Origin: Niameybacter massiliensis
GTDB taxonomy: Bacteria; Bacillota; Clostridia; Lachnospirales; Cellulosilyticaceae
Direction of reading: 5' to 3'
DNA: 64,000 nt
Assembly (NCBI RefSeq): GCF_001282685.1
Contig: NZ_LN875035.1
Location: forward strand, 2,980,411 to 3,044,410
In this document: piece by piece, positions 1 through 64,000 of the stretch
How positions within the stretch are numbered: position 1 is the stretch's first letter
Layout of the letters: each line of letters begins with the position of its first letter
Program-made: the position numbers and the translations under genes
Notes under the pieces: generated by a model
What the model was told of the DNA's origin: nothing
The model's input: the letters and a program-made list of their open reading frames with translations, nothing else
The model's database searches: none

Positions 1-853
1 TCCAGAATCCATTTTCACGAAGTACATTTTCCCCTTTTGGGTTAAATCTAAATACTGCATCTTGTGCACTGCTATCTTGTGTTGTTGCATAAATAAAACC
101 TTCATCATCAATTTCGATATTGTTGAATGATGGCGCTAAAACTTTTTGCATTTTAGCTTTTTGTTCTTCAGATGCTTGTTGTCTCCAGAAGTAATCAAGT
201 AAATTTACTTTTGGTTTGTTAACCCCAAAGTATCTTACAAACTCACCATCTTGGTTAAGTTCAATAATCCCTTCAAATCCTGATTGTACAACTACATAGA
301 TTCTATTGATTCTATCTACTGCAATCTTTGAAGGTTTAAATACAGTTTGTCCAACCATATTTGTTGGTTGATTAATAATTTTCTTAAGTGAAAAGTCTTT
401 TTCATTTAAGACAACAATTCTTTGGTTACCAGTATCAGCAATATAAATCTCTTCTTCTGGTTCATGTACGAATACACCTTCTGGTGCATTAAGTACAATT
501 TGTTTTTTTGTTTTTTCGTCAACTGCAATTTTTCCTTCTGCATTACGTACTACTTTAATAGAAGTGATAAGCTCTAAATCTGGATTAAATACATTTACTC
601 TAGATTCTACGCTATCAACAATATAGATTCTGTCGCCTGATACCGTTACATCATCCATACTTGAAACTTTTACTTCTCCCATACTTCCTTGATCTATCGT
701 TGTATACAGTTCAAAGAAAGGAATATCTTCAATTACTCTACCCCAATAGTCATACGCGTAATTCATCTCACGTGTGTTTTGTCCATATACAAAACTTGGG
801 ATACAGAGCATTACTATCAAAAGATAGGCAAAAAAGTTTTTCCCTTTACGCAT
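1..853 (-). CDS. NHL-repeat beta-propeller secreted protein (3' end outside window)
   Basis: Reading from the ATG at 853 there are at least 284 residues open to the window edge, so the C-terminus is missing. The start follows a GGGGGTGAG ribosome-binding site. The first ~25 residues (MRKGKNFFAYLLIVMLCIPS...) are a signal peptide with a positive N-terminus and hydrophobic core. The rest shows repeated propeller-blade phrases such as DRIYIVDSVESRV, EEIYIADTGNQRI, NRIYVVVQSGFEG and GFIYATTQDSS, typical of NHL six-bladed propellers. It lies 14 nt after a permease gene and is probably the last visible member of the ABC operon. Comparable clusters in Firmicutes often carry such a propeller protein, perhaps a cell-surface partner of the transporter. 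Its exact function is unknown. Confidence 0.8.
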   Translation of the reverse strand, partial: MRKGKNFFAYLLIVMLCIPSFVYGQNTREMNYAYDYWGRVIEDIPFFELYTTIDQGSMGEVKVSSMDDVTVSGDRIYIVDSVESRVNVFNPDLELITSIKVVRNAEGKIAVDEKTKKQIVLNAPEGVFVHEPEEEIYIADTGNQRIVVLNEKDFSLKKIINQPTNMVGQTVFKPSKIAVDRINRIYVVVQSGFEGIIELNQDGEFVRYFGVNKPKVNLLDYFWRQQASEEQKAKMQKVLAPSFNNIEIDDEGFIYATTQDSSAQDAVFRFNPKGENVLRENGFW

Positions 854-867
854 CTTACTCACCCCCA

Positions 868-1755
868 TTAGTCTTTCATTCCTGATGTTGCCATAGTCTC
901 AATAACGTTAGATTGAGAAATTACAAAGACAGTAACCGGTACGATCATCATAATTAGCGAAACAACTGATGCTACCCCTGTTCTTGCAATACCCCCTCCA
1001 ATAATTTGAGATAATGAGTAACTAATTGGCTTTAAGTTTTCAGAATAGATAAAGTTACCACCTGTTGCTCCCCAAAGTGTTTGGAAAGATAAGATACAAA
1101 GTGTAATCCAAGCTGGTTTACAAAGTGGAATAATTACAGTCCAGAATACTCTTATTTCACTTGCTCCATCAATCTTAGCTGATTCAATAAGTGCCATTGG
1201 AATCTGAACGATAAAGTTCTTCATCAGATAAAGTCCAAGTGTTGAACCAATAACTGGTAAAATAACTGCCCAATATGTATTAACCATTCCTAACTTACTC
1301 ATGATGATATAGTTAGGTATAGCTGTAACTGATGCGTTAAACATAAGTGCATAAACGATGATATTAGACATCACTTGTGAACCTGGGAACTTATACTTAG
1401 CAAGTGGATACGCTGCCATTGTTCCTAAAAGTACTGTACCAAAGGTTCCAAGTAATGTTATAAGAAGTGTATTAAATATGTATCTTGAAAATGGAACCCA
1501 AGAGTTATTGATAATTGTTGATAAATCATAAAAGTTATTTAAAGTAGGGTTTTGAACAAAGAGTTTTGGTGGGAATAAGAAAATCTCACTCATCGGCTTA
1601 AATGCATTGTTGATTGCATATAAGAGAGGATAAGCACTAAAGAGTGCAAACCCTCCAAGAAGGATCATCAGACCAAGGTCGCCACCAATACTTCTATTTC
1701 TACGTGTAAATTTTCTACTATTAATGGATTGTTTAACTTTTTGTATAACGTTCAT
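868..1755 (-). CDS. Carbohydrate ABC transporter permease (MalG/LacG type)
   Basis: Inner-membrane permease of a CUT1-type sugar importer, about 295 residues. Six hydrophobic segments are visible. The EAA loop that docks the ATPase (ESAKIDGASEIRVFWTVIIP, near residues 195-215) is intact. A TTG 12 nt upstream is in frame, but the ATG at 1755 is preferred because it follows TTGGGGATTAAT and sits one base after the stop of the preceding permease, so the two are translationally coupled. No ATPase is encoded nearby. CUT1 systems of this kind commonly share an MsmX/UgpC-type ATPase encoded elsewhere, and that is inferred here. The substrate is not evident from the sequence, but the neighbouring binding proteins and glycosidases suggest oligosaccharides. 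Confidence 0.93.
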   Translation of the reverse strand: MNVIQKVKQSINSRKFTRRNRSIGGDLGLMILLGGFALFSAYPLLYAINNAFKPMSEIFLFPPKLFVQNPTLNNFYDLSTIINNSWVPFSRYIFNTLLITLLGTFGTVLLGTMAAYPLAKYKFPGSQVMSNIIVYALMFNASVTAIPNYIIMSKLGMVNTYWAVILPVIGSTLGLYLMKNFIVQIPMALIESAKIDGASEIRVFWTVIIPLCKPAWITLCILSFQTLWGATGGNFIYSENLKPISYSLSQIIGGGIARTGVASVVSLIMMIVPVTVFVISQSNVIETMATSGMKD

Positions 1756-1756
1756 A

Positions 1757-2677
1757 TTAATCCCCAACCCTTCTCAGCATTTTTTGAACGATGATATTGG
1801 CTATTAACATAACGAAGAATAATACTGTCGCAATAGCACTTGCATATCCCATTTCAAATCTTACATTACCGTAGTCATGTAAGTGAGTAAGAATGGTATG
1901 ACCTGCATAATCTACTGATGGGAATCCCGCAAGCTCAATAGATATAGCTGATACAGATAGTGAGTTTGTAATCTGCATTACCGCACCGAACATAAGCTGT
2001 GGTTTCATAGATGGAAGTGTAATGTGCCATAATTCTTGCCATCTATTTTTAATACCATCCATAGCTCCTGCTTCATATAATGACTTGTCTACAGTTTGTA
2101 AACCAGCGATGAATGCCAGGAAACTTACCCCAAGACTTAACCATAATTGAACTACAATTAAGATTGGTAAGATGTAATCTGCATTTTCAAACCATAAGAT
2201 TGGTGAATCAATAAGACCTAATTTCATAAGCCATGCATTTGCAAAACCATACATATCAGATGAGAAAATTAATTTCCAAATAAGATATACGTTACCTGAT
2301 ATTGATGGTGCGTAGAAAATAAGTGTTAAGATTGCACGTGGTTTTGGTGGTAATTCGTTGATTAACCACGCAAAGATGAAACACATAATATAACTTATTG
2401 GCCCTGTAATAAAAGCAAGTAATAACGTATTTTTAACGGCTATAAGAAAAACTTCATCTCTTGCCAAAAGTTCGATATAGTTAGCAAGTCCAACAAAGTC
2501 TGGTGCTTCTAACATGTTAAAGGATGTAAAACTAAGTCCCATTGCTACAAGTACAGGCACTAAGTTAAAAATCACGAAAATAATCGCAAAAGGCATAATG
2601 AGTAAATATTTTTCTTTATGTAGTCTCCATGCTTCCTTTAAGGGTAGGCGCCCTTTTTTGTTTGTTGTTGTTTCCAT
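1757..2677 (-). CDS. Carbohydrate ABC transporter permease (MalF/LacF type)
   Basis: Second permease of the CUT1 importer, 306 residues, with six predicted membrane segments. The first is near residues 25-48 (LLIMPFAIIFVIFNLVPVLV). The EAA loop reads YEAGAMDGIKNRWQELWHITLP near residues 202-223, matching the consensus EAAxxDGA and the downstream proline. The ATG at 2677 has a clear GAGGAGGG ribosome-binding site. It stands between the 964-residue binding protein (19-nt gap) and the MalG-type permease (1-nt gap). This is the classical order binding protein, MalF type, MalG type. It would form the heterodimeric channel with the next gene. Confidence 0.93.
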   Translation of the reverse strand: METTTNKKGRLPLKEAWRLHKEKYLLIMPFAIIFVIFNLVPVLVAMGLSFTSFNMLEAPDFVGLANYIELLARDEVFLIAVKNTLLLAFITGPISYIMCFIFAWLINELPPKPRAILTLIFYAPSISGNVYLIWKLIFSSDMYGFANAWLMKLGLIDSPILWFENADYILPILIVVQLWLSLGVSFLAFIAGLQTVDKSLYEAGAMDGIKNRWQELWHITLPSMKPQLMFGAVMQITNSLSVSAISIELAGFPSVDYAGHTILTHLHDYGNVRFEMGYASAIATVLFFVMLIANIIVQKMLRRVGD

Positions 2678-2696
2678 GCTACCCTCCTCATTAAAT

Positions 2697-5591
2697 TTAT
2701 TCTGATTCTACAGTTGATAAATTAAATTCCTTACGTTTTTTTGTAAGCTCATCATTAATTTCTTTAGCATTTAAGTAAAGTGCTTCTCTTGGGTTTTGAC
2801 CATCTGTTACAACATTTTTGAATGCGTAACTTACCATACGAGATGTCATATAACCACCTGGTACTTCAGGTAATCCTTTAGTTGCTCTAAACTGTTCTTT
2901 TAAAGCTCCTGCATCTTTAACTGACCATGGAAGTTGTTCTACAACATCAACATTAGCACTTGGATAACGTGCTGCTGGTCCCATAATCCCTTCAATAGTG
3001 GTTCCGTATTCAAGCTGTACTTCTTCGCTTGTCCACCACTTCATAAATTCCCAAGCTGCATCTCTATTCTTACCTTGTTCAAGCATAATACATTGTGTTG
3101 TACTAGAAACAAGTGTATTATCTACCGTACCATCTTCTTTTACTTTTCCTGGTACTGGTGAGAATGACCAAAGTCCACGAATTTCTGGAGCTGATACTTG
3201 TAACTGACTATATACCGTATAAGGTGCTATACCCATTGGTACTTCCCCTGTTCTGAAACGGTTAGCAAAGTCTGCAACTACTGGTAAGTGATAACTTGTA
3301 AAGAACTGTGTATAATCTTGGAAGGCTCTCATTGCCCCTTCTTCATATAAACCTGTTTCAATACCATAGTCATTTCCTTCTCCAAGATACATATCATTTC
3401 CACCTTGGAATACTAGTGATGCATACATTGTTCCATTTGGATCTGCTGTTCCAGCTGGCATATAGAAGTCGTAGTTATGCATTTGCAATACTGGGATAAT
3501 CGCTTTTACTTCCTCCCATGTAGTTGGTACTTCAAGTCCTAATTCATCTAAGATATCTTGTCTGTAGAATAACATCATAAATGATTGTTGTTCTGGCATC
3601 CCAAAGATACCTTCTTGGAATGTAATACCTTCAAATGCACTTGGCTCATACTGTGTATACATTTCGCTAAAGCCATCAAACTCATTTAAATCTACAAGTG
3701 CATTACGCACTGCAAAGTTCATAGCTTGTTGCTCTGTAATACCCGTTACAATGTCTGGGCCTCTTCCTGCAAGAGTAGCAGGAATGATTACACTTTCTGG
3801 AATAAGTTCTAATTGAACATTAATACCTGTAAGTGGTGTAAAGCGTTCTTCAATTAAGTTCATCATTACTTGAGCCTGGTCACGACCTGTCCCAATCCAA
3901 ACTTTAATTGATTCTTGCTTTTTATCAACCTTCCCTGACATTTGCGTATTATCATCTATAAAAGTAGATAAGAATCGTTGTGATTCATACGCAAAGTTCT
4001 CAACAAAGCCTGCTTCTGTTTGTATAAGTTCTTTTTGCTCTGTACCTAATGTAATAGAATCTACTTCAAGTGGCATAGATGCTACTTCCATATTCCATAG
4101 ACCTAGTGAAGAAATATTATTTTTTAACTGGCTAAGCTCTTTAACAACAAGTTCTGGATTTTTTGCCAGACGTCCAAGTTGTATGACAAGCTTATCGATA
4201 ATAACTGAGTCTTCACCTTTTTCACCTGTAATGCTGATAACTTCTTCTAGTATATTTCCAAGTCTCTCTGATTCTTGCGTAAATATATCTTTAACTTCTG
4301 GAAGTTTTTTCTCGATTTCATAGTCAATGTAACTGTCTGGAACCGTACCTGTTAACTGAATAATTTTACGGTAAGTTTCATTGAGGACAAATAAACTTTC
4401 TTGAACTTCTGTTGTGGCCCTATCAAATTGGCCTAATACTGTCTCTAATGTAATTGTGTTAATTCCCTTTTCAAGAGGAATTAAATAGGCTCCATCATCA
4501 TTTCCAATAACATAGTTCTTAAATCCTGTGCTATATGGGAAACCTATACTATTCGCTTCTTTAAATGGAACTTTTCCATTAACTAATAATTTTCTGTATG
4601 ATACTCCACCACGATTACTGCTTTGTCTTGCTGTAAAGGATACTTGATAGAGTCCTGATTCAGGAACTTCAACTTCCCATGTTATACCATCCCCTGGTGT
4701 TTTCCAGCTGTCTCCACCAATTGTATTAAATACTAAATTAGATGGATGTGATGGTTCTATTCTTGGACTAGAATAATTTGTATTAATTAATATTGCTCTT
4801 GAAGATTTTAATACATTTTTTGTGATGCCTTCGTTGCGCTCTGCTTGCCCTACAAGAAGGTTACCCTCATAAAGAGGGTAAGTGCCTTGTAGTTTATTAA
4901 TGGTTTCTTCATAGCTAAGGATTGGCTCATCTGCCTTAAAGACAAGATTTGTGATTTTTACAGGTTCTTTGATTGCTTCAAAAGTAAGAGTATGTGTTCC
5001 TTGTGATAAGTAAAACTTATAAGGTTCTGTTCCCCTTCTTTGAGCATCTTCTACAAAGGTTTGTTTTGGATTGATAAGTTCTACGGTATTTGGTCTTATT
5101 TCATTATCGTTTCTAACTTCAATTTCAGCTGTCTCATTTGCCCATGTACGTTCAAAACTTAATTGTTCCATACCTTTAAAGCAAACTTGATCATCTAGGT
5201 ACATTTTTCTTTCGATAGTAGAATTTTTACCTTCTACAGGTAAAAATCCTACTTCTAAGTTATAAAAACCTGGTGTTTTAACGTCAAACTGCCATGTTAC
5301 TTTACCCTCTTCAGGTGTAATTACACCTTCTTGGTCTGTCGTTACACGAGTGCCATCTGCAGCAGTATAGTTATTAATATCTACTACAACTTCACCTTTT
5401 GACATATTTCCTTGATATCCGTTAGAACTTAAGTAAGACGCATATGTACTTTCATAGAATTCTTCTCTATCCGTTGGTACACCTATCGTATACACACCTT
5501 GCTTTGAGTCGTTAGCACCCTTATAGCTATAACCAATGGCAGCAAGGGCAACCAATGATAATATCAAGCTTCCTACAAGCTTCTTATTCAT
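2697..5591 (-). CDS. Large extracellular solute-binding protein with carbohydrate-binding-like N-terminal domains
   Basis: 964 residues, roughly twice a normal SBP_bac_1 protein. Residues 1-25 form a signal peptide or anchor, but there is no lipobox cysteine. Residues ~60-230 and ~265-400 look like two beta-sandwich carbohydrate-binding modules, with phrases such as GKVTWQFDVKTPGFYNLEVG and GITWEVEVPESGLYQVSFTA. A helical linker follows at ~410-540. Residues ~565-945 are the binding protein proper (VWIGTGRDQAQ..., LAGRGPDIVTGI, FYRQDILDELGLEVPTTWEE). It is the second of two binding proteins in the operon, 34 nt after the lipoprotein and 19 nt before the permeases. The fused modules suggest capture of polymeric or decorated glycans at the cell surface. 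The ligand is not known. Confidence 0.88.
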   Translation of the reverse strand: MNKKLVGSLILSLVALAAIGYSYKGANDSKQGVYTIGVPTDREEFYESTYASYLSSNGYQGNMSKGEVVVDINNYTAADGTRVTTDQEGVITPEEGKVTWQFDVKTPGFYNLEVGFLPVEGKNSTIERKMYLDDQVCFKGMEQLSFERTWANETAEIEVRNDNEIRPNTVELINPKQTFVEDAQRRGTEPYKFYLSQGTHTLTFEAIKEPVKITNLVFKADEPILSYEETINKLQGTYPLYEGNLLVGQAERNEGITKNVLKSSRAILINTNYSSPRIEPSHPSNLVFNTIGGDSWKTPGDGITWEVEVPESGLYQVSFTARQSSNRGGVSYRKLLVNGKVPFKEANSIGFPYSTGFKNYVIGNDDGAYLIPLEKGINTITLETVLGQFDRATTEVQESLFVLNETYRKIIQLTGTVPDSYIDYEIEKKLPEVKDIFTQESERLGNILEEVISITGEKGEDSVIIDKLVIQLGRLAKNPELVVKELSQLKNNISSLGLWNMEVASMPLEVDSITLGTEQKELIQTEAGFVENFAYESQRFLSTFIDDNTQMSGKVDKKQESIKVWIGTGRDQAQVMMNLIEERFTPLTGINVQLELIPESVIIPATLAGRGPDIVTGITEQQAMNFAVRNALVDLNEFDGFSEMYTQYEPSAFEGITFQEGIFGMPEQQSFMMLFYRQDILDELGLEVPTTWEEVKAIIPVLQMHNYDFYMPAGTADPNGTMYASLVFQGGNDMYLGEGNDYGIETGLYEEGAMRAFQDYTQFFTSYHLPVVADFANRFRTGEVPMGIAPYTVYSQLQVSAPEIRGLWSFSPVPGKVKEDGTVDNTLVSSTTQCIMLEQGKNRDAAWEFMKWWTSEEVQLEYGTTIEGIMGPAARYPSANVDVVEQLPWSVKDAGALKEQFRATKGLPEVPGGYMTSRMVSYAFKNVVTDGQNPREALYLNAKEINDELTKKRKEFNLSTVESE

Positions 5592-5625
5592 TGCCTCGCC
5601 TCCTAATATGACTAATTACTTATTT

Positions 5626-7644
5626 TTACTCTGCTACAACTTGTACTTCAATTGTTTGTGTTGCTTCGTTGCCTGCATAGTCTGTTACTGTAATTGCAAC
5701 ATTGTATGTACCAGCTGTTGTTGTATCAATTTCTGATAAGTCCGCTACTACCATTGATTTAAGGTCTAAACCATCTTTATCTGTAGCTGCTTCTACGAAA
5801 TCGTTAGCCCAGTTAATGTTTGCTGATTCTTCACCTACAGTGATTGTTCTTACTTCTTCTTTCATTGTAAGTGTTGGTGCTGTTGTATTATTACCATCAT
5901 AGATTGTGATATTGATGTTTTGTTTGCCTTCATTTTCATTTGAATCAGAGATTGTACCTACAACACCTTTTGAGTAAACGCCTACTGTGTTGAAGTCTGT
6001 TGCTGATGAATCCCATTTAATGTTTGCTGCATCAAGTTTACCATCAACATTATCTGCTACTGTAAATTCACTAGCCCAATCAATTGATGCTGGATCTGTT
6101 CCTTTAGGGAATGCGTATGTTTTACCTGCTTCTACTTGTGTAAATGCTGGTGCAATATTATCTTTTACTTCTGTACTATTTAATGTTGCTTCTACACTTG
6201 CAATTTTATCTGTGATAATTGCTTTTTTAGCTTCTACTGCTACTTCGTAGCTTGGTGAACCATCTACACCGAAGATTGAGTCTCCTGCAATCTTCATGAA
6301 GTCCCAATAAACGCCTGTCATGTTAGAAAGTTCGTTTACAACTGTTGCTTCTGTACTTGAATAGTAGATATCTTGCATATCAGCGCCAATTTCTTCATGG
6401 AATAAGTCAATTCCAATTCTGATTGGTGCTTTTTCATCTGCTCCACCATTTACTTCTTTTGTTAATTTTTGAACTTCTGAGTTAAATAATTGGTATGTTT
6501 GAATTGCTACTGGAATTTTAGCTTCATCTACACCACGAAGGATTGCCCATGATTCTCCACCTGTACGAACTTGTCTGTAGTTTGGATCATCAAATGCCAT
6601 ACTGTCTGGTCTTGGGAAAGGAATAAATCCTAAAGATTGACCACGATCAGCCGCTTTTGCTGCCGCTCCACTTGAACGCCAGTCTTCGATATTTGTGAAT
6701 ACTGATTCACCCATTTCGAATGGTGCACCTTGTGCATTGTAAGGTCTGTTACTTGTACCTTCTACAACTTCTGTAACAAGTAATCCTTTGTTGATTAAAC
6801 CTTCAACGTATGCTACAGCTTCTTTTGTACCTTTAGATTCAATTCCAAGCCCTTCTTGGCCGTAGATACTTCCACCAGCTGAATGCATTGCTTGGATAAG
6901 TGTTTCTGTGTAGTCTGTTCTGTATGCATCAATTCTTTTTTCTGGTCTTTCTGGTGCCTGACTATTTGCATAGTGTGCATTGATTTTAGCTAAGTAATCT
7001 TCAAATACACTCCATGTCCATTTACCTTCTTTATAAAGATCTGTTGGGTAAATTGTTTTGCCGTTTTCTTTTAAAGCGTCAACTTGTTCTATGTAATCAA
7101 TGTTATAGAATAATGGTGATAACGGATGTGTTCCACCGCCTGATACTTCAATAAAGTATTGTTTACCATAGATTGGTGCTGGAATCTCACAATCTGGTAA
7201 AAATGCGTCCATATAATTATCTAATGGTTGAAGCACGTTTTGTCCTAAAATAGTTCCTTGTGAGTTAGCATATAAGTTAACAACATCCGCAACCGGGTCA
7301 CCAGCCATTACACTTTGTAAAAGTACTTCTGTTGTATCTCCAGGGAATTGTACCCACTCAATATCAACGTTTAATTCATCTTTTACTTTTTGCATTGCCT
7401 GAATACGGATTTCTCTGTCAACTTCATTCATTGCATATTCGCCTGTTACAGGATCTTTGTAGTTAGGATTCATAGAGTTTGCAGCATGTGATCCAATACG
7501 GATTACTGTTGTTTCACCTTTATCTCCTTTTGGAGCTGTATCAGTATTATTACCTGTTTCAGCACCTTTTCCCCCTGCACAACCTGTTAGAGCTATTGCA
7601 CCCGCTAAACCTAATGCAAGCACTTTAGAAAATTTCTTTAGCAT
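5626..7644 (-). CDS. Extracellular solute-binding lipoprotein with C-terminal Ig-like domains
   Basis: 672 residues. A type II signal peptide ends in the lipobox LTGC with the lipidated Cys at residue 22, followed by a Gly/Thr-rich tether. Residues ~45-470 are a periplasmic-binding-protein fold of the large family-1 type (VIRIGSHAANSMNP, DVVNLYANSQGT, KWTWSVFEDYLAKIN). Residues ~480-672 hold two or three DUF5011/Ig-like modules; the last is DTTTAGTYNVAITVTDYAGN. The start at 7644 follows GAGGAGGTAG. It is the first gene of the leftward operon and pairs with the larger binding protein next to it. Two binding proteins sharing one permease pair would let the system accept different glycans, but this is an inference. 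Confidence 0.9.
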   Translation of the reverse strand: MLKKFSKVLALGLAGAIALTGCAGGKGAETGNNTDTAPKGDKGETTVIRIGSHAANSMNPNYKDPVTGEYAMNEVDREIRIQAMQKVKDELNVDIEWVQFPGDTTEVLLQSVMAGDPVADVVNLYANSQGTILGQNVLQPLDNYMDAFLPDCEIPAPIYGKQYFIEVSGGGTHPLSPLFYNIDYIEQVDALKENGKTIYPTDLYKEGKWTWSVFEDYLAKINAHYANSQAPERPEKRIDAYRTDYTETLIQAMHSAGGSIYGQEGLGIESKGTKEAVAYVEGLINKGLLVTEVVEGTSNRPYNAQGAPFEMGESVFTNIEDWRSSGAAAKAADRGQSLGFIPFPRPDSMAFDDPNYRQVRTGGESWAILRGVDEAKIPVAIQTYQLFNSEVQKLTKEVNGGADEKAPIRIGIDLFHEEIGADMQDIYYSSTEATVVNELSNMTGVYWDFMKIAGDSIFGVDGSPSYEVAVEAKKAIITDKIASVEATLNSTEVKDNIAPAFTQVEAGKTYAFPKGTDPASIDWASEFTVADNVDGKLDAANIKWDSSATDFNTVGVYSKGVVGTISDSNENEGKQNINITIYDGNNTTAPTLTMKEEVRTITVGEESANINWANDFVEAATDKDGLDLKSMVVADLSEIDTTTAGTYNVAITVTDYAGNEATQTIEVQVVAE

Positions 7645-7992
7645 TTTCTGCTACCTCCTCTTGATGTGTTTTTAAGCTTACAATTTAAATTTTTCCCTTT
7701 TCCCAGATGTTAATTATTGTGTACTTAAAAGAGTTACTTTAACTTGCAAGTCTTATCTATCTTGATTGATTACCAATTAAGACCTTTAAGAATTTCACTA
7801 AAACTTTTTACTAAAAAAACCATTTGTTAACTAATTTTTACATACTTGTTAGAAAAAGTTTAATTGCACTTTTACACAAAAATCATTTTTTTATTCGTGT
7901 AATTTAAGTATATTTTACAACATTTAGTTCTAACTTACAATACAAATATAAAATTTTTACTTTTTTTAGCACTATTTTTTTATTTTAAGTTC
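7645..7992. other. Leader/promoter region of the ABC operon
   Basis: About 350 very AT-rich bases upstream of the lipoprotein gene. They must hold the leftward promoter and leader. I see runs of A/T and several TTGTAA/TTACAA-like words near 7915-7945 but no convincing -35/-10 pair, no riboswitch fold I recognise and no open reading frame. Confidence 0.4.
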
Positions 7993-8033
7993 AAAAAAAC
8001 TAGATGGCCCAAATTTTACCACCTAGTTTTTTA
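7993..8033 (-). terminator. Bidirectional rho-independent terminator
   Basis: A 14-bp stem, left arm 7994-8007 and right arm 8019-8032 with one G-T wobble, ends in T-runs on both strands. It lies ~125 nt after the stop of the leftward gene at 8157 and so ends that transcript before the ABC operon promoter. Two direct copies of CTACTTTATTTTA sit between the gene and the hairpin. Confidence 0.8.
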
Positions 8034-8156
8034 CCAATTTATTTACCTATCTTATTTTACTACTTTATTTTACTACTTTACCGTAACCCTAATTTTTATA
8101 GATTTTCACACAAAAGTTATGTTTTTTCTTTATAGTTACTTAACTTTTCTGTTACT

Positions 8157-10517
8157 TTATCTTCCTTGAACAATAATTTCATCTGCAAAAATGAAATAGA
8201 ACTTATGTGGCTTAGCTTTAACTCTTACATATCTTGCCTTTGCTTGTAGCTCCATTACAATATCCTTAATTTCAATATCAGGATCTCCACTTTCAGCATG
8301 TACATGATTTGTTCCTACTTCTTCAAACATTTCTCCATCTTGTGAAATATAGAAAGTTACATAATCAGGATAGTATGGACCTGATCTTTTACTTTGCATC
8401 AATCCAATATTAATACTAGAAATTTCTCTTTCTACGCCTAAGTCTACTACTACATCTAATACGTCTGTTGTAATGAGCCAGCAGTTATCTACATAATTAA
8501 GGCTACCTTTCTCACCATCAATTAAGTCATTTGCCCCATTACGGTTAAATACTTTTCTTTCATCAAACTTGGTAGGACTTGTAATAGCTACCCTTGGTAA
8601 TGTATTAAAATATTTAGCCTCTATTACGTCACTTGCAATACGCCCTTCTTTAAATGCACGTGCTTTAATGACACAATCTTCTCTTACTTCAACAGCTTCC
8701 TTATATATAGAAGATTCTTCTGTTGGATCTGTACCATCTACTGTATAACGAATCACTCCACCATCATTGATATTGGTCATTGTACAGTATACAACCTCAT
8801 CATATTGCTTTACTTTTGCACGATGAGACATGATTGGCTTAATAAGCTTAATCTTTGAGATTTTTTCTTCATCAACCTCTACAGCTTTTTCTACTTCTGC
8901 ATCAAAAGCCACTGCATGAGTTAAGTACTCTTCATTAAAGATTTCTAATTGCTGTAATTCTACACAATCATTCATGATAAAGGTACAGTTAGAATCTGTT
9001 GGTATAATCATTACACCGTCATCTTCTTTTATACATTTTCCATTTTCTACTTTCATACCATAAGTGAATCCTTCATGAGTACAAATTAACTTATTATCTC
9101 TAATTTCCTCTAGAACAGGTAATGTATTGATTCTAATACCCCATTCTATTTCAGTTTCTTTACTTTCCACTTCAAATTTCATAGCTGCTTGGGTATGGGT
9201 GATGATCATTTTAGCTTGACCTTCCATATTCCATGTAGCAATCCATATCTTTTCATCTTCTTTTGCTTCAAACTGAACTGATTCACCTTTTAATACTGCA
9301 CCAGTCTTTAAATTGATAAAGTCAATACTTGCTCTTTTTTCCTTTGTGCTCCAATAACAAGCATTGAGTATTGGTAGTGCATCAAAAATACTTTCATTAT
9401 TATCTATGTAATCATTAAGATATCTTGACTCATACTTTTCATCAAATAAATATAAATCTCTAATACTTAAAACACCTTGATCTAGCATCAAACTGCTACG
9501 ATAGAAACGACTGCTATACCAACACGTTTTAAGATCAAATGTTTCGTTCCAGTCTGTAGTTGCTGTATAGGTTACAGGTGGTGTAAGTTGATACTTCTTC
9601 TTAAACCACATAGAAGAATCTCTAAGACTTTCTACTCTAACTTTATTTTCTTTTCTAAGGTCTGCAATATGACGCATTTGCATTTCAAATCCATCTCCAA
9701 CATTCCCCCAGATAAAGCTATTTTCTTGACCTGCTTGTGTATAGCCATAACCTAATTGTTCTTCTTCTGTAATACAATTAAATAACCATTTTACCCATGT
9801 TTCTGACTGACCACATGTCCAAGCTGGCTCTAATGTATAAATACCACCTGCTCCTGGTCTCACTTCTGCTTCAAAGTTATAGATTGGATCTGGTCCTAGT
9901 AATTTAAAGATAGGCATATTCACTTGCATCTCATGGCTTTGAGCTGGAATATTCTCATTCACTTTACTTGGATAGTAAGCACCATTTACATATCCGCCCC
10001 AAAGTGTAAAACCATCTATTCCTTTTTGATCTCTACAAAGCGCTCCACCTATAACACCATATTTTTCTTTTGCATACTCAAAAGATACAATATCCATTAC
10101 CCATGAACCAATTGTTTTAGGATAGTAACCATACACTTCTTTGAAGTCTTTCATATAAACATCTATAAGTTTCTTTCTTTCTTCTGGTGTATAAGCAAGG
10201 GAGTACCCAGCCTTAACATGAAGGTCAATCACATCACAACCTTTCCATGTTACACCAGCTTTATCTGCCATCTCTTGTGTAATTTCCCACCAAGCGCCTA
10301 CTTCATCTTTTTCATCAATCATAGACTTAATAAGTTCTGTATAACGTTCATCCATAACTGCATCATGTTTTAAGGCATAGGTTGCTGGAAGTTGATGTTG
10401 CTTTAAAATGTCCATTTCATTTTTCAATGTATCAAAATCTTCCTGAGTAAAAATGCCATCATTATAAGTTGACTTACGAACAAAATGATAAATATTTACT
10501 AATGCTTGTTTTTTCAT
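8157..10517 (-). CDS. Putative glycan-active protein: N-terminal barrel-like domain, chitobiase-C-like and F5/8-like C-terminal domains
   Basis: 786 residues with no signal peptide, so probably cytoplasmic. Residues 1-~340 (ALVNIYHFVRKSTYNDGIFT..., QHQLPATYALKHDAVMD, GSWVMDIVSFEYAKEKYGVI) resemble polysaccharide-deacetylase-like barrels and recall the uncharacterised DUF3863/DUF3864 proteins, but I am not sure of the family. Residues ~340-560 are a beta-rich domain. Residues ~575-655 match the chitobiase/hexosaminidase C-terminal domain (IRYTVDGTDPTEESSIY). Residues ~665-786 resemble an F5/8 (CBM32-like) sandwich. The gene is monocistronic, divergent from the sialidase operon, and ends at the terminator at ~8010. 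The domain set argues for an amino-sugar-containing glycan substrate, but the reaction is unknown. Confidence 0.7.
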   Translation of the reverse strand: MKKQALVNIYHFVRKSTYNDGIFTQEDFDTLKNEMDILKQHQLPATYALKHDAVMDERYTELIKSMIDEKDEVGAWWEITQEMADKAGVTWKGCDVIDLHVKAGYSLAYTPEERKKLIDVYMKDFKEVYGYYPKTIGSWVMDIVSFEYAKEKYGVIGGALCRDQKGIDGFTLWGGYVNGAYYPSKVNENIPAQSHEMQVNMPIFKLLGPDPIYNFEAEVRPGAGGIYTLEPAWTCGQSETWVKWLFNCITEEEQLGYGYTQAGQENSFIWGNVGDGFEMQMRHIADLRKENKVRVESLRDSSMWFKKKYQLTPPVTYTATTDWNETFDLKTCWYSSRFYRSSLMLDQGVLSIRDLYLFDEKYESRYLNDYIDNNESIFDALPILNACYWSTKEKRASIDFINLKTGAVLKGESVQFEAKEDEKIWIATWNMEGQAKMIITHTQAAMKFEVESKETEIEWGIRINTLPVLEEIRDNKLICTHEGFTYGMKVENGKCIKEDDGVMIIPTDSNCTFIMNDCVELQQLEIFNEEYLTHAVAFDAEVEKAVEVDEEKISKIKLIKPIMSHRAKVKQYDEVVYCTMTNINDGGVIRYTVDGTDPTEESSIYKEAVEVREDCVIKARAFKEGRIASDVIEAKYFNTLPRVAITSPTKFDERKVFNRNGANDLIDGEKGSLNYVDNCWLITTDVLDVVVDLGVEREISSINIGLMQSKRSGPYYPDYVTFYISQDGEMFEEVGTNHVHAESGDPDIEIKDIVMELQAKARYVRVKAKPHKFYFIFADEIIVQGR

Positions 10518-10676
10518 GCTTTAATCCCTCTTTTATAGTCTTTTTGTTTAAAATAGATAAAATCTATCATACAACATAATTAACATAATTCATATATTTT
10601 TTCACTTTTTTATAGTAAAATTTTAGTTTTTATTTTATTATAGGAGTATTACCACGAGTTTGAAAGGAGCATTAGT
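10518..10676. promoter_or_regulatory. Divergent promoter region with candidate operator
   Basis: This 159-bp gap must drive both the leftward 786-residue gene and the rightward sialidase operon. It contains a perfect 15-bp palindrome at 10553-10567 (ATAGAT-AAA-ATCTAT) close to the leftward start, and a near-palindrome AGTAAAATTTTAGT at 10614-10627 close to the rightward start. Either could be a regulator site. The AT-rich context makes chance occurrence possible. Confidence 0.4.
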
Positions 10677-12200
10677 ATGTTTGCACAAAATGTTTTACCT
10701 CAATCAATAGTTTTTGAACACAATCAAGATTTCAATTCAAATTATTTCCGTATCCCATTTATGACTATCACCAAAAAAGGTACGCTCATTGCTGGTAGTG
10801 ATATTCGTTATGTAGATGCTAGCGACTATAATATGATTGATATCGGTATTGCTAGAAGTGAAGATGGAGGTAAAACTTGGATAGATAAACAAATCGTTCA
10901 TCATAGACGCGGTATCCATCCTGAACATTCTAGAAAAATGGATGGTTGTATCGTTGTTGACCATGTGACTGGACGTATCTTCTTATTCGCTTTAGCACTT
11001 GACTTACATATGCATTTAGATTCTGATAACCACAAAATGCAAGACTTAGTTTATGCCTATTCTGATGATGACGGTAAAACTTGGTCTGAAGAAATTAGCC
11101 TCAAAAAATTCTATGACGATGGTTGTAACCTCTTCCTTCAAGGACCAGGTAATGGTATCCAATTAGAAGATGGTACATTGGTTATACCTATTCAACGTTG
11201 GGTTCCACCAAATACTAACATTCGTTCAACAGCGGGTATTGTCTACTCTACTGACCACGGCGAAACTTGGCATCAAGGTGAGACACGCATTGATACCTAT
11301 ACTTCAGAAAGTTCAGTTGTAGAATATAAGTCAAATGAAATCCTTATGTCCTGTCGTGCACCGCTTACTGATGCACGTGCCTTCTATACAACTTCTGACT
11401 TAGGTAAGACTTGGGTGCCTCATATTTCTAATAATACTATTTACGAACGTGGAGGCTGTCAATCTCCTATTCTTAAATTCACTGCACCAAACCACAAAAC
11501 TTATGGTGTATATGCCACACCTCAGCATTCAGGCATTTCTTGGGAACGTAATAAGCTTACACTTATGGCTACTGATGACTTCATTCACTGGAATACTATT
11601 GCTGAAGTTATTCACGACTCTAATGATGGTTATTCTTGCTTTACTTATGACGAGACAAACCAAGCCCTCTACCTTCTTACAGAACAAAGAGGAAATATTG
11701 TTTGCCACAACTTAAGTTGCTACCTTCCTGCTATTATGCAAAACCATACAACTTATGATCACCAAGCAATAAGTAAGGTACACCGTTTCCCTGTATACTC
11801 TATGGGACATTACCTTAATATGACACACCAAGATGAATGGTACAAACTCCTTACATTAAAACTTAAGGCAAATAGCTTTGCTTTACTCAATCTTAATGTC
11901 TTAGGTTTCCATCATAATGACACCATCATCTTACGTGCTAAGCAGCACAATACAGATGCACATGATTTAGAGCATATAGAAGTAACTTCTACGTTGCCAC
12001 TTCAACTTGTTCCAACACTTAAAGAAGATGATTACTTTGTATACGAACTCTATCTTCAAGCAACTACTCTAGATACATTAAGCTTAGCTGTTCAAAACTG
12101 TATGATTTCTGATTTAGAACAAGCTGTTCTTCAAATCACAACATCTTTCCAAGATGCCACCCTTGAAAGCAGCGTAGAAACACTTCCTACTACTATCTAA
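10677..12200 (+). CDS. GH33-like exo-alpha-sialidase (BNR/Asp-box protein)
   Basis: 507 residues, start after AAAGGAGC. The N-terminus has the sialidase FRIP motif (YFRIPFMTI), whose Arg is one of the three sialate carboxylate ligands. An acidic stretch DASDYNMIDIGIARS follows and fits the general acid region. Four Asp-boxes (S-x-D-x-G-x-T-W) are present: SEDGGKTW, SDDDGKTW, STDHGETW and TSDLGKTW, evenly spaced over residues ~60-245 as in a six-bladed propeller. The last ~130 residues form an extra beta domain. No signal peptide is seen, unlike most secreted sialidases. It heads an operon with the DUF4838 and GH123-like genes, which fits removal of terminal sialic acid from imported host glycans. 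Other BNR hydrolases remain possible. Confidence 0.78.
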   Translation: MFAQNVLPQSIVFEHNQDFNSNYFRIPFMTITKKGTLIAGSDIRYVDASDYNMIDIGIARSEDGGKTWIDKQIVHHRRGIHPEHSRKMDGCIVVDHVTGRIFLFALALDLHMHLDSDNHKMQDLVYAYSDDDGKTWSEEISLKKFYDDGCNLFLQGPGNGIQLEDGTLVIPIQRWVPPNTNIRSTAGIVYSTDHGETWHQGETRIDTYTSESSVVEYKSNEILMSCRAPLTDARAFYTTSDLGKTWVPHISNNTIYERGGCQSPILKFTAPNHKTYGVYATPQHSGISWERNKLTLMATDDFIHWNTIAEVIHDSNDGYSCFTYDETNQALYLLTEQRGNIVCHNLSCYLPAIMQNHTTYDHQAISKVHRFPVYSMGHYLNMTHQDEWYKLLTLKLKANSFALLNLNVLGFHHNDTIILRAKQHNTDAHDLEHIEVTSTLPLQLVPTLKEDDYFVYELYLQATTLDTLSLAVQNCMISDLEQAVLQITTSFQDATLESSVETLPTTI

Positions 12201-12216
12201 AATTTTGGAGGCTTTT

Positions 12217-13839
12217 ATGGACTTTAATTTTGCTAAGAACAACCAAGTACTATGCAGTATTCATCCAACTGACACTAGCTACCGCAGCGCTACTATTCTT
12301 GCAGATTATCTAAAAAAAATCACACATCTTAACTTCTCATTAGACTCTAATGAGAAGTTAAGTCATCAAGTTATTTTCAAAACATCTAACGCCTACGGAC
12401 ATAACGGCTTCGCTTATTACACTGTGCAAAGCACTGATCATACTGAGCTTATTTTTGAGGCAGAAAACGAGCAAGCTTTTGTTTATGCTATTTATGATTT
12501 TTTAGAAAGATTAGTGGGTTGTCGCTACTTCACACCAGATATAGACTTCATTCCAACATGCCCTAACTTATCTGTTGAACTGAATCACTATAGTTATATC
12601 CCTCCTATTGAATACCGTGAAATTTATTATAAAGCTTTTGAAAATAAAGCTTTTGCAGAAAAACATAAAGCTGCTCAAAGTAAAGTTCATGAAGGTTGGG
12701 GATTTTGGTGTCACTCTTTCCAAGAGCTTTTACCAAGCAAGGAGTACTTCGAAGCACATCCTGAGTATTTTGCTCTTCTAAACGGTGAGCGCCATCCTCA
12801 AGGAGAACCTTGCTTAAGTAATCCTGAAGTTCAAAAGATTATGATCGAAAACCTTAAAAAGTTTATGGATGAGAAACCTGATTGCCTATATTGGTCTGTT
12901 AGCCAAAATGATGACAACAACTACTGCCAATGTGAACACTGTAAAAAGCTTGATGATTATGACGAAAGTCCTATGGGGTCTGTCCTTAACTTCGTTAACA
13001 AAGTAGCCAATAGCTATCCTGACAAAGTTATTTCTACACTTTCTTATTGGTATACAAGGAAACCACCAAAGCATACCCGACCTGCAAAAAATGTACATAT
13101 TATGACTTGTAATATAGAAGCAAATAGAGGCCTTCCTATTGCCATAGATCCTACTTCAAAAGAAAGTAAGGAAGAATTAGAATTTTGGGCAAGCATCTCC
13201 GAGAATGTTTCTCTTTGGGATTACAATATCCAATTTAGAAACTTAGTGAGTCCTTTCCCTAACTTACGTACCCTTGCTCCAAATATGCAATTCTTTGTCA
13301 AAAATAATGTGAAGCTACTCTTTAGTCAATGCAATAGAGAAATAGGTGGCGAATGGAGTGATCTACGTGGTTACTTACTAGCAAAACTAGCATGGGATCC
13401 ATACTGTGATATAAATATGCATCTAGAAGATTTCTGCAAAGGGTATTACCAAGAGGGTGCACCTTTTATTCTTGAATATATTAAGACCATTCATGATGCA
13501 CAAGAAAAACACAATCATCGCCTAGATATCTTTGGTAATCCTGAAGATGCTAAGAAGACCTTTTTAACTAAAAAGCTTTTCAAATACTATGTAGAACTCT
13601 TTGACAAAGCAAAAGCAAGTGTAGCATATGATGAAGACTTATTACTTCGTGTTCAAGTGGCTGCACTTCCTATAGATTATGCGGGTATCTATCTTAAGTA
13701 CGGTACATCCAAACAACAATTAGAACGTATTGCACGTTTTGCAAAGGTTGCAAGAAAGTGCCAACTTCATATGGTTGAAGAATGGAAGATTACTGTTGAC
13801 CAATTTGTTACTGACGCATTATCCCAACTTGATTTATAA
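12217..13839 (+). CDS. DUF4838 glycoside-hydrolase-like protein (GH163-like)
   Basis: 540 residues. The ATG at 12217 is chosen because TTGGAGGC ends 5 nt before it; an in-frame TTG at 12205 overlaps that site. Residues ~1-125 look like the small alpha/beta domain that precedes the barrel in GH20/GH67-like enzymes (SATILADYLKKIT, VYAIYDFLERLVGCRYFTPD). The remainder matches DUF4838 (HSFQELLPSKEYFEAHPEYF, YWSVSQNDDNNYCQCEHCKK, HIMTCNIEANRG). From memory, DUF4838 includes the GH163 endo-beta-N-acetylglucosaminidases acting on complex N-glycans; that activity is inferred here. No signal peptide. It lies 16 nt after the sialidase gene and 38 nt before a GH123-like gene, consistent with stepwise trimming of the same glycan. 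Confidence 0.75.
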   Translation: MDFNFAKNNQVLCSIHPTDTSYRSATILADYLKKITHLNFSLDSNEKLSHQVIFKTSNAYGHNGFAYYTVQSTDHTELIFEAENEQAFVYAIYDFLERLVGCRYFTPDIDFIPTCPNLSVELNHYSYIPPIEYREIYYKAFENKAFAEKHKAAQSKVHEGWGFWCHSFQELLPSKEYFEAHPEYFALLNGERHPQGEPCLSNPEVQKIMIENLKKFMDEKPDCLYWSVSQNDDNNYCQCEHCKKLDDYDESPMGSVLNFVNKVANSYPDKVISTLSYWYTRKPPKHTRPAKNVHIMTCNIEANRGLPIAIDPTSKESKEELEFWASISENVSLWDYNIQFRNLVSPFPNLRTLAPNMQFFVKNNVKLLFSQCNREIGGEWSDLRGYLLAKLAWDPYCDINMHLEDFCKGYYQEGAPFILEYIKTIHDAQEKHNHRLDIFGNPEDAKKTFLTKKLFKYYVELFDKAKASVAYDEDLLLRVQVAALPIDYAGIYLKYGTSKQQLERIARFAKVARKCQLHMVEEWKITVDQFVTDALSQLDL

Positions 13840-13877
13840 ATTTACTATATCATCCAAAAGGAGATTGTTATAAAGTC

Positions 13878-15500
13878 ATGAAGCCACATTTTAACGTAGG
13901 TATTTTCGATGAATTAGATGCTTTATATCCAGATACAAATGCACATTTAGGCAAAGAAATTTATCAAATCAGTAGCGCTTCTAATAGTTTTGCTAGCGCT
14001 CATCTTATGGTTTCAGACTTAACACCAGGCGATTGTGTTACTTTTGAAATTATAGGTCCTCATGGAAACTATAAGCTTTTTGAACTTGTTCCTGTACCCG
14101 TTGAACATAATACAGGCCTTACTACTCGCACCGAATGTATAGATCATATGTATAATCCTTATACCATTCGCCGTGCACCTTTTATGATTTATGAAGCTTT
14201 AAGACCTATGCGCAATATCTTACAAGCAACTGGTACTTCTTTAGCTGTAGCCTTTAGATCTCTTGTAAACGTATCTAAGTATACTCAGCAAAAATGGGAT
14301 ATTCTTATTACAGTTGGCACTTTAACAAGAAAGGTAACACTTATTGTAGATGCCTTCCCTGTATGCGTACCACCATGTGGCAAAGACTCTCATAAGTATG
14401 TCAATTGGATCAACTTAGATAACGTAGCCGAATTACACTATTGCACACCTTGGAGTGACAGATGGCTTGCACATGTAAAATCCTATTTCAAATTAGCGCA
14501 TTATGGAAGGCAGAATACAGCTTGGCTACAACCTACTCTTTTCTTTGAACAAACCAAGGACCATACACTTGTACTTAATGAAAAGAAACTTGATAAACTT
14601 ATTCAAATCATTGATGAATGTGGCCTGTATTATATTCAATGTGCTACTGTAGCTGGCAGAAAAGATGGGGATTGGATGGCAAGTGAGGCCGAAGTGATGA
14701 TTACTGGTGAACCTATCCCAGGCTCCGGAGAATCTACACTCGCTTCTATTGGAGAACAGCTCTACACTTATCTTGTCAAACACAATTTAGAAGAACGTTG
14801 GATTCAAAGCTTCTTTGATGAACCCTTAGATGTTTCTAGTACTGTCTACAAACAGGGTGTATCTATTTTGAAGTCTGTTATGCCAAACATTCCAATTGTA
14901 GATGCTAACAAAACTTCTAGAGCTATTGAAGGAAGCCTTACTATCTGGTGTCCTAATGTTGCTGATTACGAACATGACTTAGACTTTTATAATCACCGTA
15001 TCTCTGAAGGGGATCGTGTATGGGTTTATACATGTTTAGAACCTACTGGCCCATACCTCAATCGCTTACTCGATATGGAAAGAATCCGTACTGTACTTTT
15101 TGGTTGGGTAGCTTCTTTATATGATGTAGATGGCTTTTTACATTGGGGTGGAAGTTATTTCAAAGTCAATCCTTACGAGCAATCTTGTGTATGTATGAAT
15201 ACTGAGGAATATACAAACTACCATAGCGATTATGCTTCACAGCTTCCTGCTGGTGATTGTGGTATTTTCTACCCTCATTTCAGTGGCGCCATTTCTTGTA
15301 CACGCCTAGAAGGGCATCGCATTGGCTTTGAAGACTTAGAACTGATTCAGTTACTTAAAAAGATGAATCCAGCACTTTGTGATCAACTTGTACATACCTT
15401 AGCACGTGGTTATAAGGATTATGAAACAGATCTAGCGCTTTATCGCCAAACTAAGCACACCCTACTTTCTACCTTGAATGCATTGCAAACTATAGATTAA
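13878..15500 (+). CDS. DUF4091/GH123-like beta-N-acetylgalactosaminidase-type protein
   Basis: 540 residues, third gene of the sialidase operon, start after AAAAGGAG. An N-terminal beta domain (~1-165) precedes a barrel. The key motif is SFFDEPLD near residue 315: GH123 enzymes use an Asp-Glu pair at this place for substrate-assisted cleavage of beta-GalNAc. Downstream come the DUF4091 hallmarks (VWVYTCLEPTGPYLNRLLD, FGWVASLYDVDGFLHWGGSY) and an ending EGHRIGFEDLELIQLL. No signal peptide. A second, divergent member of the family lies at 30650. The likely role is removal of a beta-linked N-acetylhexosamine, probably GalNAc, from glycosphingolipid- or mucin-type chains. The exact linkage is not visible. 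Confidence 0.75.
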   Translation: MKPHFNVGIFDELDALYPDTNAHLGKEIYQISSASNSFASAHLMVSDLTPGDCVTFEIIGPHGNYKLFELVPVPVEHNTGLTTRTECIDHMYNPYTIRRAPFMIYEALRPMRNILQATGTSLAVAFRSLVNVSKYTQQKWDILITVGTLTRKVTLIVDAFPVCVPPCGKDSHKYVNWINLDNVAELHYCTPWSDRWLAHVKSYFKLAHYGRQNTAWLQPTLFFEQTKDHTLVLNEKKLDKLIQIIDECGLYYIQCATVAGRKDGDWMASEAEVMITGEPIPGSGESTLASIGEQLYTYLVKHNLEERWIQSFFDEPLDVSSTVYKQGVSILKSVMPNIPIVDANKTSRAIEGSLTIWCPNVADYEHDLDFYNHRISEGDRVWVYTCLEPTGPYLNRLLDMERIRTVLFGWVASLYDVDGFLHWGGSYFKVNPYEQSCVCMNTEEYTNYHSDYASQLPAGDCGIFYPHFSGAISCTRLEGHRIGFEDLELIQLLKKMNPALCDQLVHTLARGYKDYETDLALYRQTKHTLLSTLNALQTID

Positions 15501-15516
15501 TCACTGTATACATAAA

Positions 15517-15552
15517 AAAGCTGGCTTCTCACCTTAAGAGAAGCCAGCTTTC
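15517..15552. terminator. Shared convergent terminator
   Basis: A perfect 14-bp stem (15517-15530 with 15539-15552) has an 8-nt loop. On the minus strand it ends in six Ts, so it is strong for the HAD gene. On the plus strand the T-run is broken, but it can still end the sialidase operon. Confidence 0.85.
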
Positions 15553-15556
15553 TATC

Positions 15557-16345
15557 TTAAATAACCTTAAAATGTTTCAATGCATTCATAATACCATTAT
15601 CATCAACTTCTGATGTAATATAATCCGCAACAGCTTTAACATCATCTGTTGCATTTCCCATAGCTACTCCAATATTGACATATTGAAGCATATCTTTATC
15701 ATTGCCTCCATCACCAAAGGCCATTGTTTCAGTAAGATCAATATCATAATACTCTAGCACCTTCCCAATACCCGTATTCTTCCCACCATCTTTAGGAATA
15801 ATATCTGTGAACGTTGGATGCCATCTAGCTGCTTTACAATTTGGAAGATATCTTAGCACTTCCTCTTCTTCATCTTCTGTAATGTATATACTTAATTGAT
15901 AAGTTGGTTGAGTCAGTGCACGCACAGCTTCATCTACATAGAGTTTAGGCGCAGCAGTTCCTAACTTCGCCCAAAGATTATTAACCTTTTCATTTGCTTG
16001 ATTAAAATATACATAATCGACTTCTACAAAGCTACAAGCAATCTCTGATCTTTCTTCTAAGTAAGGAAGTATACTTTCTATATCCTCTTTTGATACCGTT
16101 TGCTTATGAATAACCTCCTTTTGATTAAAACAGTATTGTCCATTCATAGCAATATATCCATCAAACTCAAAATCAATGTATTCTTTAAGCACTGATAACT
16201 GTGAAGGAGAACGCCCCGTTGCAATAAATATTTTAATGTCTTTTTCTCTTAATGCTTTTAATGCTTGTTTTGTCGTTTCAGGAATTTGATGGTTTTTAAA
16301 ACTTACTAATGTCCCATCGATATCAAAAAAGATTGCTTTCACCAT
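15557..16345 (-). CDS. Cof-type HAD-IIB sugar-phosphatase-like hydrolase
   Basis: 262 residues. HAD motif I is FFDIDGTLV at the N-terminus (nucleophile Asp at residue 8, second Asp at 10). Motif II is IFIATGRSP, and the C-terminal motif AFGDGGNDKDMLQYVNIGVAMGNA binds Mg2+. The C2B cap lies in the middle. Such Cof enzymes dephosphorylate sugar phosphates or related metabolites in the cytoplasm. The gene is divergent from a DeoR-family regulator, whose ligands are commonly sugar phosphates, so the two may work together. The specific substrate cannot be told. Confidence 0.88.
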   Translation of the reverse strand: MVKAIFFDIDGTLVSFKNHQIPETTKQALKALREKDIKIFIATGRSPSQLSVLKEYIDFEFDGYIAMNGQYCFNQKEVIHKQTVSKEDIESILPYLEERSEIACSFVEVDYVYFNQANEKVNNLWAKLGTAAPKLYVDEAVRALTQPTYQLSIYITEDEEEEVLRYLPNCKAARWHPTFTDIIPKDGGKNTGIGKVLEYYDIDLTETMAFGDGGNDKDMLQYVNIGVAMGNATDDVKAVADYITSEVDDNGIMNALKHFKVI

Positions 16346-16511
16346 AGCTAATAAGTCCTTTCCGTTATTAAATAAAATATCACGCTAAGCTTGACCTTAT
16401 CACGCTATTTTTTACTTACACCCCTATTATAATCCTTATATTAGACAAAATCAATACAAATTAATACAGAACAATAATAAACAATAATAAGTAATATTTC
16501 TTATAAAGCTA

Positions 16512-16520
16512 TGTTATAAT
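16512..16520 (+). promoter_or_regulatory. Extended -10 promoter of the DeoR-family gene
   Basis: TGTTATAAT is a perfect extended -10 element (TG-N-TATAAT) 29 nt before the start codon. No good -35 is present, as is common for extended -10 promoters. The direct repeat ACAATAATAA occurs twice at 16471-16490, just upstream, and could be an operator half-site pair. Confidence 0.6.
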
Positions 16521-16549
16521 ATTCTCATCTTATAAGCGAGGTAAATAAA

Positions 16550-17275
16550 ATGTTTTTAGAAGAACGCCACAAAAGAATTTTAAATAAACTTACTGCCGAA
16601 GGTCGAGTAAAAGTCAAGGACTTAGCAAAGGAATTCAATGTCACTGAAGATTGCATAAGAAAAGACTTACGTGAACTTGAGAATAACCAAAAACTAAAAA
16701 GAGTCTATGGTGGCGCCATTCCACAAAGAACTCACCAAGATCTAAAAACTATCGATGAAAGAAAGAATATTAATCTTGACGAAAAAAGAAAAATCGCCAG
16801 AAGTGCCTTAACCTTTATTCAAGAAAACGATACGGTTTTTTTAGACACCTCTACCAATACCCTTGAGATTGCAAAAGAATTAGCAACAGCCAACAAGAAA
16901 GTCACTGTTGTAACCAATATGTTAGAGATCGTATTCCAACTTAAAGCTCATCCACATATTAAAATCATCTGTATCGGTGGTGAATTCAACCATGAGGTTG
17001 GTGCAATCGTTGGAACAGCTACGGAACACTACATTAGAAGTTTTACTTATGATCTAGCTTTCATTGGTGCTTGCGGTGTCAACAAAGATAGCGGCTATGT
17101 CAGTACTATTAGCCTTGTTGATGGCACCACTAAAAAGACCATTATTGAATGTGCTAATAGAAGTTATCTCGTTATTGAAAAAGAAAAGTTCAACTATGAT
17201 GCTTTTTATAAATTTGCACGTTTAGAAGAAATTACCGGTATTATAACGGAAGATGAAGTTATATTGGAGCCTTAA
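16550..17275 (+). CDS. DeoR-family transcriptional regulator
   Basis: 241 residues. Residues 1-57 form the DeoR winged helix-turn-helix (ERHKRILNKLTAEGRVKVKD, FNVTEDCIRKDLRELE, KRVYGGAI). Residues ~75-235 are the DeoRC sugar-phosphate-sensing domain with its typical phrases VFLDTSTNTLEIAKEL, CIGGEFN and AFIGACGVNKDSGY. The start has GCGAGG 8 nt upstream. DeoR repressors usually control adjacent sugar genes and are released by a phosphorylated sugar. The nearest candidate targets are the divergent HAD gene and possibly the sialidase operon beyond it. The ligand is unknown. Confidence 0.93.
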   Translation: MFLEERHKRILNKLTAEGRVKVKDLAKEFNVTEDCIRKDLRELENNQKLKRVYGGAIPQRTHQDLKTIDERKNINLDEKRKIARSALTFIQENDTVFLDTSTNTLEIAKELATANKKVTVVTNMLEIVFQLKAHPHIKIICIGGEFNHEVGAIVGTATEHYIRSFTYDLAFIGACGVNKDSGYVSTISLVDGTTKKTIIECANRSYLVIEKEKFNYDAFYKFARLEEITGIITEDEVILEP

Positions 17276-17423
17276 CTTCCATCAAAGGATGTAGCTACTT
17301 GTTTTAAGTCTCATTAGGTAACTTGTACAATGCCGAACCAAATTTTTTAGTATAATTAAATAAATTTTATTTTTTCATTAGAAAAAGTAAGGAATTCCCT
17401 CTCTCAATTTGTATATATAGAGT

Positions 17424-17472
17424 GTAAGGACAATATGGCTAACAAATCCAGGCTGTTAGTGATATCCCTTAC
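17424..17472. other. Nested stem-loop within the untranslated stretch
   Basis: Outer stem GTAAGG (17424-17429) pairs with CCTTAC (17467-17472). A TAT/ATA segment (17434-17436 with 17462-17464) and an inner stem CTAACA (17439-17444) with TGTTAG (17454-17459) continue it. Three aligned helical pieces in 49 nt suggest a folded RNA. Confidence 0.45.
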
Positions 17473-17842
17473 CTAAGAAAAAGTCCAATACATATCTAGG
17501 TCCTCCCTCTTACCTTCATGTGTACACACTTTTTCTTAACAACTAGATCTGCTACGAGTGGTGGCAAACTCCACAGGTCTAAGGTACTACCTACTCACTT
17601 TCTTTTAAGCCACGTTAAGCTTCTCCTATATCATAAGCACTTCTGGTCTACGCTCATAAAGTGATGCCTCCTCACAAGTCCTTTAAGAAGCCAATCGCCG
17701 TGATACATGCACTGCATCCCTTTCACCAACAAACGCTTACTTCAAGCACTTGCAAAGATACACACCTACAGCCACTACCTTCCTTGCTTATTCACTTTGA
17801 AGTTTAACGTAACTTATTTTGTGAGCCCTTTTGCCACAAACA

Positions 17843-17908
17843 CAAAGAAGCTAACTTAAGTCTGTCCATTGATAAAAGAGGGAAGACAGCCTTAGGTTAG
17901 CTTCTTGT
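17843..17908. repeat. Long imperfect inverted repeat upstream of the amidase
   Basis: Arms 17845-17866 and 17885-17906 match at 20 of 22 positions, and pairing extends by a further ACA/TGT. The 18-nt loop is purine-rich. On the plus strand it is followed by only four Ts, so as a terminator it would be weak. It could instead be an RNA stem at the end of the structured stretch or a mobile-element end. Confidence 0.7.
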
Positions 17909-17947
17909 GCTTTTCAGTTATATTCTGCTAGAAAGGAGGTGAATTCC

Positions 17948-18643
17948 ATGCCACTTTCCATACAACAAGCACTTCTTACACCCAATATCTATAGCCGCCC
18001 TCAACTTCCACTTAAGCAAGTCAAGAAGCTTGTCATCCACTGGGTTGCTAACCCAGGCAGTTCTGCACTTGCCAATCGCAACTACTTCGAGAATCTTAAA
18101 AATGGCACCCGAGGCATCTATGCTAGCAGTCACTATATCGTAGGACTAAAAAGAGAGATTATCCAGTGCATCCCCGAGACAGAAGTGGCTTACCATGCCA
18201 AAAATGCCAATACCTACAGCCTCGGTATAGAAGTCTGCCACCTAGATGCTACAGGCGAGTTTAGCCCTACTACCTATGCAGCACTCATAGAACTTTGCAC
18301 CCACCTATGTTATACTCATACACTAGACCCAGCCACTGCTATCATCCGCCACTACGATGTTACCGGCAAAATCTGCCCTAAGTACTACGTCCATAACCCA
18401 GCCGCTTGGAGCAAACTCAAACACGATGTGGTCGCTAGCCTTAATGCACATTACTTACAAGTTTATCCCGATAACTTACCACAGCTTCTACCCCTTCAAC
18501 TCAACGGTACCCTTAGGCAAGTATCAGGTTTTGTTAAAGATGATCAATACTATGTCAAACTACGAGACTTGGAAGATTCCTATATTCAGATCGACTATGA
18601 CGAAGTAAAGAAAATGCCTGTGCTAAACCTTAAACCATTGTAG
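17948..18643 (+). CDS. N-acetylmuramoyl-L-alanine amidase (Amidase_2), phage-endolysin-like
   Basis: 231 residues. The ATG at 17948 follows a near-perfect AAAGGAGGTG; an in-frame GTG at 17939 overlaps that site. The Amidase_2 Zn2+ ligands are recognisable: His in KLVIHWVAN, His in IIRHYDVTGK and Cys in KICPKYY. The core also has YSLGIEVCHLDATGEFSP. The enzyme would cleave the bond between muramic acid and L-Ala of peptidoglycan. Residues ~178-231 form a small unrecognised tail that may bind wall. No signal peptide, as in endolysins. The gene is visibly richer in G+C and uses different codons (many GCC, ACC, CTA) from its neighbours, which suggests horizontal origin, probably prophage. No holin or other phage gene is next to it. 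Confidence 0.88.
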   Translation: MPLSIQQALLTPNIYSRPQLPLKQVKKLVIHWVANPGSSALANRNYFENLKNGTRGIYASSHYIVGLKREIIQCIPETEVAYHAKNANTYSLGIEVCHLDATGEFSPTTYAALIELCTHLCYTHTLDPATAIIRHYDVTGKICPKYYVHNPAAWSKLKHDVVASLNAHYLQVYPDNLPQLLPLQLNGTLRQVSGFVKDDQYYVKLRDLEDSYIQIDYDEVKKMPVLNLKPL

Positions 18644-18649
18644 AATTAC

Positions 18650-18705
18650 AACCCCAGCTTGAAAATCATTTCGGCTTATGATTTTCAAGCTGGGGTTATT
18701 ATTTA
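18650..18705 (+). terminator. Terminator of the amidase gene
   Basis: A perfect 20-bp stem (18650-18669 with 18678-18697), loop TTCGGCTT, followed by TTATTATTT. Seven bases after the amidase stop. Confidence 0.9.
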
Positions 18706-18739
18706 AGTTATCTATTGTAAAGGATGATATCATAGTGAA

Positions 18740-18821
18740 TAGCCTGATAGGATTCGAACCTACAACACACAGTTTAGCAAACCTGCTGAATTGTCATATA
18801 GAGTTCATTCACTAAAGGCTA
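18740..18821 (-). pseudogene. Decayed tRNA-like sequence
   Basis: Read on the minus strand, a 7-bp acceptor-like stem can form between the ends (TAGCCTT with CAGGCTA, one mismatch). There is a convincing T-arm (GTAGG-TTCGAAT-CCTAT) and an anticodon-like arm with loop TTGCTAA (GCT, serine-like). The D-arm region is not recognisable and there is no encoded CCA. It is most likely a tRNA relic. It shares its 3' half with the fragment at 23904-23955. The rest of the spacer to 19071 is AT-rich with no feature I can name. Confidence 0.5.
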
Positions 18822-19071
18822 TACTCTTTGATTTCCAACGAATATGATCTTTTATTGTTTTATTTTTCCACTTTATTCTAAATTTTATTTAAGATTTTAA
18901 TACAATACTCATTTTTCATGTCATTAAAACCTTTTGTGTTTTTTGTATCTTATCATTAATAAATCTATATATTAATAAAATTCATTCTACCACTTACAGT
19001 TTCTGCTAGCAATAAAAGGATTATTCGTGTTCTTCCTTGTTTAAAAACAAATTCTGTTTAGTACTGATTTG
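18822..19071. other. Featureless AT-rich spacer
   Basis: About 250 bases downstream of the leftward permease gene. I see no reading frame, no clear T-run terminator and no repeat beyond AT-rich words. Confidence 0.5.
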
Positions 19072-20889
19072 CTACATGTTATGCTCGTTTATTGTATCAA
19101 TTATCACCATGTTTCGAATTCGTTTTAATGGTGCATATATCGCAGCCGCAACCGCAAAGCATAAAAACAAAAGAATTATGATGATCGGCAAAACTGGAAA
19201 ACTCCAAGTTGCATAGCTAAAATGGCTGGTAATAAGACTGTTATATAAAAATTTACTCATACCCAAGCCAATTGCACAGCCAGCAATACATCCAAACAAC
19301 GCATAAGTAAATGCTTCAGCCGCTATCATTTTTGCTATTTGATGTGTATTCATCCCTACTGCACGCATTGCTCCATATTGTTTCATTCTAGCAGACACGC
19401 TCATAGAAATATTATTCATAATATTCAATATAGCAACCAACGTAATAATGATTAAAAATGCATATATGCATAAAACGAATGCTATATAAGTGCCAGAAGT
19501 CCGTTGGTCTCTCTGATCTCTAAAGATATATTTATCATCTGTTAGGTTACGAATTGCTTCCACGTTTTCATCAGTAGCTCCTTTTTCCATTTGAATCATA
19601 ACAAGTGAATAATTCGTTTCTCCTATTAACCTCTGAAATGTTTTGTCTGAAGTAATGATTGTCATCTTACCGTTAGTAACTCCATCATTACTGAATGGAT
19701 CACATTTTAATAAGCCTGCAATTTCTAATTTTTCAGTGCCTACTCTGATTTTATCTCCGATTTCCCAATTACTGTCTTTATCCCAAGTCGTTAAAACATA
19801 ATTGCTATCTCCATATACTTTTGAAATGTCACTACCTCTTTTTAGCATATTATCTTTTGTAAGACAATCTAAATCAAATGCATCATAAGAGATAATATCT
19901 ACCACATTTGATGACATGTTCTCATTGTTCATTTCTACTAGAACATCAAATGAACTTCTGCGTCCAAAAATATGCTTTATCTCCTGCATATCGTTCATAT
20001 TATCAAGCAGTTCACTGTCTATTGAATTCGAACCGTCTATACTCCAGATTTGAAGATCAGCAGTACTATACGATTGTGGCATAAGGTAGCCAACGAAATC
20101 AATTAGAACCGAAAAACACAAAAAGAGAATTATACTAATTGCAAATGATCCTGTCATAAGTATTAGTTTTTTCTTTACTTCTACTGCATGATGAATGCCA
20201 AGTGCAGTCTCTATCTTAAAAACATGCGTATTTATTTCATAATATGCCTTACTCTTATATTCTGAATTGCTTGAAATGGCTGTAGCAGGAGATACCTTTG
20301 CTGCCTGTTTTGCCGGAGTTCTAGCAGCAATCAAAACGGTAACTGTTCCCATCACCACTCCACTGATTATACCAATTATACTAATACCAAACAGTGGGAT
20401 AGTCGTAAATTCTTCACCAACACAAAACCGTAAAATCGCACATAATCCCCATGTAGCTACAATTCCAAGTAGAACTCCTATTGGAATTGCTACTGTACAC
20501 CAGTTAAGAGCTTCTAGCCTTACAAAACGGATAATCTGCTGTTTACTCATTCCAATACATCGCATCATTCCAAAGAATTTTGTTCTTTGGGCAACATTAC
20601 TATTTATACTACTTGAAATCATTAATGTACCTGCTATCATGATCAGTATAAATAATACAATAGCAGTTGGGAAAAGTGTTTTCCCCATTTCACTACCCAG
20701 AATATCATGAATCTTTAGCGCCCCATGTTTGGAAACTAATCTTGTTTCCTCCATTCGGATGCCCATCTCTGCCATGCTAAAAACTGCCGTTACTAAGAAT
20801 ACTGCAAAAATAATACATAGAAGTGTCATGCGATTTTGACGTTTATGCATCTTTGCGGAGATTGAGATAAGATCTAAATAACTTTTCAT
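19072..20889 (-). CDS. FtsX-family ABC transporter permease
   Basis: 605 residues from the ATG at 20889, which overlaps the stop of the ATPase gene (ATGA) and follows GAGGTGTG; an in-frame GTG nine bases upstream is less likely. TM1 is near residues 20-40. FtsX core one (VLFILIMIAGTLMISSSINS, FFGMMRCIGMSKQQI) is at ~85-190. A hinge helix pair follows around 235-265, then an extracellular domain (~270-430), and FtsX core two (YGAMRAVGMNTHQIAK) to the end. It belongs to transporters that expel or sense peptides and antibiotics or move lipoproteins. The first extracellular loop, between TM1 and TM2, is only ~40 residues, much shorter than the domain usually found there, so an in-frame deletion is possible. 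Confidence 0.88.
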   Translation of the reverse strand: MKSYLDLISISAKMHKRQNRMTLLCIIFAVFLVTAVFSMAEMGIRMEETRLVSKHGALKIHDILGSEMGKTLFPTAIVLFILIMIAGTLMISSSINSNVAQRTKFFGMMRCIGMSKQQIIRFVRLEALNWCTVAIPIGVLLGIVATWGLCAILRFCVGEEFTTIPLFGISIIGIISGVVMGTVTVLIAARTPAKQAAKVSPATAISSNSEYKSKAYYEINTHVFKIETALGIHHAVEVKKKLILMTGSFAISIILFLCFSVLIDFVGYLMPQSYSTADLQIWSIDGSNSIDSELLDNMNDMQEIKHIFGRRSSFDVLVEMNNENMSSNVVDIISYDAFDLDCLTKDNMLKRGSDISKVYGDSNYVLTTWDKDSNWEIGDKIRVGTEKLEIAGLLKCDPFSNDGVTNGKMTIITSDKTFQRLIGETNYSLVMIQMEKGATDENVEAIRNLTDDKYIFRDQRDQRTSGTYIAFVLCIYAFLIIITLVAILNIMNNISMSVSARMKQYGAMRAVGMNTHQIAKMIAAEAFTYALFGCIAGCAIGLGMSKFLYNSLITSHFSYATWSFPVLPIIIILLFLCFAVAAAIYAPLKRIRNMVIIDTINEHNM

Positions 20890-21569
20890 TCCACACACCT
20901 CTCAAAATCAGTTAAGACACCGTCCGATACTTGTAAGACACGATCTGCAGTCTGGGCAATTCTACGACTATGCGTAATCATGACAATCGTTTGCGCATAG
21001 TTTTTGGAAGCTTCCTTTAGCAATGCGATTACTTCACTGCTACTCTTAGAATCCAAATTACCTGTTGGTTCATCAGCTAATATTAGAGACGGACGCGTAA
21101 TTAACGCACGTCCAATGGCAACTCTTTGTTGTTGCCCACCAGATAATTGACTTGGTAGATGATTTCGCCGTTCTTTTAAGTTCAATACTGTCAGCAGTTC
21201 TTCCAAATACTTTTTATCTGTCTTTTGATAATCAAGTAGTAATGGGAATATAATGTTCTGCTCAACTGTAAGTTCCGGAATTAAGTTAAATGCCTGAAAA
21301 ATAAATCCTATATTTCTACGGCGAAAGACTGTAAGCTCCTTGTCTTTCATTTGAAAAGTATCATTTCCATCAATAAAAACAGTTCCAGAAGTAGGCGTAT
21401 CGAGAGCTCCCAATAGATTAAGAAGCGTACTTTTGCCAGATCCAGACTCACCAACTACCGCCACAAATTCTCCTTTTGGAATAGAAAAGCTTACGTTTTT
21501 TAATGCTTGTACAGCAGCTTCACCTCTACCATAAGTTTTAGAAATAGATTTCACTTCTAATAAGTTCAT
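20886..21569 (-). CDS. ABC transporter ATP-binding protein (MacB/LolD/BceA type)
   Basis: 227 residues with all ATPase motifs: Walker A GESGSGKST, Q-loop FIFQAFNL, signature LSGGQQQRVAIGRAL, Walker B LILADEPTGNLD and H-loop MITHSRRI. The ADEPTGNLD form is typical of the FtsX-associated subfamily. It is preceded by GAGAGGTAATAGA and overlaps the permease start by 4 nt, so the two are translationally coupled. Acts at the membrane to power the adjacent permease. Confidence 0.95.
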   Translation of the reverse strand: MNLLEVKSISKTYGRGEAAVQALKNVSFSIPKGEFVAVVGESGSGKSTLLNLLGALDTPTSGTVFIDGNDTFQMKDKELTVFRRRNIGFIFQAFNLIPELTVEQNIIFPLLLDYQKTDKKYLEELLTVLNLKERRNHLPSQLSGGQQQRVAIGRALITRPSLILADEPTGNLDSKSSSEVIALLKEASKNYAQTIVMITHSRRIAQTADRVLQVSDGVLTDFERCVE

Positions 21570-21644
21570 TCTATTACCTCTCTTTCTGTTTCAAACTATA
21601 TCCAAAGAATACTGTACGAATCCTACTAAAAAATGAATTTCACC

Positions 21645-22682
21645 TTACAATTTTGTAGGAATTAAAAAATTAATAACAAAATTAGTACCAATGCCTAATT
21701 CACTATCCACTTCAATCACACCGTTATGCGCCTCAATAATAGCCTTAGAAAGCGGCAATCCTAGCCCAATTCCTGGAATATCTTTTGAAAATCTACTACG
21801 ATAAAAGCGTTTAAAAATAAAGTATCGGTCCTCTGGGTAGATTCCGCTGCCATTATCCTTTATCATAATCTGCACAACTGAGGCAAATTGCATCCACTCA
21901 ATATGTATTTTGTCACCCTTTTTGGTATGATCAAGTGCATTTTTTACAATATTATCAATTGCCTCAATGAGCCAATCCTGGTCACATAACAAGGTTATGG
22001 TTTCATCTCCAGTCAAACTAATTTCCTTTTCTTCCTGTTTTACACGAAATAAAAAATGTTTTTGTACTCGTTTCATCATTTCTGATACGTTCTCTTCCCT
22101 TTTATTAATTAAGATAGTTCCCGCATCAAACTTTGCAATTTTCAAGAGATTTTGTACAAGTGTTTCTATTCGATCCAGTTCCTGCTCCGAAAGATCTATG
22201 AATTCTTGGATTGTTGGCAGATTTTCTGCTTCACCTTGTAGAATACCGTTATATATATTAAGGGCTGCAAGCGGTGTCTTTAACTGATGAGAAATATCTG
22301 CTATCGTATTTTTCAGGAACTCCTTTGATCTTACTTCATTTTCTACATGGGCACTTAAAATCGAAGCTAAGGAATTTACCTTGTGGAATAACTGATACAA
22401 CTCCCCCTCTTCATTACAAGCAATCCGGGCATTTGGATTACCCTTAATATATTCTGCAACTTGTTCAGTAGCTGTTTCAATGATCTTTTGCTGCTCCTTA
22501 AAATACCTGTAACAAACGATCATAATTATCATCGCCATGCACAAGGAACATAGAAAGATATAAAGTGCTGAATTCTTAACACCATACTTCATAAAAATAA
22601 CTGCTGCAATAGAAAAGGAGGCTATACACGCCCATATTCTATAAAAAAGAGTCTTTATTTTATTATTTACTAGTATTTTCAT
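21645..22682 (-). CDS. Sensor histidine kinase, probably intramembrane-sensing
   Basis: 345 residues. Two membrane helices (~14-31 and ~38-58) are separated by only a few residues, so there is almost no external sensor domain, as in BceS-like kinases. A HAMP-like linker is followed by HisKA with the phosphorylated His at residue 132 (ISHQLKTPLAAL). The HATPase domain carries the N box (NIVKNALDHT), G1 (DNGSGI) and G2 (GIGLGLPLSKAI). It is 8 nt after the response regulator and 75 nt before the ATPase. Such kinases normally respond to the adjacent ABC transporter and antimicrobial peptides. That role is inferred from gene order. Confidence 0.93.
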   Translation of the reverse strand: MKILVNNKIKTLFYRIWACIASFSIAAVIFMKYGVKNSALYIFLCSLCMAMIIMIVCYRYFKEQQKIIETATEQVAEYIKGNPNARIACNEEGELYQLFHKVNSLASILSAHVENEVRSKEFLKNTIADISHQLKTPLAALNIYNGILQGEAENLPTIQEFIDLSEQELDRIETLVQNLLKIAKFDAGTILINKREENVSEMMKRVQKHFLFRVKQEEKEISLTGDETITLLCDQDWLIEAIDNIVKNALDHTKKGDKIHIEWMQFASVVQIMIKDNGSGIYPEDRYFIFKRFYRSRFSKDIPGIGLGLPLSKAIIEAHNGVIEVDSELGIGTNFVINFLIPTKL

Positions 22683-22690
22683 TACTCACC

Positions 22691-23377
22691 TCAACCAATC
22701 AAATTCCATTTGTATCCCATACGACGAATAGTAATAATCCTTTTAGGGTTGCTTGGGTCATCCTCAATTTTCTTGCGCAATCTACGAATGTATACAGTTA
22801 GTGTATTACTATCTACATAGTTTTCATTGCAATCCCATAACTGCCCTAAAATTTGTTCTGCTGAAAATACTCTTCCGGGATTCTCCATAAATAAGCACAG
22901 CAACTTATATTCTCCTGTGGTTAATTCAATCAGTTGATTATTTTTATAAACTTCACTTTTTAGAAGCTTTACTTTTATGTTATTTGAATTCAATTCTGCT
23001 TCTGTCTGGGCAAAATTATTACTTCTACGAAGCAATGCATTTATTCTGGACATAAACACAGCTAGCTTAAAGGGCTTTGTAATGTAATCGTCTCCGCCTA
23101 AATCAAGTCCCATTATAATATCAGTTTCTTCATCAGCCGCTGTTAGGAATATAATGGGCACCTTTGAGGTCTGTCGAATTTTTTTACATATATCAAAACC
23201 ACTGCCGTCCGGCAAGGAAACATCTAAAATTACTAAATCGTATTTGCCATCTAACCACATAGTATCAACTTCGTAACTAGTACGAGCAATGTCCAATTCA
23301 TAGCCCTGTTTTTTTATAGAAAAAGTCAGTCCATTAATTAAACTCAAATCATCCTCAACTAAAAATATCCTTTTCAT
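22691..23377 (-). CDS. OmpR-family response regulator
   Basis: 228 residues. The receiver domain has the acidic pair ED at 8-9, phosphorylated Asp52 (LVILDVSLPDG), Thr in FLTAADEE and Lys in ITKPF. The C-terminal winged helix (~130-225) has LTTGEYKLLCLFMENPGRVF and the recognition-helix end YIRRLRKKIEDDP. It is the first gene of the four-gene operon RR-HK-ATPase-permease, start after AAAGGATGATAAAAGTAA. It probably activates the operon that contains it. Confidence 0.95.
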   Translation of the reverse strand: MKRIFLVEDDLSLINGLTFSIKKQGYELDIARTSYEVDTMWLDGKYDLVILDVSLPDGSGFDICKKIRQTSKVPIIFLTAADEETDIIMGLDLGGDDYITKPFKLAVFMSRINALLRRSNNFAQTEAELNSNNIKVKLLKSEVYKNNQLIELTTGEYKLLCLFMENPGRVFSAEQILGQLWDCNENYVDSNTLTVYIRRLRKKIEDDPSNPKRIITIRRMGYKWNLIG

Positions 23378-23851
23378 TTACTTTTATCATCCTTTAATTT
23401 ATTGAGTTTGTACTCATATTAGTAGTTTACTCTACATCTCTCAGAATCACCTAGAATGTCTTATTTTTAAGTTCTAAGCATATTACATGCAATAATAATT
23501 GATTTTCATTATACCCCTTTACTCTAATAAAATAGTATCAACAGAATTATATTAAAAATTAATAGAATAGCTATTGAACTTTACTTCAGTATACTATACT
23601 CGCACTGAAACATTAGGATTTTTTTCATCCTGCCACTTCCTTACACTAATTCATGACTTAATCAAATTAATATTTCCTTATGTAATATGTTCTTATGAAT
23701 ATAATTTACTAAAGCAAAATACTTATAAAACTGTCATTCGCTATATCTCAATGAGTGTCCTCCATTTGACGCCCTAAAGATGACGACTGCTTGGAAAAAG
23801 GTGCTATTACTCATCACTAATTGTAATTTACCGTTATCTCCTTATTAAAGC
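23378..23851. other. AT-rich promoter region of the two-component/ABC operon
   Basis: About 470 bases. The part next to 23377 must contain the leftward promoter of the operon. I see no convincing -35/-10 pair. A possible 67-codon frame at 23574-23777 (plus) has no ribosome-binding site and no recognisable content, and I do not call it a gene. Confidence 0.4.
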
Positions 23852-23897
23852 AAAAAGCCCTACAACCCTTGATAACCAAGTAATTGTAAGGCTTTAT
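23852..23897 (-). terminator. Terminator of the transglutaminase/fucosidase operon
   Basis: AAAGCCCTACAA (about 23854-23865) pairs with TTGTAAGGCTTT (about 23884-23895), one wobble; a five-T run follows on the minus strand. It lies ~60 nt after the stop at 23956, with the tRNA-like fragment in between. Confidence 0.75.
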
Positions 23898-23903
23898 TCA
23901 TTG

Positions 23904-23955
23904 CACCTGATAGGATTCAAACCTATCACATACGGTTTATTAAACCGCTAAATTA
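23904..23955 (-). pseudogene. 3'-half tRNA-like fragment
   Basis: On the minus strand an anticodon-like arm (GCGGT-TTAATAA-ACCGT) and a perfect T-arm (ATAGG-TTTGAAT-CCTAT) are present, but the acceptor 5' strand and D-arm are missing. It runs directly into the stop codon at 23956. The plus-strand text CCTGATAGGATTC-AACCT is shared with the sequence at 18743-18761, in the same orientation. Probably a relic of an integration or duplication event. Confidence 0.5.
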
Positions 23956-26517
23956 TTATTTACTTTCAAGATATTTAAGAAGCATTGTTCCAATACCTAC
24001 GTTATAGCCTGCAATTGCCATACTTGCAATCATAGGTTTATTCATAACAAAGGCAAGAGGGAATTTCTTATCTAAGATATCAAAGTCTTCGTATAAGTAT
24101 ACGAGGTCTTCTTTCTTATAGCCTACATAGACTTGAATAAATGGCAGTGCTTGTAATGTTTTTTGTAACGTTGGATTCTCTAAATCCTCTGTTTCTTCTA
24201 CTACAAGGACAACATTTGGTTTTTGTTCTAAGTACTGCTCTTTTGCTTTAATCATTTCATTGAGAAGATGTTCTGTTGGCTCTGCACCTGCATCAAGGAA
24301 GGCTACAATATTTCTTGTGTCTTCTATCACTTCTGAAAGCTCACATATATCTCCATTTGTATTCATGAAGTTTGTTTCTTTTACTACGATTTCTTTTTGA
24401 TGTGCGCTATTTACTTCTGCAAGCTTCACACCTAATTCTACTGTTTCATTTTCTTTAATTGCTACATAATAAAGGTTAGCATGTACTGTACCTGATGCTT
24501 CTCTATTGACAGTGATTACACGGTACTCACCTGCTTCAACAAGATAGCTCATTTTGCCCTCAGCCCAGTCACCTGTCTCTAACCAAAGTGTACGGTAAAC
24601 ACCATTTACATAGCGCCCTACTGTATAAGTCTTCATATATTCATGAACAGTTTCATCTTCAGCTTTTAAAGTAAGTGTGCTATTTTTAACGACTTCTTCT
24701 TGTTGTACGCCTACTTCAATTTCTACCCAAGTTCCATCTTGGAAGTAGCTCATATTACCATTTTCTTTGTTTAATCTTGCTGGGATACCAAGTGTTCTAC
24801 AAATCGCTACAAATAGAATCTTTTTAGATGCTACGTGTCCAAGTCTTACTTTCATAACACCTACAGGTAGTGCACATAAGTAACCATTTTGAGCACTTGT
24901 AGCTGTTGCAATATATTCATCTACAAAGTCATAAATACTTCTTGGATTTTGTTTAAAGCTTGCAACTTGTGCCCCGTCAAAGAATACTTCTAGTCCTTGA
25001 CGGTAAGGTGTGATCTTTTCTGTTGCAATACGTGGTGCTAAGATCCCTTTTACAAATACTGTTTCTTCAAAGTTATCTTTGAACTGCATTGCATGTTGTA
25101 AGTGTGCTTTTAAAGTTTCACAGCTTGTATCTGAAAGATCTTTTGTATTCATTGTATCAAGCATCTTCACTTTATAAGCGAGAAGGTCTTTTGTTGCTTC
25201 ATCTGTAAAGAATGCTTGAATCTCTTCATAATTACCACGTGCAGATTCTAGGTGTTTAGCTACACCTTCTTCAAATGGTGCAAAATCCTTTGCCCATTCA
25301 CGTGCTTTATCACCTAAGAAGAATGTCCCTGCAAAGGCATTTCTTATACTTTGTGCCTCTTGATGGCGTGCTTCATGACGTTTTTTAGTTTCTTCGTCAA
25401 TGGCATTCTCATCTGGAGATGCACCTTTTGGTGGTACAAGTGTAATCGTTTCTACAAGTCCTGGTGTACGTTCTTTATCTGTAAGAACAATAGTTAAATG
25501 ATCTTCTAAACGTACATCGATTTGGTCATACGTTGCAATGCCATCTTTATGTACATAGATTAATAGATCTCCAAATCCTGTTGTAAACTTGGCTTGACCT
25601 AATGCATTTGTTTCAAGCTCTGTAAGAGGGAAAAGTTCTCCGTAGTTGACTACTTCAAATCTTACTTTTGCACCTTCTACTGGATTGCCTGCTGGATCAT
25701 TAACTGTAATCGTAATTTCTTTTGTTGCTGCATAACGATCTAGAGTATTGACTTCTGTTGCACTGTCTGTTTGACGTGTAATCAGTTCATTTTCTACCGT
25801 TGTTGCAAATACTTTGCTACCTATAAGCATCCCACGAGATGCTGAAAGTTGGAACCAACCTGAATCAAGTGTCGCTTCTGGCTCACAAGCACCTAAGAAA
25901 TGCCACTCACCGTCTGTCCATACTTCTACCCATGCATGGTTATCATCACAGTGTGCCCATCTTGGTGTGTAAGCTTGTCTTGCAGGAATCCCTACACTTC
26001 TAAAGGCTGCTACGCCAAGTACAGATTCTTCTCCACATCTTCCATATGCATTACGGATAGTTGTAAGTGGATCTGTTGTTCTTGAATCTGTTGTTTGATA
26101 TGTTGCTTTTTCAAAGCACCAATAGTTGATAATAAGTGCTGCTTCTTGCATGCTCTTACCTTCAATTCTTGGGTAAAGCTCTTCAAAGAAATCATCTTTA
26201 TAAAACTCAATGTACTCATTACTCATACGGTATTGAAGGACATAGTTTAAGAATAACCCACCTGTAAGTTTATCTCCCCAAGGTACTATTTGACGTACTT
26301 TAAGCGCTTGTCTTACAAACTTAAGGAAAAGTGCACCATCATGGTTTGCAAGGTCTTGTTCTGGCATGAATGCATAAAGGTATTTTAAGCAAATAGCTTC
26401 ATCTTCATTACACTCAGTAAGTACCCCAAAAAGCTCCTCTTCTCTATGTTTAGCTGCTTCCCTTACAGCTACGAAGCGTTCTTCAATAATCTGTCTGTGT
26501 TCATTACTTACTAACAT
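23956..26517 (-). CDS. Multidomain transglutaminase-like protein with thioredoxin-like C-terminus
   Basis: 853 residues, no signal peptide. Residues ~100-230 are a transglutaminase-like core. The catalytic Cys is in AYGRCGEESVLGVAAFRSVG, the His in DNHAWVEVW, and the acid follows in FLGACEPEA. Residues ~265-345 form an Ig/carboxypeptidase-regulatory-like domain (PAGNPVEGAKVRFEV). A helical part follows (~370-500), then a second transglutaminase-like region (~540-620, LFVAICRTLGIPARLNKENG) with no catalytic Cys. The last ~120 residues resemble a thioredoxin-like fold without CxxC. It is the last gene of an operon with GH29, GH18 and GH29 enzymes. It might cleave or deamidate the peptide part of glycopeptides, but that is speculative. 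Confidence 0.75.
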   Translation of the reverse strand: MLVSNEHRQIIEERFVAVREAAKHREEELFGVLTECNEDEAICLKYLYAFMPEQDLANHDGALFLKFVRQALKVRQIVPWGDKLTGGLFLNYVLQYRMSNEYIEFYKDDFFEELYPRIEGKSMQEAALIINYWCFEKATYQTTDSRTTDPLTTIRNAYGRCGEESVLGVAAFRSVGIPARQAYTPRWAHCDDNHAWVEVWTDGEWHFLGACEPEATLDSGWFQLSASRGMLIGSKVFATTVENELITRQTDSATEVNTLDRYAATKEITITVNDPAGNPVEGAKVRFEVVNYGELFPLTELETNALGQAKFTTGFGDLLIYVHKDGIATYDQIDVRLEDHLTIVLTDKERTPGLVETITLVPPKGASPDENAIDEETKKRHEARHQEAQSIRNAFAGTFFLGDKAREWAKDFAPFEEGVAKHLESARGNYEEIQAFFTDEATKDLLAYKVKMLDTMNTKDLSDTSCETLKAHLQHAMQFKDNFEETVFVKGILAPRIATEKITPYRQGLEVFFDGAQVASFKQNPRSIYDFVDEYIATATSAQNGYLCALPVGVMKVRLGHVASKKILFVAICRTLGIPARLNKENGNMSYFQDGTWVEIEVGVQQEEVVKNSTLTLKAEDETVHEYMKTYTVGRYVNGVYRTLWLETGDWAEGKMSYLVEAGEYRVITVNREASGTVHANLYYVAIKENETVELGVKLAEVNSAHQKEIVVKETNFMNTNGDICELSEVIEDTRNIVAFLDAGAEPTEHLLNEMIKAKEQYLEQKPNVVLVVEETEDLENPTLQKTLQALPFIQVYVGYKKEDLVYLYEDFDILDKKFPLAFVMNKPMIASMAIAGYNVGIGTMLLKYLESK

Positions 26518-26577
26518 AATACGCCTACTTTCTAGTTCAACATTTTGTTGTTATTTATCTCTTCTATTATAAACAAT

Positions 26578-27864
26578 TTAGTTATGAGTAACAACTGCTC
26601 CTGATCCACCATACATATCAATTTCATCTTCTAATTCAACTTTTATAACTGTAATATGTTCATGTGCATCTTCTGGTGAAATATTGATCCAAGTTGTACC
26701 TGGAATATTGAACCAAGGCACACCACCGTGTACGACATGCGTTAATTCCTTACCTGTATGAAGGACAGTGATACGTTTGATAGGTGTTGATAAACCTTTT
26801 AAGCATAAGCTTTCTTGTGGTGTATCATGTACAAATAAATAAACTGTTTTCTTATCTTTAGAAAGGGTACTTCCTCCAGCCCAGTAACGAAGCATAATGC
26901 CTTCATTTGTACCAAATACAGCTTCTTCATTTTCTTTAATCCATTTACCAAGACCTAATAAAATTTCTTCTTGTTGTGGTGGAATTGTACCGTCTTCCAT
27001 TGGCCCAATATCAAGAAGCATATTCCCTCCCATACTGATACAGTCTACAAACATTCTAAGAATTTGTTTAAGTGTTTTGTAGTGTGTATCACGTGGTTGA
27101 TACCCCCATGAACGGTTAATGGTTGTACAGAATTCCCATGGACCGTCTGGACGTGTGATTGGTATACCTTGTTCTGGTGTTTTGTAATCTCCATGTCCTG
27201 CAAAGCGTGAGTTAATAATAATATCTTTGTTGAAGCTTTGTAGGTAAGTTTTGAACTCTGGTAAGCCCCATTGCTCAGCACTTCTTTCCCAGTCCCCATC
27301 AAACCAAAGTAGATCAACTGGACCATAGTTTGTAAGAAGTTCTCCTAATTGATTACAGTTGAATTGAATAAAGTTTTGCCATCTTGCTTCATCTTGTACA
27401 CCATCTGTTGGACTTGTATATTTGTTCACTGTACTTAAGTCTTCTGGTACTCTGCCCCCTTCATATACACTTGCATAGTCTGGATGAGACCAGTCAATAA
27501 GTGAGAAGTATACACCTGTTCTAATACCTCTTTTTTGGATAGCTGCATTAAACTCTTTGACAATATCTCTTTTGGCTGGTGAGCGTTTTACTACACTTAA
27601 ATCACTATACTGTGTATCAAACATAGCTACACCATCATGGTGCTTAGATGTAAGTACTGCATAACGTGCACCTGCTTTTTCAATAAGCTCTGCCCATTTA
27701 TCTGCATCAAAGTTCTTTGCTGTAAAGCCATTTAACTGATCTAAGTATTCTTCGTGTGAAAGTCTACCGTGATAGAATGACCAAGATTCTGATACCCCTT
27801 TTACTGCATAAATTCCATAATGAATAAAAATTCCAAGCTTCGCTTCGCTAAACCATTGTTGCAT
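26578..27864 (-). CDS. GH29 alpha-L-fucosidase
   Basis: 428 residues. N-terminal barrel motifs of GH29: KLGIFIHYGIYAV, LTSKHHDGVAMFDT and AKRDIVKEF. The nucleophile Asp is D189 in DLLWFDGDWE. A small beta-sandwich fills ~345-428. No signal peptide; start after GGAGATAGAACA. The enzyme removes alpha-linked L-fucose with retention. It belongs to the leftward operon with a second GH29 (29026), a GH18 (27963) and the transglutaminase-like gene. The two GH29 proteins differ strongly in sequence and so probably in linkage preference. Natural substrates would be fucosylated mucin or N-glycan chains. Confidence 0.93.
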   Translation of the reverse strand: MQQWFSEAKLGIFIHYGIYAVKGVSESWSFYHGRLSHEEYLDQLNGFTAKNFDADKWAELIEKAGARYAVLTSKHHDGVAMFDTQYSDLSVVKRSPAKRDIVKEFNAAIQKRGIRTGVYFSLIDWSHPDYASVYEGGRVPEDLSTVNKYTSPTDGVQDEARWQNFIQFNCNQLGELLTNYGPVDLLWFDGDWERSAEQWGLPEFKTYLQSFNKDIIINSRFAGHGDYKTPEQGIPITRPDGPWEFCTTINRSWGYQPRDTHYKTLKQILRMFVDCISMGGNMLLDIGPMEDGTIPPQQEEILLGLGKWIKENEEAVFGTNEGIMLRYWAGGSTLSKDKKTVYLFVHDTPQESLCLKGLSTPIKRITVLHTGKELTHVVHGGVPWFNIPGTTWINISPEDAHEHITVIKVELEDEIDMYGGSGAVVTHN

Positions 27865-27936
27865 TGTTCTATCTCCTTTTTCTATCTATTAATCTATTAA
27901 TCTATTATTTTATTTTCTCTGGTAAATACATAGAAG

Positions 27937-27960
27937 GGGTAAGGCATTTCTGCCTCACCC
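27937..27960 (-). terminator. Hairpin after the GH18 gene
   Basis: A 10-bp stem (27937-27946 with 27951-27960, one wobble) with a TTTC loop lies immediately after the GH18 stop. No strong T-run follows, so it is likely a partial terminator or mRNA-stabilising element inside the operon. Confidence 0.55.
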
Positions 27961-27962
27961 TA

Positions 27963-28988
27963 TTAGCCTTCTATTTCTTTTCTCATAACACCTGTTAAGG
28001 TTCTTGTTGTATCTGTACAATATTCCCAGTACATAATACCACCTAAATTTTGCGATTTCATATAAGCAACCTTATGATGAATAGATTCTGGATCATCATA
28101 AGAAATGAATGTATTCCCATTAAATAAGTATGGTGCTTTTGCTACATCATCCCAATGTCTCACAAATCCATTTTTATTGATATACTCTTCTACTAGCTTA
28201 CAGTAACCTGGTCCATATGTACCTACAGTCTCTGCCATTTGTAAATAACCATGGTCAACATCTGGTACACCTCTCCACATTCTGCTATAGAAAGCTACAC
28301 CAATCACTATTTTTTCTGCTGGCACACCAGCTGCCATAAAGTCATCTACTGCTTCCTTTGTACTAAAGTCGAAAAGGTCTAATTCTGAAGGATATAAGTT
28401 GGTATGATGCCCTGTTAAAGTTTGGAATCCACCTCTTAGGTCATAGGTCATAAGCTGTACATAATCTAAGTACTTAATTGCTTCTCCCATCTCCACACCT
28501 TTTAAGTAGTACTTCCCACCACCCGCTGCAATGGTAAGCATATACCCTTTATTCTCTTCATCAAAAGCTTCTCTCATCTCTTTTAGAAGTAGAGTAAAGT
28601 TTTGTTTATCTTCTCTACAACCTTTAATCCCTGCTACTGTGTAAGATGGATACTCCCAGTCTAGGTCTATACCATCTAAGTTATATTTCTTTATCCAATA
28701 AAGTGCGCTCTTAGCTACAGACTTTCTACCTTCTTCAGTAGCTGCTGCTTCTGAGAAACCACCTGCACTCCATCCACCTATAGATAAAATAAATTTGAGT
28801 GTTGGATTAAGCACTTTTAATCTCTCCATTTGTTCCACCACGTCAAAAACATTCCATTCTATAGCACTATTTATAATATGTCCAAAGGCAATATTAATAA
28901 TATCTAAATTTCTTGCATCATCATCTGTTACCGTCTTTAGATCTTGCGTATGAACATATCCTATTAATCTATGTTTGTTTAAACTCAC
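27963..28988 (-). CDS. GH18 glycosidase (chitinase/endo-GlcNAcase-like)
   Basis: 341 residues, a bare GH18 barrel. The motif FILSIGGWSAGGFSEAA on strand 3 and LDGIDLDWEYP on strand 4 (catalytic acid Glu112, assisting Asp110) are intact. YVQLMTYDLRGGF and the C-terminal GGIMYWEYCTD complete the active site. The start is GTG with GGGGGA ~9 nt upstream. No signal peptide and no chitin-binding module, so a cytoplasmic role is likely. Cleavage of GlcNAc-containing oligosaccharides, such as chitobiose cores of N-glycans or chito-oligomers, fits the operon with two fucosidases. The precise activity is not determined. Confidence 0.9.
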   Translation of the reverse strand: MSLNKHRLIGYVHTQDLKTVTDDDARNLDIINIAFGHIINSAIEWNVFDVVEQMERLKVLNPTLKFILSIGGWSAGGFSEAAATEEGRKSVAKSALYWIKKYNLDGIDLDWEYPSYTVAGIKGCREDKQNFTLLLKEMREAFDEENKGYMLTIAAGGGKYYLKGVEMGEAIKYLDYVQLMTYDLRGGFQTLTGHHTNLYPSELDLFDFSTKEAVDDFMAAGVPAEKIVIGVAFYSRMWRGVPDVDHGYLQMAETVGTYGPGYCKLVEEYINKNGFVRHWDDVAKAPYLFNGNTFISYDDPESIHHKVAYMKSQNLGGIMYWEYCTDTTRTLTGVMRKEIEG

Positions 28989-29025
28989 TGTCTTCTTCCC
29001 CCGTTGTTCCTATTTCTAGCATCAA

Positions 29026-30456
29026 TTATTGTGCCTCATAAATGCCAACAAATTTAAGTGTTGGATAAATTCTAGATGCTGTAATACGTACTTCTACAAC
29101 ATCTGTATTTACTGTATCAAACTTACAAATACGTTTTGAGCCTACTACAGTTTTTCCATAAACTTTTTCCATCTCATTAGCTTTTTTAACCCAGATTTCG
29201 AAGTTTTCAATACGTTGACTTTCTGTAAGCTCTTCTTGTAATACAACATGATTGATAACATAAGCTTGATCAAGCTCAAAGCGTAAAGTAACACTTTCTT
29301 CGTTTTGTGCTGACTTAAAGTAGCCTCTATCTTCTGTTAAAACATGAGTTACATCATATGCGTTTTCATATGCAGTATCTGTTGTGACTTTCGCTTTTGG
29401 TGCAACATTTGAAGCAAAAGCTTCCTTAATATATGTACCTAGTTCTTCTAAACGTTTTGCATCATTTTCATGTACTAAACCTCTTGTATCAACTGGAATA
29501 TTGAGAAGTAAAGAGGCATTTCCACCTACAGAATTGTAGTAAATTTCTAATAAAGTTTCTAAGCTTCTTACTTTGTCATCTTCGTGTTGATGATAGAACC
29601 AACCTTGACGGATAGATGTATCCACTTCTGATGGATACCATACAAATTCTTTTTCGTCTTTTAGAACTTCTAAGCTACCTAGATCTTGATCTAAGAAAGA
29701 AACTGGTCTTTCTCTAAAGGCTTCATTATCTTCTTGTTGTGAATGCTCTGCTGTATAAGCAGGATCTGTTAAACGTTTTGGTACCACGTTCCATTCAGAC
29801 TCTCTACAATGTCCAGCTTCATTTCCACACCATCTAATATCTGGTCCTGAAATATTGATAACTGCGTCTGGTTGAAGTTCTCTGATACATGCGTAGTATC
29901 TTTCCCAATTGTAAATTTGTTTTTTACCATTTGGTCCTTCTCCACAAGCACCATCAAACCATACACTAAAGATTGGTCCATAGTTTGTAAGAAGTTCTGT
30001 AAGTTGATTGATGAAGTAGTCATCGTATTTTTCTGAGTCACCATATACTGGGCTGTTTTGATCCCATGGTGATAAATAGACTCCAAACTTCATGTCGTAT
30101 TTTTTACAAGACTCTGCAAGTTCTTTTACAAGGTCCCCTTTGCCATCTTTGTATGGGCTATTTTTGATACTAAACTCTGTATATGCACTTGGCCATAAGC
30201 AGAAGCCATCATGGTGTTTGCATGTAAGAAGAATGGCTTTCATCCCTGCTGCTTTAATAGTTTGTACCCATTGATCTGTATCTAATTCTGTAGGGTTAAA
30301 TCTAGCTGGATTTTCTTGCCCATTCCCCCACTCACGATCATAAAAAGTATTAATCCCAAAATGAATAAAAGCATAGAACTCTAACTCATGCCAAGCAAGT
30401 TGTCTTTTAGAAGGGACAGTACTTACTAATCTTTCTACTAACGTATTTTGTGACAT
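29026..30456 (-). CDS. GH29 alpha-L-fucosidase with C-terminal discoidin-like domain
   Basis: 476 residues. GH29 motifs: FYAFIHFGINTFYDREWGNG near residues 27-46, LTCKHHDGFCLWPSAYTEFS, and the nucleophile Asp168 in FSVWFDGACGEG. Residues ~345-476 are a CBM32/F5-8-like sandwich (LRFELDQAYVINHVVLQEEL, VEVRITASRIYPTLKFVGIY). This architecture resembles the branched-linkage (alpha-1,3/1,4) group of GH29. Start after GGAGGTAAGTAA; no signal peptide. First gene of the leftward fucosidase operon and divergent from the second DUF4091 operon. Confidence 0.92.
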   Translation of the reverse strand: MSQNTLVERLVSTVPSKRQLAWHELEFYAFIHFGINTFYDREWGNGQENPARFNPTELDTDQWVQTIKAAGMKAILLTCKHHDGFCLWPSAYTEFSIKNSPYKDGKGDLVKELAESCKKYDMKFGVYLSPWDQNSPVYGDSEKYDDYFINQLTELLTNYGPIFSVWFDGACGEGPNGKKQIYNWERYYACIRELQPDAVINISGPDIRWCGNEAGHCRESEWNVVPKRLTDPAYTAEHSQQEDNEAFRERPVSFLDQDLGSLEVLKDEKEFVWYPSEVDTSIRQGWFYHQHEDDKVRSLETLLEIYYNSVGGNASLLLNIPVDTRGLVHENDAKRLEELGTYIKEAFASNVAPKAKVTTDTAYENAYDVTHVLTEDRGYFKSAQNEESVTLRFELDQAYVINHVVLQEELTESQRIENFEIWVKKANEMEKVYGKTVVGSKRICKFDTVNTDVVEVRITASRIYPTLKFVGIYEAQ

Positions 30457-30559
30457 TTACTTACCTCCTAGAATATGTGTCCTTTCTATTTTACTATGTT
30501 TTTGATAAAAAAACAGTAAAATTAATTATATTTTTTATTATTTTTTGTCTGTTTTTTTA

Positions 30560-30588
30560 TTGACACTCAATTTTTATACTATTATAAT
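30560..30588 (+). promoter_or_regulatory. Perfect sigma-A promoter of the 30650-33582 operon
   Basis: TTGACA (30560-30565) and TATAAT (30583-30588) are separated by exactly 17 nt, 62 nt before the start codon. Unusually for a catabolic operon it is a full-consensus promoter, so repression is expected. Confidence 0.85.
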
Positions 30589-30621
30589 TTATACAATCTA
30601 GCATTATATAATTTATACAAT
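30583..30621 (+). repeat. 15-bp direct repeat overlapping the -10 element
   Basis: TATAATTTATACAAT occurs at 30583-30597 and again at 30607-30621, start to start 24 bp, the first copy containing the -10 box. Two identical copies at the transcription start look like a repressor operator pair, or a tandem promoter. Confidence 0.6.
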
Positions 30622-30649
30622 AAAAATTACATTAAGGAGATTACATTAG

Positions 30650-32296
30650 ATGTTATCTACAATTTTACTTTCTTCTTTAGAAAAAGTTTTTCCTCAAGAA
30701 CAACCTATTTCTACTCTTGTATCACAACCTTCTATCTTCAAAAACGAAACTTTCAACTTCCAAGTTGCTTATCAAAGCACAGACCATGCTTGGCTTTGGA
30801 GAGGCCCTGTTACTGTTTCTATTGAGTCACCCCTTAAAGAATATATTAGCGTTACATCTGTAGGCTTAGTACCTTCAAACTATCCTGCACCTCCAGATGC
30901 AGAGGAAGAATTCTTTACAAAGATGCCTTGTTTACTTCCTGATGTACTTGAGCCACTAGATAATAATTGTATTAAGATTATTCCAAATCATTGGAAAAGC
31001 TTATGGATTGAAGTTACAAGCACAAATACGCTTCCTGCTGGTACTCATCCTATTACAATCCTCTTCCAAGATGCTTCTGGTGCTGAAGTAGCAAGAGAAA
31101 CACTTAACTTAGAAATCATTGACGGACTTCTTCCTAAACAAACCCTTATTCATACAGAATGGTTCCATACAGACTGTATTGCTAACTTCTATCATGTAGA
31201 TGTCTTCTCTGAAAAGTATTGGGAGCTTGTTGAAGCTTATATGCAAACAGCTGCTACTCATGGTATCAACATGATTCTTACACCACTCTTTACACCACCT
31301 TTAGATACTGAAATCGGTGGTGAACGTCTTACAGTTCAACTTGTTGACGTAACTGCAGACAATGATACATATAGCTTTAACTTTGATAAATTAGGTCGTT
31401 GGATTGAAACTGCTAAAAGAGTGGGTATTGAGTACTTTGAGATGTCTCATCTTTTCACTCAATGGGGTGCATTTGCTATACCTAAGATTATGGCAAATGT
31501 AAATGGTGAACTTACTCAAATTTTTGGTTGGGATACTTTAGCAAAAGACCCTGCTTATAAAACTTTCTTAGATACATTTTTACCACAACTTTTACAATAC
31601 CTTGAAAGCTACGGATTAAAAGATAAATGTTACTTCCATATTTCAGATGAACCAAGCTTAGAGCACTTAGAATCTTACAAATTTGCACTTAGCTTAGTAG
31701 AAAAACACCTAGAAGGCTATCCAATTATTGATGCACTTTCTAACTTAGAGTTCTATCAAACAGGAGCACTTAAATTACCGATTCCTGCAAATGATCATAT
31801 TCATCCATTTATAGAGGCTGGTGTACCTAACCTTTGGACTTACTACTGCTGTGGCCAAGTTCACCAAGTAAGTAACCGTTTTATGGCACTTCCTAGCTTC
31901 CGTAACCGTATTATTGGATTACAACTCTTTAAATATGATATTGTTGGCTTCTTACACTGGGGTTATAACTTCTACAATACACAATACTCTAAAAAGGCTA
32001 TTGATCCTTACAAAATAACAGATGCTGGTTCTGCTTTTGCTTCTGGAGACTCCTTCTTAGTATATCCAGGTGAAAATGGACCTGTTGGTTCTATTCGTCT
32101 TAAAGTATTTACAGAAGCATTATATGACTTACGTGCAATGCAGCTTCTTGCATCACTTACTTCAAAAGAACATGTATTAGAACTTATGGAAGGTAGCCTT
32201 GATACACCTATTACTTTCTCAAACTATCCACATGATGCAAATTACTTATTAAACTTTAGAGATGTCATTAATAACGAAATTAAAAAGCATTTATAA
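30650..32296 (+). CDS. DUF4091/GH123-like glycosidase, second copy
   Basis: 548 residues. A beta-sandwich N-terminus (~1-165: PSIFKNETFNFQVAYQSTDH, PAGTHPITILFQ) precedes a barrel with MILTPLFTPP. The catalytic Asp-Glu pair typical of GH123 is in CYFHISDEPSLE near residue 330. The C-terminal hallmarks are DIVGFLHWGYNFYN and LVYPGENGPVGSIRLKVF. The DUF4091 part is closer to the textbook family than the copy at 13878. No signal peptide; start after AAGGAGATTACATTAG. It is 32 nt before a GH109-like gene, so beta- and alpha-linked N-acetylgalactosamine removal could be paired. Activity is inferred from family. Confidence 0.8.
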   Translation: MLSTILLSSLEKVFPQEQPISTLVSQPSIFKNETFNFQVAYQSTDHAWLWRGPVTVSIESPLKEYISVTSVGLVPSNYPAPPDAEEEFFTKMPCLLPDVLEPLDNNCIKIIPNHWKSLWIEVTSTNTLPAGTHPITILFQDASGAEVARETLNLEIIDGLLPKQTLIHTEWFHTDCIANFYHVDVFSEKYWELVEAYMQTAATHGINMILTPLFTPPLDTEIGGERLTVQLVDVTADNDTYSFNFDKLGRWIETAKRVGIEYFEMSHLFTQWGAFAIPKIMANVNGELTQIFGWDTLAKDPAYKTFLDTFLPQLLQYLESYGLKDKCYFHISDEPSLEHLESYKFALSLVEKHLEGYPIIDALSNLEFYQTGALKLPIPANDHIHPFIEAGVPNLWTYYCCGQVHQVSNRFMALPSFRNRIIGLQLFKYDIVGFLHWGYNFYNTQYSKKAIDPYKITDAGSAFASGDSFLVYPGENGPVGSIRLKVFTEALYDLRAMQLLASLTSKEHVLELMEGSLDTPITFSNYPHDANYLLNFRDVINNEIKKHL

Positions 32297-32328
32297 ATAA
32301 ATCTAATTTACTTTAAAGGAGCTTAATC

Positions 32329-33582
32329 ATGAAAACTCAACTTAATATCGGTCTTATTGGTGCCGGTGCACGTGGTATGGGCCTTTTACATGGTGTTATT
32401 TTACATATGGAAGATATTAATATCGTTGCTGTATGCGATACTTATGCTGACCGTGCTGAAGGTGCTGCTAACGCAGTGAATGCTTCACGTGGTACAACAC
32501 CTGTTGCTACAACTGACTACAAAGAAATCTTAGCAATGCCAGAAGTAGATGCTATTGTCATCTCAAGTGCTTGGACTGGACATATTCAAATTGCTATAGA
32601 AGCTATGGAAGCTGGAAAATATGTAGGTATGGAAGTAGGCGGTGCTTACTCTGTAGAGGAATGTTGGGATCTTGTAAAAGCTTATGAAAGAACAGGTGTA
32701 CCATGTATGATGCTTGAAAACTGCTGCTATGGTCGTGAAGAGCTTATGGTACTTAACATGGTTAAAAAAGGAATCTTTGGTGAAGTAGTTCATTGCCAAG
32801 GTGGATATCAACATGACCTTAGAGAAGAAATTGGATATGGGAAAGAAAACAGACATTATCGTCTCGTAAACTACTCAAACCGTAACTGCGAAAACTACCC
32901 TACTCACGAAATTGGGCCTATCGCTAAAGTGCTTGATATCAACCGTGGAAACCGTATGCTTTCATTAACTTCTATGTCCTCTAAAGCACGTGGTATGCAC
33001 GAGTATATTGCACAGCATAAATCTGATGATGAAACACTTATGAATAGACACTTCACTCAAGGTGATGTGGTAACAACATCTATCAAGTGTGCTCATGGTG
33101 AAACAATCATTATCACTTTAGATACCACTCTTCCTCGTGCTTACTCTAGAGGATTCAGAGTACAAGGTACAAAAGCAATGTTCCTAGAAGATAACATGAC
33201 TTTATTCCTAGATGGAGAACATAATCAATATGACTTCAAATGGAATGAACAATGGGGTAACGTTGAAAAGTATAGAGAACAATATGATCACCCACTTTGG
33301 AAACAATTTTTAACTGAGGGTGTACAAGGCGGTCATGGTGGCATGGATTGGCTCGTTCTTAAAGCCTTCTTTGAATGTGCTAAAGCAGGTAGTGAAGTAC
33401 CTATCGATGCCTATGATACGGCTGCTTGGATGTGTATTGGTGCATTATCTGAACAATCTATTGCCATGGGTAGTATGCCTGTTGCAATCCCAGACTTTAC
33501 AAATGGAAAATGGATGCATCGCCAAGAAGAGACTGCAAGCAAATACTGCTTAAGTCGTGTATGCGATGAACTTTACAAATAA
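32329..33582 (+). CDS. Gfo/Idh/MocA-family protein, GH109-like
   Basis: 417 residues. The Rossmann NAD motif is GLIGAGARGMG (residues ~8-18), followed by VAVCDTYADRA and MEAGKYVGMEVGGA. The substrate domain contains MLENCCYGREELMVLNMV, ENYPTHEIGPIAKVLDINRG and SMSSKARGMHEYI. These resemble GH109 enzymes, which remove alpha-N-acetylgalactosamine (blood-group A) by an NAD+-dependent elimination route; in GH109 the THxxGP segment carries the active-site His. An oxidoreductase on a sugar is the alternative. No signal or Tat peptide, whereas several GH109 proteins are Tat-exported. Start after AAAGGAGC; ends at a strong terminator. Confidence 0.78.
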   Translation: MKTQLNIGLIGAGARGMGLLHGVILHMEDINIVAVCDTYADRAEGAANAVNASRGTTPVATTDYKEILAMPEVDAIVISSAWTGHIQIAIEAMEAGKYVGMEVGGAYSVEECWDLVKAYERTGVPCMMLENCCYGREELMVLNMVKKGIFGEVVHCQGGYQHDLREEIGYGKENRHYRLVNYSNRNCENYPTHEIGPIAKVLDINRGNRMLSLTSMSSKARGMHEYIAQHKSDDETLMNRHFTQGDVVTTSIKCAHGETIIITLDTTLPRAYSRGFRVQGTKAMFLEDNMTLFLDGEHNQYDFKWNEQWGNVEKYREQYDHPLWKQFLTEGVQGGHGGMDWLVLKAFFECAKAGSEVPIDAYDTAAWMCIGALSEQSIAMGSMPVAIPDFTNGKWMHRQEETASKYCLSRVCDELYK

Positions 33583-33587
33583 ACAAT

Positions 33588-33625
33588 AAAAAAAGAGACC
33601 GTTTATAAAACGGCCTCTTTTTTTA
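33588..33625. terminator. Bidirectional convergent terminator
   Basis: A 17-bp stem (33588-33604 with 33608-33624, one wobble) with ATA loop and A/T runs on both sides. It serves the GH109-like gene and the opposing AI-2E-family gene. Confidence 0.9.
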
Positions 33626-33633
33626 TCAGTATT

Positions 33634-34803
33634 CTAATGCTTATTGTCTTGGATTTTACCTTCAATTTTTTTGTTATTAACATGTTTTTCATTTAAACGC
33701 TTATAAGTATCTTCTCTTAGAAGAGTATAGATAACTGAGCACATTGGCACCATAACAAGCATACCTAATACCCCAAACATATTCCCCCCTATTGTAACAG
33801 CAATTAATACCCATATTCCAGGAAGCCCTATTGAACCGCCTACTACACGTGGATAAATGAAATTTCCTTCAACTTGTTGGAGGATAAGGAATAGGATGAT
33901 AAACCATACAGCCTGTACTGGTGATGTTACAAGGATAAGGAATACCCCTATAAAGCATCCTAAAAAAGCACCAAAGATAGGAATTAAAGCTGTAAATCCT
34001 ATTGTTACTGAAATCATTAAAGCATAAGGGAATCCTGTTAAAGACATGGTTATAAAAAATAGAACACCTATAATCACAGCTTCTAAACATTGTCCCGTAA
34101 AGAAATTACTAAAAGCTTTATTCGCAATTGCTATAATACGTAATACCTCGTCTACTCTACGCTCTTTTCCATATGCATAGAATACCTTTCTCACTTGCAT
34201 TGCTAGCTTTTCCTTTTGTAATAAAACATAAATAGCTAAAACAAGCCCTAGTACAAAGGTAAATACACCACTAAAAGTAGCTGATATTGCACTAAAGGTT
34301 GATCCCGCAAAAGCTGCTGCTCCATGTTGGACCCATTCTAAGATTTTCTTACCTATTTCTGCCCAATCAATAGAAACCGTAATTTGATTTGCTAAATCTG
34401 GGAAATGTTCTAATAAATTATTAAGTATATTTTGTACTTGTATAACAAATCCTGGAACACTATCTTTGATAATTAAAATAGTACGTATAAGCTCTGGTAC
34501 AATAATAACCATAACAAGAATAACAATAGATACCATTAATACCATAGATAATACTAAGCTTATTGGTCGTTTAATTTTCTTTACAGTTTCTGTTTGTTTT
34601 CTAAAAAACGTTTTTTCTATGGCCCTCATTGGGATGTTGATTAAAAAGGCAATTGCAAGCCCTAGTATTATAGGTGCAAATAAACTTATACCATTATTAA
34701 TCCAAGACATGACTTCTATATTATTTTGTAATGCCCAATAGAATATAATAATTGCTATAATACCAAAAAATATTTTTTTTAAGTTTTCTTTTTTTATTTC
34801 CAT
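33634..34803 (-). CDS. AI-2E-family (UPF0118) membrane protein
   Basis: 389 residues with about eight hydrophobic segments. The family pattern is visible: an N-terminal pair of helices (FFGIIAIIIFYWALQN, PIILGLAIAFLINIPMRAIE), a helical soluble stretch (~125-160), then TVAFTALIPIFGAFLGC-type and NFIYPRVVGGSIGLPGIWVL motifs near the C-terminus. The last ~35 residues are charged and cytoplasmic. Family members export or exchange small solutes (AI-2, Na+/H+); no specific function can be assigned here. The gene is monocistronic between two terminators and is probably unrelated to the glycan genes. Confidence 0.9.
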   Translation of the reverse strand: MEIKKENLKKIFFGIIAIIIFYWALQNNIEVMSWINNGISLFAPIILGLAIAFLINIPMRAIEKTFFRKQTETVKKIKRPISLVLSMVLMVSIVILVMVIIVPELIRTILIIKDSVPGFVIQVQNILNNLLEHFPDLANQITVSIDWAEIGKKILEWVQHGAAAFAGSTFSAISATFSGVFTFVLGLVLAIYVLLQKEKLAMQVRKVFYAYGKERRVDEVLRIIAIANKAFSNFFTGQCLEAVIIGVLFFITMSLTGFPYALMISVTIGFTALIPIFGAFLGCFIGVFLILVTSPVQAVWFIILFLILQQVEGNFIYPRVVGGSIGLPGIWVLIAVTIGGNMFGVLGMLVMVPMCSVIYTLLREDTYKRLNEKHVNNKKIEGKIQDNKH

Positions 34804-34989
34804 TCTTTAGTCTTCTTTCTATTGATTTTATATTACTCTACATTAGAGGTTATTACTTTGTATAACCCCTCTTACTCCCCATGTGTTTTGACTCTTACAT
34901 AGTTTCTTTATATACTTTTATGCTATTACTGTCAAGAAAATAGTTATTCTTATAAACACATTTATACTTTAAGATAAATAATTTAGTTA

Positions 34990-35030
34990 AAACTAGAACA
35001 AGCTCACCTAAAGTGAGCTTGTTCTAGTTT
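34990..35030 (-). terminator. Terminator of the eight-gene glycosaminoglycan-type operon
   Basis: A perfect 18-bp stem (34990-35007 with 35013-35030), 5-nt loop, lies 6 nt after the sulfatase stop. The T-run on the minus strand is only three long, but stem strength is high. Confidence 0.8.
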
Positions 35031-35036
35031 GCCTAT

Positions 35037-36536
35037 TTATTGCTGAATAAATACTGTCTTACCTTCTTTATAAATACCACAACGTCCAATTTGCCCTAAC
35101 CCTTTGACTGGCTCTGCTTTGCCATCTACTCGTGGATCTACATATTTATAGTACCATCCCTCTAGACGTGCAAAGAGTTCTTCTTTTTTGTCTTGATAAT
35201 CTGGGTGATTTACAAGATTCACTTTTTCTCCTGGATCATTGACTAAATCATAAAGTTCATGTTCTCCATATGGATAACGGTGAATGTATTTCCATTCCTC
35301 AGTACGAATCATACGGGTTGGACCGTATTCATCCATAATAATAATTTCACCTTGATCTACTGGCTCTTCACTTTTTAGAATTGGTAAGAAACTTTTCCCA
35401 GGTAAAATAGACATATCAATATTATGGTCTACTTGTAAGTAGTCTAATAGTGTTGGTACAACATCATAATGACTTACAAGTTCTTTCTTCACTTGCCCAG
35501 CCTTAATCCCTTTTGGATATCTGATTAGCCCTGGTACCTTTACTGCACTGTCATACATATTAAGTGGGTATGTTCCATTACCCTTTCCGATAATCCCATG
35601 CTGACCTACACTCATACCATTATCTCCTGTAAAGAAAACAATGGTATCATCTGCTAGGCCTTGTGCGTCAAGATAGTCAAGAATATCTCCTATCCCCTTA
35701 TCCATTGCAGATATGGCAGCATAGTAACCTTTTAAGCAGAATTCTTTTACTTTTTTCATCTGCTCTTTTGTATGTCCTTTATATCCACTCCATGGATGGC
35801 CTTCTTCATCTTCTACTGATTCACATGGACAATTTTCATACATACTGTAAAATTCTTCTGGATGTTCATGTCTATCAAAAGGCGCATGAGGCGCTGTATA
35901 ATGTACACTTAAATAAAATGGTTCGTCTTTACCTTTTTGCATATGTAAAAAATCTAAAGCTTTATCTGTAATGTGGTCTGTTAAATATTTACCTTCTGGC
36001 AAGATATCAAACTTCCCATCTACTAGTACTGCAGAATTATAATAATGGTCTCCACCAAGTGCTATGGTTTGCCAATAGCTAAACCCTGCTTGTGCATGTC
36101 CACTATCTCCTAAATGCCATTTCCCACTTAAGCCACAAGTATAACCTTCCTTAGCTAATACTTCTGTAAAACAAGTATGCCCTTCTAAATAGTTGACCCC
36201 ACGGTCACCCTTTAGCTGCTGTGTAATCCATCCAAACTTTGGTTCAACTTGTTCTTTGTACATCTCCTTTAAAAGTCCTTCACTAGCGTCTGATTCATTA
36301 GCATGGCCTTTACTAATCCAGTCATGTACACCATGTTGTGATGGAATCTTACCTGTAAAGAATGAAGCTCTTGCTGGAGAGCAAACTGGTGATGCACAAA
36401 AGAAGTTTTCAAATCTTACACCTTCATAGGCAATACGGTCCAAGTTTGGTGTTTTAAGTTCTTTGTTTCCTGCACATCCTAAAGACCAATGTCCATGGTC
36501 ATCTGAAATAATAACAACGATATTAGGCTTCTTCAT
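35037..36536 (-). CDS. Type I sulfatase (S1 family)
   Basis: 499 residues. Metal-binding acids are in VIISDDHGHWS (D12, D13). The formylglycine site is Cys52 in ASPVCSPARASFFTG, i.e. the C-x-P-x-R form that needs post-translational oxidation; anaerobes use anSME, which is not encoded in this window. Further motifs are GKWHLGD and FFTGDNGMSVGQHGIIGKGN. The C-terminal region (TEEWKYIHRYPYGEHELYDL) is standard. No signal peptide, so it would act in the cytoplasm on imported saccharides. It is the last gene of the operon containing heparinase-type, GH88 and GH89 genes, which suggests a sulfated glycosaminoglycan substrate. Position specificity (2-O, 6-O or N-sulfate) cannot be read off. Confidence 0.93.
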   Translation of the reverse strand: MKKPNIVVIISDDHGHWSLGCAGNKELKTPNLDRIAYEGVRFENFFCASPVCSPARASFFTGKIPSQHGVHDWISKGHANESDASEGLLKEMYKEQVEPKFGWITQQLKGDRGVNYLEGHTCFTEVLAKEGYTCGLSGKWHLGDSGHAQAGFSYWQTIALGGDHYYNSAVLVDGKFDILPEGKYLTDHITDKALDFLHMQKGKDEPFYLSVHYTAPHAPFDRHEHPEEFYSMYENCPCESVEDEEGHPWSGYKGHTKEQMKKVKEFCLKGYYAAISAMDKGIGDILDYLDAQGLADDTIVFFTGDNGMSVGQHGIIGKGNGTYPLNMYDSAVKVPGLIRYPKGIKAGQVKKELVSHYDVVPTLLDYLQVDHNIDMSILPGKSFLPILKSEEPVDQGEIIIMDEYGPTRMIRTEEWKYIHRYPYGEHELYDLVNDPGEKVNLVNHPDYQDKKEELFARLEGWYYKYVDPRVDGKAEPVKGLGQIGRCGIYKEGKTVFIQQ

Positions 36537-36582
36537 CTTAAATCCCTCTCTTCTCTCTTCTTTACTAGATTTTTTATTTAAA

Positions 36583-38850
36583 CTATCTTAAAATACTATG
36601 CATACCTGCTTCTAAGTGCTGTGTTTTATCCCATCCTTCAATATGTACTGTACAAGGTCCATTTATAGAGATAACGATTTCTTCTACTAGATCTTCACTA
36701 GGAGTAATAAACATCCCCTCAGCTGTTTGAGCTACTTTGCAGTTATAGTTTAAGAGTTCCTCTTGATCTTGGTGAACATAAGCTTTTGTAAGCGCTACTT
36801 CCTCTAAACATTTAAAATGCTCATGTACATCATTATCACAAGCACCACCTTTATAATGCCCCTCTTGTTCTCCACGATTTGGAAAAGCATAGCAATGGGT
36901 TACTTGTTCTTGGTCACACTTCCACCAATCTGATACCATAGAGATATATTCTTCTCCCACTACTTTAGATACTAGCTTACCTTGTCCTGGTACTTGTTCA
37001 TTGGGTACAAAGATTTGTGCTTCCACATAAGGGTCCACAATGAAAGCCCATCTTAACTCTCCTGTTTCAATATCAATTACTTGCATACTTGCCCCTAATG
37101 TATCCATTGTATCTTTAAGATACGCCTTGTCTCCTGTTAGACGATATAAGTAATAGGTTGCATAAGTCTTCCATGATGTCCATCCATGTGGACTTGTCAT
37201 CATATTTTGTGGAATCATAACATCATACATGGTTTCCCAGAATCTAAGAGTTGCACCACGCATACGACAATCTGGTATTTGTTGTAGTTCTAAGCACTTA
37301 TGTTTTTCTAACATATAGCGGGCTACTTCTTCATACCCAGCTCTCGCTTCTAAGTCTTCTTGCATCAAGGCAAAAAGTCCTAGTTGTAAACTACTACAAG
37401 AAATCATACCATCTTCAAAAGTCATCTCACCTTCTGTTTGAATATCATCTCTAGAATCTCGTAGTTCATCTATTGCACGCTTAATGCTTATATAATGTTT
37501 ATCTGCTAGGTTTTGCCAGTAATCTTCTTTTATTTGTCTTTCTACTTGGTAAAGTTCTATAAGGCTCTTAGCAATATAGATAACACAAGTATAATGCACC
37601 CCATACCCGCATCGGTAAGCACCATCTGCACTTTGATACTTCATAACGTGTTCTGCCAGTCTTGCTCCACGTTCTAAGTACATTATATTTTGAGTAGCCT
37701 CATAAGCATCTGCTAAAAGGCTAATCATCAGTGCCGTATTTTGAATACGTCCTGGCTCTGCTGTACCTACTGGCACCATTTGCTCCATATCATGCATTAC
37801 TCTAAAGACTTCTTCAAACTTCTCTTCTAATTGTTTGTCTAACGTTGCATCTGTTTGATACTTTCTAGCTAAGAAACTAGAAAAGAAGCCATACCATCCT
37901 TCTGTATGTGTTCCTGCTTTTTGTTCATACTTCAGTGTGGCTTTACGTGCTTCATAGAGATAATAAGACCATGGTTTTCTTACATAAATAAGTGCTTCAC
38001 TTACTTTATCATTATAAGAAGCAACCACTTGCCATACACCGTATTCATTAAGTGCTTCCATCTGTTCTTTTGTATAGATTTTCCCTGAAGGAGATGTATA
38101 GGTTACTTCTCCCTTACAACTTATAGAAGGCTTTTCACCATATTCGTAAGTGTACTTATCCATAGTTGGTAACGCTGCTTGTGTATAGGCTTCTACAACT
38201 GGTTTAATCTCTGCTTCACTCTCTACCAACTTAAGGAGGACTTCAAAAACTTTGGTCTCTCTTGGTTCAAGGTGGTCTAAATCTTGTGGGTGACGTTTAG
38301 GTAGTGGCCCTTTATTCAAGAGGTCTAAGCTCATTGTATAAATACGATGTCCTGTATCTGTTGTAGAACCGCCATAATCTGCACGACTATAACAATGATG
38401 CCATGATGCGACTGGACCTTTTGTGGCAATAGCTACTACTTTGCCTGCTGGTGTACGCATATATCCCCAAGTATGAGTCTTTTCTGTACGTAACATAGTA
38501 CAGAAGAATTTATCATTCCACTCTGGGTAGCCTACCATATAAGTATCTATGCCTAGTCTCAGCTCACACTTTTTAGGTGCAAAGATTTCTTCTCCTTTAT
38601 TCATCAGAGCAACTTTTATTTCTACCCCTTCATTTTCTTCTACATAACTTAGTTCTACGTCCACCTTACCATATTGCCCTACAAACTTATCATCACTTAC
38701 TTTATTTACAATAATATAGGTTGGCTCAGATTCTTTTTGATGAGGCCATATGAGAAGCGCTGGCCCTCTATACCCATCTTCTCTAAATTGAATGGTTGTA
38801 TCTTTCCAAGTAATGCTTTGGAGTATCCCATTTGCTGTTAATTTAATCAT
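36583..38850 (-). CDS. Unassigned large protein, beta-sandwich plus alpha-helical toroid
   Basis: About 755 residues from the ATG at 38850, which lies 12 nt after GGAGG; an in-frame GTG at 38859 is only 3 nt from that site. Residues ~1-220 look beta-rich (GYRGPALLIWPHQ, KCELRLGIDTYMVG). Residues ~290-620 are helical with repeating pairs (WYGFFSSFLARKYQ, RIQNTALMISLLADAYEATQ, ARLAEHVMKYQSADGAYRCG), the look of an (alpha/alpha)6 six-hairpin glycosidase or polysaccharide lyase. I recognise no family with confidence. No signal peptide. It sits between GH89 and the sulfatase in a glycosaminoglycan-type operon, so it may be an uncharacterised glycosidase, lyase or deacetylase for the same chains. 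Confidence 0.6.
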   Translation of the reverse strand: MIKLTANGILQSITWKDTTIQFREDGYRGPALLIWPHQKESEPTYIIVNKVSDDKFVGQYGKVDVELSYVEENEGVEIKVALMNKGEEIFAPKKCELRLGIDTYMVGYPEWNDKFFCTMLRTEKTHTWGYMRTPAGKVVAIATKGPVASWHHCYSRADYGGSTTDTGHRIYTMSLDLLNKGPLPKRHPQDLDHLEPRETKVFEVLLKLVESEAEIKPVVEAYTQAALPTMDKYTYEYGEKPSISCKGEVTYTSPSGKIYTKEQMEALNEYGVWQVVASYNDKVSEALIYVRKPWSYYLYEARKATLKYEQKAGTHTEGWYGFFSSFLARKYQTDATLDKQLEEKFEEVFRVMHDMEQMVPVGTAEPGRIQNTALMISLLADAYEATQNIMYLERGARLAEHVMKYQSADGAYRCGYGVHYTCVIYIAKSLIELYQVERQIKEDYWQNLADKHYISIKRAIDELRDSRDDIQTEGEMTFEDGMISCSSLQLGLFALMQEDLEARAGYEEVARYMLEKHKCLELQQIPDCRMRGATLRFWETMYDVMIPQNMMTSPHGWTSWKTYATYYLYRLTGDKAYLKDTMDTLGASMQVIDIETGELRWAFIVDPYVEAQIFVPNEQVPGQGKLVSKVVGEEYISMVSDWWKCDQEQVTHCYAFPNRGEQEGHYKGGACDNDVHEHFKCLEEVALTKAYVHQDQEELLNYNCKVAQTAEGMFITPSEDLVEEIVISINGPCTVHIEGWDKTQHLEAGMHSILR

Positions 38851-38932
38851 TTCACTCACTATCCTCCATGTGCTTTTACCCTTCGTAGTGTTTAAAAAAT
38901 TAATCTTTTAATTACTCAAAATAAGTATTCAC

Positions 38933-41014
38933 TTAAAAATAAATGTCTTGAATATGTTTAATAATTTCTTTCAAATTGCCTTGTGGCTCAGTTGGATAAG
39001 TATTATGACCTACTGTCCATGTTTGTTCCAACTTATACCAGTCAATCTCTTCTAACGTTGTATTTGATTCAAGTGCTTCTTCTAATGCCTTAAAGTAAAG
39101 TGCCCATCTTTTTGCATAGAAATCTTTTGTGAGCCCGCCCCATTGACGATGAGAATAATCACGTAAAAGTACCGATCCTTTCTCATTAGCCCATAGAGTA
39201 ATAATGGTTCTAGCATTCCATTCTAAATAATCTTTTTCTTTCTCTGTCCCACCTAATGCTCTTGCCTGCTCTAGATAAGTTCCCAGTAAAAAGTCTGGAT
39301 GAGCACTTAGTAATTCATCCATCTTCACTACCATCTCTAAAAATGTTTGACTTTCTCTTTTAAAGGTTTCAAGTTCTTTATTTTGATAAGCTTGAGCCCA
39401 TTTTTCATATTGAAATCTTCCAATATCGGATAAAGCTTGTCTTGTCACATCTACAATATCATATAAGTAACCTTCTGAATCCTTCAATATTTCATAGTCT
39501 ACAAACAAGTACTTGCTTGCCTTAACCATAGCTTGTTGGTCATAGTAATAAGACTTAGGCCCCCAAGTTGAAACGTTCTCAATATCTAATCTTGGTCTGC
39601 CACAAAAGATACTTTCTACGCCACCTTCTTGCCTTCTTGTACAATTGTAGATACTTTCTCTTAAAACTTTCCAAGCTGCTTTACTAGCCTCTGATGCCTT
39701 ACCATATCTTCTTAAAATATAGTTTTCTATCCACTCTTCTAGTACAACCTTCTCTTGGTTCCAGCTGGTATCTAAAAGTAAATCCCATACTACCGGATTA
39801 TTATCGATCCCTTCCATGGTCATGCCTACACCGAGCATCTTACCTGCTTCTTCATTATGATAGGCCTCAATATGACCATTAGCAGTAGCTTGCAAGTTAC
39901 CATAGAGACCATTTTTACCTCCAAAGTTACCAAGTACGCACCATAACCATGGTATGCCTTTATAAGCTTTTCTCTCTTGCCATGTTGGGTTTGCTTCGCA
40001 CCATAGGTCTAAAATGAGAGTATGAGTTGGATCTAATGCCTCTACTGTTACATCATCTGGGTTGCCACCCCAGCCCTGAATAATCCAAATTGCTTGTGGG
40101 TCATGTTGTAACATTTTATCTTGAATCATCTTGATACAGTGTCCTACATCTAATCCGTCTCTATTGCCTCCTTCATGGAACGGGTCAGTACAGTAAAACG
40201 GACTCTCTACACCAAAGATTTCTTGTTGTTTAGCATAGAAAATATCTGCTACTTTATCAAACATAGGCGTACCTGGAATGAGTAAATCTGGTCTATTTAA
40301 ATCACACCAAAAACCTTGTTGCAATGTATTTACATCTTCATAACGTTCTTTGAAATTTCTAGGAATCATTCCACTATATCCTTGCATAGCAGGTATAATC
40401 CCAAGTTCTTCCATACGTGTATGAATTTTCTTAGCTAATGCTACACGTCTTTCGAACCATTCATCTGTATAATCACTTCCCCAGCCTTCAATATTTTGCA
40501 TCCATTGCCATGGCAAGAAGGCTGGACCACATATAAATGCTTTAGCTTCTTCATTACTATAACCAAGTTCTATCAGTGTTTGTCTCCAAACTTCCTCATG
40601 TCCTACTAAGCTCAGTGCTAGATTGATACCATTTAGAGCCATCCAATCCAGTTCCTTTTCCCATCTATCCCAGTCCCAAAAAGCCATGGAATAGCCATAT
40701 GTACAGTAATTCATATAGTACTTATAGGTATAAGGTGTTTGCTTGTAAATCGTTTCTTGTAAAGTTGGCCATTCCCCTTCAATCTTCTTTTGACACCCAC
40801 ACCAAGTTAAATTGATCTTTAAATAATGCTTTAAATACCAATGTACTCCCGATGCAGCTGCTAATGCTGTTGAAGCTATGACCACTATTTTATTATCCTT
40901 ACTACTTAGCTCAAAGTAATCTGTTTGTGTTTTTCTATCTTCTAGTCTTATCACAAATTGCTCTGCTGCACTTTCTCCTAGAACACGACTTACCAAGCCA
41001 TCAATAACTTGCAT
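38933..41014 (-). CDS. GH89 alpha-N-acetylglucosaminidase (NAGLU-like)
   Basis: 693 residues from the ATG at 41014, which follows AGAGGAGGTAAATAC; an in-frame start 30 bases upstream would overlap the previous gene. The three NAGLU parts are visible: N-terminal alpha/beta domain (ALAAASGVHWYLKHYLKI), barrel (YYMNYCTYGYSMAFWDWDRW, GPAFLPWQWMQNIEGWG), and helical C-terminus. Candidate catalytic Glu residues are in TDPFHEGGNRDG and VGMTMEGIDNNP. Human NAGLU removes terminal alpha-GlcNAc from heparan sulfate; bacterial members also act on gastric mucin GlcNAc-alpha-1,4-Gal caps. No signal peptide. Flanked by heparinase-type and sulfatase genes, so heparan sulfate is the favoured substrate. Confidence 0.92.
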   Translation of the reverse strand: MQVIDGLVSRVLGESAAEQFVIRLEDRKTQTDYFELSSKDNKIVVIASTALAAASGVHWYLKHYLKINLTWCGCQKKIEGEWPTLQETIYKQTPYTYKYYMNYCTYGYSMAFWDWDRWEKELDWMALNGINLALSLVGHEEVWRQTLIELGYSNEEAKAFICGPAFLPWQWMQNIEGWGSDYTDEWFERRVALAKKIHTRMEELGIIPAMQGYSGMIPRNFKERYEDVNTLQQGFWCDLNRPDLLIPGTPMFDKVADIFYAKQQEIFGVESPFYCTDPFHEGGNRDGLDVGHCIKMIQDKMLQHDPQAIWIIQGWGGNPDDVTVEALDPTHTLILDLWCEANPTWQERKAYKGIPWLWCVLGNFGGKNGLYGNLQATANGHIEAYHNEEAGKMLGVGMTMEGIDNNPVVWDLLLDTSWNQEKVVLEEWIENYILRRYGKASEASKAAWKVLRESIYNCTRRQEGGVESIFCGRPRLDIENVSTWGPKSYYYDQQAMVKASKYLFVDYEILKDSEGYLYDIVDVTRQALSDIGRFQYEKWAQAYQNKELETFKRESQTFLEMVVKMDELLSAHPDFLLGTYLEQARALGGTEKEKDYLEWNARTIITLWANEKGSVLLRDYSHRQWGGLTKDFYAKRWALYFKALEEALESNTTLEEIDWYKLEQTWTVGHNTYPTEPQGNLKEIIKHIQDIYF

Positions 41015-41033
41015 GTATTTACCTCCTCTAGCT

Positions 41034-42992
41034 TTATCCAACAATGGTATGTACTTTAGTTTGATCTTCTGTTTGCTTAATGAGTGTCACTCTACCATAA
41101 ACATCTTGCCCTTCTACAACAAAAAGACGTCTATAAGTCTCGTCATGTTTAATAACAAGGGTATATTTTTCATTTTCATAAGTAATTCTAATTGCCTCTA
41201 GATGCTGCCCATTTGGTACTTCTTTACCCTCTGTATAAACAGGAACATATTCTACTTGCTCTCTACTTTCCTTATGAACATCTCCTAAAATCATAACGGT
41301 TATAATACTTCCACTTCCCTTATGCTTTAATGTGGTCTGAAGGACTTGTTGAGCTTGAAGTTGATTATACGTCTTGGAGGTTATCCCCTCTATTACTTTT
41401 TTATCTATTGGCTGTAAATGATATAAGTTTGCCTTTACATTATTTCCTTTGAAGGTAACTGCTTCCCCAACTTCTAAATGACCCTCTCCAAAATGAAAAT
41501 ACTGTTCATAAGTATGCTCTTCTTTTGCAGTAAACTCATCGACTAATACAACAATATTGGGCTTAATCACAATTACTTTACGATTGATAAATACAGGATC
41601 ATCTAGATCCATATATCCTAGATGTGCTCCTTCTACATAATCATAAAGTTCATGATTCACAAACTCTCTTTGTACATGAGGTGCTACTTTACCATAGCCC
41701 CATGTATCAATAATTTTAGTAAATGGGACGCCATCTACCACAACTGTATTGTGTGCTGTCGCACTTTTTAAGCTATAGCGTTCTTTAGAGTCTGTATAAG
41801 TATAACGTCCTTGATCCTTTAAGACATCTTCTCCTAAATAAGCCACATCTACATGAAGTAAATCTACATGCCCATGTCCTCCACCTAGATTGCCACACTT
41901 AAAATGAACATAAATACCGTCTTCATCCCAAGTATGACGCATACAATAGTTGCCACTTTCTCTTAAAGCTTTTGAACAAATTTCTGGATAATAGCTTTCT
42001 AGGTTGTCATATACCTTTACACCTTGCATACCTATATCCCAAATACTTTCAAAATCTACCTTTTCATAGCCTAATGCTTTATAAATAGGATTTTCATATA
42101 AGTAAGCACCTCTTACCAATATATCCCTTAAATCCATAGCATCACTATCTCCATTTGCTAATTGGATATGATTTGGCTTAGTCATATAAATATGTGCTTC
42201 TAGCATTTTATTAACTACTTGATGATAATGAGGGGCTAATGTAATCCCATTGTTTTTTGCACATATCCCTACATCTACAAGTGCTCTTAAAACTTCGTTG
42301 TGATAAAGCTGTGATTGTTCCCAGTGCAATCCATCATCTAGAACTTGGAGCTGTACTGCTTTATAAAGACGTTCTTTGGCTACTTGAACATAATGGTCAT
42401 TCCCCAGAAATACACCAGCTACAAATAGTCCATGATTTTCTATAACACCCCAGTTACTCAATCTTCTAAAGTCATCATTGTGAGCTAAAATATGCTCACA
42501 ATGATGTTTTAAACTTTCTTTTAAAGCAATAGTAACTTCCTCATTCCACTGTAGGCTTGTGCTAAAAATCTCATAAGCTTTTATCCAATTCTCACAGCGT
42601 AATCCTGTCTCTATTGTACGCCAAGTAGTATATTGACTTTGATCTGTCAAAGGTTGATGTTCTATCCAATGCATCAAAAGTCTAATACCTTCACTGACGT
42701 ACTCTTCTTTTTCTGTTAGAGCATAAGCTTGTGCTAGTGAAACAAAGTAACGATGGCGATTCATAGCATACATCCACTCTGGATCTCCAAAAGGTACTAA
42801 ATCCCATCCTATATTATCTCCTTCAAAGGTTACAGCGTCATAAGTTCTCTCCATTTCCCACTTGCTTTCAAACAAGAATCTATGACCAAGTACATCTTTT
42901 GCAACTTTCAAAGCTAAGATACTTTCCTCTTCACAGTACATCTTACAATAACTTACAATTTCTTCTAAACCTTCTCCAATATATGTTTGCAT
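41034..42992 (-). CDS. Heparinase II/III-family polysaccharide lyase
   Basis: 652 residues. The N-terminal half is an alpha-helical toroid (FRRLSNWGVIENHGLFVAG carries the Asn-His typical of the active site; HWEQSQLYHNEVLRALVDVG follows). The C-terminal half is a beta-sandwich with the family signature GGGHGHVDLLHVDVAYLGED and SATAHNTVVVDG. These enzymes break uronic-acid-containing chains by beta-elimination, leaving an unsaturated uronyl end, the substrate of GH88. The lack of a signal peptide implies action on imported oligosaccharides. It is 10 nt downstream of an ABC transporter gene and 19 nt upstream of GH89. PL12, PL15 and PL21 are the candidate families. Confidence 0.88.
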   Translation of the reverse strand: MQTYIGEGLEEIVSYCKMYCEEESILALKVAKDVLGHRFLFESKWEMERTYDAVTFEGDNIGWDLVPFGDPEWMYAMNRHRYFVSLAQAYALTEKEEYVSEGIRLLMHWIEHQPLTDQSQYTTWRTIETGLRCENWIKAYEIFSTSLQWNEEVTIALKESLKHHCEHILAHNDDFRRLSNWGVIENHGLFVAGVFLGNDHYVQVAKERLYKAVQLQVLDDGLHWEQSQLYHNEVLRALVDVGICAKNNGITLAPHYHQVVNKMLEAHIYMTKPNHIQLANGDSDAMDLRDILVRGAYLYENPIYKALGYEKVDFESIWDIGMQGVKVYDNLESYYPEICSKALRESGNYCMRHTWDEDGIYVHFKCGNLGGGHGHVDLLHVDVAYLGEDVLKDQGRYTYTDSKERYSLKSATAHNTVVVDGVPFTKIIDTWGYGKVAPHVQREFVNHELYDYVEGAHLGYMDLDDPVFINRKVIVIKPNIVVLVDEFTAKEEHTYEQYFHFGEGHLEVGEAVTFKGNNVKANLYHLQPIDKKVIEGITSKTYNQLQAQQVLQTTLKHKGSGSIITVMILGDVHKESREQVEYVPVYTEGKEVPNGQHLEAIRITYENEKYTLVIKHDETYRRLFVVEGQDVYGRVTLIKQTEDQTKVHTIVG

Positions 42993-43002
42993 ACCCCACC
43001 TC

Positions 43003-45180
43003 TTATTGCTTCATATGTGTAGTTTGTTTTTGAGCCATAACTAAGTTGTAGTAAATACCTTTTTTCTCTAATAATTCTTCATGTGTTCCCATTTCAGCAA
43101 ATGTTCCTTTATCAATAACAAGAAGTCTATTTGCCTTTTGCAAAGTAGAAAGCCTATGAGCTATAGCAAAGGTTGTTTTACCTTGCTTAAGTCTTTCTAA
43201 TGCTTCTTGAATTTTTTTTTCTGTCTCTGTATCTAGTGCTGAAGTTGCCTCATCTAAAATTAAAATCTTTGGATTATGAAGTACAGCTCTAGCAATAGCA
43301 ACGCGTTGTCTTTCTCCACCTGATAGAGTATGGCCTTTTTCACCAATTACTGTATGGTAAGCATCTGGTAACTTAACAATGAACTCATGTGCATTGGCAA
43401 CTTTAGCTGCTTCTATAATTTCATCAAGTGTTGCATCTGGTTTAGCATAACGGAGATTATCTATAATCGTTCCTTCAAAGAGGAATGTCTCTTGAAGTAC
43501 AACACCAATCTGACTTCTTAGAGCCTGTGTCGAGTAACTTCTAATATCTATCCCATCAATTGTAATCTTCCCATCTGCTACATCATACAAGCGCATTAAT
43601 AAGTTAATAAGCGTTGACTTACCTGCTCCTGAATGCCCTACAATCCCTATCATTTCTCCTGCCTTAACTTCAAATGATACATCTTTGAGTACTGGTTCAT
43701 AAACTTTGTAACCAAAACTTACATCTTGGAAAACTACATCTCCTATAATTTCCTTTTTAATAGGTTCATCAATCTCTTCCATCTCACATTCTTCATCTAG
43801 AAGTTCAAAGACTTTCCCTGCACTTACAAATACATCTGCAAATACCCTCGGAAGTTGAATTGCCCATCTTAAAGGTACATAAATCATAGTAATATAAGTT
43901 GTATACTGAATCAGTTGCCCCAGTTGCATTTTCCCACCTAATACTAAGTAACCACCCATCCATAGAACTAAAAACTCTCCAAGTCCCATTAAGTATCCTA
44001 TGTAAGGATAAAACTTAGACCAAAGTGTCTCTGCATTAATCATGGCATCTTTAACTTGGTCTACATTTTCCGTATATTTCTTAATTTCAATTTCTTCATT
44101 TCCGTAGGCTTTTACAACACGAATACCACTTAAAATATCATGAAGTGCACTACTTGCCTTTTCATGTTTACGCCATTGTTTCCAATATCTAAGTCCCATC
44201 TTATCCTGCATTTTTGTAACTGCATATAAAACAGGTGGAAGGGGTACTAATACCATAAGTGCTAAACGATAGTCCATCACAAAGAGTAAAATACTTAATA
44301 CAATCAAGGAGAAGATACGATTAATGGCATCTCGTCCATAGTTTGATATAAACTCTTGTATTTTCTCTGTATCACTATTAATACGATTCATTAACTCCCC
44401 TGGTGTACGGTTAGATACCGTACTTAATGAAAGCTCTTGAATCTTTACAAATACTTGATTACGTAAATCTCTTGAAATACTATTTGAAAGAAGATTGGTC
44501 CACTTCATAACAAAGCGTTCAAACCAAGTAATGGTTGCAAATACAGTTAAATAAACAGCTAATAGAATCAAAAGATGTGGCACATTTTGATTCTTTGGTA
44601 CAATATAATCATCAATGATGACACGTAATATGTACGGATTAACAATCCAAAGCACTTCCATTACAAGTGTTCCAAGTAAGGTATATAAAAAGACCTTCTT
44701 ATAATCTTTACCAATTGCAAAAATCTTTCTCAGTACTTTTGTTTTACTTTGACATTTAAAACATGTCTTACTCCCATTTAAAAGTGGGAAACCACATTTC
44801 GGACAGATATATTCTTCTTGCTCTTCTTCATAAGTGCTGTGCTCACCTGTCTTGTGGTAATAATTGATAAGCTTCGCAAGTTCAACATAGCGCTTAAACC
44901 ATTTCGGTTTAAAACCACAAATCATCTGTTCTTCTTCATCTATTTTTGCACTAAACAATCCACTTCCTACAAGTTGCTTTGCTTCACAATCTTGTAGTTT
45001 TTCTAATGGATAACTTGCTTCTAACACTTTATTTTTAAAAATATAAAATAGACTTTTAGTTATAACAACATTACCTTCCTCACTTTTGCCATCAAAACTC
45101 AGGTCAAAAGGAAGGGCATAGAGAATGTCCCCTTCTACTTCACGGCTTACCTCTATGGGAAGTTCAAATTTCAGTCTCAT
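43003..45180 (-). CDS. ABC half-transporter with N-terminal domain and zinc ribbon (DUF1854-associated)
   Basis: 725 residues. Residues ~1-120 are an extra beta-rich cytoplasmic domain. A zinc ribbon follows (YICPKCGFPLLNGSKTCFKC, ~125-147). Residues ~165-450 hold six transmembrane helices of the exporter (type IV) fold. The ATPase (~480-725) has Walker A GHSGAGKST, signature LSGGERQRVAIARA, Walker B ILILDEATSALD and H-loop AIAHRLST, all intact. It probably pairs with the ABC protein at 45663. In proteobacteria this ABC plus DUF1854 arrangement is annotated as cyanophycin-associated, but no cyanophycin gene is here. Its place between GH88 and a heparinase-type lyase suggests glycan transport. 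Confidence 0.85.
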   Translation of the reverse strand: MRLKFELPIEVSREVEGDILYALPFDLSFDGKSEEGNVVITKSLFYIFKNKVLEASYPLEKLQDCEAKQLVGSGLFSAKIDEEEQMICGFKPKWFKRYVELAKLINYYHKTGEHSTYEEEQEEYICPKCGFPLLNGSKTCFKCQSKTKVLRKIFAIGKDYKKVFLYTLLGTLVMEVLWIVNPYILRVIIDDYIVPKNQNVPHLLILLAVYLTVFATITWFERFVMKWTNLLSNSISRDLRNQVFVKIQELSLSTVSNRTPGELMNRINSDTEKIQEFISNYGRDAINRIFSLIVLSILLFVMDYRLALMVLVPLPPVLYAVTKMQDKMGLRYWKQWRKHEKASSALHDILSGIRVVKAYGNEEIEIKKYTENVDQVKDAMINAETLWSKFYPYIGYLMGLGEFLVLWMGGYLVLGGKMQLGQLIQYTTYITMIYVPLRWAIQLPRVFADVFVSAGKVFELLDEECEMEEIDEPIKKEIIGDVVFQDVSFGYKVYEPVLKDVSFEVKAGEMIGIVGHSGAGKSTLINLLMRLYDVADGKITIDGIDIRSYSTQALRSQIGVVLQETFLFEGTIIDNLRYAKPDATLDEIIEAAKVANAHEFIVKLPDAYHTVIGEKGHTLSGGERQRVAIARAVLHNPKILILDEATSALDTETEKKIQEALERLKQGKTTFAIAHRLSTLQKANRLLVIDKGTFAEMGTHEELLEKKGIYYNLVMAQKQTTHMKQ

Positions 45181-45207
45181 AGATTTTCTCCCTCTAAACT
45201 TATTAGA

Positions 45208-45666
45208 TTATAAAAATACGTCTAACTTCTGTTTACTCAATTGGTCTAATGTATTGAAATCACTAATGCGATATTTATTTCCTTCTACATCTGTAATACT
45301 TAAAATCTTATTTTTAATTAAACGGATATTACTTACAAAGTCTGCAATACATACTTCTTTTTTTCCTGCTGTTGTATCAAGGTCTACATATAAGAAGCCC
45401 ATCTTTTCTTTTACTTGATTTACTTTTGTGATTTCTGGCATGTAGTATTTGTAACTTAAGTAGTCTAAAAGCAAAGTACGTTCTTCTTCTCTTAAGTCAT
45501 TGAGATCCTTTAAAATTGTAATTTCTTTATTCTCTTGATCTAACAATGCAATATATTTTTTCTCATATTGATAAGGAAACAGTCTTACAACATTGACTTT
45601 TTCATAAGTTTCCCCATCTTTTATAACCTTCAAAAATCCACTTGGCATCTTTTCTATTTGAATCAT
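45208..45666 (-). CDS. DUF1854 protein
   Basis: 152 residues, no membrane segment or signal peptide. The DUF1854 pattern is visible: VNVVRLFPYQYEKKYIALLD at ~23-42, ILKDLNDLREEERTLLLDYL at ~51-70, then a short helix and a beta-rich second half (MGFLYVDLDTTAGKKEV, GNKYRISDF). Its ATG overlaps the TGA of the upstream ABC gene (ATGA), and the next ABC gene starts 27 nt after its stop, so the three are one translational unit. The protein has no known biochemical role. By position and constant company it is probably a cytoplasmic subunit or regulator of the ABC pair, perhaps contacting their extra N-terminal domains. Confidence 0.88.
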   Translation of the reverse strand: MIQIEKMPSGFLKVIKDGETYEKVNVVRLFPYQYEKKYIALLDQENKEITILKDLNDLREEERTLLLDYLSYKYYMPEITKVNQVKEKMGFLYVDLDTTAGKKEVCIADFVSNIRLIKNKILSITDVEGNKYRISDFNTLDQLSKQKLDVFL

Positions 45667-47915
45667 ACGCTTATCTGTCCTTCTTCCATAAATTTGATTG
45701 CTTCTGCTTGAAGCTGGTATAAGTCATAATATTTACCTTTTTGTTCAATGAGTTCCTCATGTGTACCTTGTTCTAGAAGCTTCCCATCTTCTATAACTGC
45801 CAGTTGGTCTGCATCTCTTAAGGTTGAAAGTCTATGTGCAATGGCAATAATTGTACAGCCTTCTTTTAATTCATCAATTGCTTCTTGAATCTTTCTCTCT
45901 GTTTGCGTATCCATAGCTGAAGTCGCTTCATCTAAAATAAGTAGTGAAGGCTTCTGCAAGATTGCCCGGGCAATGGATAAACGTTGTCTTTCTCCACCAG
46001 ATAATCCAACACCTCCTGCCCCAATAATGGTGTCATACGCATCTGGAAGCTTAATAATAAATTCATGAGCATAAGCTGCCTTAGCCGCTTCAATAACTTG
46101 ATCCATAGTTGAATCTGGATTTGCATAACGGATATTATCTGCTATAGTTCCTACAAATAAATAGGTTTCTTGAGAAACAATACCTACATGTTTTCTTAAA
46201 TCATGATTTTTAATCTCTTTAACATTTACACCATCTATTAAGATTTCACCATTTGTTGGATCGTAAAGACGTGAAATGAGATGGATAATAGTTGATTTAC
46301 CAGCACCGGTCTTTCCTACAATCCCAAACATTTGACCTGCTTTTACACGAAGTGAAATATCTTTAATAATAGGACGACCTACTTCATACTCAAAACTTAC
46401 TTCTTTAAGCTCTACGGATTCACGAATTTCTTCTAAAGGTACAGGATGTTCACTCTCTGTCACAGTTGGTACTGTATCAATAATCTCAAACATTCTAGAT
46501 GCTGCATCCATACAGTTAGACCATCTATTCCCAATATTTGCAAAGAACATGACTGAGCTTTCAATCATCCCTGTATAGGAAAAGAGTATGTATAAGCTAC
46601 CTAATGTTAAACTTCCAAAAATAATTGAAAATGCACCAATAGCTAATACTGCTACATTTGAAAATCTATAAATTAAACGTACCTTAGGCATCATATAAGC
46701 TGTGCGATCCCCTATTTGATAGCTTACATGATAAAACTCTTTATTCTTTTCATCATATCTTCTTACTTCTTCATGTTCCTTAGCAAAGGCTTTGACTACA
46801 CGTTGCCCATTTAAGGATTCACTTACAACGGCTTGTGTTCCCTTAACAGCACGGTGTCTTCTGCGCCATAATTTTCTTTGTTTTTTTCTAAAGTTCTTTA
46901 GAATCATTGTAATCAAAATAACTGATCCAAACATAACAAGGGTAATCTCTACACTAATCCATAGCATAATACCAAGAAGCCCTACTATGGTTACAAAGCT
47001 TACAATCCCATAAGGCAATACATCTACGAAAAACCAATAAATGTTCATGGCATCATTTTCAACTCTTGTCATAAGAGACCCTGTTTGTTTACTAGAAAAG
47101 AATGCTACAGGCAATGTTTGCAACTTAGAAAAAATCTCTACTTTAATATCTCTTGTAATCTTTGGTGTAATATGTGCTAAAATGAGCCCATATACCATGG
47201 ATAAAATAACACCAATCAATTTAACTAGTGCAATTAAGATAACAATCAATGTTACCTTTCCATACCAGCCTCCACCTTCTGTAAGTACCTCATCATATAA
47301 AAGGCGTGTACTAAAGTATGGTGCAATTAAGTTAAAGATAGTACTCAATGTAATCATAACCATAACAGTTATAAATTCTTTTTTGTAGTTAAGGTACTTT
47401 TTAAGTAACCTTTTAAAAGTTGTTTGCTTATCCATACAATTCGGACATACTTTACGCTCTTGATTTGGGTATCTTGTATGGCATAATGGACAGTGCGTTT
47501 GTATCTCTTCAAGTAACGTATCATCAATTGTTTCTTTATTTTTTGTTTTTAATAAGCGTTCTTTAAACTTGTCAAAGACGTCACTCATCCCTAGTGAGAA
47601 TCTTACAAGAGGTCTTTCCCCCTCTTTTGTAGTCATAAGCAAAATAGCTGTTGTACTATAGCGATAAATACTTAAATCTTCTATTTTGTCTAATGGTATT
47701 TCTTCATAAGATTCCACTTCAAATTGTTCTACATCTATCTTTTCATAACCCTTTAAGATATACAGCTGATCTTTGTCAAAAGTAAGATGTACATCTATAT
47801 AACAACCTTCTTCATCTAAGTCTGCCTTAGCACAGTAAAGTAAGCCCTCTTCCTTAACCCCTCTTTTTACAAAGGCTTCTTCTACATACCACGGCATGTC
47901 ATAAAAATATTTCAA
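45663..47915 (-). CDS. ABC half-transporter with PH-like N-terminal domain and zinc ribbon (DUF1854-associated)
   Basis: About 750 residues if translation starts at the TTG at 47915 (7 nt after AAGGGGG, just past the GH88 stop). An ATG further upstream lies inside the GH88 gene, and an ATG at 47897 has no ribosome-binding site. Residues ~1-135 form a beta-rich domain (YIDVHLTFDKDQLYILKGYE, SIYRYSTTAILLMTT). A zinc ribbon CPLCHTRYPNQERKVCPNC is at ~144-162. Six transmembrane helices follow, then an ATPase with Walker A GKTGAGKST, signature LSGGERQRLSIARA and Walker B LLILDEATSAMD. It is the likely partner of the ABC protein at 43003. Both ATPase sites look active. Confidence 0.85.
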   Translation of the reverse strand: MKYFYDMPWYVEEAFVKRGVKEEGLLYCAKADLDEEGCYIDVHLTFDKDQLYILKGYEKIDVEQFEVESYEEIPLDKIEDLSIYRYSTTAILLMTTKEGERPLVRFSLGMSDVFDKFKERLLKTKNKETIDDTLLEEIQTHCPLCHTRYPNQERKVCPNCMDKQTTFKRLLKKYLNYKKEFITVMVMITLSTIFNLIAPYFSTRLLYDEVLTEGGGWYGKVTLIVILIALVKLIGVILSMVYGLILAHITPKITRDIKVEIFSKLQTLPVAFFSSKQTGSLMTRVENDAMNIYWFFVDVLPYGIVSFVTIVGLLGIMLWISVEITLVMFGSVILITMILKNFRKKQRKLWRRRHRAVKGTQAVVSESLNGQRVVKAFAKEHEEVRRYDEKNKEFYHVSYQIGDRTAYMMPKVRLIYRFSNVAVLAIGAFSIIFGSLTLGSLYILFSYTGMIESSVMFFANIGNRWSNCMDAASRMFEIIDTVPTVTESEHPVPLEEIRESVELKEVSFEYEVGRPIIKDISLRVKAGQMFGIVGKTGAGKSTIIHLISRLYDPTNGEILIDGVNVKEIKNHDLRKHVGIVSQETYLFVGTIADNIRYANPDSTMDQVIEAAKAAYAHEFIIKLPDAYDTIIGAGGVGLSGGERQRLSIARAILQKPSLLILDEATSAMDTQTERKIQEAIDELKEGCTIIAIAHRLSTLRDADQLAVIEDGKLLEQGTHEELIEQKGKYYDLYQLQAEAIKFMEEGQISV

Positions 47916-47929
47916 AGTCTTGCCCCCTT

Positions 47930-49090
47930 CTACCAATACGACTTCCAGTCTTTTAATAGTCTTACTATAGCTTCTACATAATAGTAATCTCCCCATACAT
48001 TACACTCATCTACACCATTATCTTGTACCGTATTATAAGGAGATTGTTTTGCATAAGTTCCATGCAAAAGTTGCCCGTTAGAAATCTTAGTATCTTTTAC
48101 TGAATAATTATCGATTAAAGATTTCAAGATTTTCTTTGCAATGGATTGATAATAAAGTGCTGCTTCTGGTTCTAGATACTTGCTCATTTCTAGCATACCG
48201 CATACAGCAATTGCTGCTGAAGATGAGTCTCTTGGCTCATTACTGCCATCTGTAAAGTCAAAATCCCAGTAAGGCACTAAATCTTCTGGCAAGTGTTCAA
48301 TAAAGAAATCTGTTACCTTTCTAAAAAGTTCGATATAACTTTCATCTTTTATGTATTTGTAGCTTAGAGCTAGGCCATAAACGCCCCATGCTTGCCCTCT
48401 TGCCCAAGCTGATCCATTTCTATAGCCTTGCGCTGTAACCCCTTTTACGCCATCCCCTGTTTCAGGATCAAAGTAGTAGGTATGATAAGTTGAATGATCT
48501 TCTCTTACAATATGTTTAAGACAAGTTTGAATATGTTTTCTGGCAATCTCTTCATACTTTTTGTCTTCTGTTACCTCTGTTGCCCAATATAACAATGGCA
48601 AGTTAAGTAGACAATCAATAATGAGCCTGTAGTTATCTGGTGCACCAAGTGTTCCCCAAGCCTGAATGAATTCCCCTTTTTCATGGAATCTACTTATTAA
48701 ATTATCTGCTGCAAGAAGCGCTGCCTGCTTTCCCTCTTCTGATCCCACTAACTTATAGGCTGCTACACAAGATAAAGAATATAAAAATCCCATATCGTGG
48801 TGATCTACACCTATACGTTTTTCTATTCTCTCAAGAAAACTTTCCACATGCTGAAGTGCTAAAACCTTAAATTTCTCTTCACCTGTCATTTCATAAGCTA
48901 ACCAAAGTTCCCCGGTATAAAAACCTTCAGTCCAATCATAATTTCCTCCTCCTTCATAAAATCCATTATGACTTACACATTTTTTGAATTGTTTCCCTAG
49001 GCTACTCATAGCATTTTCCGTCTGTTTAATGCAGTGTGTAAGTGCTACTTGTAGTTCCATTTGTGAAACTTCCAAACTGTTTACTCCCAT
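47930..49090 (-). CDS. GH88 unsaturated glucuronyl hydrolase
   Basis: 386 residues, an (alpha/alpha)6 barrel. The two catalytic-pocket Asp residues are in VDHHDMGFLYSL (D99) and YRLIIDCLLNLPLL (D159), 60 apart as in Bacillus UGL (D88/D149). Other motifs are YDWTEGFYTGELWLAYE and GSAWARGQAWGVYGLA. The enzyme hydrates the 4,5-double bond of the uronyl residue left by polysaccharide lyases, so it directly continues the reaction of the heparinase-type lyase in this operon. Cytoplasmic, no signal peptide. Start after GGGAGAAAGTAAAG. It is the first gene of the eight-gene leftward operon and is divergent from the GH35 operon. Confidence 0.95.
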   Translation of the reverse strand: MGVNSLEVSQMELQVALTHCIKQTENAMSSLGKQFKKCVSHNGFYEGGGNYDWTEGFYTGELWLAYEMTGEEKFKVLALQHVESFLERIEKRIGVDHHDMGFLYSLSCVAAYKLVGSEEGKQAALLAADNLISRFHEKGEFIQAWGTLGAPDNYRLIIDCLLNLPLLYWATEVTEDKKYEEIARKHIQTCLKHIVREDHSTYHTYYFDPETGDGVKGVTAQGYRNGSAWARGQAWGVYGLALSYKYIKDESYIELFRKVTDFFIEHLPEDLVPYWDFDFTDGSNEPRDSSSAAIAVCGMLEMSKYLEPEAALYYQSIAKKILKSLIDNYSVKDTKISNGQLLHGTYAKQSPYNTVQDNGVDECNVWGDYYYVEAIVRLLKDWKSYW

Positions 49091-49323
49091 CTTTACTTTC
49101 TCCCATCTGTGTTTTTAGTATTTTTTTACTGTCATCATCTATGTAGGTCTACCATGTTGTTATAAAAATTTCACAAAAATAATTGTAAAATAAAATTTAC
49201 AATGTACTTTTGTTTATATTATACTATAATTAACTAAAAAACATCTAGTTAAAGTTATTTTTTATGCAGTAAAAATCACTTAACTTTTTACTAATTTAAC
49301 TTGACACACAGAAAGGATTACTT
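49091..49323. promoter_or_regulatory. Divergent control region with two palindromes
   Basis: This 233-bp gap separates the glycosaminoglycan-type operon from the GH35-GH95-GH110 operon. It contains a perfect palindrome ATTGTAAA-N6-TTTACAAT at 49182-49203 and a second one, AGTAAAAA-N9-TTTTTACT, at 49268-49292, which lies between a TATAAT-like word (49225-49230) and the GH35 start. Both look like operators. The regulator is not known, and no regulator gene adjoins. Confidence 0.55.
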
Positions 49324-51048
49324 ATGCTATCATTAACAAACCAAGAACAACCTATTATCAGTGGTGCCATACACTACTTTAGATTACTCAAATCTGATTA
49401 CAAAGACCGTTTACTCAAACTCAAAGCTTGCGGTTTTAACGCTGTGGAAACTTATATTCCTTGGAATCTTCACGAACCTAATAAAGGGGAATTTGTATTT
49501 GATGGTCACTTTGATCTTGAATACTTTTTAGAACTTGCAAATGAACTTGAAATTGCAGTTATTTTACGTCCAGGTCCATATATTTGTTCTGAATGGGACT
49601 TTGGTGGGCTTCCTGCTTGGTTACTCCAAGATCGTAATATGGTACTTCGCTGCTACGATGAGATGTATTTAAAACATGTAGACGATTGGTTTGATGAACT
49701 TATCCCTCGTATTGCACGCTTCCAATCTACAAGAGGTGGCTCAGTAATCGCTGTTCAAGTTGAAAATGAATATGGTAGTTATGGAGACGACAAAAAGTAT
49801 CTGAACCATATTAAAGAAGGACTTATCAATCGCGGTATTGATGTACTTCTGTTCACTTCTGATGGTGGCCCTGACCATATGCTTACAGGTGGTACGCTTC
49901 CTGATGTATTTAAAACAGTTAACTTCGGTTCTGGTGCTGACTGGAACTTCTCTCAACTTAAGAACCGTCAGCCTGACCTTCCTGTAACTTGTATGGAATT
50001 TTGGGATGGTTGGTTTGATCACTGGGGTAAGGAACATCATACACGCCCAAGTCATGAGGTTGTAGAAGTTTTAGAAGATATGATTAAGCACCAAGCGCAT
50101 ATTAACTTCTATATGTTCCATGGTGGTACTAACTTTGGTTTCTATAATGGGGCAAACTACTATGACAATGATGGTGGTTACTTACCTACTGCAACAAGCT
50201 ATGATTACTGCGCGCTTCTTACAGAAGCTGGTGATATTACAGAAACTTATCTTAAAGTACGTGAATGCCTTGAAAAACACTTCGGCAAAATTCCATATGA
50301 AGTGCCTGCTAATACAACTAAGAAAGCTTATGGTAAAGTTCAATTTGAAAAACAAGCGCTACTTTTCGATAACTTAGATCATTTAGCTACAAAACATGAA
50401 TCTGCCAATGCACGCAACATGGAACATTGGGGACAAGACTATGGCTATATCCTTTACCGCAAACATGTAGAAGGTCCTCGTCAAGAATTACATATTGGAT
50501 TATTAGAAGTAAGAGACCGTGCTCAAATCTTTGTAGATCATAAAGAACTTGGTATCTATATGAGAGGAGAAAAACAAAACTTATCCTTCCCTATTCCTAA
50601 AGATGGTGTACAACTTGATGTGCTTGTAGAAAACTTAGGACGCGTTAATTATGGTCCTAAACTTAAAGATTATAAAGGGGTTTCTGAAGGGATTACTCTA
50701 GGCGGTTGCTTTACTTTCGGATACGACGTTTACAACTTAGATATGAAAGACTTATCAAATGTAGCATTTAAAGAAGGTATTTCTGAAACTGATAAACCAT
50801 GTTTCTATCAAGCTACACTTATGGTAGATGAAGTGGCTGATACTTTCCTTAAATTTGAAAACTTAACAAAAGGCTTTGTAGTTATTAATGGATTCAATAT
50901 TGGTCGTTACTGGAATATAGGACCACAAGAAACATTATTTGTACCAAGTGGCTTACTTAAAGAAGGTGCAAATGAAATTGTTATCTTTGAACAACATGGT
51001 ACTAAAGAACCAAGTATCGAATTTATCGATCATGCTATCCTTGGATAA
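49324..51048 (+). CDS. GH35 beta-galactosidase
   Basis: 574 residues, near the usual length for compact bacterial GH35. Barrel motifs: GAIHYFRLLKSDYKDRLLKL, AVETYIPWNLHEP and RPGPYICSEWDFGGLPAWLL. The acid/base is Glu149 in VQVENEYGSYG and the nucleophile Glu225 in TCMEFWDGWFDHWG. Two jelly-roll domains follow (~385-570), ending with FVVINGFNIGRYWNIGPQ. No signal peptide. The enzyme releases beta-linked galactose, here probably the Gal-beta-1,3/1,4 cores exposed by GH95 and GH110, whose genes follow in the same operon. Start after AGAAAGGATTACTT. Confidence 0.95.
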   Translation: MLSLTNQEQPIISGAIHYFRLLKSDYKDRLLKLKACGFNAVETYIPWNLHEPNKGEFVFDGHFDLEYFLELANELEIAVILRPGPYICSEWDFGGLPAWLLQDRNMVLRCYDEMYLKHVDDWFDELIPRIARFQSTRGGSVIAVQVENEYGSYGDDKKYLNHIKEGLINRGIDVLLFTSDGGPDHMLTGGTLPDVFKTVNFGSGADWNFSQLKNRQPDLPVTCMEFWDGWFDHWGKEHHTRPSHEVVEVLEDMIKHQAHINFYMFHGGTNFGFYNGANYYDNDGGYLPTATSYDYCALLTEAGDITETYLKVRECLEKHFGKIPYEVPANTTKKAYGKVQFEKQALLFDNLDHLATKHESANARNMEHWGQDYGYILYRKHVEGPRQELHIGLLEVRDRAQIFVDHKELGIYMRGEKQNLSFPIPKDGVQLDVLVENLGRVNYGPKLKDYKGVSEGITLGGCFTFGYDVYNLDMKDLSNVAFKEGISETDKPCFYQATLMVDEVADTFLKFENLTKGFVVINGFNIGRYWNIGPQETLFVPSGLLKEGANEIVIFEQHGTKEPSIEFIDHAILG

Positions 51049-51109
51049 TCTCTAAATAGCTATTCTTCACTCCTTAAATGATTTTGAAACATTTAGGCTT
51101 AAAGGTAAC

Positions 51110-51144
51110 TTTAGGGTATAAGATTCTATATCTTATACCCTAAA
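51110..51144 (+). repeat. 15-bp inverted repeat between GH35 and GH95
   Basis: TTTAGGGTATAAGAT (51110-51124) and its exact complement (51130-51144) form a stem with a 5-nt loop. No T-run follows, so it is not a typical terminator. It may be an mRNA-stabilising stem or an operator within the 154-bp gap. Confidence 0.65.
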
Positions 51145-51202
51145 AACTTACGAAACGTTCTATTTTTATATTTTATTATACTTCTTAAAGGGGTCATAAC
51201 AG

Positions 51203-53551
51203 ATGAACACACTTAAACTTTGGTACAAACAACCTTCTCCTATATGGACCCATTCACTTCCTCTCGGGAATGGGCATTTAGGTGCTATGGTAGACGGTGG
51301 TATTTATAAAACACGTTTTCAACTTAATGACGATACACTTTGGTCAGGCTACCCTCGTGATCTTCATCTTGTCAATGATGCAACTGCTTATGAACAAGCT
51401 AAAGAAGCAACTTTAAACCAAGACTATCAAGAAGCTGAAAAAATCTTAGAAGACAAGTTACTTGGAGGTTGGACAGAGGCCTATCTACCTCTTGGTGAAC
51501 TTAGCCTATCTTTTCCTTTTGATCCAGCTCTTGAGATAACAAACTATACACGTACGTTAGATTTAGAAACAGCTTGTCATACTACCCAGTACACTATTGG
51601 TAATACTACAATCTGCCAAGAATCTTTTATTAGTGCACCTCACGATGCACTCTATATTCATTTAACAAGTAGTACTAAAGGTTTTTTATCTACAACAATC
51701 AACCTTACTAGTCCATTAAATGCTACAACTCAAGTCAAAAACGATGGCATTGAATTAGATGGCATTGCTCCATCTCACGTAGAACCAAACTATGTACATT
51801 GCCTACCTGAAGAAGGCGTTCTTTACTTTGATGAACCTGAGAGAAAAGGTATGCGCTTTGGTACTACCCTCAAAGTACTTACTGAAGATGGTGTGTGTTC
51901 TTACAACAATGATGGGATAGTCGTTGAAAATGCTACAACCATTACTATCGTGCTCAGTGCTAAAACAAGCTTTAATGGTGCATTTAAACACCCTTATCTA
52001 GAAGGCATGGACTACAAAGCTTATCTTGACAATACATTAGCACAAGCTACTGCTATTGACTTTGCTACTGCAAAAGCTTTACACATTGCCGATTATACAA
52101 ATTACTTTAACCGTGTAACATTAGAACTTCCTACAAATGAGCAAGAGGCACTTCCTACAGATGAGCGTCTTAAAGCTTTCACCCAGGATCAATCTGATAC
52201 TGGTCTTGCTTCTTTACTCTTCCACTATGGACGTTATTTACTCATTTCCAGTTCTAGACCTGGCACCCAAGCCGCCAACCTTCAAGGTATATGGAATGAG
52301 GAACTACGTGCACCATGGAGTTCTAACTATACAGTCAATATAAATACTGAAATGAATTACTGGCCAAGTGAAGTATGTAACCTCTCAGAACTTCATACAC
52401 CTCTCTTTGACTTAATTCATGACATTAGTATCAAAGGACAAGAAACAGCTAAAAAATACTACAATGCTTCTGGTTTTGTAGCCCATCACAATATTGACCT
52501 TTGGCGACAAACAACACCTGTAGGCAATCACGGTGCTGGTAGTGCTGTTTATGGCTATTGGAACTTAGGAAGTGGTTGGTTAAGTACACATCTTTACCAA
52601 CACTATCTCTATACATTAGATCAAAATTTCTTAAAAGAAATTTATCCAATTTTAAAAGGTGCAGCTTGGTTCTATAGTGATTTACTCGTTCAAGATTCCA
52701 AGGGGCACTACTTCTTACCAATGTCTACGTCACCAGAAAACTGCTTTAACCATAATGGCCAGTCTTTAAGTGTATGTGAAACAACAACTATGACTACTGC
52801 TATCGTTAAAGAAACCTTCAAAAACTTTTTAGACGCTATGGTAATCCTTGGTCTTGATGATGCCCTTCAAGCTACATTATCCACTCAGCTCACCAGTTTC
52901 CTTCCTTACAAAATAAGTGAACGTGGTACCCTTACTGAATGGTCACATGATTTTGCTGAGACAGACCAAACACATCGTCATGTATCACACCTTTATCCAT
53001 TATTCCCTGGTGAGGAATTTAGCTTTAAAGCAACACCTGAACTTGTAGAAGCAAGTAAACAAAGCCTTCTTGTTCGTGGTGATGATGGTACGGGGTGGAG
53101 CTTAGGTTGGAAAATTAACCTTTGGGCTAAACTACGTGATGGTAATCATGCACTCAAACTTGTAGAACGTCAACTTCGCTTAGTAGATAATACTTCAACC
53201 GAAATGTATCACGGTGGTGGTACTTATACCAACCTCTTCGATGCCCATCCACCATTCCAGATAGATGGTAACTTTGGTGTAACCTCTGGTATTTGTCATA
53301 TGTTGGCTGAGAGTCATATAGGAGAAGTTTATCTTCTACCTGCTCTACCGGACAAATGGCATACAGGCAAAGTAACAGGCATTAAAATTAAAGGTAATAT
53401 TACATTAAATATGAATTGGAAAGACGGACAGCTTTTAGAAACGACTTTTGTTTCTCCTATTTCTCAAACACTAACCGTACATTACAATGGCCGTACAACT
53501 TCCATTCATCTATTAGCAAACCAGCCTTATTCTTTTATAAAACTAAGATAA
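51203..53551 (+). CDS. GH95 alpha-L-fucosidase (alpha-1,2 type)
   Basis: 782 residues with the complete GH95 plan: N-terminal beta domain (LWYKQPSPIWTHSLPLGNGH, FQLNDDTLWSGYPRD), linker, (alpha/alpha)6 barrel with NINTEMNYWPSEVCNL (the Asn pair that assists the water), HVSHLYPLFPGEEF and DDGTGWSLGWKINLWAKL, then a C-terminal beta domain. Inverting enzymes of this family remove alpha-1,2-fucose from H-antigen and 2'-fucosyllactose; some members act on alpha-1,2-galactose instead. No signal peptide. Middle gene of the GH35-GH95-GH110 operon, start after AAAGGGG. Confidence 0.95.
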   Translation: MNTLKLWYKQPSPIWTHSLPLGNGHLGAMVDGGIYKTRFQLNDDTLWSGYPRDLHLVNDATAYEQAKEATLNQDYQEAEKILEDKLLGGWTEAYLPLGELSLSFPFDPALEITNYTRTLDLETACHTTQYTIGNTTICQESFISAPHDALYIHLTSSTKGFLSTTINLTSPLNATTQVKNDGIELDGIAPSHVEPNYVHCLPEEGVLYFDEPERKGMRFGTTLKVLTEDGVCSYNNDGIVVENATTITIVLSAKTSFNGAFKHPYLEGMDYKAYLDNTLAQATAIDFATAKALHIADYTNYFNRVTLELPTNEQEALPTDERLKAFTQDQSDTGLASLLFHYGRYLLISSSRPGTQAANLQGIWNEELRAPWSSNYTVNINTEMNYWPSEVCNLSELHTPLFDLIHDISIKGQETAKKYYNASGFVAHHNIDLWRQTTPVGNHGAGSAVYGYWNLGSGWLSTHLYQHYLYTLDQNFLKEIYPILKGAAWFYSDLLVQDSKGHYFLPMSTSPENCFNHNGQSLSVCETTTMTTAIVKETFKNFLDAMVILGLDDALQATLSTQLTSFLPYKISERGTLTEWSHDFAETDQTHRHVSHLYPLFPGEEFSFKATPELVEASKQSLLVRGDDGTGWSLGWKINLWAKLRDGNHALKLVERQLRLVDNTSTEMYHGGGTYTNLFDAHPPFQIDGNFGVTSGICHMLAESHIGEVYLLPALPDKWHTGKVTGIKIKGNITLNMNWKDGQLLETTFVSPISQTLTVHYNGRTTSIHLLANQPYSFIKLR

Positions 53552-53577
53552 TTCTATATTCCTTAAGGAGCATTACT

Positions 53578-55365
53578 ATGACTACACTTAATACGATTTA
53601 TGCTAAAGATTTTGGTATCCTACCAAATACTAATCAAGATATGACTAAGCTTTTCCAAAACATGTTTGAAGCACATCCAAATCATGCTCATTTTGTACTT
53701 GAAAAAGGTACTTATAAGTTTTCTTCCGATGAAGCTACACAAGCTGACTACTATTTTTCTAATACAGATCAAGAAAATCCACGTCATCTTTCTATCCTTA
53801 TTAAAGACATGGACAATATTATTTTAGACGGTGGTGGTAGTACTTTTATCTATGCTGGTCAAACTACACCTATTGCCATTGACCACTCATGTAACATTAC
53901 TGTAAAAGATATTACTATAGATTGGGATATTCCTCTTTCTGCAGAAGGTGAAATTGTTGCTGCATGTGAAGAATATGTAGATATGCATATTGATAACAAG
54001 CTCTTCCCTCACTATGTAAAAGATAACCTACTTTGGTTCAAAGGGGAAAACTGGGATTCTAATACTTCCGTACTTTATGATCCATTCTGTGAGTTCAACC
54101 AAGTAACTAAAAAAGTGGCTTATCGTAGTGGTGATGCATTCCATCCTCATGGTCATACACAACTTGAGAATGGGCTTATCCGTTTCCATGGCCCATTTCC
54201 TCATATCCCTACAGTAGGAAACTTTGGTGTACTTAGACACAATAGACGCTTACATCCTGGTCTCTTCCTTAACCAAAGTAGTGATATTGCTCTTCACAAT
54301 ATCACTATTCATAATACTGGCGGCTTAGGGATCTTAACGCAATTTTGTGATACTATCCATTATAAAGCTGTACGTTTTGAACCAAACCGTACAAAAGGCC
54401 GTCTGGTCGTAAGTGGGCATGATGATGGACTTCATTGTTCTAATAATAGAGGAGCTATCACAGTAGAAAATTGTTGGTTCTATGGTCTTATGGATGATCC
54501 TATTAATGTTCACGGTACTTCCGTACGCATTACAGAAGTTGTAGATAGCCATACTTTAAAAGGTATTTTTGTTCATCACCAAGCTTACGGATTTGACTGT
54601 TGGGCTGAAGTTGGTCATGAGATTTCCTTTATTGAAAACTTATCTATGGCTCCTTATGGAACAAGCAAAACAAGAGACTTTAAGCTCCTTTCTCCAACAG
54701 AATTTGAGATTACTTTTGAGGAAGCTATTCCTCAAGGCATTAAATCTGGAGATGCATTAGAAAACCTTACAAATTCACCAAGCTTACTTTGTAGAAATAA
54801 CTACTTTGGTAGCTGTAGAGCACGTGGTGTACTTGTTTCTACTCCACGTCAAGTAATCATTGAAAATAATGTTTTTGACTCAGCTGGTTCAGGTATTTTA
54901 ATTGCTGGAGATGCTAACTATTGGTATGAGTCAGGTGCTTGTACAGATGTTATTATTCGCAATAACCACTTCAATGAATGTGTAAGTTCTATGTACCAAT
55001 TCTGTGAAGGTATTATTAGTATTTGTCCTGAAATTCCACAACCAGCACTTGATAAACCATTCCATAGAAATATCCGCATTACAGATAATACATTTACAGC
55101 TTTTGACTATTCTGTACTCTACGCTCTTAGTGTAGATGGTTTAGAATTTAGTAATAATAAAATCATTAGAAGTTATATGTATGAACCATATGGTAACCGT
55201 CATCATATGATCAACCTAGAGTATTGTCAGAATGTTCGCATTGAAAATAATGCACTGATTGGTGAGGTTCTCGGTCAAGATATCCACACAAAAGGTATGA
55301 ACTCTGGTGATAACCTAGAAGAAGTCACATCTATTTCTTCTACAGGGGTACTACAAACATTATAG
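53578..55365 (+). CDS. GH110 alpha-galactosidase (blood-group B type)
   Basis: 595 residues from the ATG at 53578 after TTAAGGAG; frames further upstream lie inside GH95. A right-handed parallel beta-helix is evident from the stacked Asn-rich turns: DNIILDGGGSTFIYAG, CNITVKDITIDWDIPLSAEG, HDDGLHCSNNRGAITVENCW, MDDPINVHGTSVRI and SLLCRNNYFGSCRARGVLVS. The last parts closely resemble Bacteroides GalA/GalB of GH110, which remove alpha-1,3-linked galactose from B antigen. No signal peptide. Third gene of the operon. Together with GH95 and GH35 it could strip a B-type chain down in order Gal, Fuc, Gal. Confidence 0.9.
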   Translation: MTTLNTIYAKDFGILPNTNQDMTKLFQNMFEAHPNHAHFVLEKGTYKFSSDEATQADYYFSNTDQENPRHLSILIKDMDNIILDGGGSTFIYAGQTTPIAIDHSCNITVKDITIDWDIPLSAEGEIVAACEEYVDMHIDNKLFPHYVKDNLLWFKGENWDSNTSVLYDPFCEFNQVTKKVAYRSGDAFHPHGHTQLENGLIRFHGPFPHIPTVGNFGVLRHNRRLHPGLFLNQSSDIALHNITIHNTGGLGILTQFCDTIHYKAVRFEPNRTKGRLVVSGHDDGLHCSNNRGAITVENCWFYGLMDDPINVHGTSVRITEVVDSHTLKGIFVHHQAYGFDCWAEVGHEISFIENLSMAPYGTSKTRDFKLLSPTEFEITFEEAIPQGIKSGDALENLTNSPSLLCRNNYFGSCRARGVLVSTPRQVIIENNVFDSAGSGILIAGDANYWYESGACTDVIIRNNHFNECVSSMYQFCEGIISICPEIPQPALDKPFHRNIRITDNTFTAFDYSVLYALSVDGLEFSNNKIIRSYMYEPYGNRHHMINLEYCQNVRIENNALIGEVLGQDIHTKGMNSGDNLEEVTSISSTGVLQTL

Positions 55366-55445
55366 AAGTCATTAGCTTCTTTATATTATTAAACATATTG
55401 CAATAAGATTCTCTTACTAATCACCTCGGTAATTAAGGTACATGT

Positions 55446-55481
55446 AAAAAAAGGTATCGCTTCTAGGCCATACCTTTTTTT
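55446..55481. terminator. Bidirectional convergent terminator
   Basis: The hairpin AAAAAAAGGTAT / ATACCTTTTTT, with a loop of ~11 nt containing a further GCTT..GGC pairing, ends both the GH110 operon and the opposing bioY-DUF1284 pair. Confidence 0.8.
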
Positions 55482-55896
55482 AGTCTATCCAACTACGTTG
55501 TTGTTTTTCTATTTTATCTTTACTACATACACCTTTTTTATACCATTCACAGCTACTACAAATAAAACTAAAAAGCTCATAAGAATAGTCACTATAAATC
55601 TCATCTATAATCTGCTTAAAAGGATAAATCTTATGTTCCTCTAATTTATATTTATCTAATGTTCCTTGGTCTAGTAATTCTACCTTTTGAGAACTTCTAC
55701 ATATAGAATCTTCTAGATAAGGGCAAGCTTTACACAGGCTATCACTTCTTTTTTCTAGCAGTATCAACTGCTCCTTATCCTTTCGTAGCTGCTCTACAAT
55801 CTGAGTCATATTACTAACAAAGTCCTCACTATATCCTTTGCCTTCATAAAAAAATATACAATTTATATGATGTGGTCTAAGCCTTAATACTTTCAT
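55480..55896 (-). CDS. DUF1284 cysteine-rich protein
   Basis: 138 residues. The family signature opens the protein: LRLRPHHINCIFFYEGKGYS. Seven further cysteines lie at two places (CKACPYLEDSIC at ~74-85 and CSSCEWYKKGVC at ~112-123), a pattern suited to an iron-sulfur cluster or zinc. No membrane segments. Its start overlaps the last 20 nt of bioY, so the two are coupled and probably share biotin-dependent control. The function of DUF1284 is not established. A link to biotin synthesis or uptake can be inferred only from this gene order. Confidence 0.85.
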   Translation of the reverse strand: MKVLRLRPHHINCIFFYEGKGYSEDFVSNMTQIVEQLRKDKEQLILLEKRSDSLCKACPYLEDSICRSSQKVELLDQGTLDKYKLEEHKIYPFKQIIDEIYSDYSYELFSFICSSCEWYKKGVCSKDKIEKQQRSWID

Positions 55897-56425
55897 TTAA
55901 TATCCCTCTAAGCTGTTTTTTCATTTGGAGTCCCACTCCAACAGCTACTCCTGTTAAAATAAGGTCTTTTATAATATAGGGATATACTCCTGCAACCATT
56001 GCTTCCTGGAATGATAGATTAAGTACCCCTTTTAGTTGTAATGTCCCTATGAAATAGTTCATTATAAGTCCTATGTAAGCCCCTAATATAAGTATTTTTT
56101 TATTCTTTTGCTCTGCTGCTTTTCCAATAATAAATGCAAGCACAATAAATCCTGTTATATATCCACCAGTAGGTCCTACTATCACGCTAAACCCTCTACT
56201 AAAATTAGCAAATACAGGAATACCTATAGCTCCTATTAACGTATAGACAATCATGGCTAATGTAGATATCTTTGCTTCTAATATAACTGCTAATAAGACA
56301 GCCCCAAAAACTTGTAATGTAAGTGGAACGGTTGGAAATGGAATAGCTAACTGTGAAAATACACCCATCAATGCAGCGCTTAGACCTACAAGTGTCATCT
56401 CTTTTGTCGTAATCTTTCCCTTCAT
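55877..56425 (-). CDS. bioY: BioY biotin transporter S component
   Basis: 182 residues with six hydrophobic segments. The BioY signatures are present: QLAIPFPTVPLTLQVFGAVL at ~26-45, GAIGIPVFANFSRGFSVIVGPTGGYITGF at ~64-92 (biotin-binding loop), and PYIIKDLILTGVAVGVG near the C-terminus. It is the substrate-capture subunit of an ECF transporter; the EcfAA'T energy module is not in this window. Start after GGGAGGG. A putative BirA operator overlaps its promoter. Confidence 0.95.
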   Translation of the reverse strand: MKGKITTKEMTLVGLSAALMGVFSQLAIPFPTVPLTLQVFGAVLLAVILEAKISTLAMIVYTLIGAIGIPVFANFSRGFSVIVGPTGGYITGFIVLAFIIGKAAEQKNKKILILGAYIGLIMNYFIGTLQLKGVLNLSFQEAMVAGVYPYIIKDLILTGVAVGVGLQMKKQLRGILNESIKA

Positions 56426-56457
56426 CTTAATCCCTCCCTTAGTTTCTTAATAGTTAT

Positions 56458-56511
56458 ATCATAACTTATCCATTCTTTTTAGTAAACCTTTTAACTCCAA
56501 TAAAGTTTACT
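56458..56511 (-). promoter_or_regulatory. bioY promoter with overlapping BirA-like operator
   Basis: On the minus strand TTTACT (56481-56486) and TATGAT (56458-56463) form a -35/-10 pair with 17-nt spacing. The inverted repeat AGTAAAC-N17-GTTTACT (56481-56511) matches the spacing of Firmicute BirA sites, whose cores are GTAAAC and GTTTAC, and its proximal half covers the -35. Biotin-dependent repression is therefore likely. The rest of the spacer to 56690 is AT-rich without further features. Confidence 0.65.
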
Positions 56512-56690
56512 TTTAAACCTTATCTTTTATTTAATTACATTTTATATATCTTCTATTTATAATAATATACTCATCCTTTATTTAATCTTATTACCCTATA
56601 TTAATCTCCTTATATTTCTATAATCATTTAGTTACTAGAGATAATCTATGGTATCTGTTTCCTCCTATGGAACAATAATTCCTTATACAA

Positions 56691-56725
56691 AAAATAGAGT
56701 GTCTGAATAGACACCCTATTTTCTA
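56691..56725 (-). terminator. Terminator of the bgl operon
   Basis: A 14-bp stem (56691-56704 with 56709-56722, one wobble), loop GAAT, with A-run upstream and T-run downstream on either strand, directly after the GH1 stop at 56730. Confidence 0.85.
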
Positions 56726-56729
56726 TTTA

Positions 56730-58196
<1,467 letters not shown>

Positions 58197-58218
58197 ATCA
58201 TTTCATTCTATTGTTTTA

Positions 58219-60096
58219 TTATTTAAGTACTTTGATGATTTCATCCCCTAATTTTACTAAGCGATCATCAATTGCAAAGATATTTGTAAAATCATCTGTA
58301 TTTGTAATTAATACTGGTGTAATAACGTCGTATCCTTCTGATTTAATGCCTTCAATATCAAAGTCTACAATAGGTGTTCCAACTTCTACTTTATCTCCTG
58401 CTGATACATGTGTTCTAAAGTATTTTCCACCTAATTTTACTGTATCTAAACCGATGTGCATAAGAAGTTCTACACCATTTTCATCTGTCACTGCGATAGC
58501 ATGCTTTGTATCAAAGATCATTGTTACTGTTCCTTTTACTGGTGATACAAGTTGTCCTACAGTTGGAATGATAGCCATTCCTTTACCCATAATTTCTTCT
58601 GCAAAAGTTGGATCATTTACTGCTTTTAGAGGTACAGCTTCACCCATAAGTGGTGCACAAATTGTTGACATTTCACCTGTATGAACTTCTACTTTTTTCT
58701 TATCTGTTACTACTACTGTTGTATTTGTTTCTTCTTGTTTTGGATCTTTGTAAAGAATTAAGCACGCTACGAATGCTACAACAATACTGATTGCTGCACC
58801 AATACATGCATAAACGAAGTTAGACATGCCGTCTCCACCAATATAACTTGGTAAAGTTAAAACCCCTGGAGAACCACCTGCAAAGTTTGCTACACGGAAG
58901 ATCCCTAAGAATAAGCCACCTACAGCTCCACCAATCATTGATGCGTAAAGAGGTGTTTTAAATCTTAAGTTAATACCGTATAATGCCGGCTCTGTAATAC
59001 CACATACACCTGTAATACCTGCTGAAGAAGCAAGCTGTTTGATCTCTTCATCTTTTGTTTTAAATGCTACTGCTAAACTTGCTGCACCTTGTGCTACGTT
59101 TGATGCTAACATACCTGGATAAATAATTGTGTCATAACCCATTGTCATACGATTGTTAATACCGATTGGAATAAGACCATAGTGTGTTCCTGTCATAACA
59201 AGTAATGGTGTTAATCCACCAAGAATTGTAGGTACTAACCAACTACAGTAAGATTCAAGTGTTTTAATACCCATACCAATTTTATCACTTACAATATATC
59301 CAATTGGTCCAATAACAACTAATGTGATAATCCCTGTTACTAATGCTGTAATAAGTGGTTTTGAGAAGAATTTGATTGCTTTTGGAGAAATTCTATCAGC
59401 GATAGGTTCTACATAAGACATGAACCAAACACCTAAAATAATAGGTAATACGCTAGAAGCATAACTTGCTGTTGCAATTGGTAAGCCAAAGACTCTAATT
59501 GCTTCACCTGATTCTTTAGCTGCATTTACCATACTTACAAAGTTGGGATGTAAAAGCATACCACCAAGCATCATTGCAAGATATGGATTACATTTAAATT
59601 TCTTAGCTGCTGAGCTTGCAAGTAAAATTGGTAAGAAGTAAAAGGCTGCATCTGCCATAAAGTTAATCACTTGATAACTTTGAGCATCTGGTGTTATAAC
59701 TTTACATGCTACTAAAATTGCAAGTACAGCTTTCATCATACCCGCTGCTGTAATAGCTGGTAAGATTGGTGTAAAGATACCTGAAACTGTATCAATGACT
59801 TTTGCTAATGGTTTCTTATTATCTTTTTCATCAGAACTGGTTGCACCATCTAAGTCAACTAATTCCATGATTTCTTTATATACGCTACCAACATCACTTC
59901 CGATAATGATTTGGTATTGTCCACCATTACTTACTACTCCCATAATACCTTTTGTATTTTTGAGTTGTGCTGTATTTGCTTTCTTTTCATCTTTTAAGTT
60001 AAATCTTAATCTTGTCGCACAATGTGTAAGGCCTGAAATATTACTTTCGCCTCCTACAAGTTCCAATATGGTTTTTGCTAATTGTTTGTAATCCAT
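58219..60096 (-). CDS. Beta-glucoside PTS permease EIIBCA
   Basis: 625 residues. EIIB (1-~85) carries the phosphorylated Cys26 in LTHCATRLRF. EIIC (~105-460) has about ten membrane segments including LVMTGTHYGLIPIGINN and GVCGITEPALYGINLRFKTP. EIIA (~480-625) has PLMGEAVPLKAVNDPTFAEE and the phosphorylated His in VELLMHIGLDTVKL. It imports and phosphorylates aryl-beta-glucosides, cellobiose-like disaccharides or similar sugars. Start after AGGAGGTAAGTACT. It follows a RAT/terminator, so its expression depends on the LicT-type protein encoded upstream. Confidence 0.95.
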   Translation of the reverse strand: MDYKQLAKTILELVGGESNISGLTHCATRLRFNLKDEKKANTAQLKNTKGIMGVVSNGGQYQIIIGSDVGSVYKEIMELVDLDGATSSDEKDNKKPLAKVIDTVSGIFTPILPAITAAGMMKAVLAILVACKVITPDAQSYQVINFMADAAFYFLPILLASSAAKKFKCNPYLAMMLGGMLLHPNFVSMVNAAKESGEAIRVFGLPIATASYASSVLPIILGVWFMSYVEPIADRISPKAIKFFSKPLITALVTGIITLVVIGPIGYIVSDKIGMGIKTLESYCSWLVPTILGGLTPLLVMTGTHYGLIPIGINNRMTMGYDTIIYPGMLASNVAQGAASLAVAFKTKDEEIKQLASSAGITGVCGITEPALYGINLRFKTPLYASMIGGAVGGLFLGIFRVANFAGGSPGVLTLPSYIGGDGMSNFVYACIGAAISIVVAFVACLILYKDPKQEETNTTVVVTDKKKVEVHTGEMSTICAPLMGEAVPLKAVNDPTFAEEIMGKGMAIIPTVGQLVSPVKGTVTMIFDTKHAIAVTDENGVELLMHIGLDTVKLGGKYFRTHVSAGDKVEVGTPIVDFDIEGIKSEGYDVITPVLITNTDDFTNIFAIDDRLVKLGDEIIKVLK

Positions 60097-60150
60097 AGTA
60101 CTTACCTCCTGTTATGTATAATGTGAACGGTTTTCGACTAAAAAAGGGTA

Positions 60151-60209
60151 TAAAAAAATACCTAAATAAAAATCAATTAGTGACTTACTAATCCATTTCT
60201 ATTTAGGTA
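60151..60209 (-). terminator. LicT-controlled terminator before EIIBCA
   Basis: On the minus strand TACCTAAATA and TATTTAGGTA close a stem that continues through ATTAGT/ACTAAT, followed by seven Ts. Its first arm overlaps the RAT at 60201-60232. Confidence 0.85.
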
Positions 60210-60232
60210 TAGCCTACTTAAAGTAACAATCC
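60201..60232 (-). promoter_or_regulatory. RAT (ribonucleic antiterminator) site
   Basis: GGATTGTTACT, then GTAGGC and ACCTAAAT on the minus strand follow the LicT/SacT/BglG RAT consensus. Bound antiterminator would block the overlapping terminator. Confidence 0.88.
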
Positions 60233-60237
60233 TAATA

Positions 60238-61071
60238 TTACTGCATGGTAATACGCTTAATATGAATGGTTAAGTAAATCATCTCATCTTCTGATAACTC
60301 CCACCCATACTCTTGCTTAATATAATCCTGTATCTTCTTGGTACATTCATATTCTTTTTTATATTGATTCTTTAATGCTTGAATAAACTGTTCATCTTGG
60401 TCTTCCATCGCACTTCCTGTAAATAATCTTTGAGCAAAGAACTTAAGGTGTGTGATAAATCGCTCATAATGAATTGAATACTCATCTAGTTCCAACTTAA
60501 AATGATACTTAATGATTTTCAAAATTTGTTGAATCATCTTAGTCATATCTGTTGTCTTTTCCATAGACAAGTCATCCATTAATGCATTTACTAAATGTAA
60601 GGCTATAAATCCTGCTTCATCCTCTGGTAACTCAATGCCTAATCGCTGTCTAATAATACTGAGTGCTTCTTTCCCTACTAAGTATTCATGATTATATAGC
60701 TTTTTAATTTCCCATAATAAAGCATTTTTAATATTAATACCCTTTTCATATCTTTCTAATGCAAAGTGAATATGATCTGCCAATGTGATATAAATATTTT
60801 GATTCAACTTCTTACCTAAAGAAGATTTTGCGAAATTAATAATTTCATTAGTAACTTGTATATGTTCAATAGGAATATTCTCAAGTAATTTAATAAGTTG
60901 ATTGGAACTACCTTGTTCCTTACAAGTGTAGACCTTCTCTATCAGTGATTCATCAATTTCATCACCAGGTACTTTTTTAAATCCTAATCCACATCCCATT
61001 ACTAATATTTCATTATTATGTTCATCAAAGGACTTAATTAAGTTATTATTAATGACTTTAACAACTTTCAT
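60238..61071 (-). CDS. licT: BglG/LicT-family transcriptional antiterminator
   Basis: 277 residues from the ATG at 61071, which gives the family-typical start MKVVKVINNNLIKS; an in-frame ATG 21 bases upstream is less likely. Residues 1-~57 are the CAT RNA-binding domain. PRD1 (~65-170) has His in DHIHFALER and NHEYLVGKEAL. PRD2 (~171-277) has His in FIALHLVNALM and ITHLKFFAQRL. These His residues are phosphorylated by PTS proteins to switch activity. It would bind the two RAT sites at 60201-60232 and 61159-61190, so it controls both the PTS/GH1 genes and itself. Confidence 0.95.
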   Translation of the reverse strand: MKVVKVINNNLIKSFDEHNNEILVMGCGLGFKKVPGDEIDESLIEKVYTCKEQGSSNQLIKLLENIPIEHIQVTNEIINFAKSSLGKKLNQNIYITLADHIHFALERYEKGINIKNALLWEIKKLYNHEYLVGKEALSIIRQRLGIELPEDEAGFIALHLVNALMDDLSMEKTTDMTKMIQQILKIIKYHFKLELDEYSIHYERFITHLKFFAQRLFTGSAMEDQDEQFIQALKNQYKKEYECTKKIQDYIKQEYGWELSEDEMIYLTIHIKRITMQ

Positions 61072-61097
61072 AGGTTTTGCCCTTTCTTTCATTTAAT

Positions 61098-61169
61098 CAA
61101 AAAAGGCTATACCGCCCCCTGTGAACATAATCATAAAGATAATTATTTTTTCACAAAAGTGGTATAGCC
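61098..61169 (-). terminator. LicT-controlled terminator before the antiterminator gene
   Basis: GGCTATACC (61161-61169, minus strand) pairs with GGTATAGCC (61105-61113), with GTGAA/TTCAC as an inner stem, followed by six Ts. It overlaps the RAT at 61159-61190. Confidence 0.85.
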
Positions 61170-61190
61170 TGCATTACCAGTAACAATCCC
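61159..61190 (-). promoter_or_regulatory. RAT site of the antiterminator gene
   Basis: GGGATTGTTACTGGTAATG, then CAGGCTATACC on the minus strand is a close match to the RAT consensus, closer than the copy at 60201. Confidence 0.9.
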
Positions 61191-61205
61191 TTTATTTATA
61201 CATAT

Positions 61206-61234
61206 ATCATACTACTTCCACATAATCATGTCAA
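61206..61234 (-). promoter_or_regulatory. Sigma-A promoter of the licT-bgl operon
   Basis: On the minus strand TTGACA (61229-61234) and TATGAT (61206-61211) are 17 nt apart, just upstream of the RAT. The rest of the 61093-61439 spacer shows only a TATAAT at 61371-61376 that may belong to the rightward kinase gene. Confidence 0.85.
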
Positions 61235-61439
61235 TACACCTTATAGTTTTTATCTTAAAACAACATTTTTAGCTATCACTTTTTGTACATATTAAACAAT
61301 TCTAGTAGTTTTCTATAACATTTACGCAGCATTTCAAAACGCTCTAAATTATTTTACGATTGTTGTCGAATATAATTTATATAAGTATATGCTGTTATTA
61401 ACATATTCTCTCAAATACTATAATAGAAAGGATTTGATC

Positions 61440-62588
61440 ATGTCTCCCAAACAGGCTTTGTCTGATATATTAAAAAAGGCTACATTAACCTTAGAAGATA
61501 ATAAAACCGCTGCCTTTGAAATCATTAGTACCTGCTACTCTAACTATAATCAAAAATTACAAGAACTTATAGAAATTGAAAAAGAACTGCCTTTGATTAT
61601 TACTCAGCTCAAAGAACTTAGTGTACTCGATAAAGAATTTCGTCAAAAACTTTCTATTTGCTCCTATGACTTTTCACAACAAGGTCATGAGCATTTAAAA
61701 CGTCTTTTTGAAGAAGCTAGTATTATACATACACAACTGCTTCAGCTTGAAAAGCATGAGCAAAATTTAATTAAACGAAGAAATATTTTAGAGGTGGAAT
61801 TACAAAAAAATATCTCAGAAATTCATCTTGCAGAAAGTATGGTTCAGCAACTAGCAATCTCTCTTACTTATTTGCAAAATGGAATGAATCAATTAGATAT
61901 TTCTACAGCTCAAGAAGAGACCGCTTCTATTCAACACTATCTATCCTTATTTAAATTTGTGGAAAATGAAAAACTTAGCATTGCTCGTGATCTACATGAT
62001 GGACCTACTCAGGAAATTGTAAGTGTACAAATGCGACTAGATTTTTGTAAAAATATGCTACTTCAAGATTTAGATAAAGGATTTCTACTTATTGATCAGC
62101 TTAAAGATAATCTTTCACATGCCATATCTGAAATACGTGAAATCTTATTCCGCATTACACCTGCTCCTTTAGAATCTCTTGGTTTAAAAAATTCAATCGA
62201 TAATATACTTTATAATAGTTTTAATAATACATGTACTAAAGTACAATTTATCTATAATGTAAGTTCCTCCAATATAGATATTGAATTTCAAGGTTCTATC
62301 TATAGGATTGTTCAAGAACTTATTTCTAATATAAAAAAGCATGCTTATGCACCTCAAGTTACACTCACCCTTTGTCAACAAGAACAACTTATTCATATAG
62401 AGGTTATTGACAACGGCGTAGGATTTGATATAGATGAGTATCAAAAAAACTTTTCTTCCTCTTCAAAGTCTTATGGTTTCACCAATTTATATACACGTAT
62501 TAAAGAACTTAATGGTTCTATTAAAATAAAGTCTTCCCAAGAACTAGGAACACATTTTAATATAAAAATACCAATCATTACTATATAG
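61440..62588 (+). CDS. Cytoplasmic DegS/NarL-type sensor histidine kinase
   Basis: 382 residues from the ATG at 61440 after AAAGGA; frames upstream lack a site. No membrane helix. Residues ~1-165 are mostly helical and coiled-coil (ELIEIEKELPLIITQLKEL, NLIKRRNILEVELQKNISEI), like the DegS sensor part. HisKA_3 has the phosphorylated His186 in KLSIARDLHDGPTQEIVSVQ. The HATPase domain shows RIVQELISNIKKHA (N box) and DNGVGFDID (G1). The gene is followed 10 nt later by a NarL-type regulator. The signal is unknown; a cytoplasmic cue is implied. Confidence 0.93.
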   Translation: MSPKQALSDILKKATLTLEDNKTAAFEIISTCYSNYNQKLQELIEIEKELPLIITQLKELSVLDKEFRQKLSICSYDFSQQGHEHLKRLFEEASIIHTQLLQLEKHEQNLIKRRNILEVELQKNISEIHLAESMVQQLAISLTYLQNGMNQLDISTAQEETASIQHYLSLFKFVENEKLSIARDLHDGPTQEIVSVQMRLDFCKNMLLQDLDKGFLLIDQLKDNLSHAISEIREILFRITPAPLESLGLKNSIDNILYNSFNNTCTKVQFIYNVSSSNIDIEFQGSIYRIVQELISNIKKHAYAPQVTLTLCQQEQLIHIEVIDNGVGFDIDEYQKNFSSSSKSYGFTNLYTRIKELNGSIKIKSSQELGTHFNIKIPIITI

Positions 62589-62598
62589 GAGGTTATAT

Positions 62599-63306
62599 AT
62601 GGGTAACTCTATTAAAATTATTATTGTAGATGACCACCCTCTTATCCGCGAGGGAATCAAGCAAATTCTTTCCTTCTCTGAAGATGTCTCAATCGTAGGA
62701 GAAGGTTGTAATGGTCAAGAAGCACTCTCACTGGTTGAACAAGTACCTTGTGATTTATTACTCTTAGATATAAATATGCCTGTTTTAGACGGCATTGGCG
62801 CACTAAGAGCCTTAAAGGAAACACATCCCACTTTGAAAGTTTTACTTTTATCTGTGGCAAGTGATTTATCTACTTTTAAAGAAGCACTAGCCCTACAAGT
62901 TAATGGATACATTTTAAAAGATTCTGCTGGTACTACTTTAATTGATGCAATCAAACATATACATGCAGGTAATGTTTTTATTGATCAATCATTAAATAAA
63001 CATGTTTTTCATTTAGTACAAGAATCCTCCTCAACTGGTTCTATAGCTCCTGAACCTTCTCCTACTCCAGATACTTCACCTGTTCTTACTCCTTATACAT
63101 TATCTATAAATGAATTATCTGATAGACAAAAAGCTATTTTATATTTGATTTCTAGAGGCCTTAGTAATAAAGAAATTGCTTCCCAACTTTTCTTATCAGA
63201 AAAGACTATCCGCAATAATATCACTCTTTTATTCAAGAAAATCAATGTTAAGGACCGCGTACAAGCTACCCAATTTGTACTCAATTATGGTAAAAAAATA
63301 GTTTAG
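62599..63306 (+). CDS. NarL/FixJ-family response regulator
   Basis: 235 residues, start after TAGGAGG. The receiver has DDHP at 11-14, phosphorylated Asp57 (LLLLDINMPVLDG), and Lys in YILKDSAG. The LuxR-type helix-turn-helix at the end reads LSDRQKAILYLISRGLSNKE and LFLSEKTIRNNITLLFKKIN. The linker (~140-165) is unusually rich in Ser, Pro and Thr (PEPSPTPDTSP), longer than in most relatives. Partner of the kinase just upstream. Target genes are unknown; the downstream CBM5_12 protein is on the opposite strand. Confidence 0.95.
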   Translation: MGNSIKIIIVDDHPLIREGIKQILSFSEDVSIVGEGCNGQEALSLVEQVPCDLLLLDINMPVLDGIGALRALKETHPTLKVLLLSVASDLSTFKEALALQVNGYILKDSAGTTLIDAIKHIHAGNVFIDQSLNKHVFHLVQESSSTGSIAPEPSPTPDTSPVLTPYTLSINELSDRQKAILYLISRGLSNKEIASQLFLSEKTIRNNITLLFKKINVKDRVQATQFVLNYGKKIV

Positions 63307-63308
63307 AA

Positions 63309-63345
63309 TAAAAGCTACTCTTTTCTCAGGACAAGGGTAGCTTTT
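63309..63345. terminator. Bidirectional convergent terminator
   Basis: AAAAGCTACTCTT pairs with AAGGGTAGCTTTT (one mismatch) around a loop containing TCTCAGGAC. It ends the two-component operon and the leftward CBM5_12 gene. Confidence 0.8.
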
Positions 63346-63359
63346 ATTTTATATACTTA

Positions 63360-64000
63360 TTATTGTACTAATTCCCATGAATCATCACTACCTGGCTCTG
63401 TATTAGTCCACCATTTTGCTCTGTATTGTACACCTTGGTAAGTTACAATATCTCCTGCAACATAAGCATTACCTGGTATGTATCCTTGATTATTTTCTTC
63501 ACCTTCATCACCTTCTAATCCCCAAGATGAATCGCTACCTGGTGTTGAATTAGTCCACCATTTTGCTACATATGTTTTACCATTGTATACAACACGGTCA
63601 CCTTCTACATATGTTTTACCTGGAATATAATCTTGGCTTCCATCTGGGTTAGTTTCTATCTTTGCTTCCCATACGTCTGACTGACCTGGTATATCCCCTT
63701 TTGTCCACCATTTTGCTGTATACTCTTTGCCGTTGTACATCACCTTATCACCAGCATTGTAAATTTCTTCTGGGTTATATGTATTATTAGGATCTGGTTT
63801 TTCTTTTACAACTACTGTTCTTGTTGCTGTTGCTTCTAATCCTTTTGAATCTGATACTGTATATACAAGTTTATATGTTCCTGCTACTTCTGTATCTACT
63901 GCTCCATTTACTTTAATAGCAGATGTTAAATCACCATCTTCTTTATCTGTTGCTGTTACACCTTCCATTGCATCAAATGTGTCACCTACTGTAAGGATTA
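63360..64000 (-). CDS. Chitin-binding-module (CBM5_12) surface protein, C-terminal part
   Basis: The frame is open beyond the right edge; ~213 C-terminal residues are visible. A DUF5011 domain (LTVGDTFDAMEGVTATDKED, VDTEVAGTYKLVYTVSDSKG) is followed by three CBM5_12 modules with the aromatic core: YTAKWWTKGDIPGQSDVWEA, YVAKWWTNSTPGSDSSWGLE and YRAKWWTNTEPGSDDSWELV. Each begins with a Y-x-x-G-D-x-V-x-Y-N/Q-G strand. Such triple modules terminate secreted chitinases and other polysaccharidases of Clostridia. The catalytic part, if any, lies outside the window, so the activity is unknown. Confidence 0.9.
   Translation of the reverse strand, partial: ILTVGDTFDAMEGVTATDKEDGDLTSAIKVNGAVDTEVAGTYKLVYTVSDSKGLEATATRTVVVKEKPDPNNTYNPEEIYNAGDKVMYNGKEYTAKWWTKGDIPGQSDVWEAKIETNPDGSQDYIPGKTYVEGDRVVYNGKTYVAKWWTNSTPGSDSSWGLEGDEGEENNQGYIPGNAYVAGDIVTYQGVQYRAKWWTNTEPGSDDSWELVQ

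Follow-up and report, generated by a model that had tools for sequence, protein, structure and literature searches.

A widespread gut bacterial protein family without a Pfam or NCBIfam model is distantly related to the PL27 lyases

A 755-residue protein is encoded in a glycan-degradation operon of Niameybacter massiliensis, within the 64,000-nucleotide stretch of DNA analysed here (the window). The family to which it belongs is undescribed in Pfam, NCBIfam and the literature searched, and it has a recognisable distant relative in PL27. Homology between the two is well supported by the predicted fold and by profile comparison. The family is tentatively proposed, with confidence just short of even, to be a distant sister of PL27 that works like PL27, as an exo-lyase acting on a capped, 4-linked uronic acid.

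Reading frame and operon

The gene is encoded on the minus strand, a detail that the initial annotation did not give; the plus strand of 36583-38850 contains many stops and is a closed frame. A GTG codon nine bases upstream of the ATG provides an alternative start that would yield a protein of 758 residues. The frame is real, as previously supposed, and more than a chance occurrence, since same-length, same-architecture homologues (34-47% identity) exist in many phyla and the window copy retains every invariant barrel residue. A search of its own genome indicates that the gene is single-copy. No signal peptide is apparent, which suggests that the protein is located in the cytosol.

The gene belongs to an eight-gene minus-strand operon that runs from 49090 to 35037, in which successive genes overlap slightly or are separated by no more than about 80 bases. 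Its order is GH88, ABC half-transporter, DUF1854, ABC half-transporter, heparinase II/III-type lyase, GH89, the 755-residue gene and sulfatase. The reported position of the gene between GH89 and the sulfatase holds: both neighbours are on the same strand, about 80 (GH89) and 46 (sulfatase) bases away.

47930-49090, minus strand: GH88 unsaturated glucuronyl hydrolase, at the head of the operon (profile match and solved relatives)
45663-47996, minus strand: second ABC half-transporter (named by eye and by relatives at other loci)
45208-45666, minus strand: DUF1854 protein between both ABC genes (domain match)
43003-45180, minus strand: ABC half-transporter with exporter-type domain order (open reading frame and domain match)
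41034-42992, minus strand: heparinase II/III-type lyase (domain matches; closest solved relatives heparinase III)
38933-41044, minus strand: GH89 alpha-N-acetylglucosaminidase (PF05089, PF12971, PF12972)
38850-38859, minus strand: possible GTG start, adding three residues (open reading frame list)
36583-38850, minus strand: 755-residue protein (open reading frame; ATG at 38850, stop at 36583)
35037-36536, minus strand: sulfatase (PF00884, PF16347; closest solved relatives 5g2v and 7p24)
34990-35030, no strand: hairpin of 18 pairs immediately after the sulfatase, probable operon end (hairpin search)

Among solved proteins, the GH89 gene product matches alpha-N-acetylglucosaminidase (E 2e-178), GH88 matches unsaturated glucuronyl hydrolase (E 2e-118) and the lyase, with Pfam heparinase II/III domains at 1e-38 and 2e-22, matches heparinase III (E 1e-14). 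The sulfatase is similar to both an N-acetylglucosamine-6-sulfatase (5g2v, E 3e-52) and a mucin-desulfating sulfatase (7p24, E 8e-51). As judged from these matches, the gene set suits the breakdown of glycosaminoglycan fragments. GH89 enzymes and sulfatases of the GlcNAc-6-sulfatase-like type are also active on mucins. The wider window, in which GH29, GH18, GH123, GH35, GH95 and a GH109-like gene are found (GH123 tested, the rest named by eye), looks like a region for general host-glycan degradation. The hairpin may act as the terminator of the operon, with the qualification that its tail scored on the plus strand and the operon is on the minus strand.

Two further features of the window are recorded here. 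At 43003-47996, two exporter-type ABC half-transporters flank the DUF1854 protein, and cysteine pairs resemble a zinc ribbon; such an exporter-type pair is odd within a degradation operon. In Paenibacillus, close relatives of both ABC genes occur upstream of the family member (L025:1013-6318). On the margin of the glycoside-hydrolase cluster, 23956-26517 encodes an 853-residue protein in which Ig/carboxypeptidase-regulatory-like repeats accompany two transglutaminase-like stretches.

Extent of the family

Comparison of the single protein with Pfam, NCBIfam and PDB sequences returned chance-level matches only (including a CYK3 Ig-like domain, a C5-epimerase C-terminus and retron Eco8, each rejected as such), and phmmer against PDB sequences gave nothing up to E 10. 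For the 55 aligned members, no NCBIfam match was found at E 0.001, and Pfam matches were weak and scattered, with no family in common and none that covers any member. The models used were those of Pfam (2025) and NCBIfam (June 2026). A description of the family was not found in the literature searches, in which the papers naming both PL27 and GH89 describe other things.

Scans of genome contigs with the single protein and of viruses revealed no relative, whereas an alignment-based scan did find relatives: at least 121 in the GTDB collection, sampled at one genome per species, and 79 distinct loci were analysed. These relatives are distributed over Bacteroidota, Bacillota, Verrucomicrobiota, Lentisphaerota, Planctomycetota, Armatimonadota and Acidobacteriota, and gut carriers include Bacteroides fragilis strains, Phocaeicola, Odoribacter, Akkermansia, Holdemania and Lachnospiraceae. 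Two other genomes from the same order contain relatives, as do Persicobacter and Phocaeicola massiliensis records; the Persicobacter member, the sole annotated one encountered, is listed as a hypothetical protein. Another same-order match (L004) was discarded because it falls within an unrelated protein. The Bacillota include some members of 1500-2200 residues that carry cadherin-like, F5/8-type (CBM32-like) and FIVAR domains. In Anaeromassilibacillus senegalensis, two secreted-type members of 2230 and 2173 residues with FIVAR and cadherin-like domains are arranged in tandem (L039:567-14404), and a Rikenellaceae member (L068:3538-6693) is fused at its C-terminus to an inosine-uridine nucleoside-hydrolase-like domain (PF01156).

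Predicted fold and homology to PL27

To obtain a structural view of the protein, an AlphaFold2 model was calculated from a 55-sequence alignment (mean pLDDT 92.8, pTM 0.94). The model bears out the beta-rich front and helical (alpha/alpha) toroid that had been suggested from sequence, and domain limits were taken from DSSP.

Residues about 1-209: N-terminal beta domain
Residues about 230-290: Ig-like domain
Residues about 294-590 and 672-687: alpha/alpha barrel
Residues 599-637: beta insert
Residues 689-755: C-terminal beta domain

The fold search, which like the structure prediction had been suggested in the initial annotation, identified PL27 as the nearest solved structure. Among 350,542 solved chains compared using Foldseek, the top two matches are both the PL27 enzyme BACCELL_00875 (E 8e-23, TM 0.63/0.70, about 690 columns), and matches from the third onward (E 8e-9) are 14 orders weaker. 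In VIA-align, BACCELL_00875 superimposes on the model over 589 residues (Z 31.0, 3.4 Å, 13% identity), whereas the next families align over the barrel only (Z 24 over 315 residues). Of the matches listed, 2-epimerases, GH76 and GH88 cover about 300-330 barrel residues at Z 20-24, and PL27 is the sole one that covers the beta domain, Ig-like domain and barrel of the predicted structure together. The same barrel type in these fold matches also carries hydrolases, phosphorylases and epimerases.

For profile comparison, PL27 sequences were recovered from Bacteroides genomes, one of which is 100% identical to the BACCELL_00875 fragment. Alignment of the family and PL27 profiles using hhalign gave a probability of 95.5% in local mode (E 1.3e-8) and 98.7% in global mode (E 1.5e-15), relative to 0.1-0.5% for the controls (reversed PL27 and ten column shuffles). 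If only columns with at least 90% conservation in each family are counted, the alignment contains 25 pairs of identical residues, as compared to a mean of 2.1 and a maximum of 7 when the pairing is slid, a generous control in that the alignment itself favours conserved identical pairs.

Ordinary sequence searches do not place the family within PL27. The family profile (A2) reaches the PL27 structure 5no8 only at E 0.025, mainly via the Ig-like part, and its matches to filamin correspond to the Ig-like domain only. In the converse search, with a PL27 HMM, the window protein is absent from the matches up to E 10, and a few relatives are matched at E 3e-5 at best. The PL27 signature HLNEIAIRHWDGYWFGK (around RHWDGYWFGK) is replaced in the family (alignments A2 and A3), and Pfam DUF5695, which PL27 matches, is matched by none of the 55 members at E 0.01. 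A wider search of Bacteroidia for intermediates linking the family to PL27 gave only one more PL27 gene (L098/L102, G624:C1:543123-545075), which is read as two pieces and is reported to contain a single TAA stop. The earlier statement that no known GH or PL signature fits is thus correct as regards Pfam and NCBIfam families and is superseded by the match of the whole fold and barrel motifs to PL27. Similarly, the suggested new glycosidase or lyase family does lack a Pfam or NCBIfam model and does have a known relative in PL27.

Conserved barrel motifs

Five motifs are strongly conserved in the barrel, all encoded on the minus strand.

37738-37749, minus strand: R-x2-N, residues 368-371 (R in 54/55 and N in 52/55 members; PL27 R447/N450, 11/11)
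37408-37437, minus strand: TEGExTFEDG, residues 472-481 (nearly invariant in 55 members; E475/E479 equal PL27 E537/E541, E-x3-E)
37234-37245, minus strand: R-x-W-E, residues 536-539 (55/55; equals PL27 R593-x-W595-D596)
37180-37191, minus strand: P-H-G-W, residues 554-557 (P and W in 55/55, H in 53/55; equals PL27 P611-H612-Y-W614)
36820-36837, minus strand: D-N-D-V-H-E, residues 672-677 (52-55 of 55 members)

The barrel residues in common with PL27 are Asn371, Gly410, Tyr412, Glu475, Glu479, Arg536, Trp538, Pro554, His555 and Trp557, and probably Arg368, for which one of two alignments (local) puts the arginine elsewhere. Glu539 takes the place of PL27 Asp596. A local hhalign comparison restricted to the C-terminal parts recovers the P-H-x-W motif as well, and the likeness of D-N-D-V-H-E to PL27 ANDQDW was noted by eye only.

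Genomic context in other bacteria

In 18 of the 84 loci, that of the window among them, a GH89 gene lies no more than about 10 kb from the family member, and it is frequently the adjacent gene. On the tree, this neighbourhood requires at least seven changes and appears in three separated lineages, namely that of the window, Lachnospiraceae and Bacteroidales. No relatives of the window GH88 or heparinase-like lyase were detected at the other loci analysed (E 1e-3, 10-kb flanks); GH88 or GH105 may lie elsewhere in those genomes. Many of the loci in Bacteroides form PULs that include sigma/anti-sigma factors, SusC/SusD, an HGSNAT/NagX-like acyltransferase (E 2e-17 to human HGSNAT) and sometimes GH27. 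The acyltransferase was rejected as proof of heparan sulfate as a substrate, because NagX proteins are proposed to acetylate free glucosamine (PMC9007349). Other exo-hydrolase neighbours of the family belong to GH27, GH115, GH2, GH35, GH97 and GH116. For example, in Bacteroides fragilis (L050:9716-15226), the gene after the family member encodes GH115 (an alpha-glucuronidase family) rather than GH89, and a NigD-like protein comes next. In Phocaeicola massiliensis, a 1050-residue protein is encoded between the family member and GH89 (L042:12120-15269); it has no Pfam match at E 0.001 and is possibly another undescribed glycan enzyme.

A direct genomic link to PL27 is found in a Tannerella sp. 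MAG (Cc175_bin118, L054:17-4473), where the end of the family member overlaps the start of a PL27 gene (51% identical to BACCELL_00875) by 4 bp. In this organism, the members of these distantly related sister families are probably co-translated. This locus is the only one of 84 that pairs the family with PL27 and the sole direct genomic link; no family member was found in the flanks of 12 Bacteroidia PL27 loci. Description of the window operon as heparan-sulfate-like is apt in that its gene contents suit glycosaminoglycan breakdown, and the tie to heparan sulfate is weaker than claimed because, elsewhere, the family has GH89 as a neighbour with neither a glycosaminoglycan lyase nor GH88 present, or else neighbours GH27, GH115 or PL27.

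Proposed activity and alternatives

PL27 enzymes remove a rhamnose cap by beta-elimination, desaturating the GlcA residue in subsite +1 (PMC8377490). If the family works in the same way, the barrel pocket would hold the non-reducing end of an oligosaccharide, and the carboxylate would be neutralised, with Arg536 as the candidate residue on the model of PL42, a metal-independent lyase (PMC10951650). The C5 proton of the 4-linked uronic acid would then be abstracted and the cap sugar on O4 expelled by beta-elimination. Imported fragments would be processed in the cytosol beside the GH89, GlcNAc-6-sulfatase-like and heparinase-III-like enzymes and GH88, the last of which would remove the unsaturated uronate left behind. 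Catalysis, lyase chemistry and the exo mode are inferred, as is the nature of the substrate, for which a uronate-bearing glycan capped by an alpha-linked sugar, of heparan type or otherwise, is proposed. A more specific and unlikely version envisages a new PL family that clips an alpha-linked cap (e.g. alpha-GlcNAc or alpha-GlcNH2) off the non-reducing-end uronic acid of heparan-type oligosaccharides, as an exo-lyase parallel to lysosomal NAGLU in gut Bacteroidota, Bacillota and Verrucomicrobiota. GH89 itself can remove alpha-GlcNAc, and lyase activity leaves the division of labour between the two proteins unexplained. Nothing found points to N-deacetylase activity, which had also been suggested.

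The main rival is a glycoside hydrolase on a PL27-like scaffold, in which the carboxylates of TEGExTFED and RxWE would serve as acid/base. Together with GH89, such an enzyme would remove or follow alpha-linked sugars on host glycans, of the mucin type or others. Its resemblance in shape to PL27 would in that case be a matter of shared ancestry but not of a shared reaction. This alternative is plausible, albeit rather doubtful. The identity of 13% to PL27 leaves room for a different reaction, and the acidic residues Glu473, Glu475, Glu479, Asp480, Glu539 and Glu677 are strictly or nearly strictly conserved, although PL27 also has Glu475, Glu479 and an acid at position 539. The genomic context is consistent with hydrolysis as well: GH89 recurs as a partner in the three separated lineages without glycosaminoglycan lyases or GH88, the other partners are exo-hydrolases, and the lack of GH88 and heparinase-like relatives at other loci gives no help to a lyase whose product needs GH88. 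The F5/8-type (CBM32-like), FIVAR and cadherin-like layout of the large secreted members is one that has been described for mucin-active GH89 (PMC13096917). In contrast, fold and profile comparisons both identify a lyase as the nearest relative of solved structure.

It is very improbable that the protein is an alpha/alpha-barrel epimerase or isomerase, either a uronate C5-epimerase or one akin to the N-acylglucosamine/cellobiose 2-epimerases. The Pfam D-glucuronyl C5-epimerase C-terminus (PF06662) matches the window protein at E 0.12 (12.3 bits, below the cut-off of 23.3) and one of the 55 members at 1e-4, and the barrel resembles 2-epimerases (Z about 24); however, those fold matches are barrel-only and rank below the whole-chain match to PL27, and the gene sits among degradative exo-enzymes. 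The chance of a non-catalytic glycan-binding protein is, if anything, slighter still. No family member has a known activity, yet polar and aromatic barrel residues are strictly conserved across phyla, and the form without an apparent signal peptide is encoded inside a catabolic operon.

Taken together, the protein is probably an enzyme for trimming host or plant glycans. Placement of this widespread gut family, for which Pfam and NCBIfam hold no model, beside PL27 provides testable chemistry and a short residue list. An exo-lyase would be a tool for sequencing uronate-bearing glycans and would fill a step in gut host-glycan breakdown, whereas a hydrolase would make PL27 and this family a clear case of lyase/hydrolase divergence on one scaffold.

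Comparison with known enzymes

Three groups of enzymes are of relevance for comparison. The heparinase II/III-type lyases (PL12, PL15, PL21 and exolytic PL15_2) are alpha/alpha barrel glycosaminoglycan lyases, one of which is encoded in the operon; PL15_2 enzymes combine DUF4962 and heparinase II/III domains (PMC7904915). They differ from the 755-residue protein, in which PF07940, PF16889 and PF05426 are absent at E 1. GH88, also represented in the operon, shares the alpha/alpha barrel (Z about 20.8) but is about 390 residues long and consists of the barrel only; PF07470 does not match the 755-residue protein at E 1 and weakly matches one of 55 relatives (2.6e-5). Finally, the PL27 L-rhamnose-alpha-1,4-D-glucuronate lyases (BACCELL_00875, BT0263 and BACFIN_07013) are alike in whole-chain fold, profile homology and barrel motifs. 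The family differs from them in its low identity (about 13%), its extra C-terminal beta domain, its other neighbours and the replacement of PL27 Gln542 by Asp480, beside the shared E-x3-E motif.
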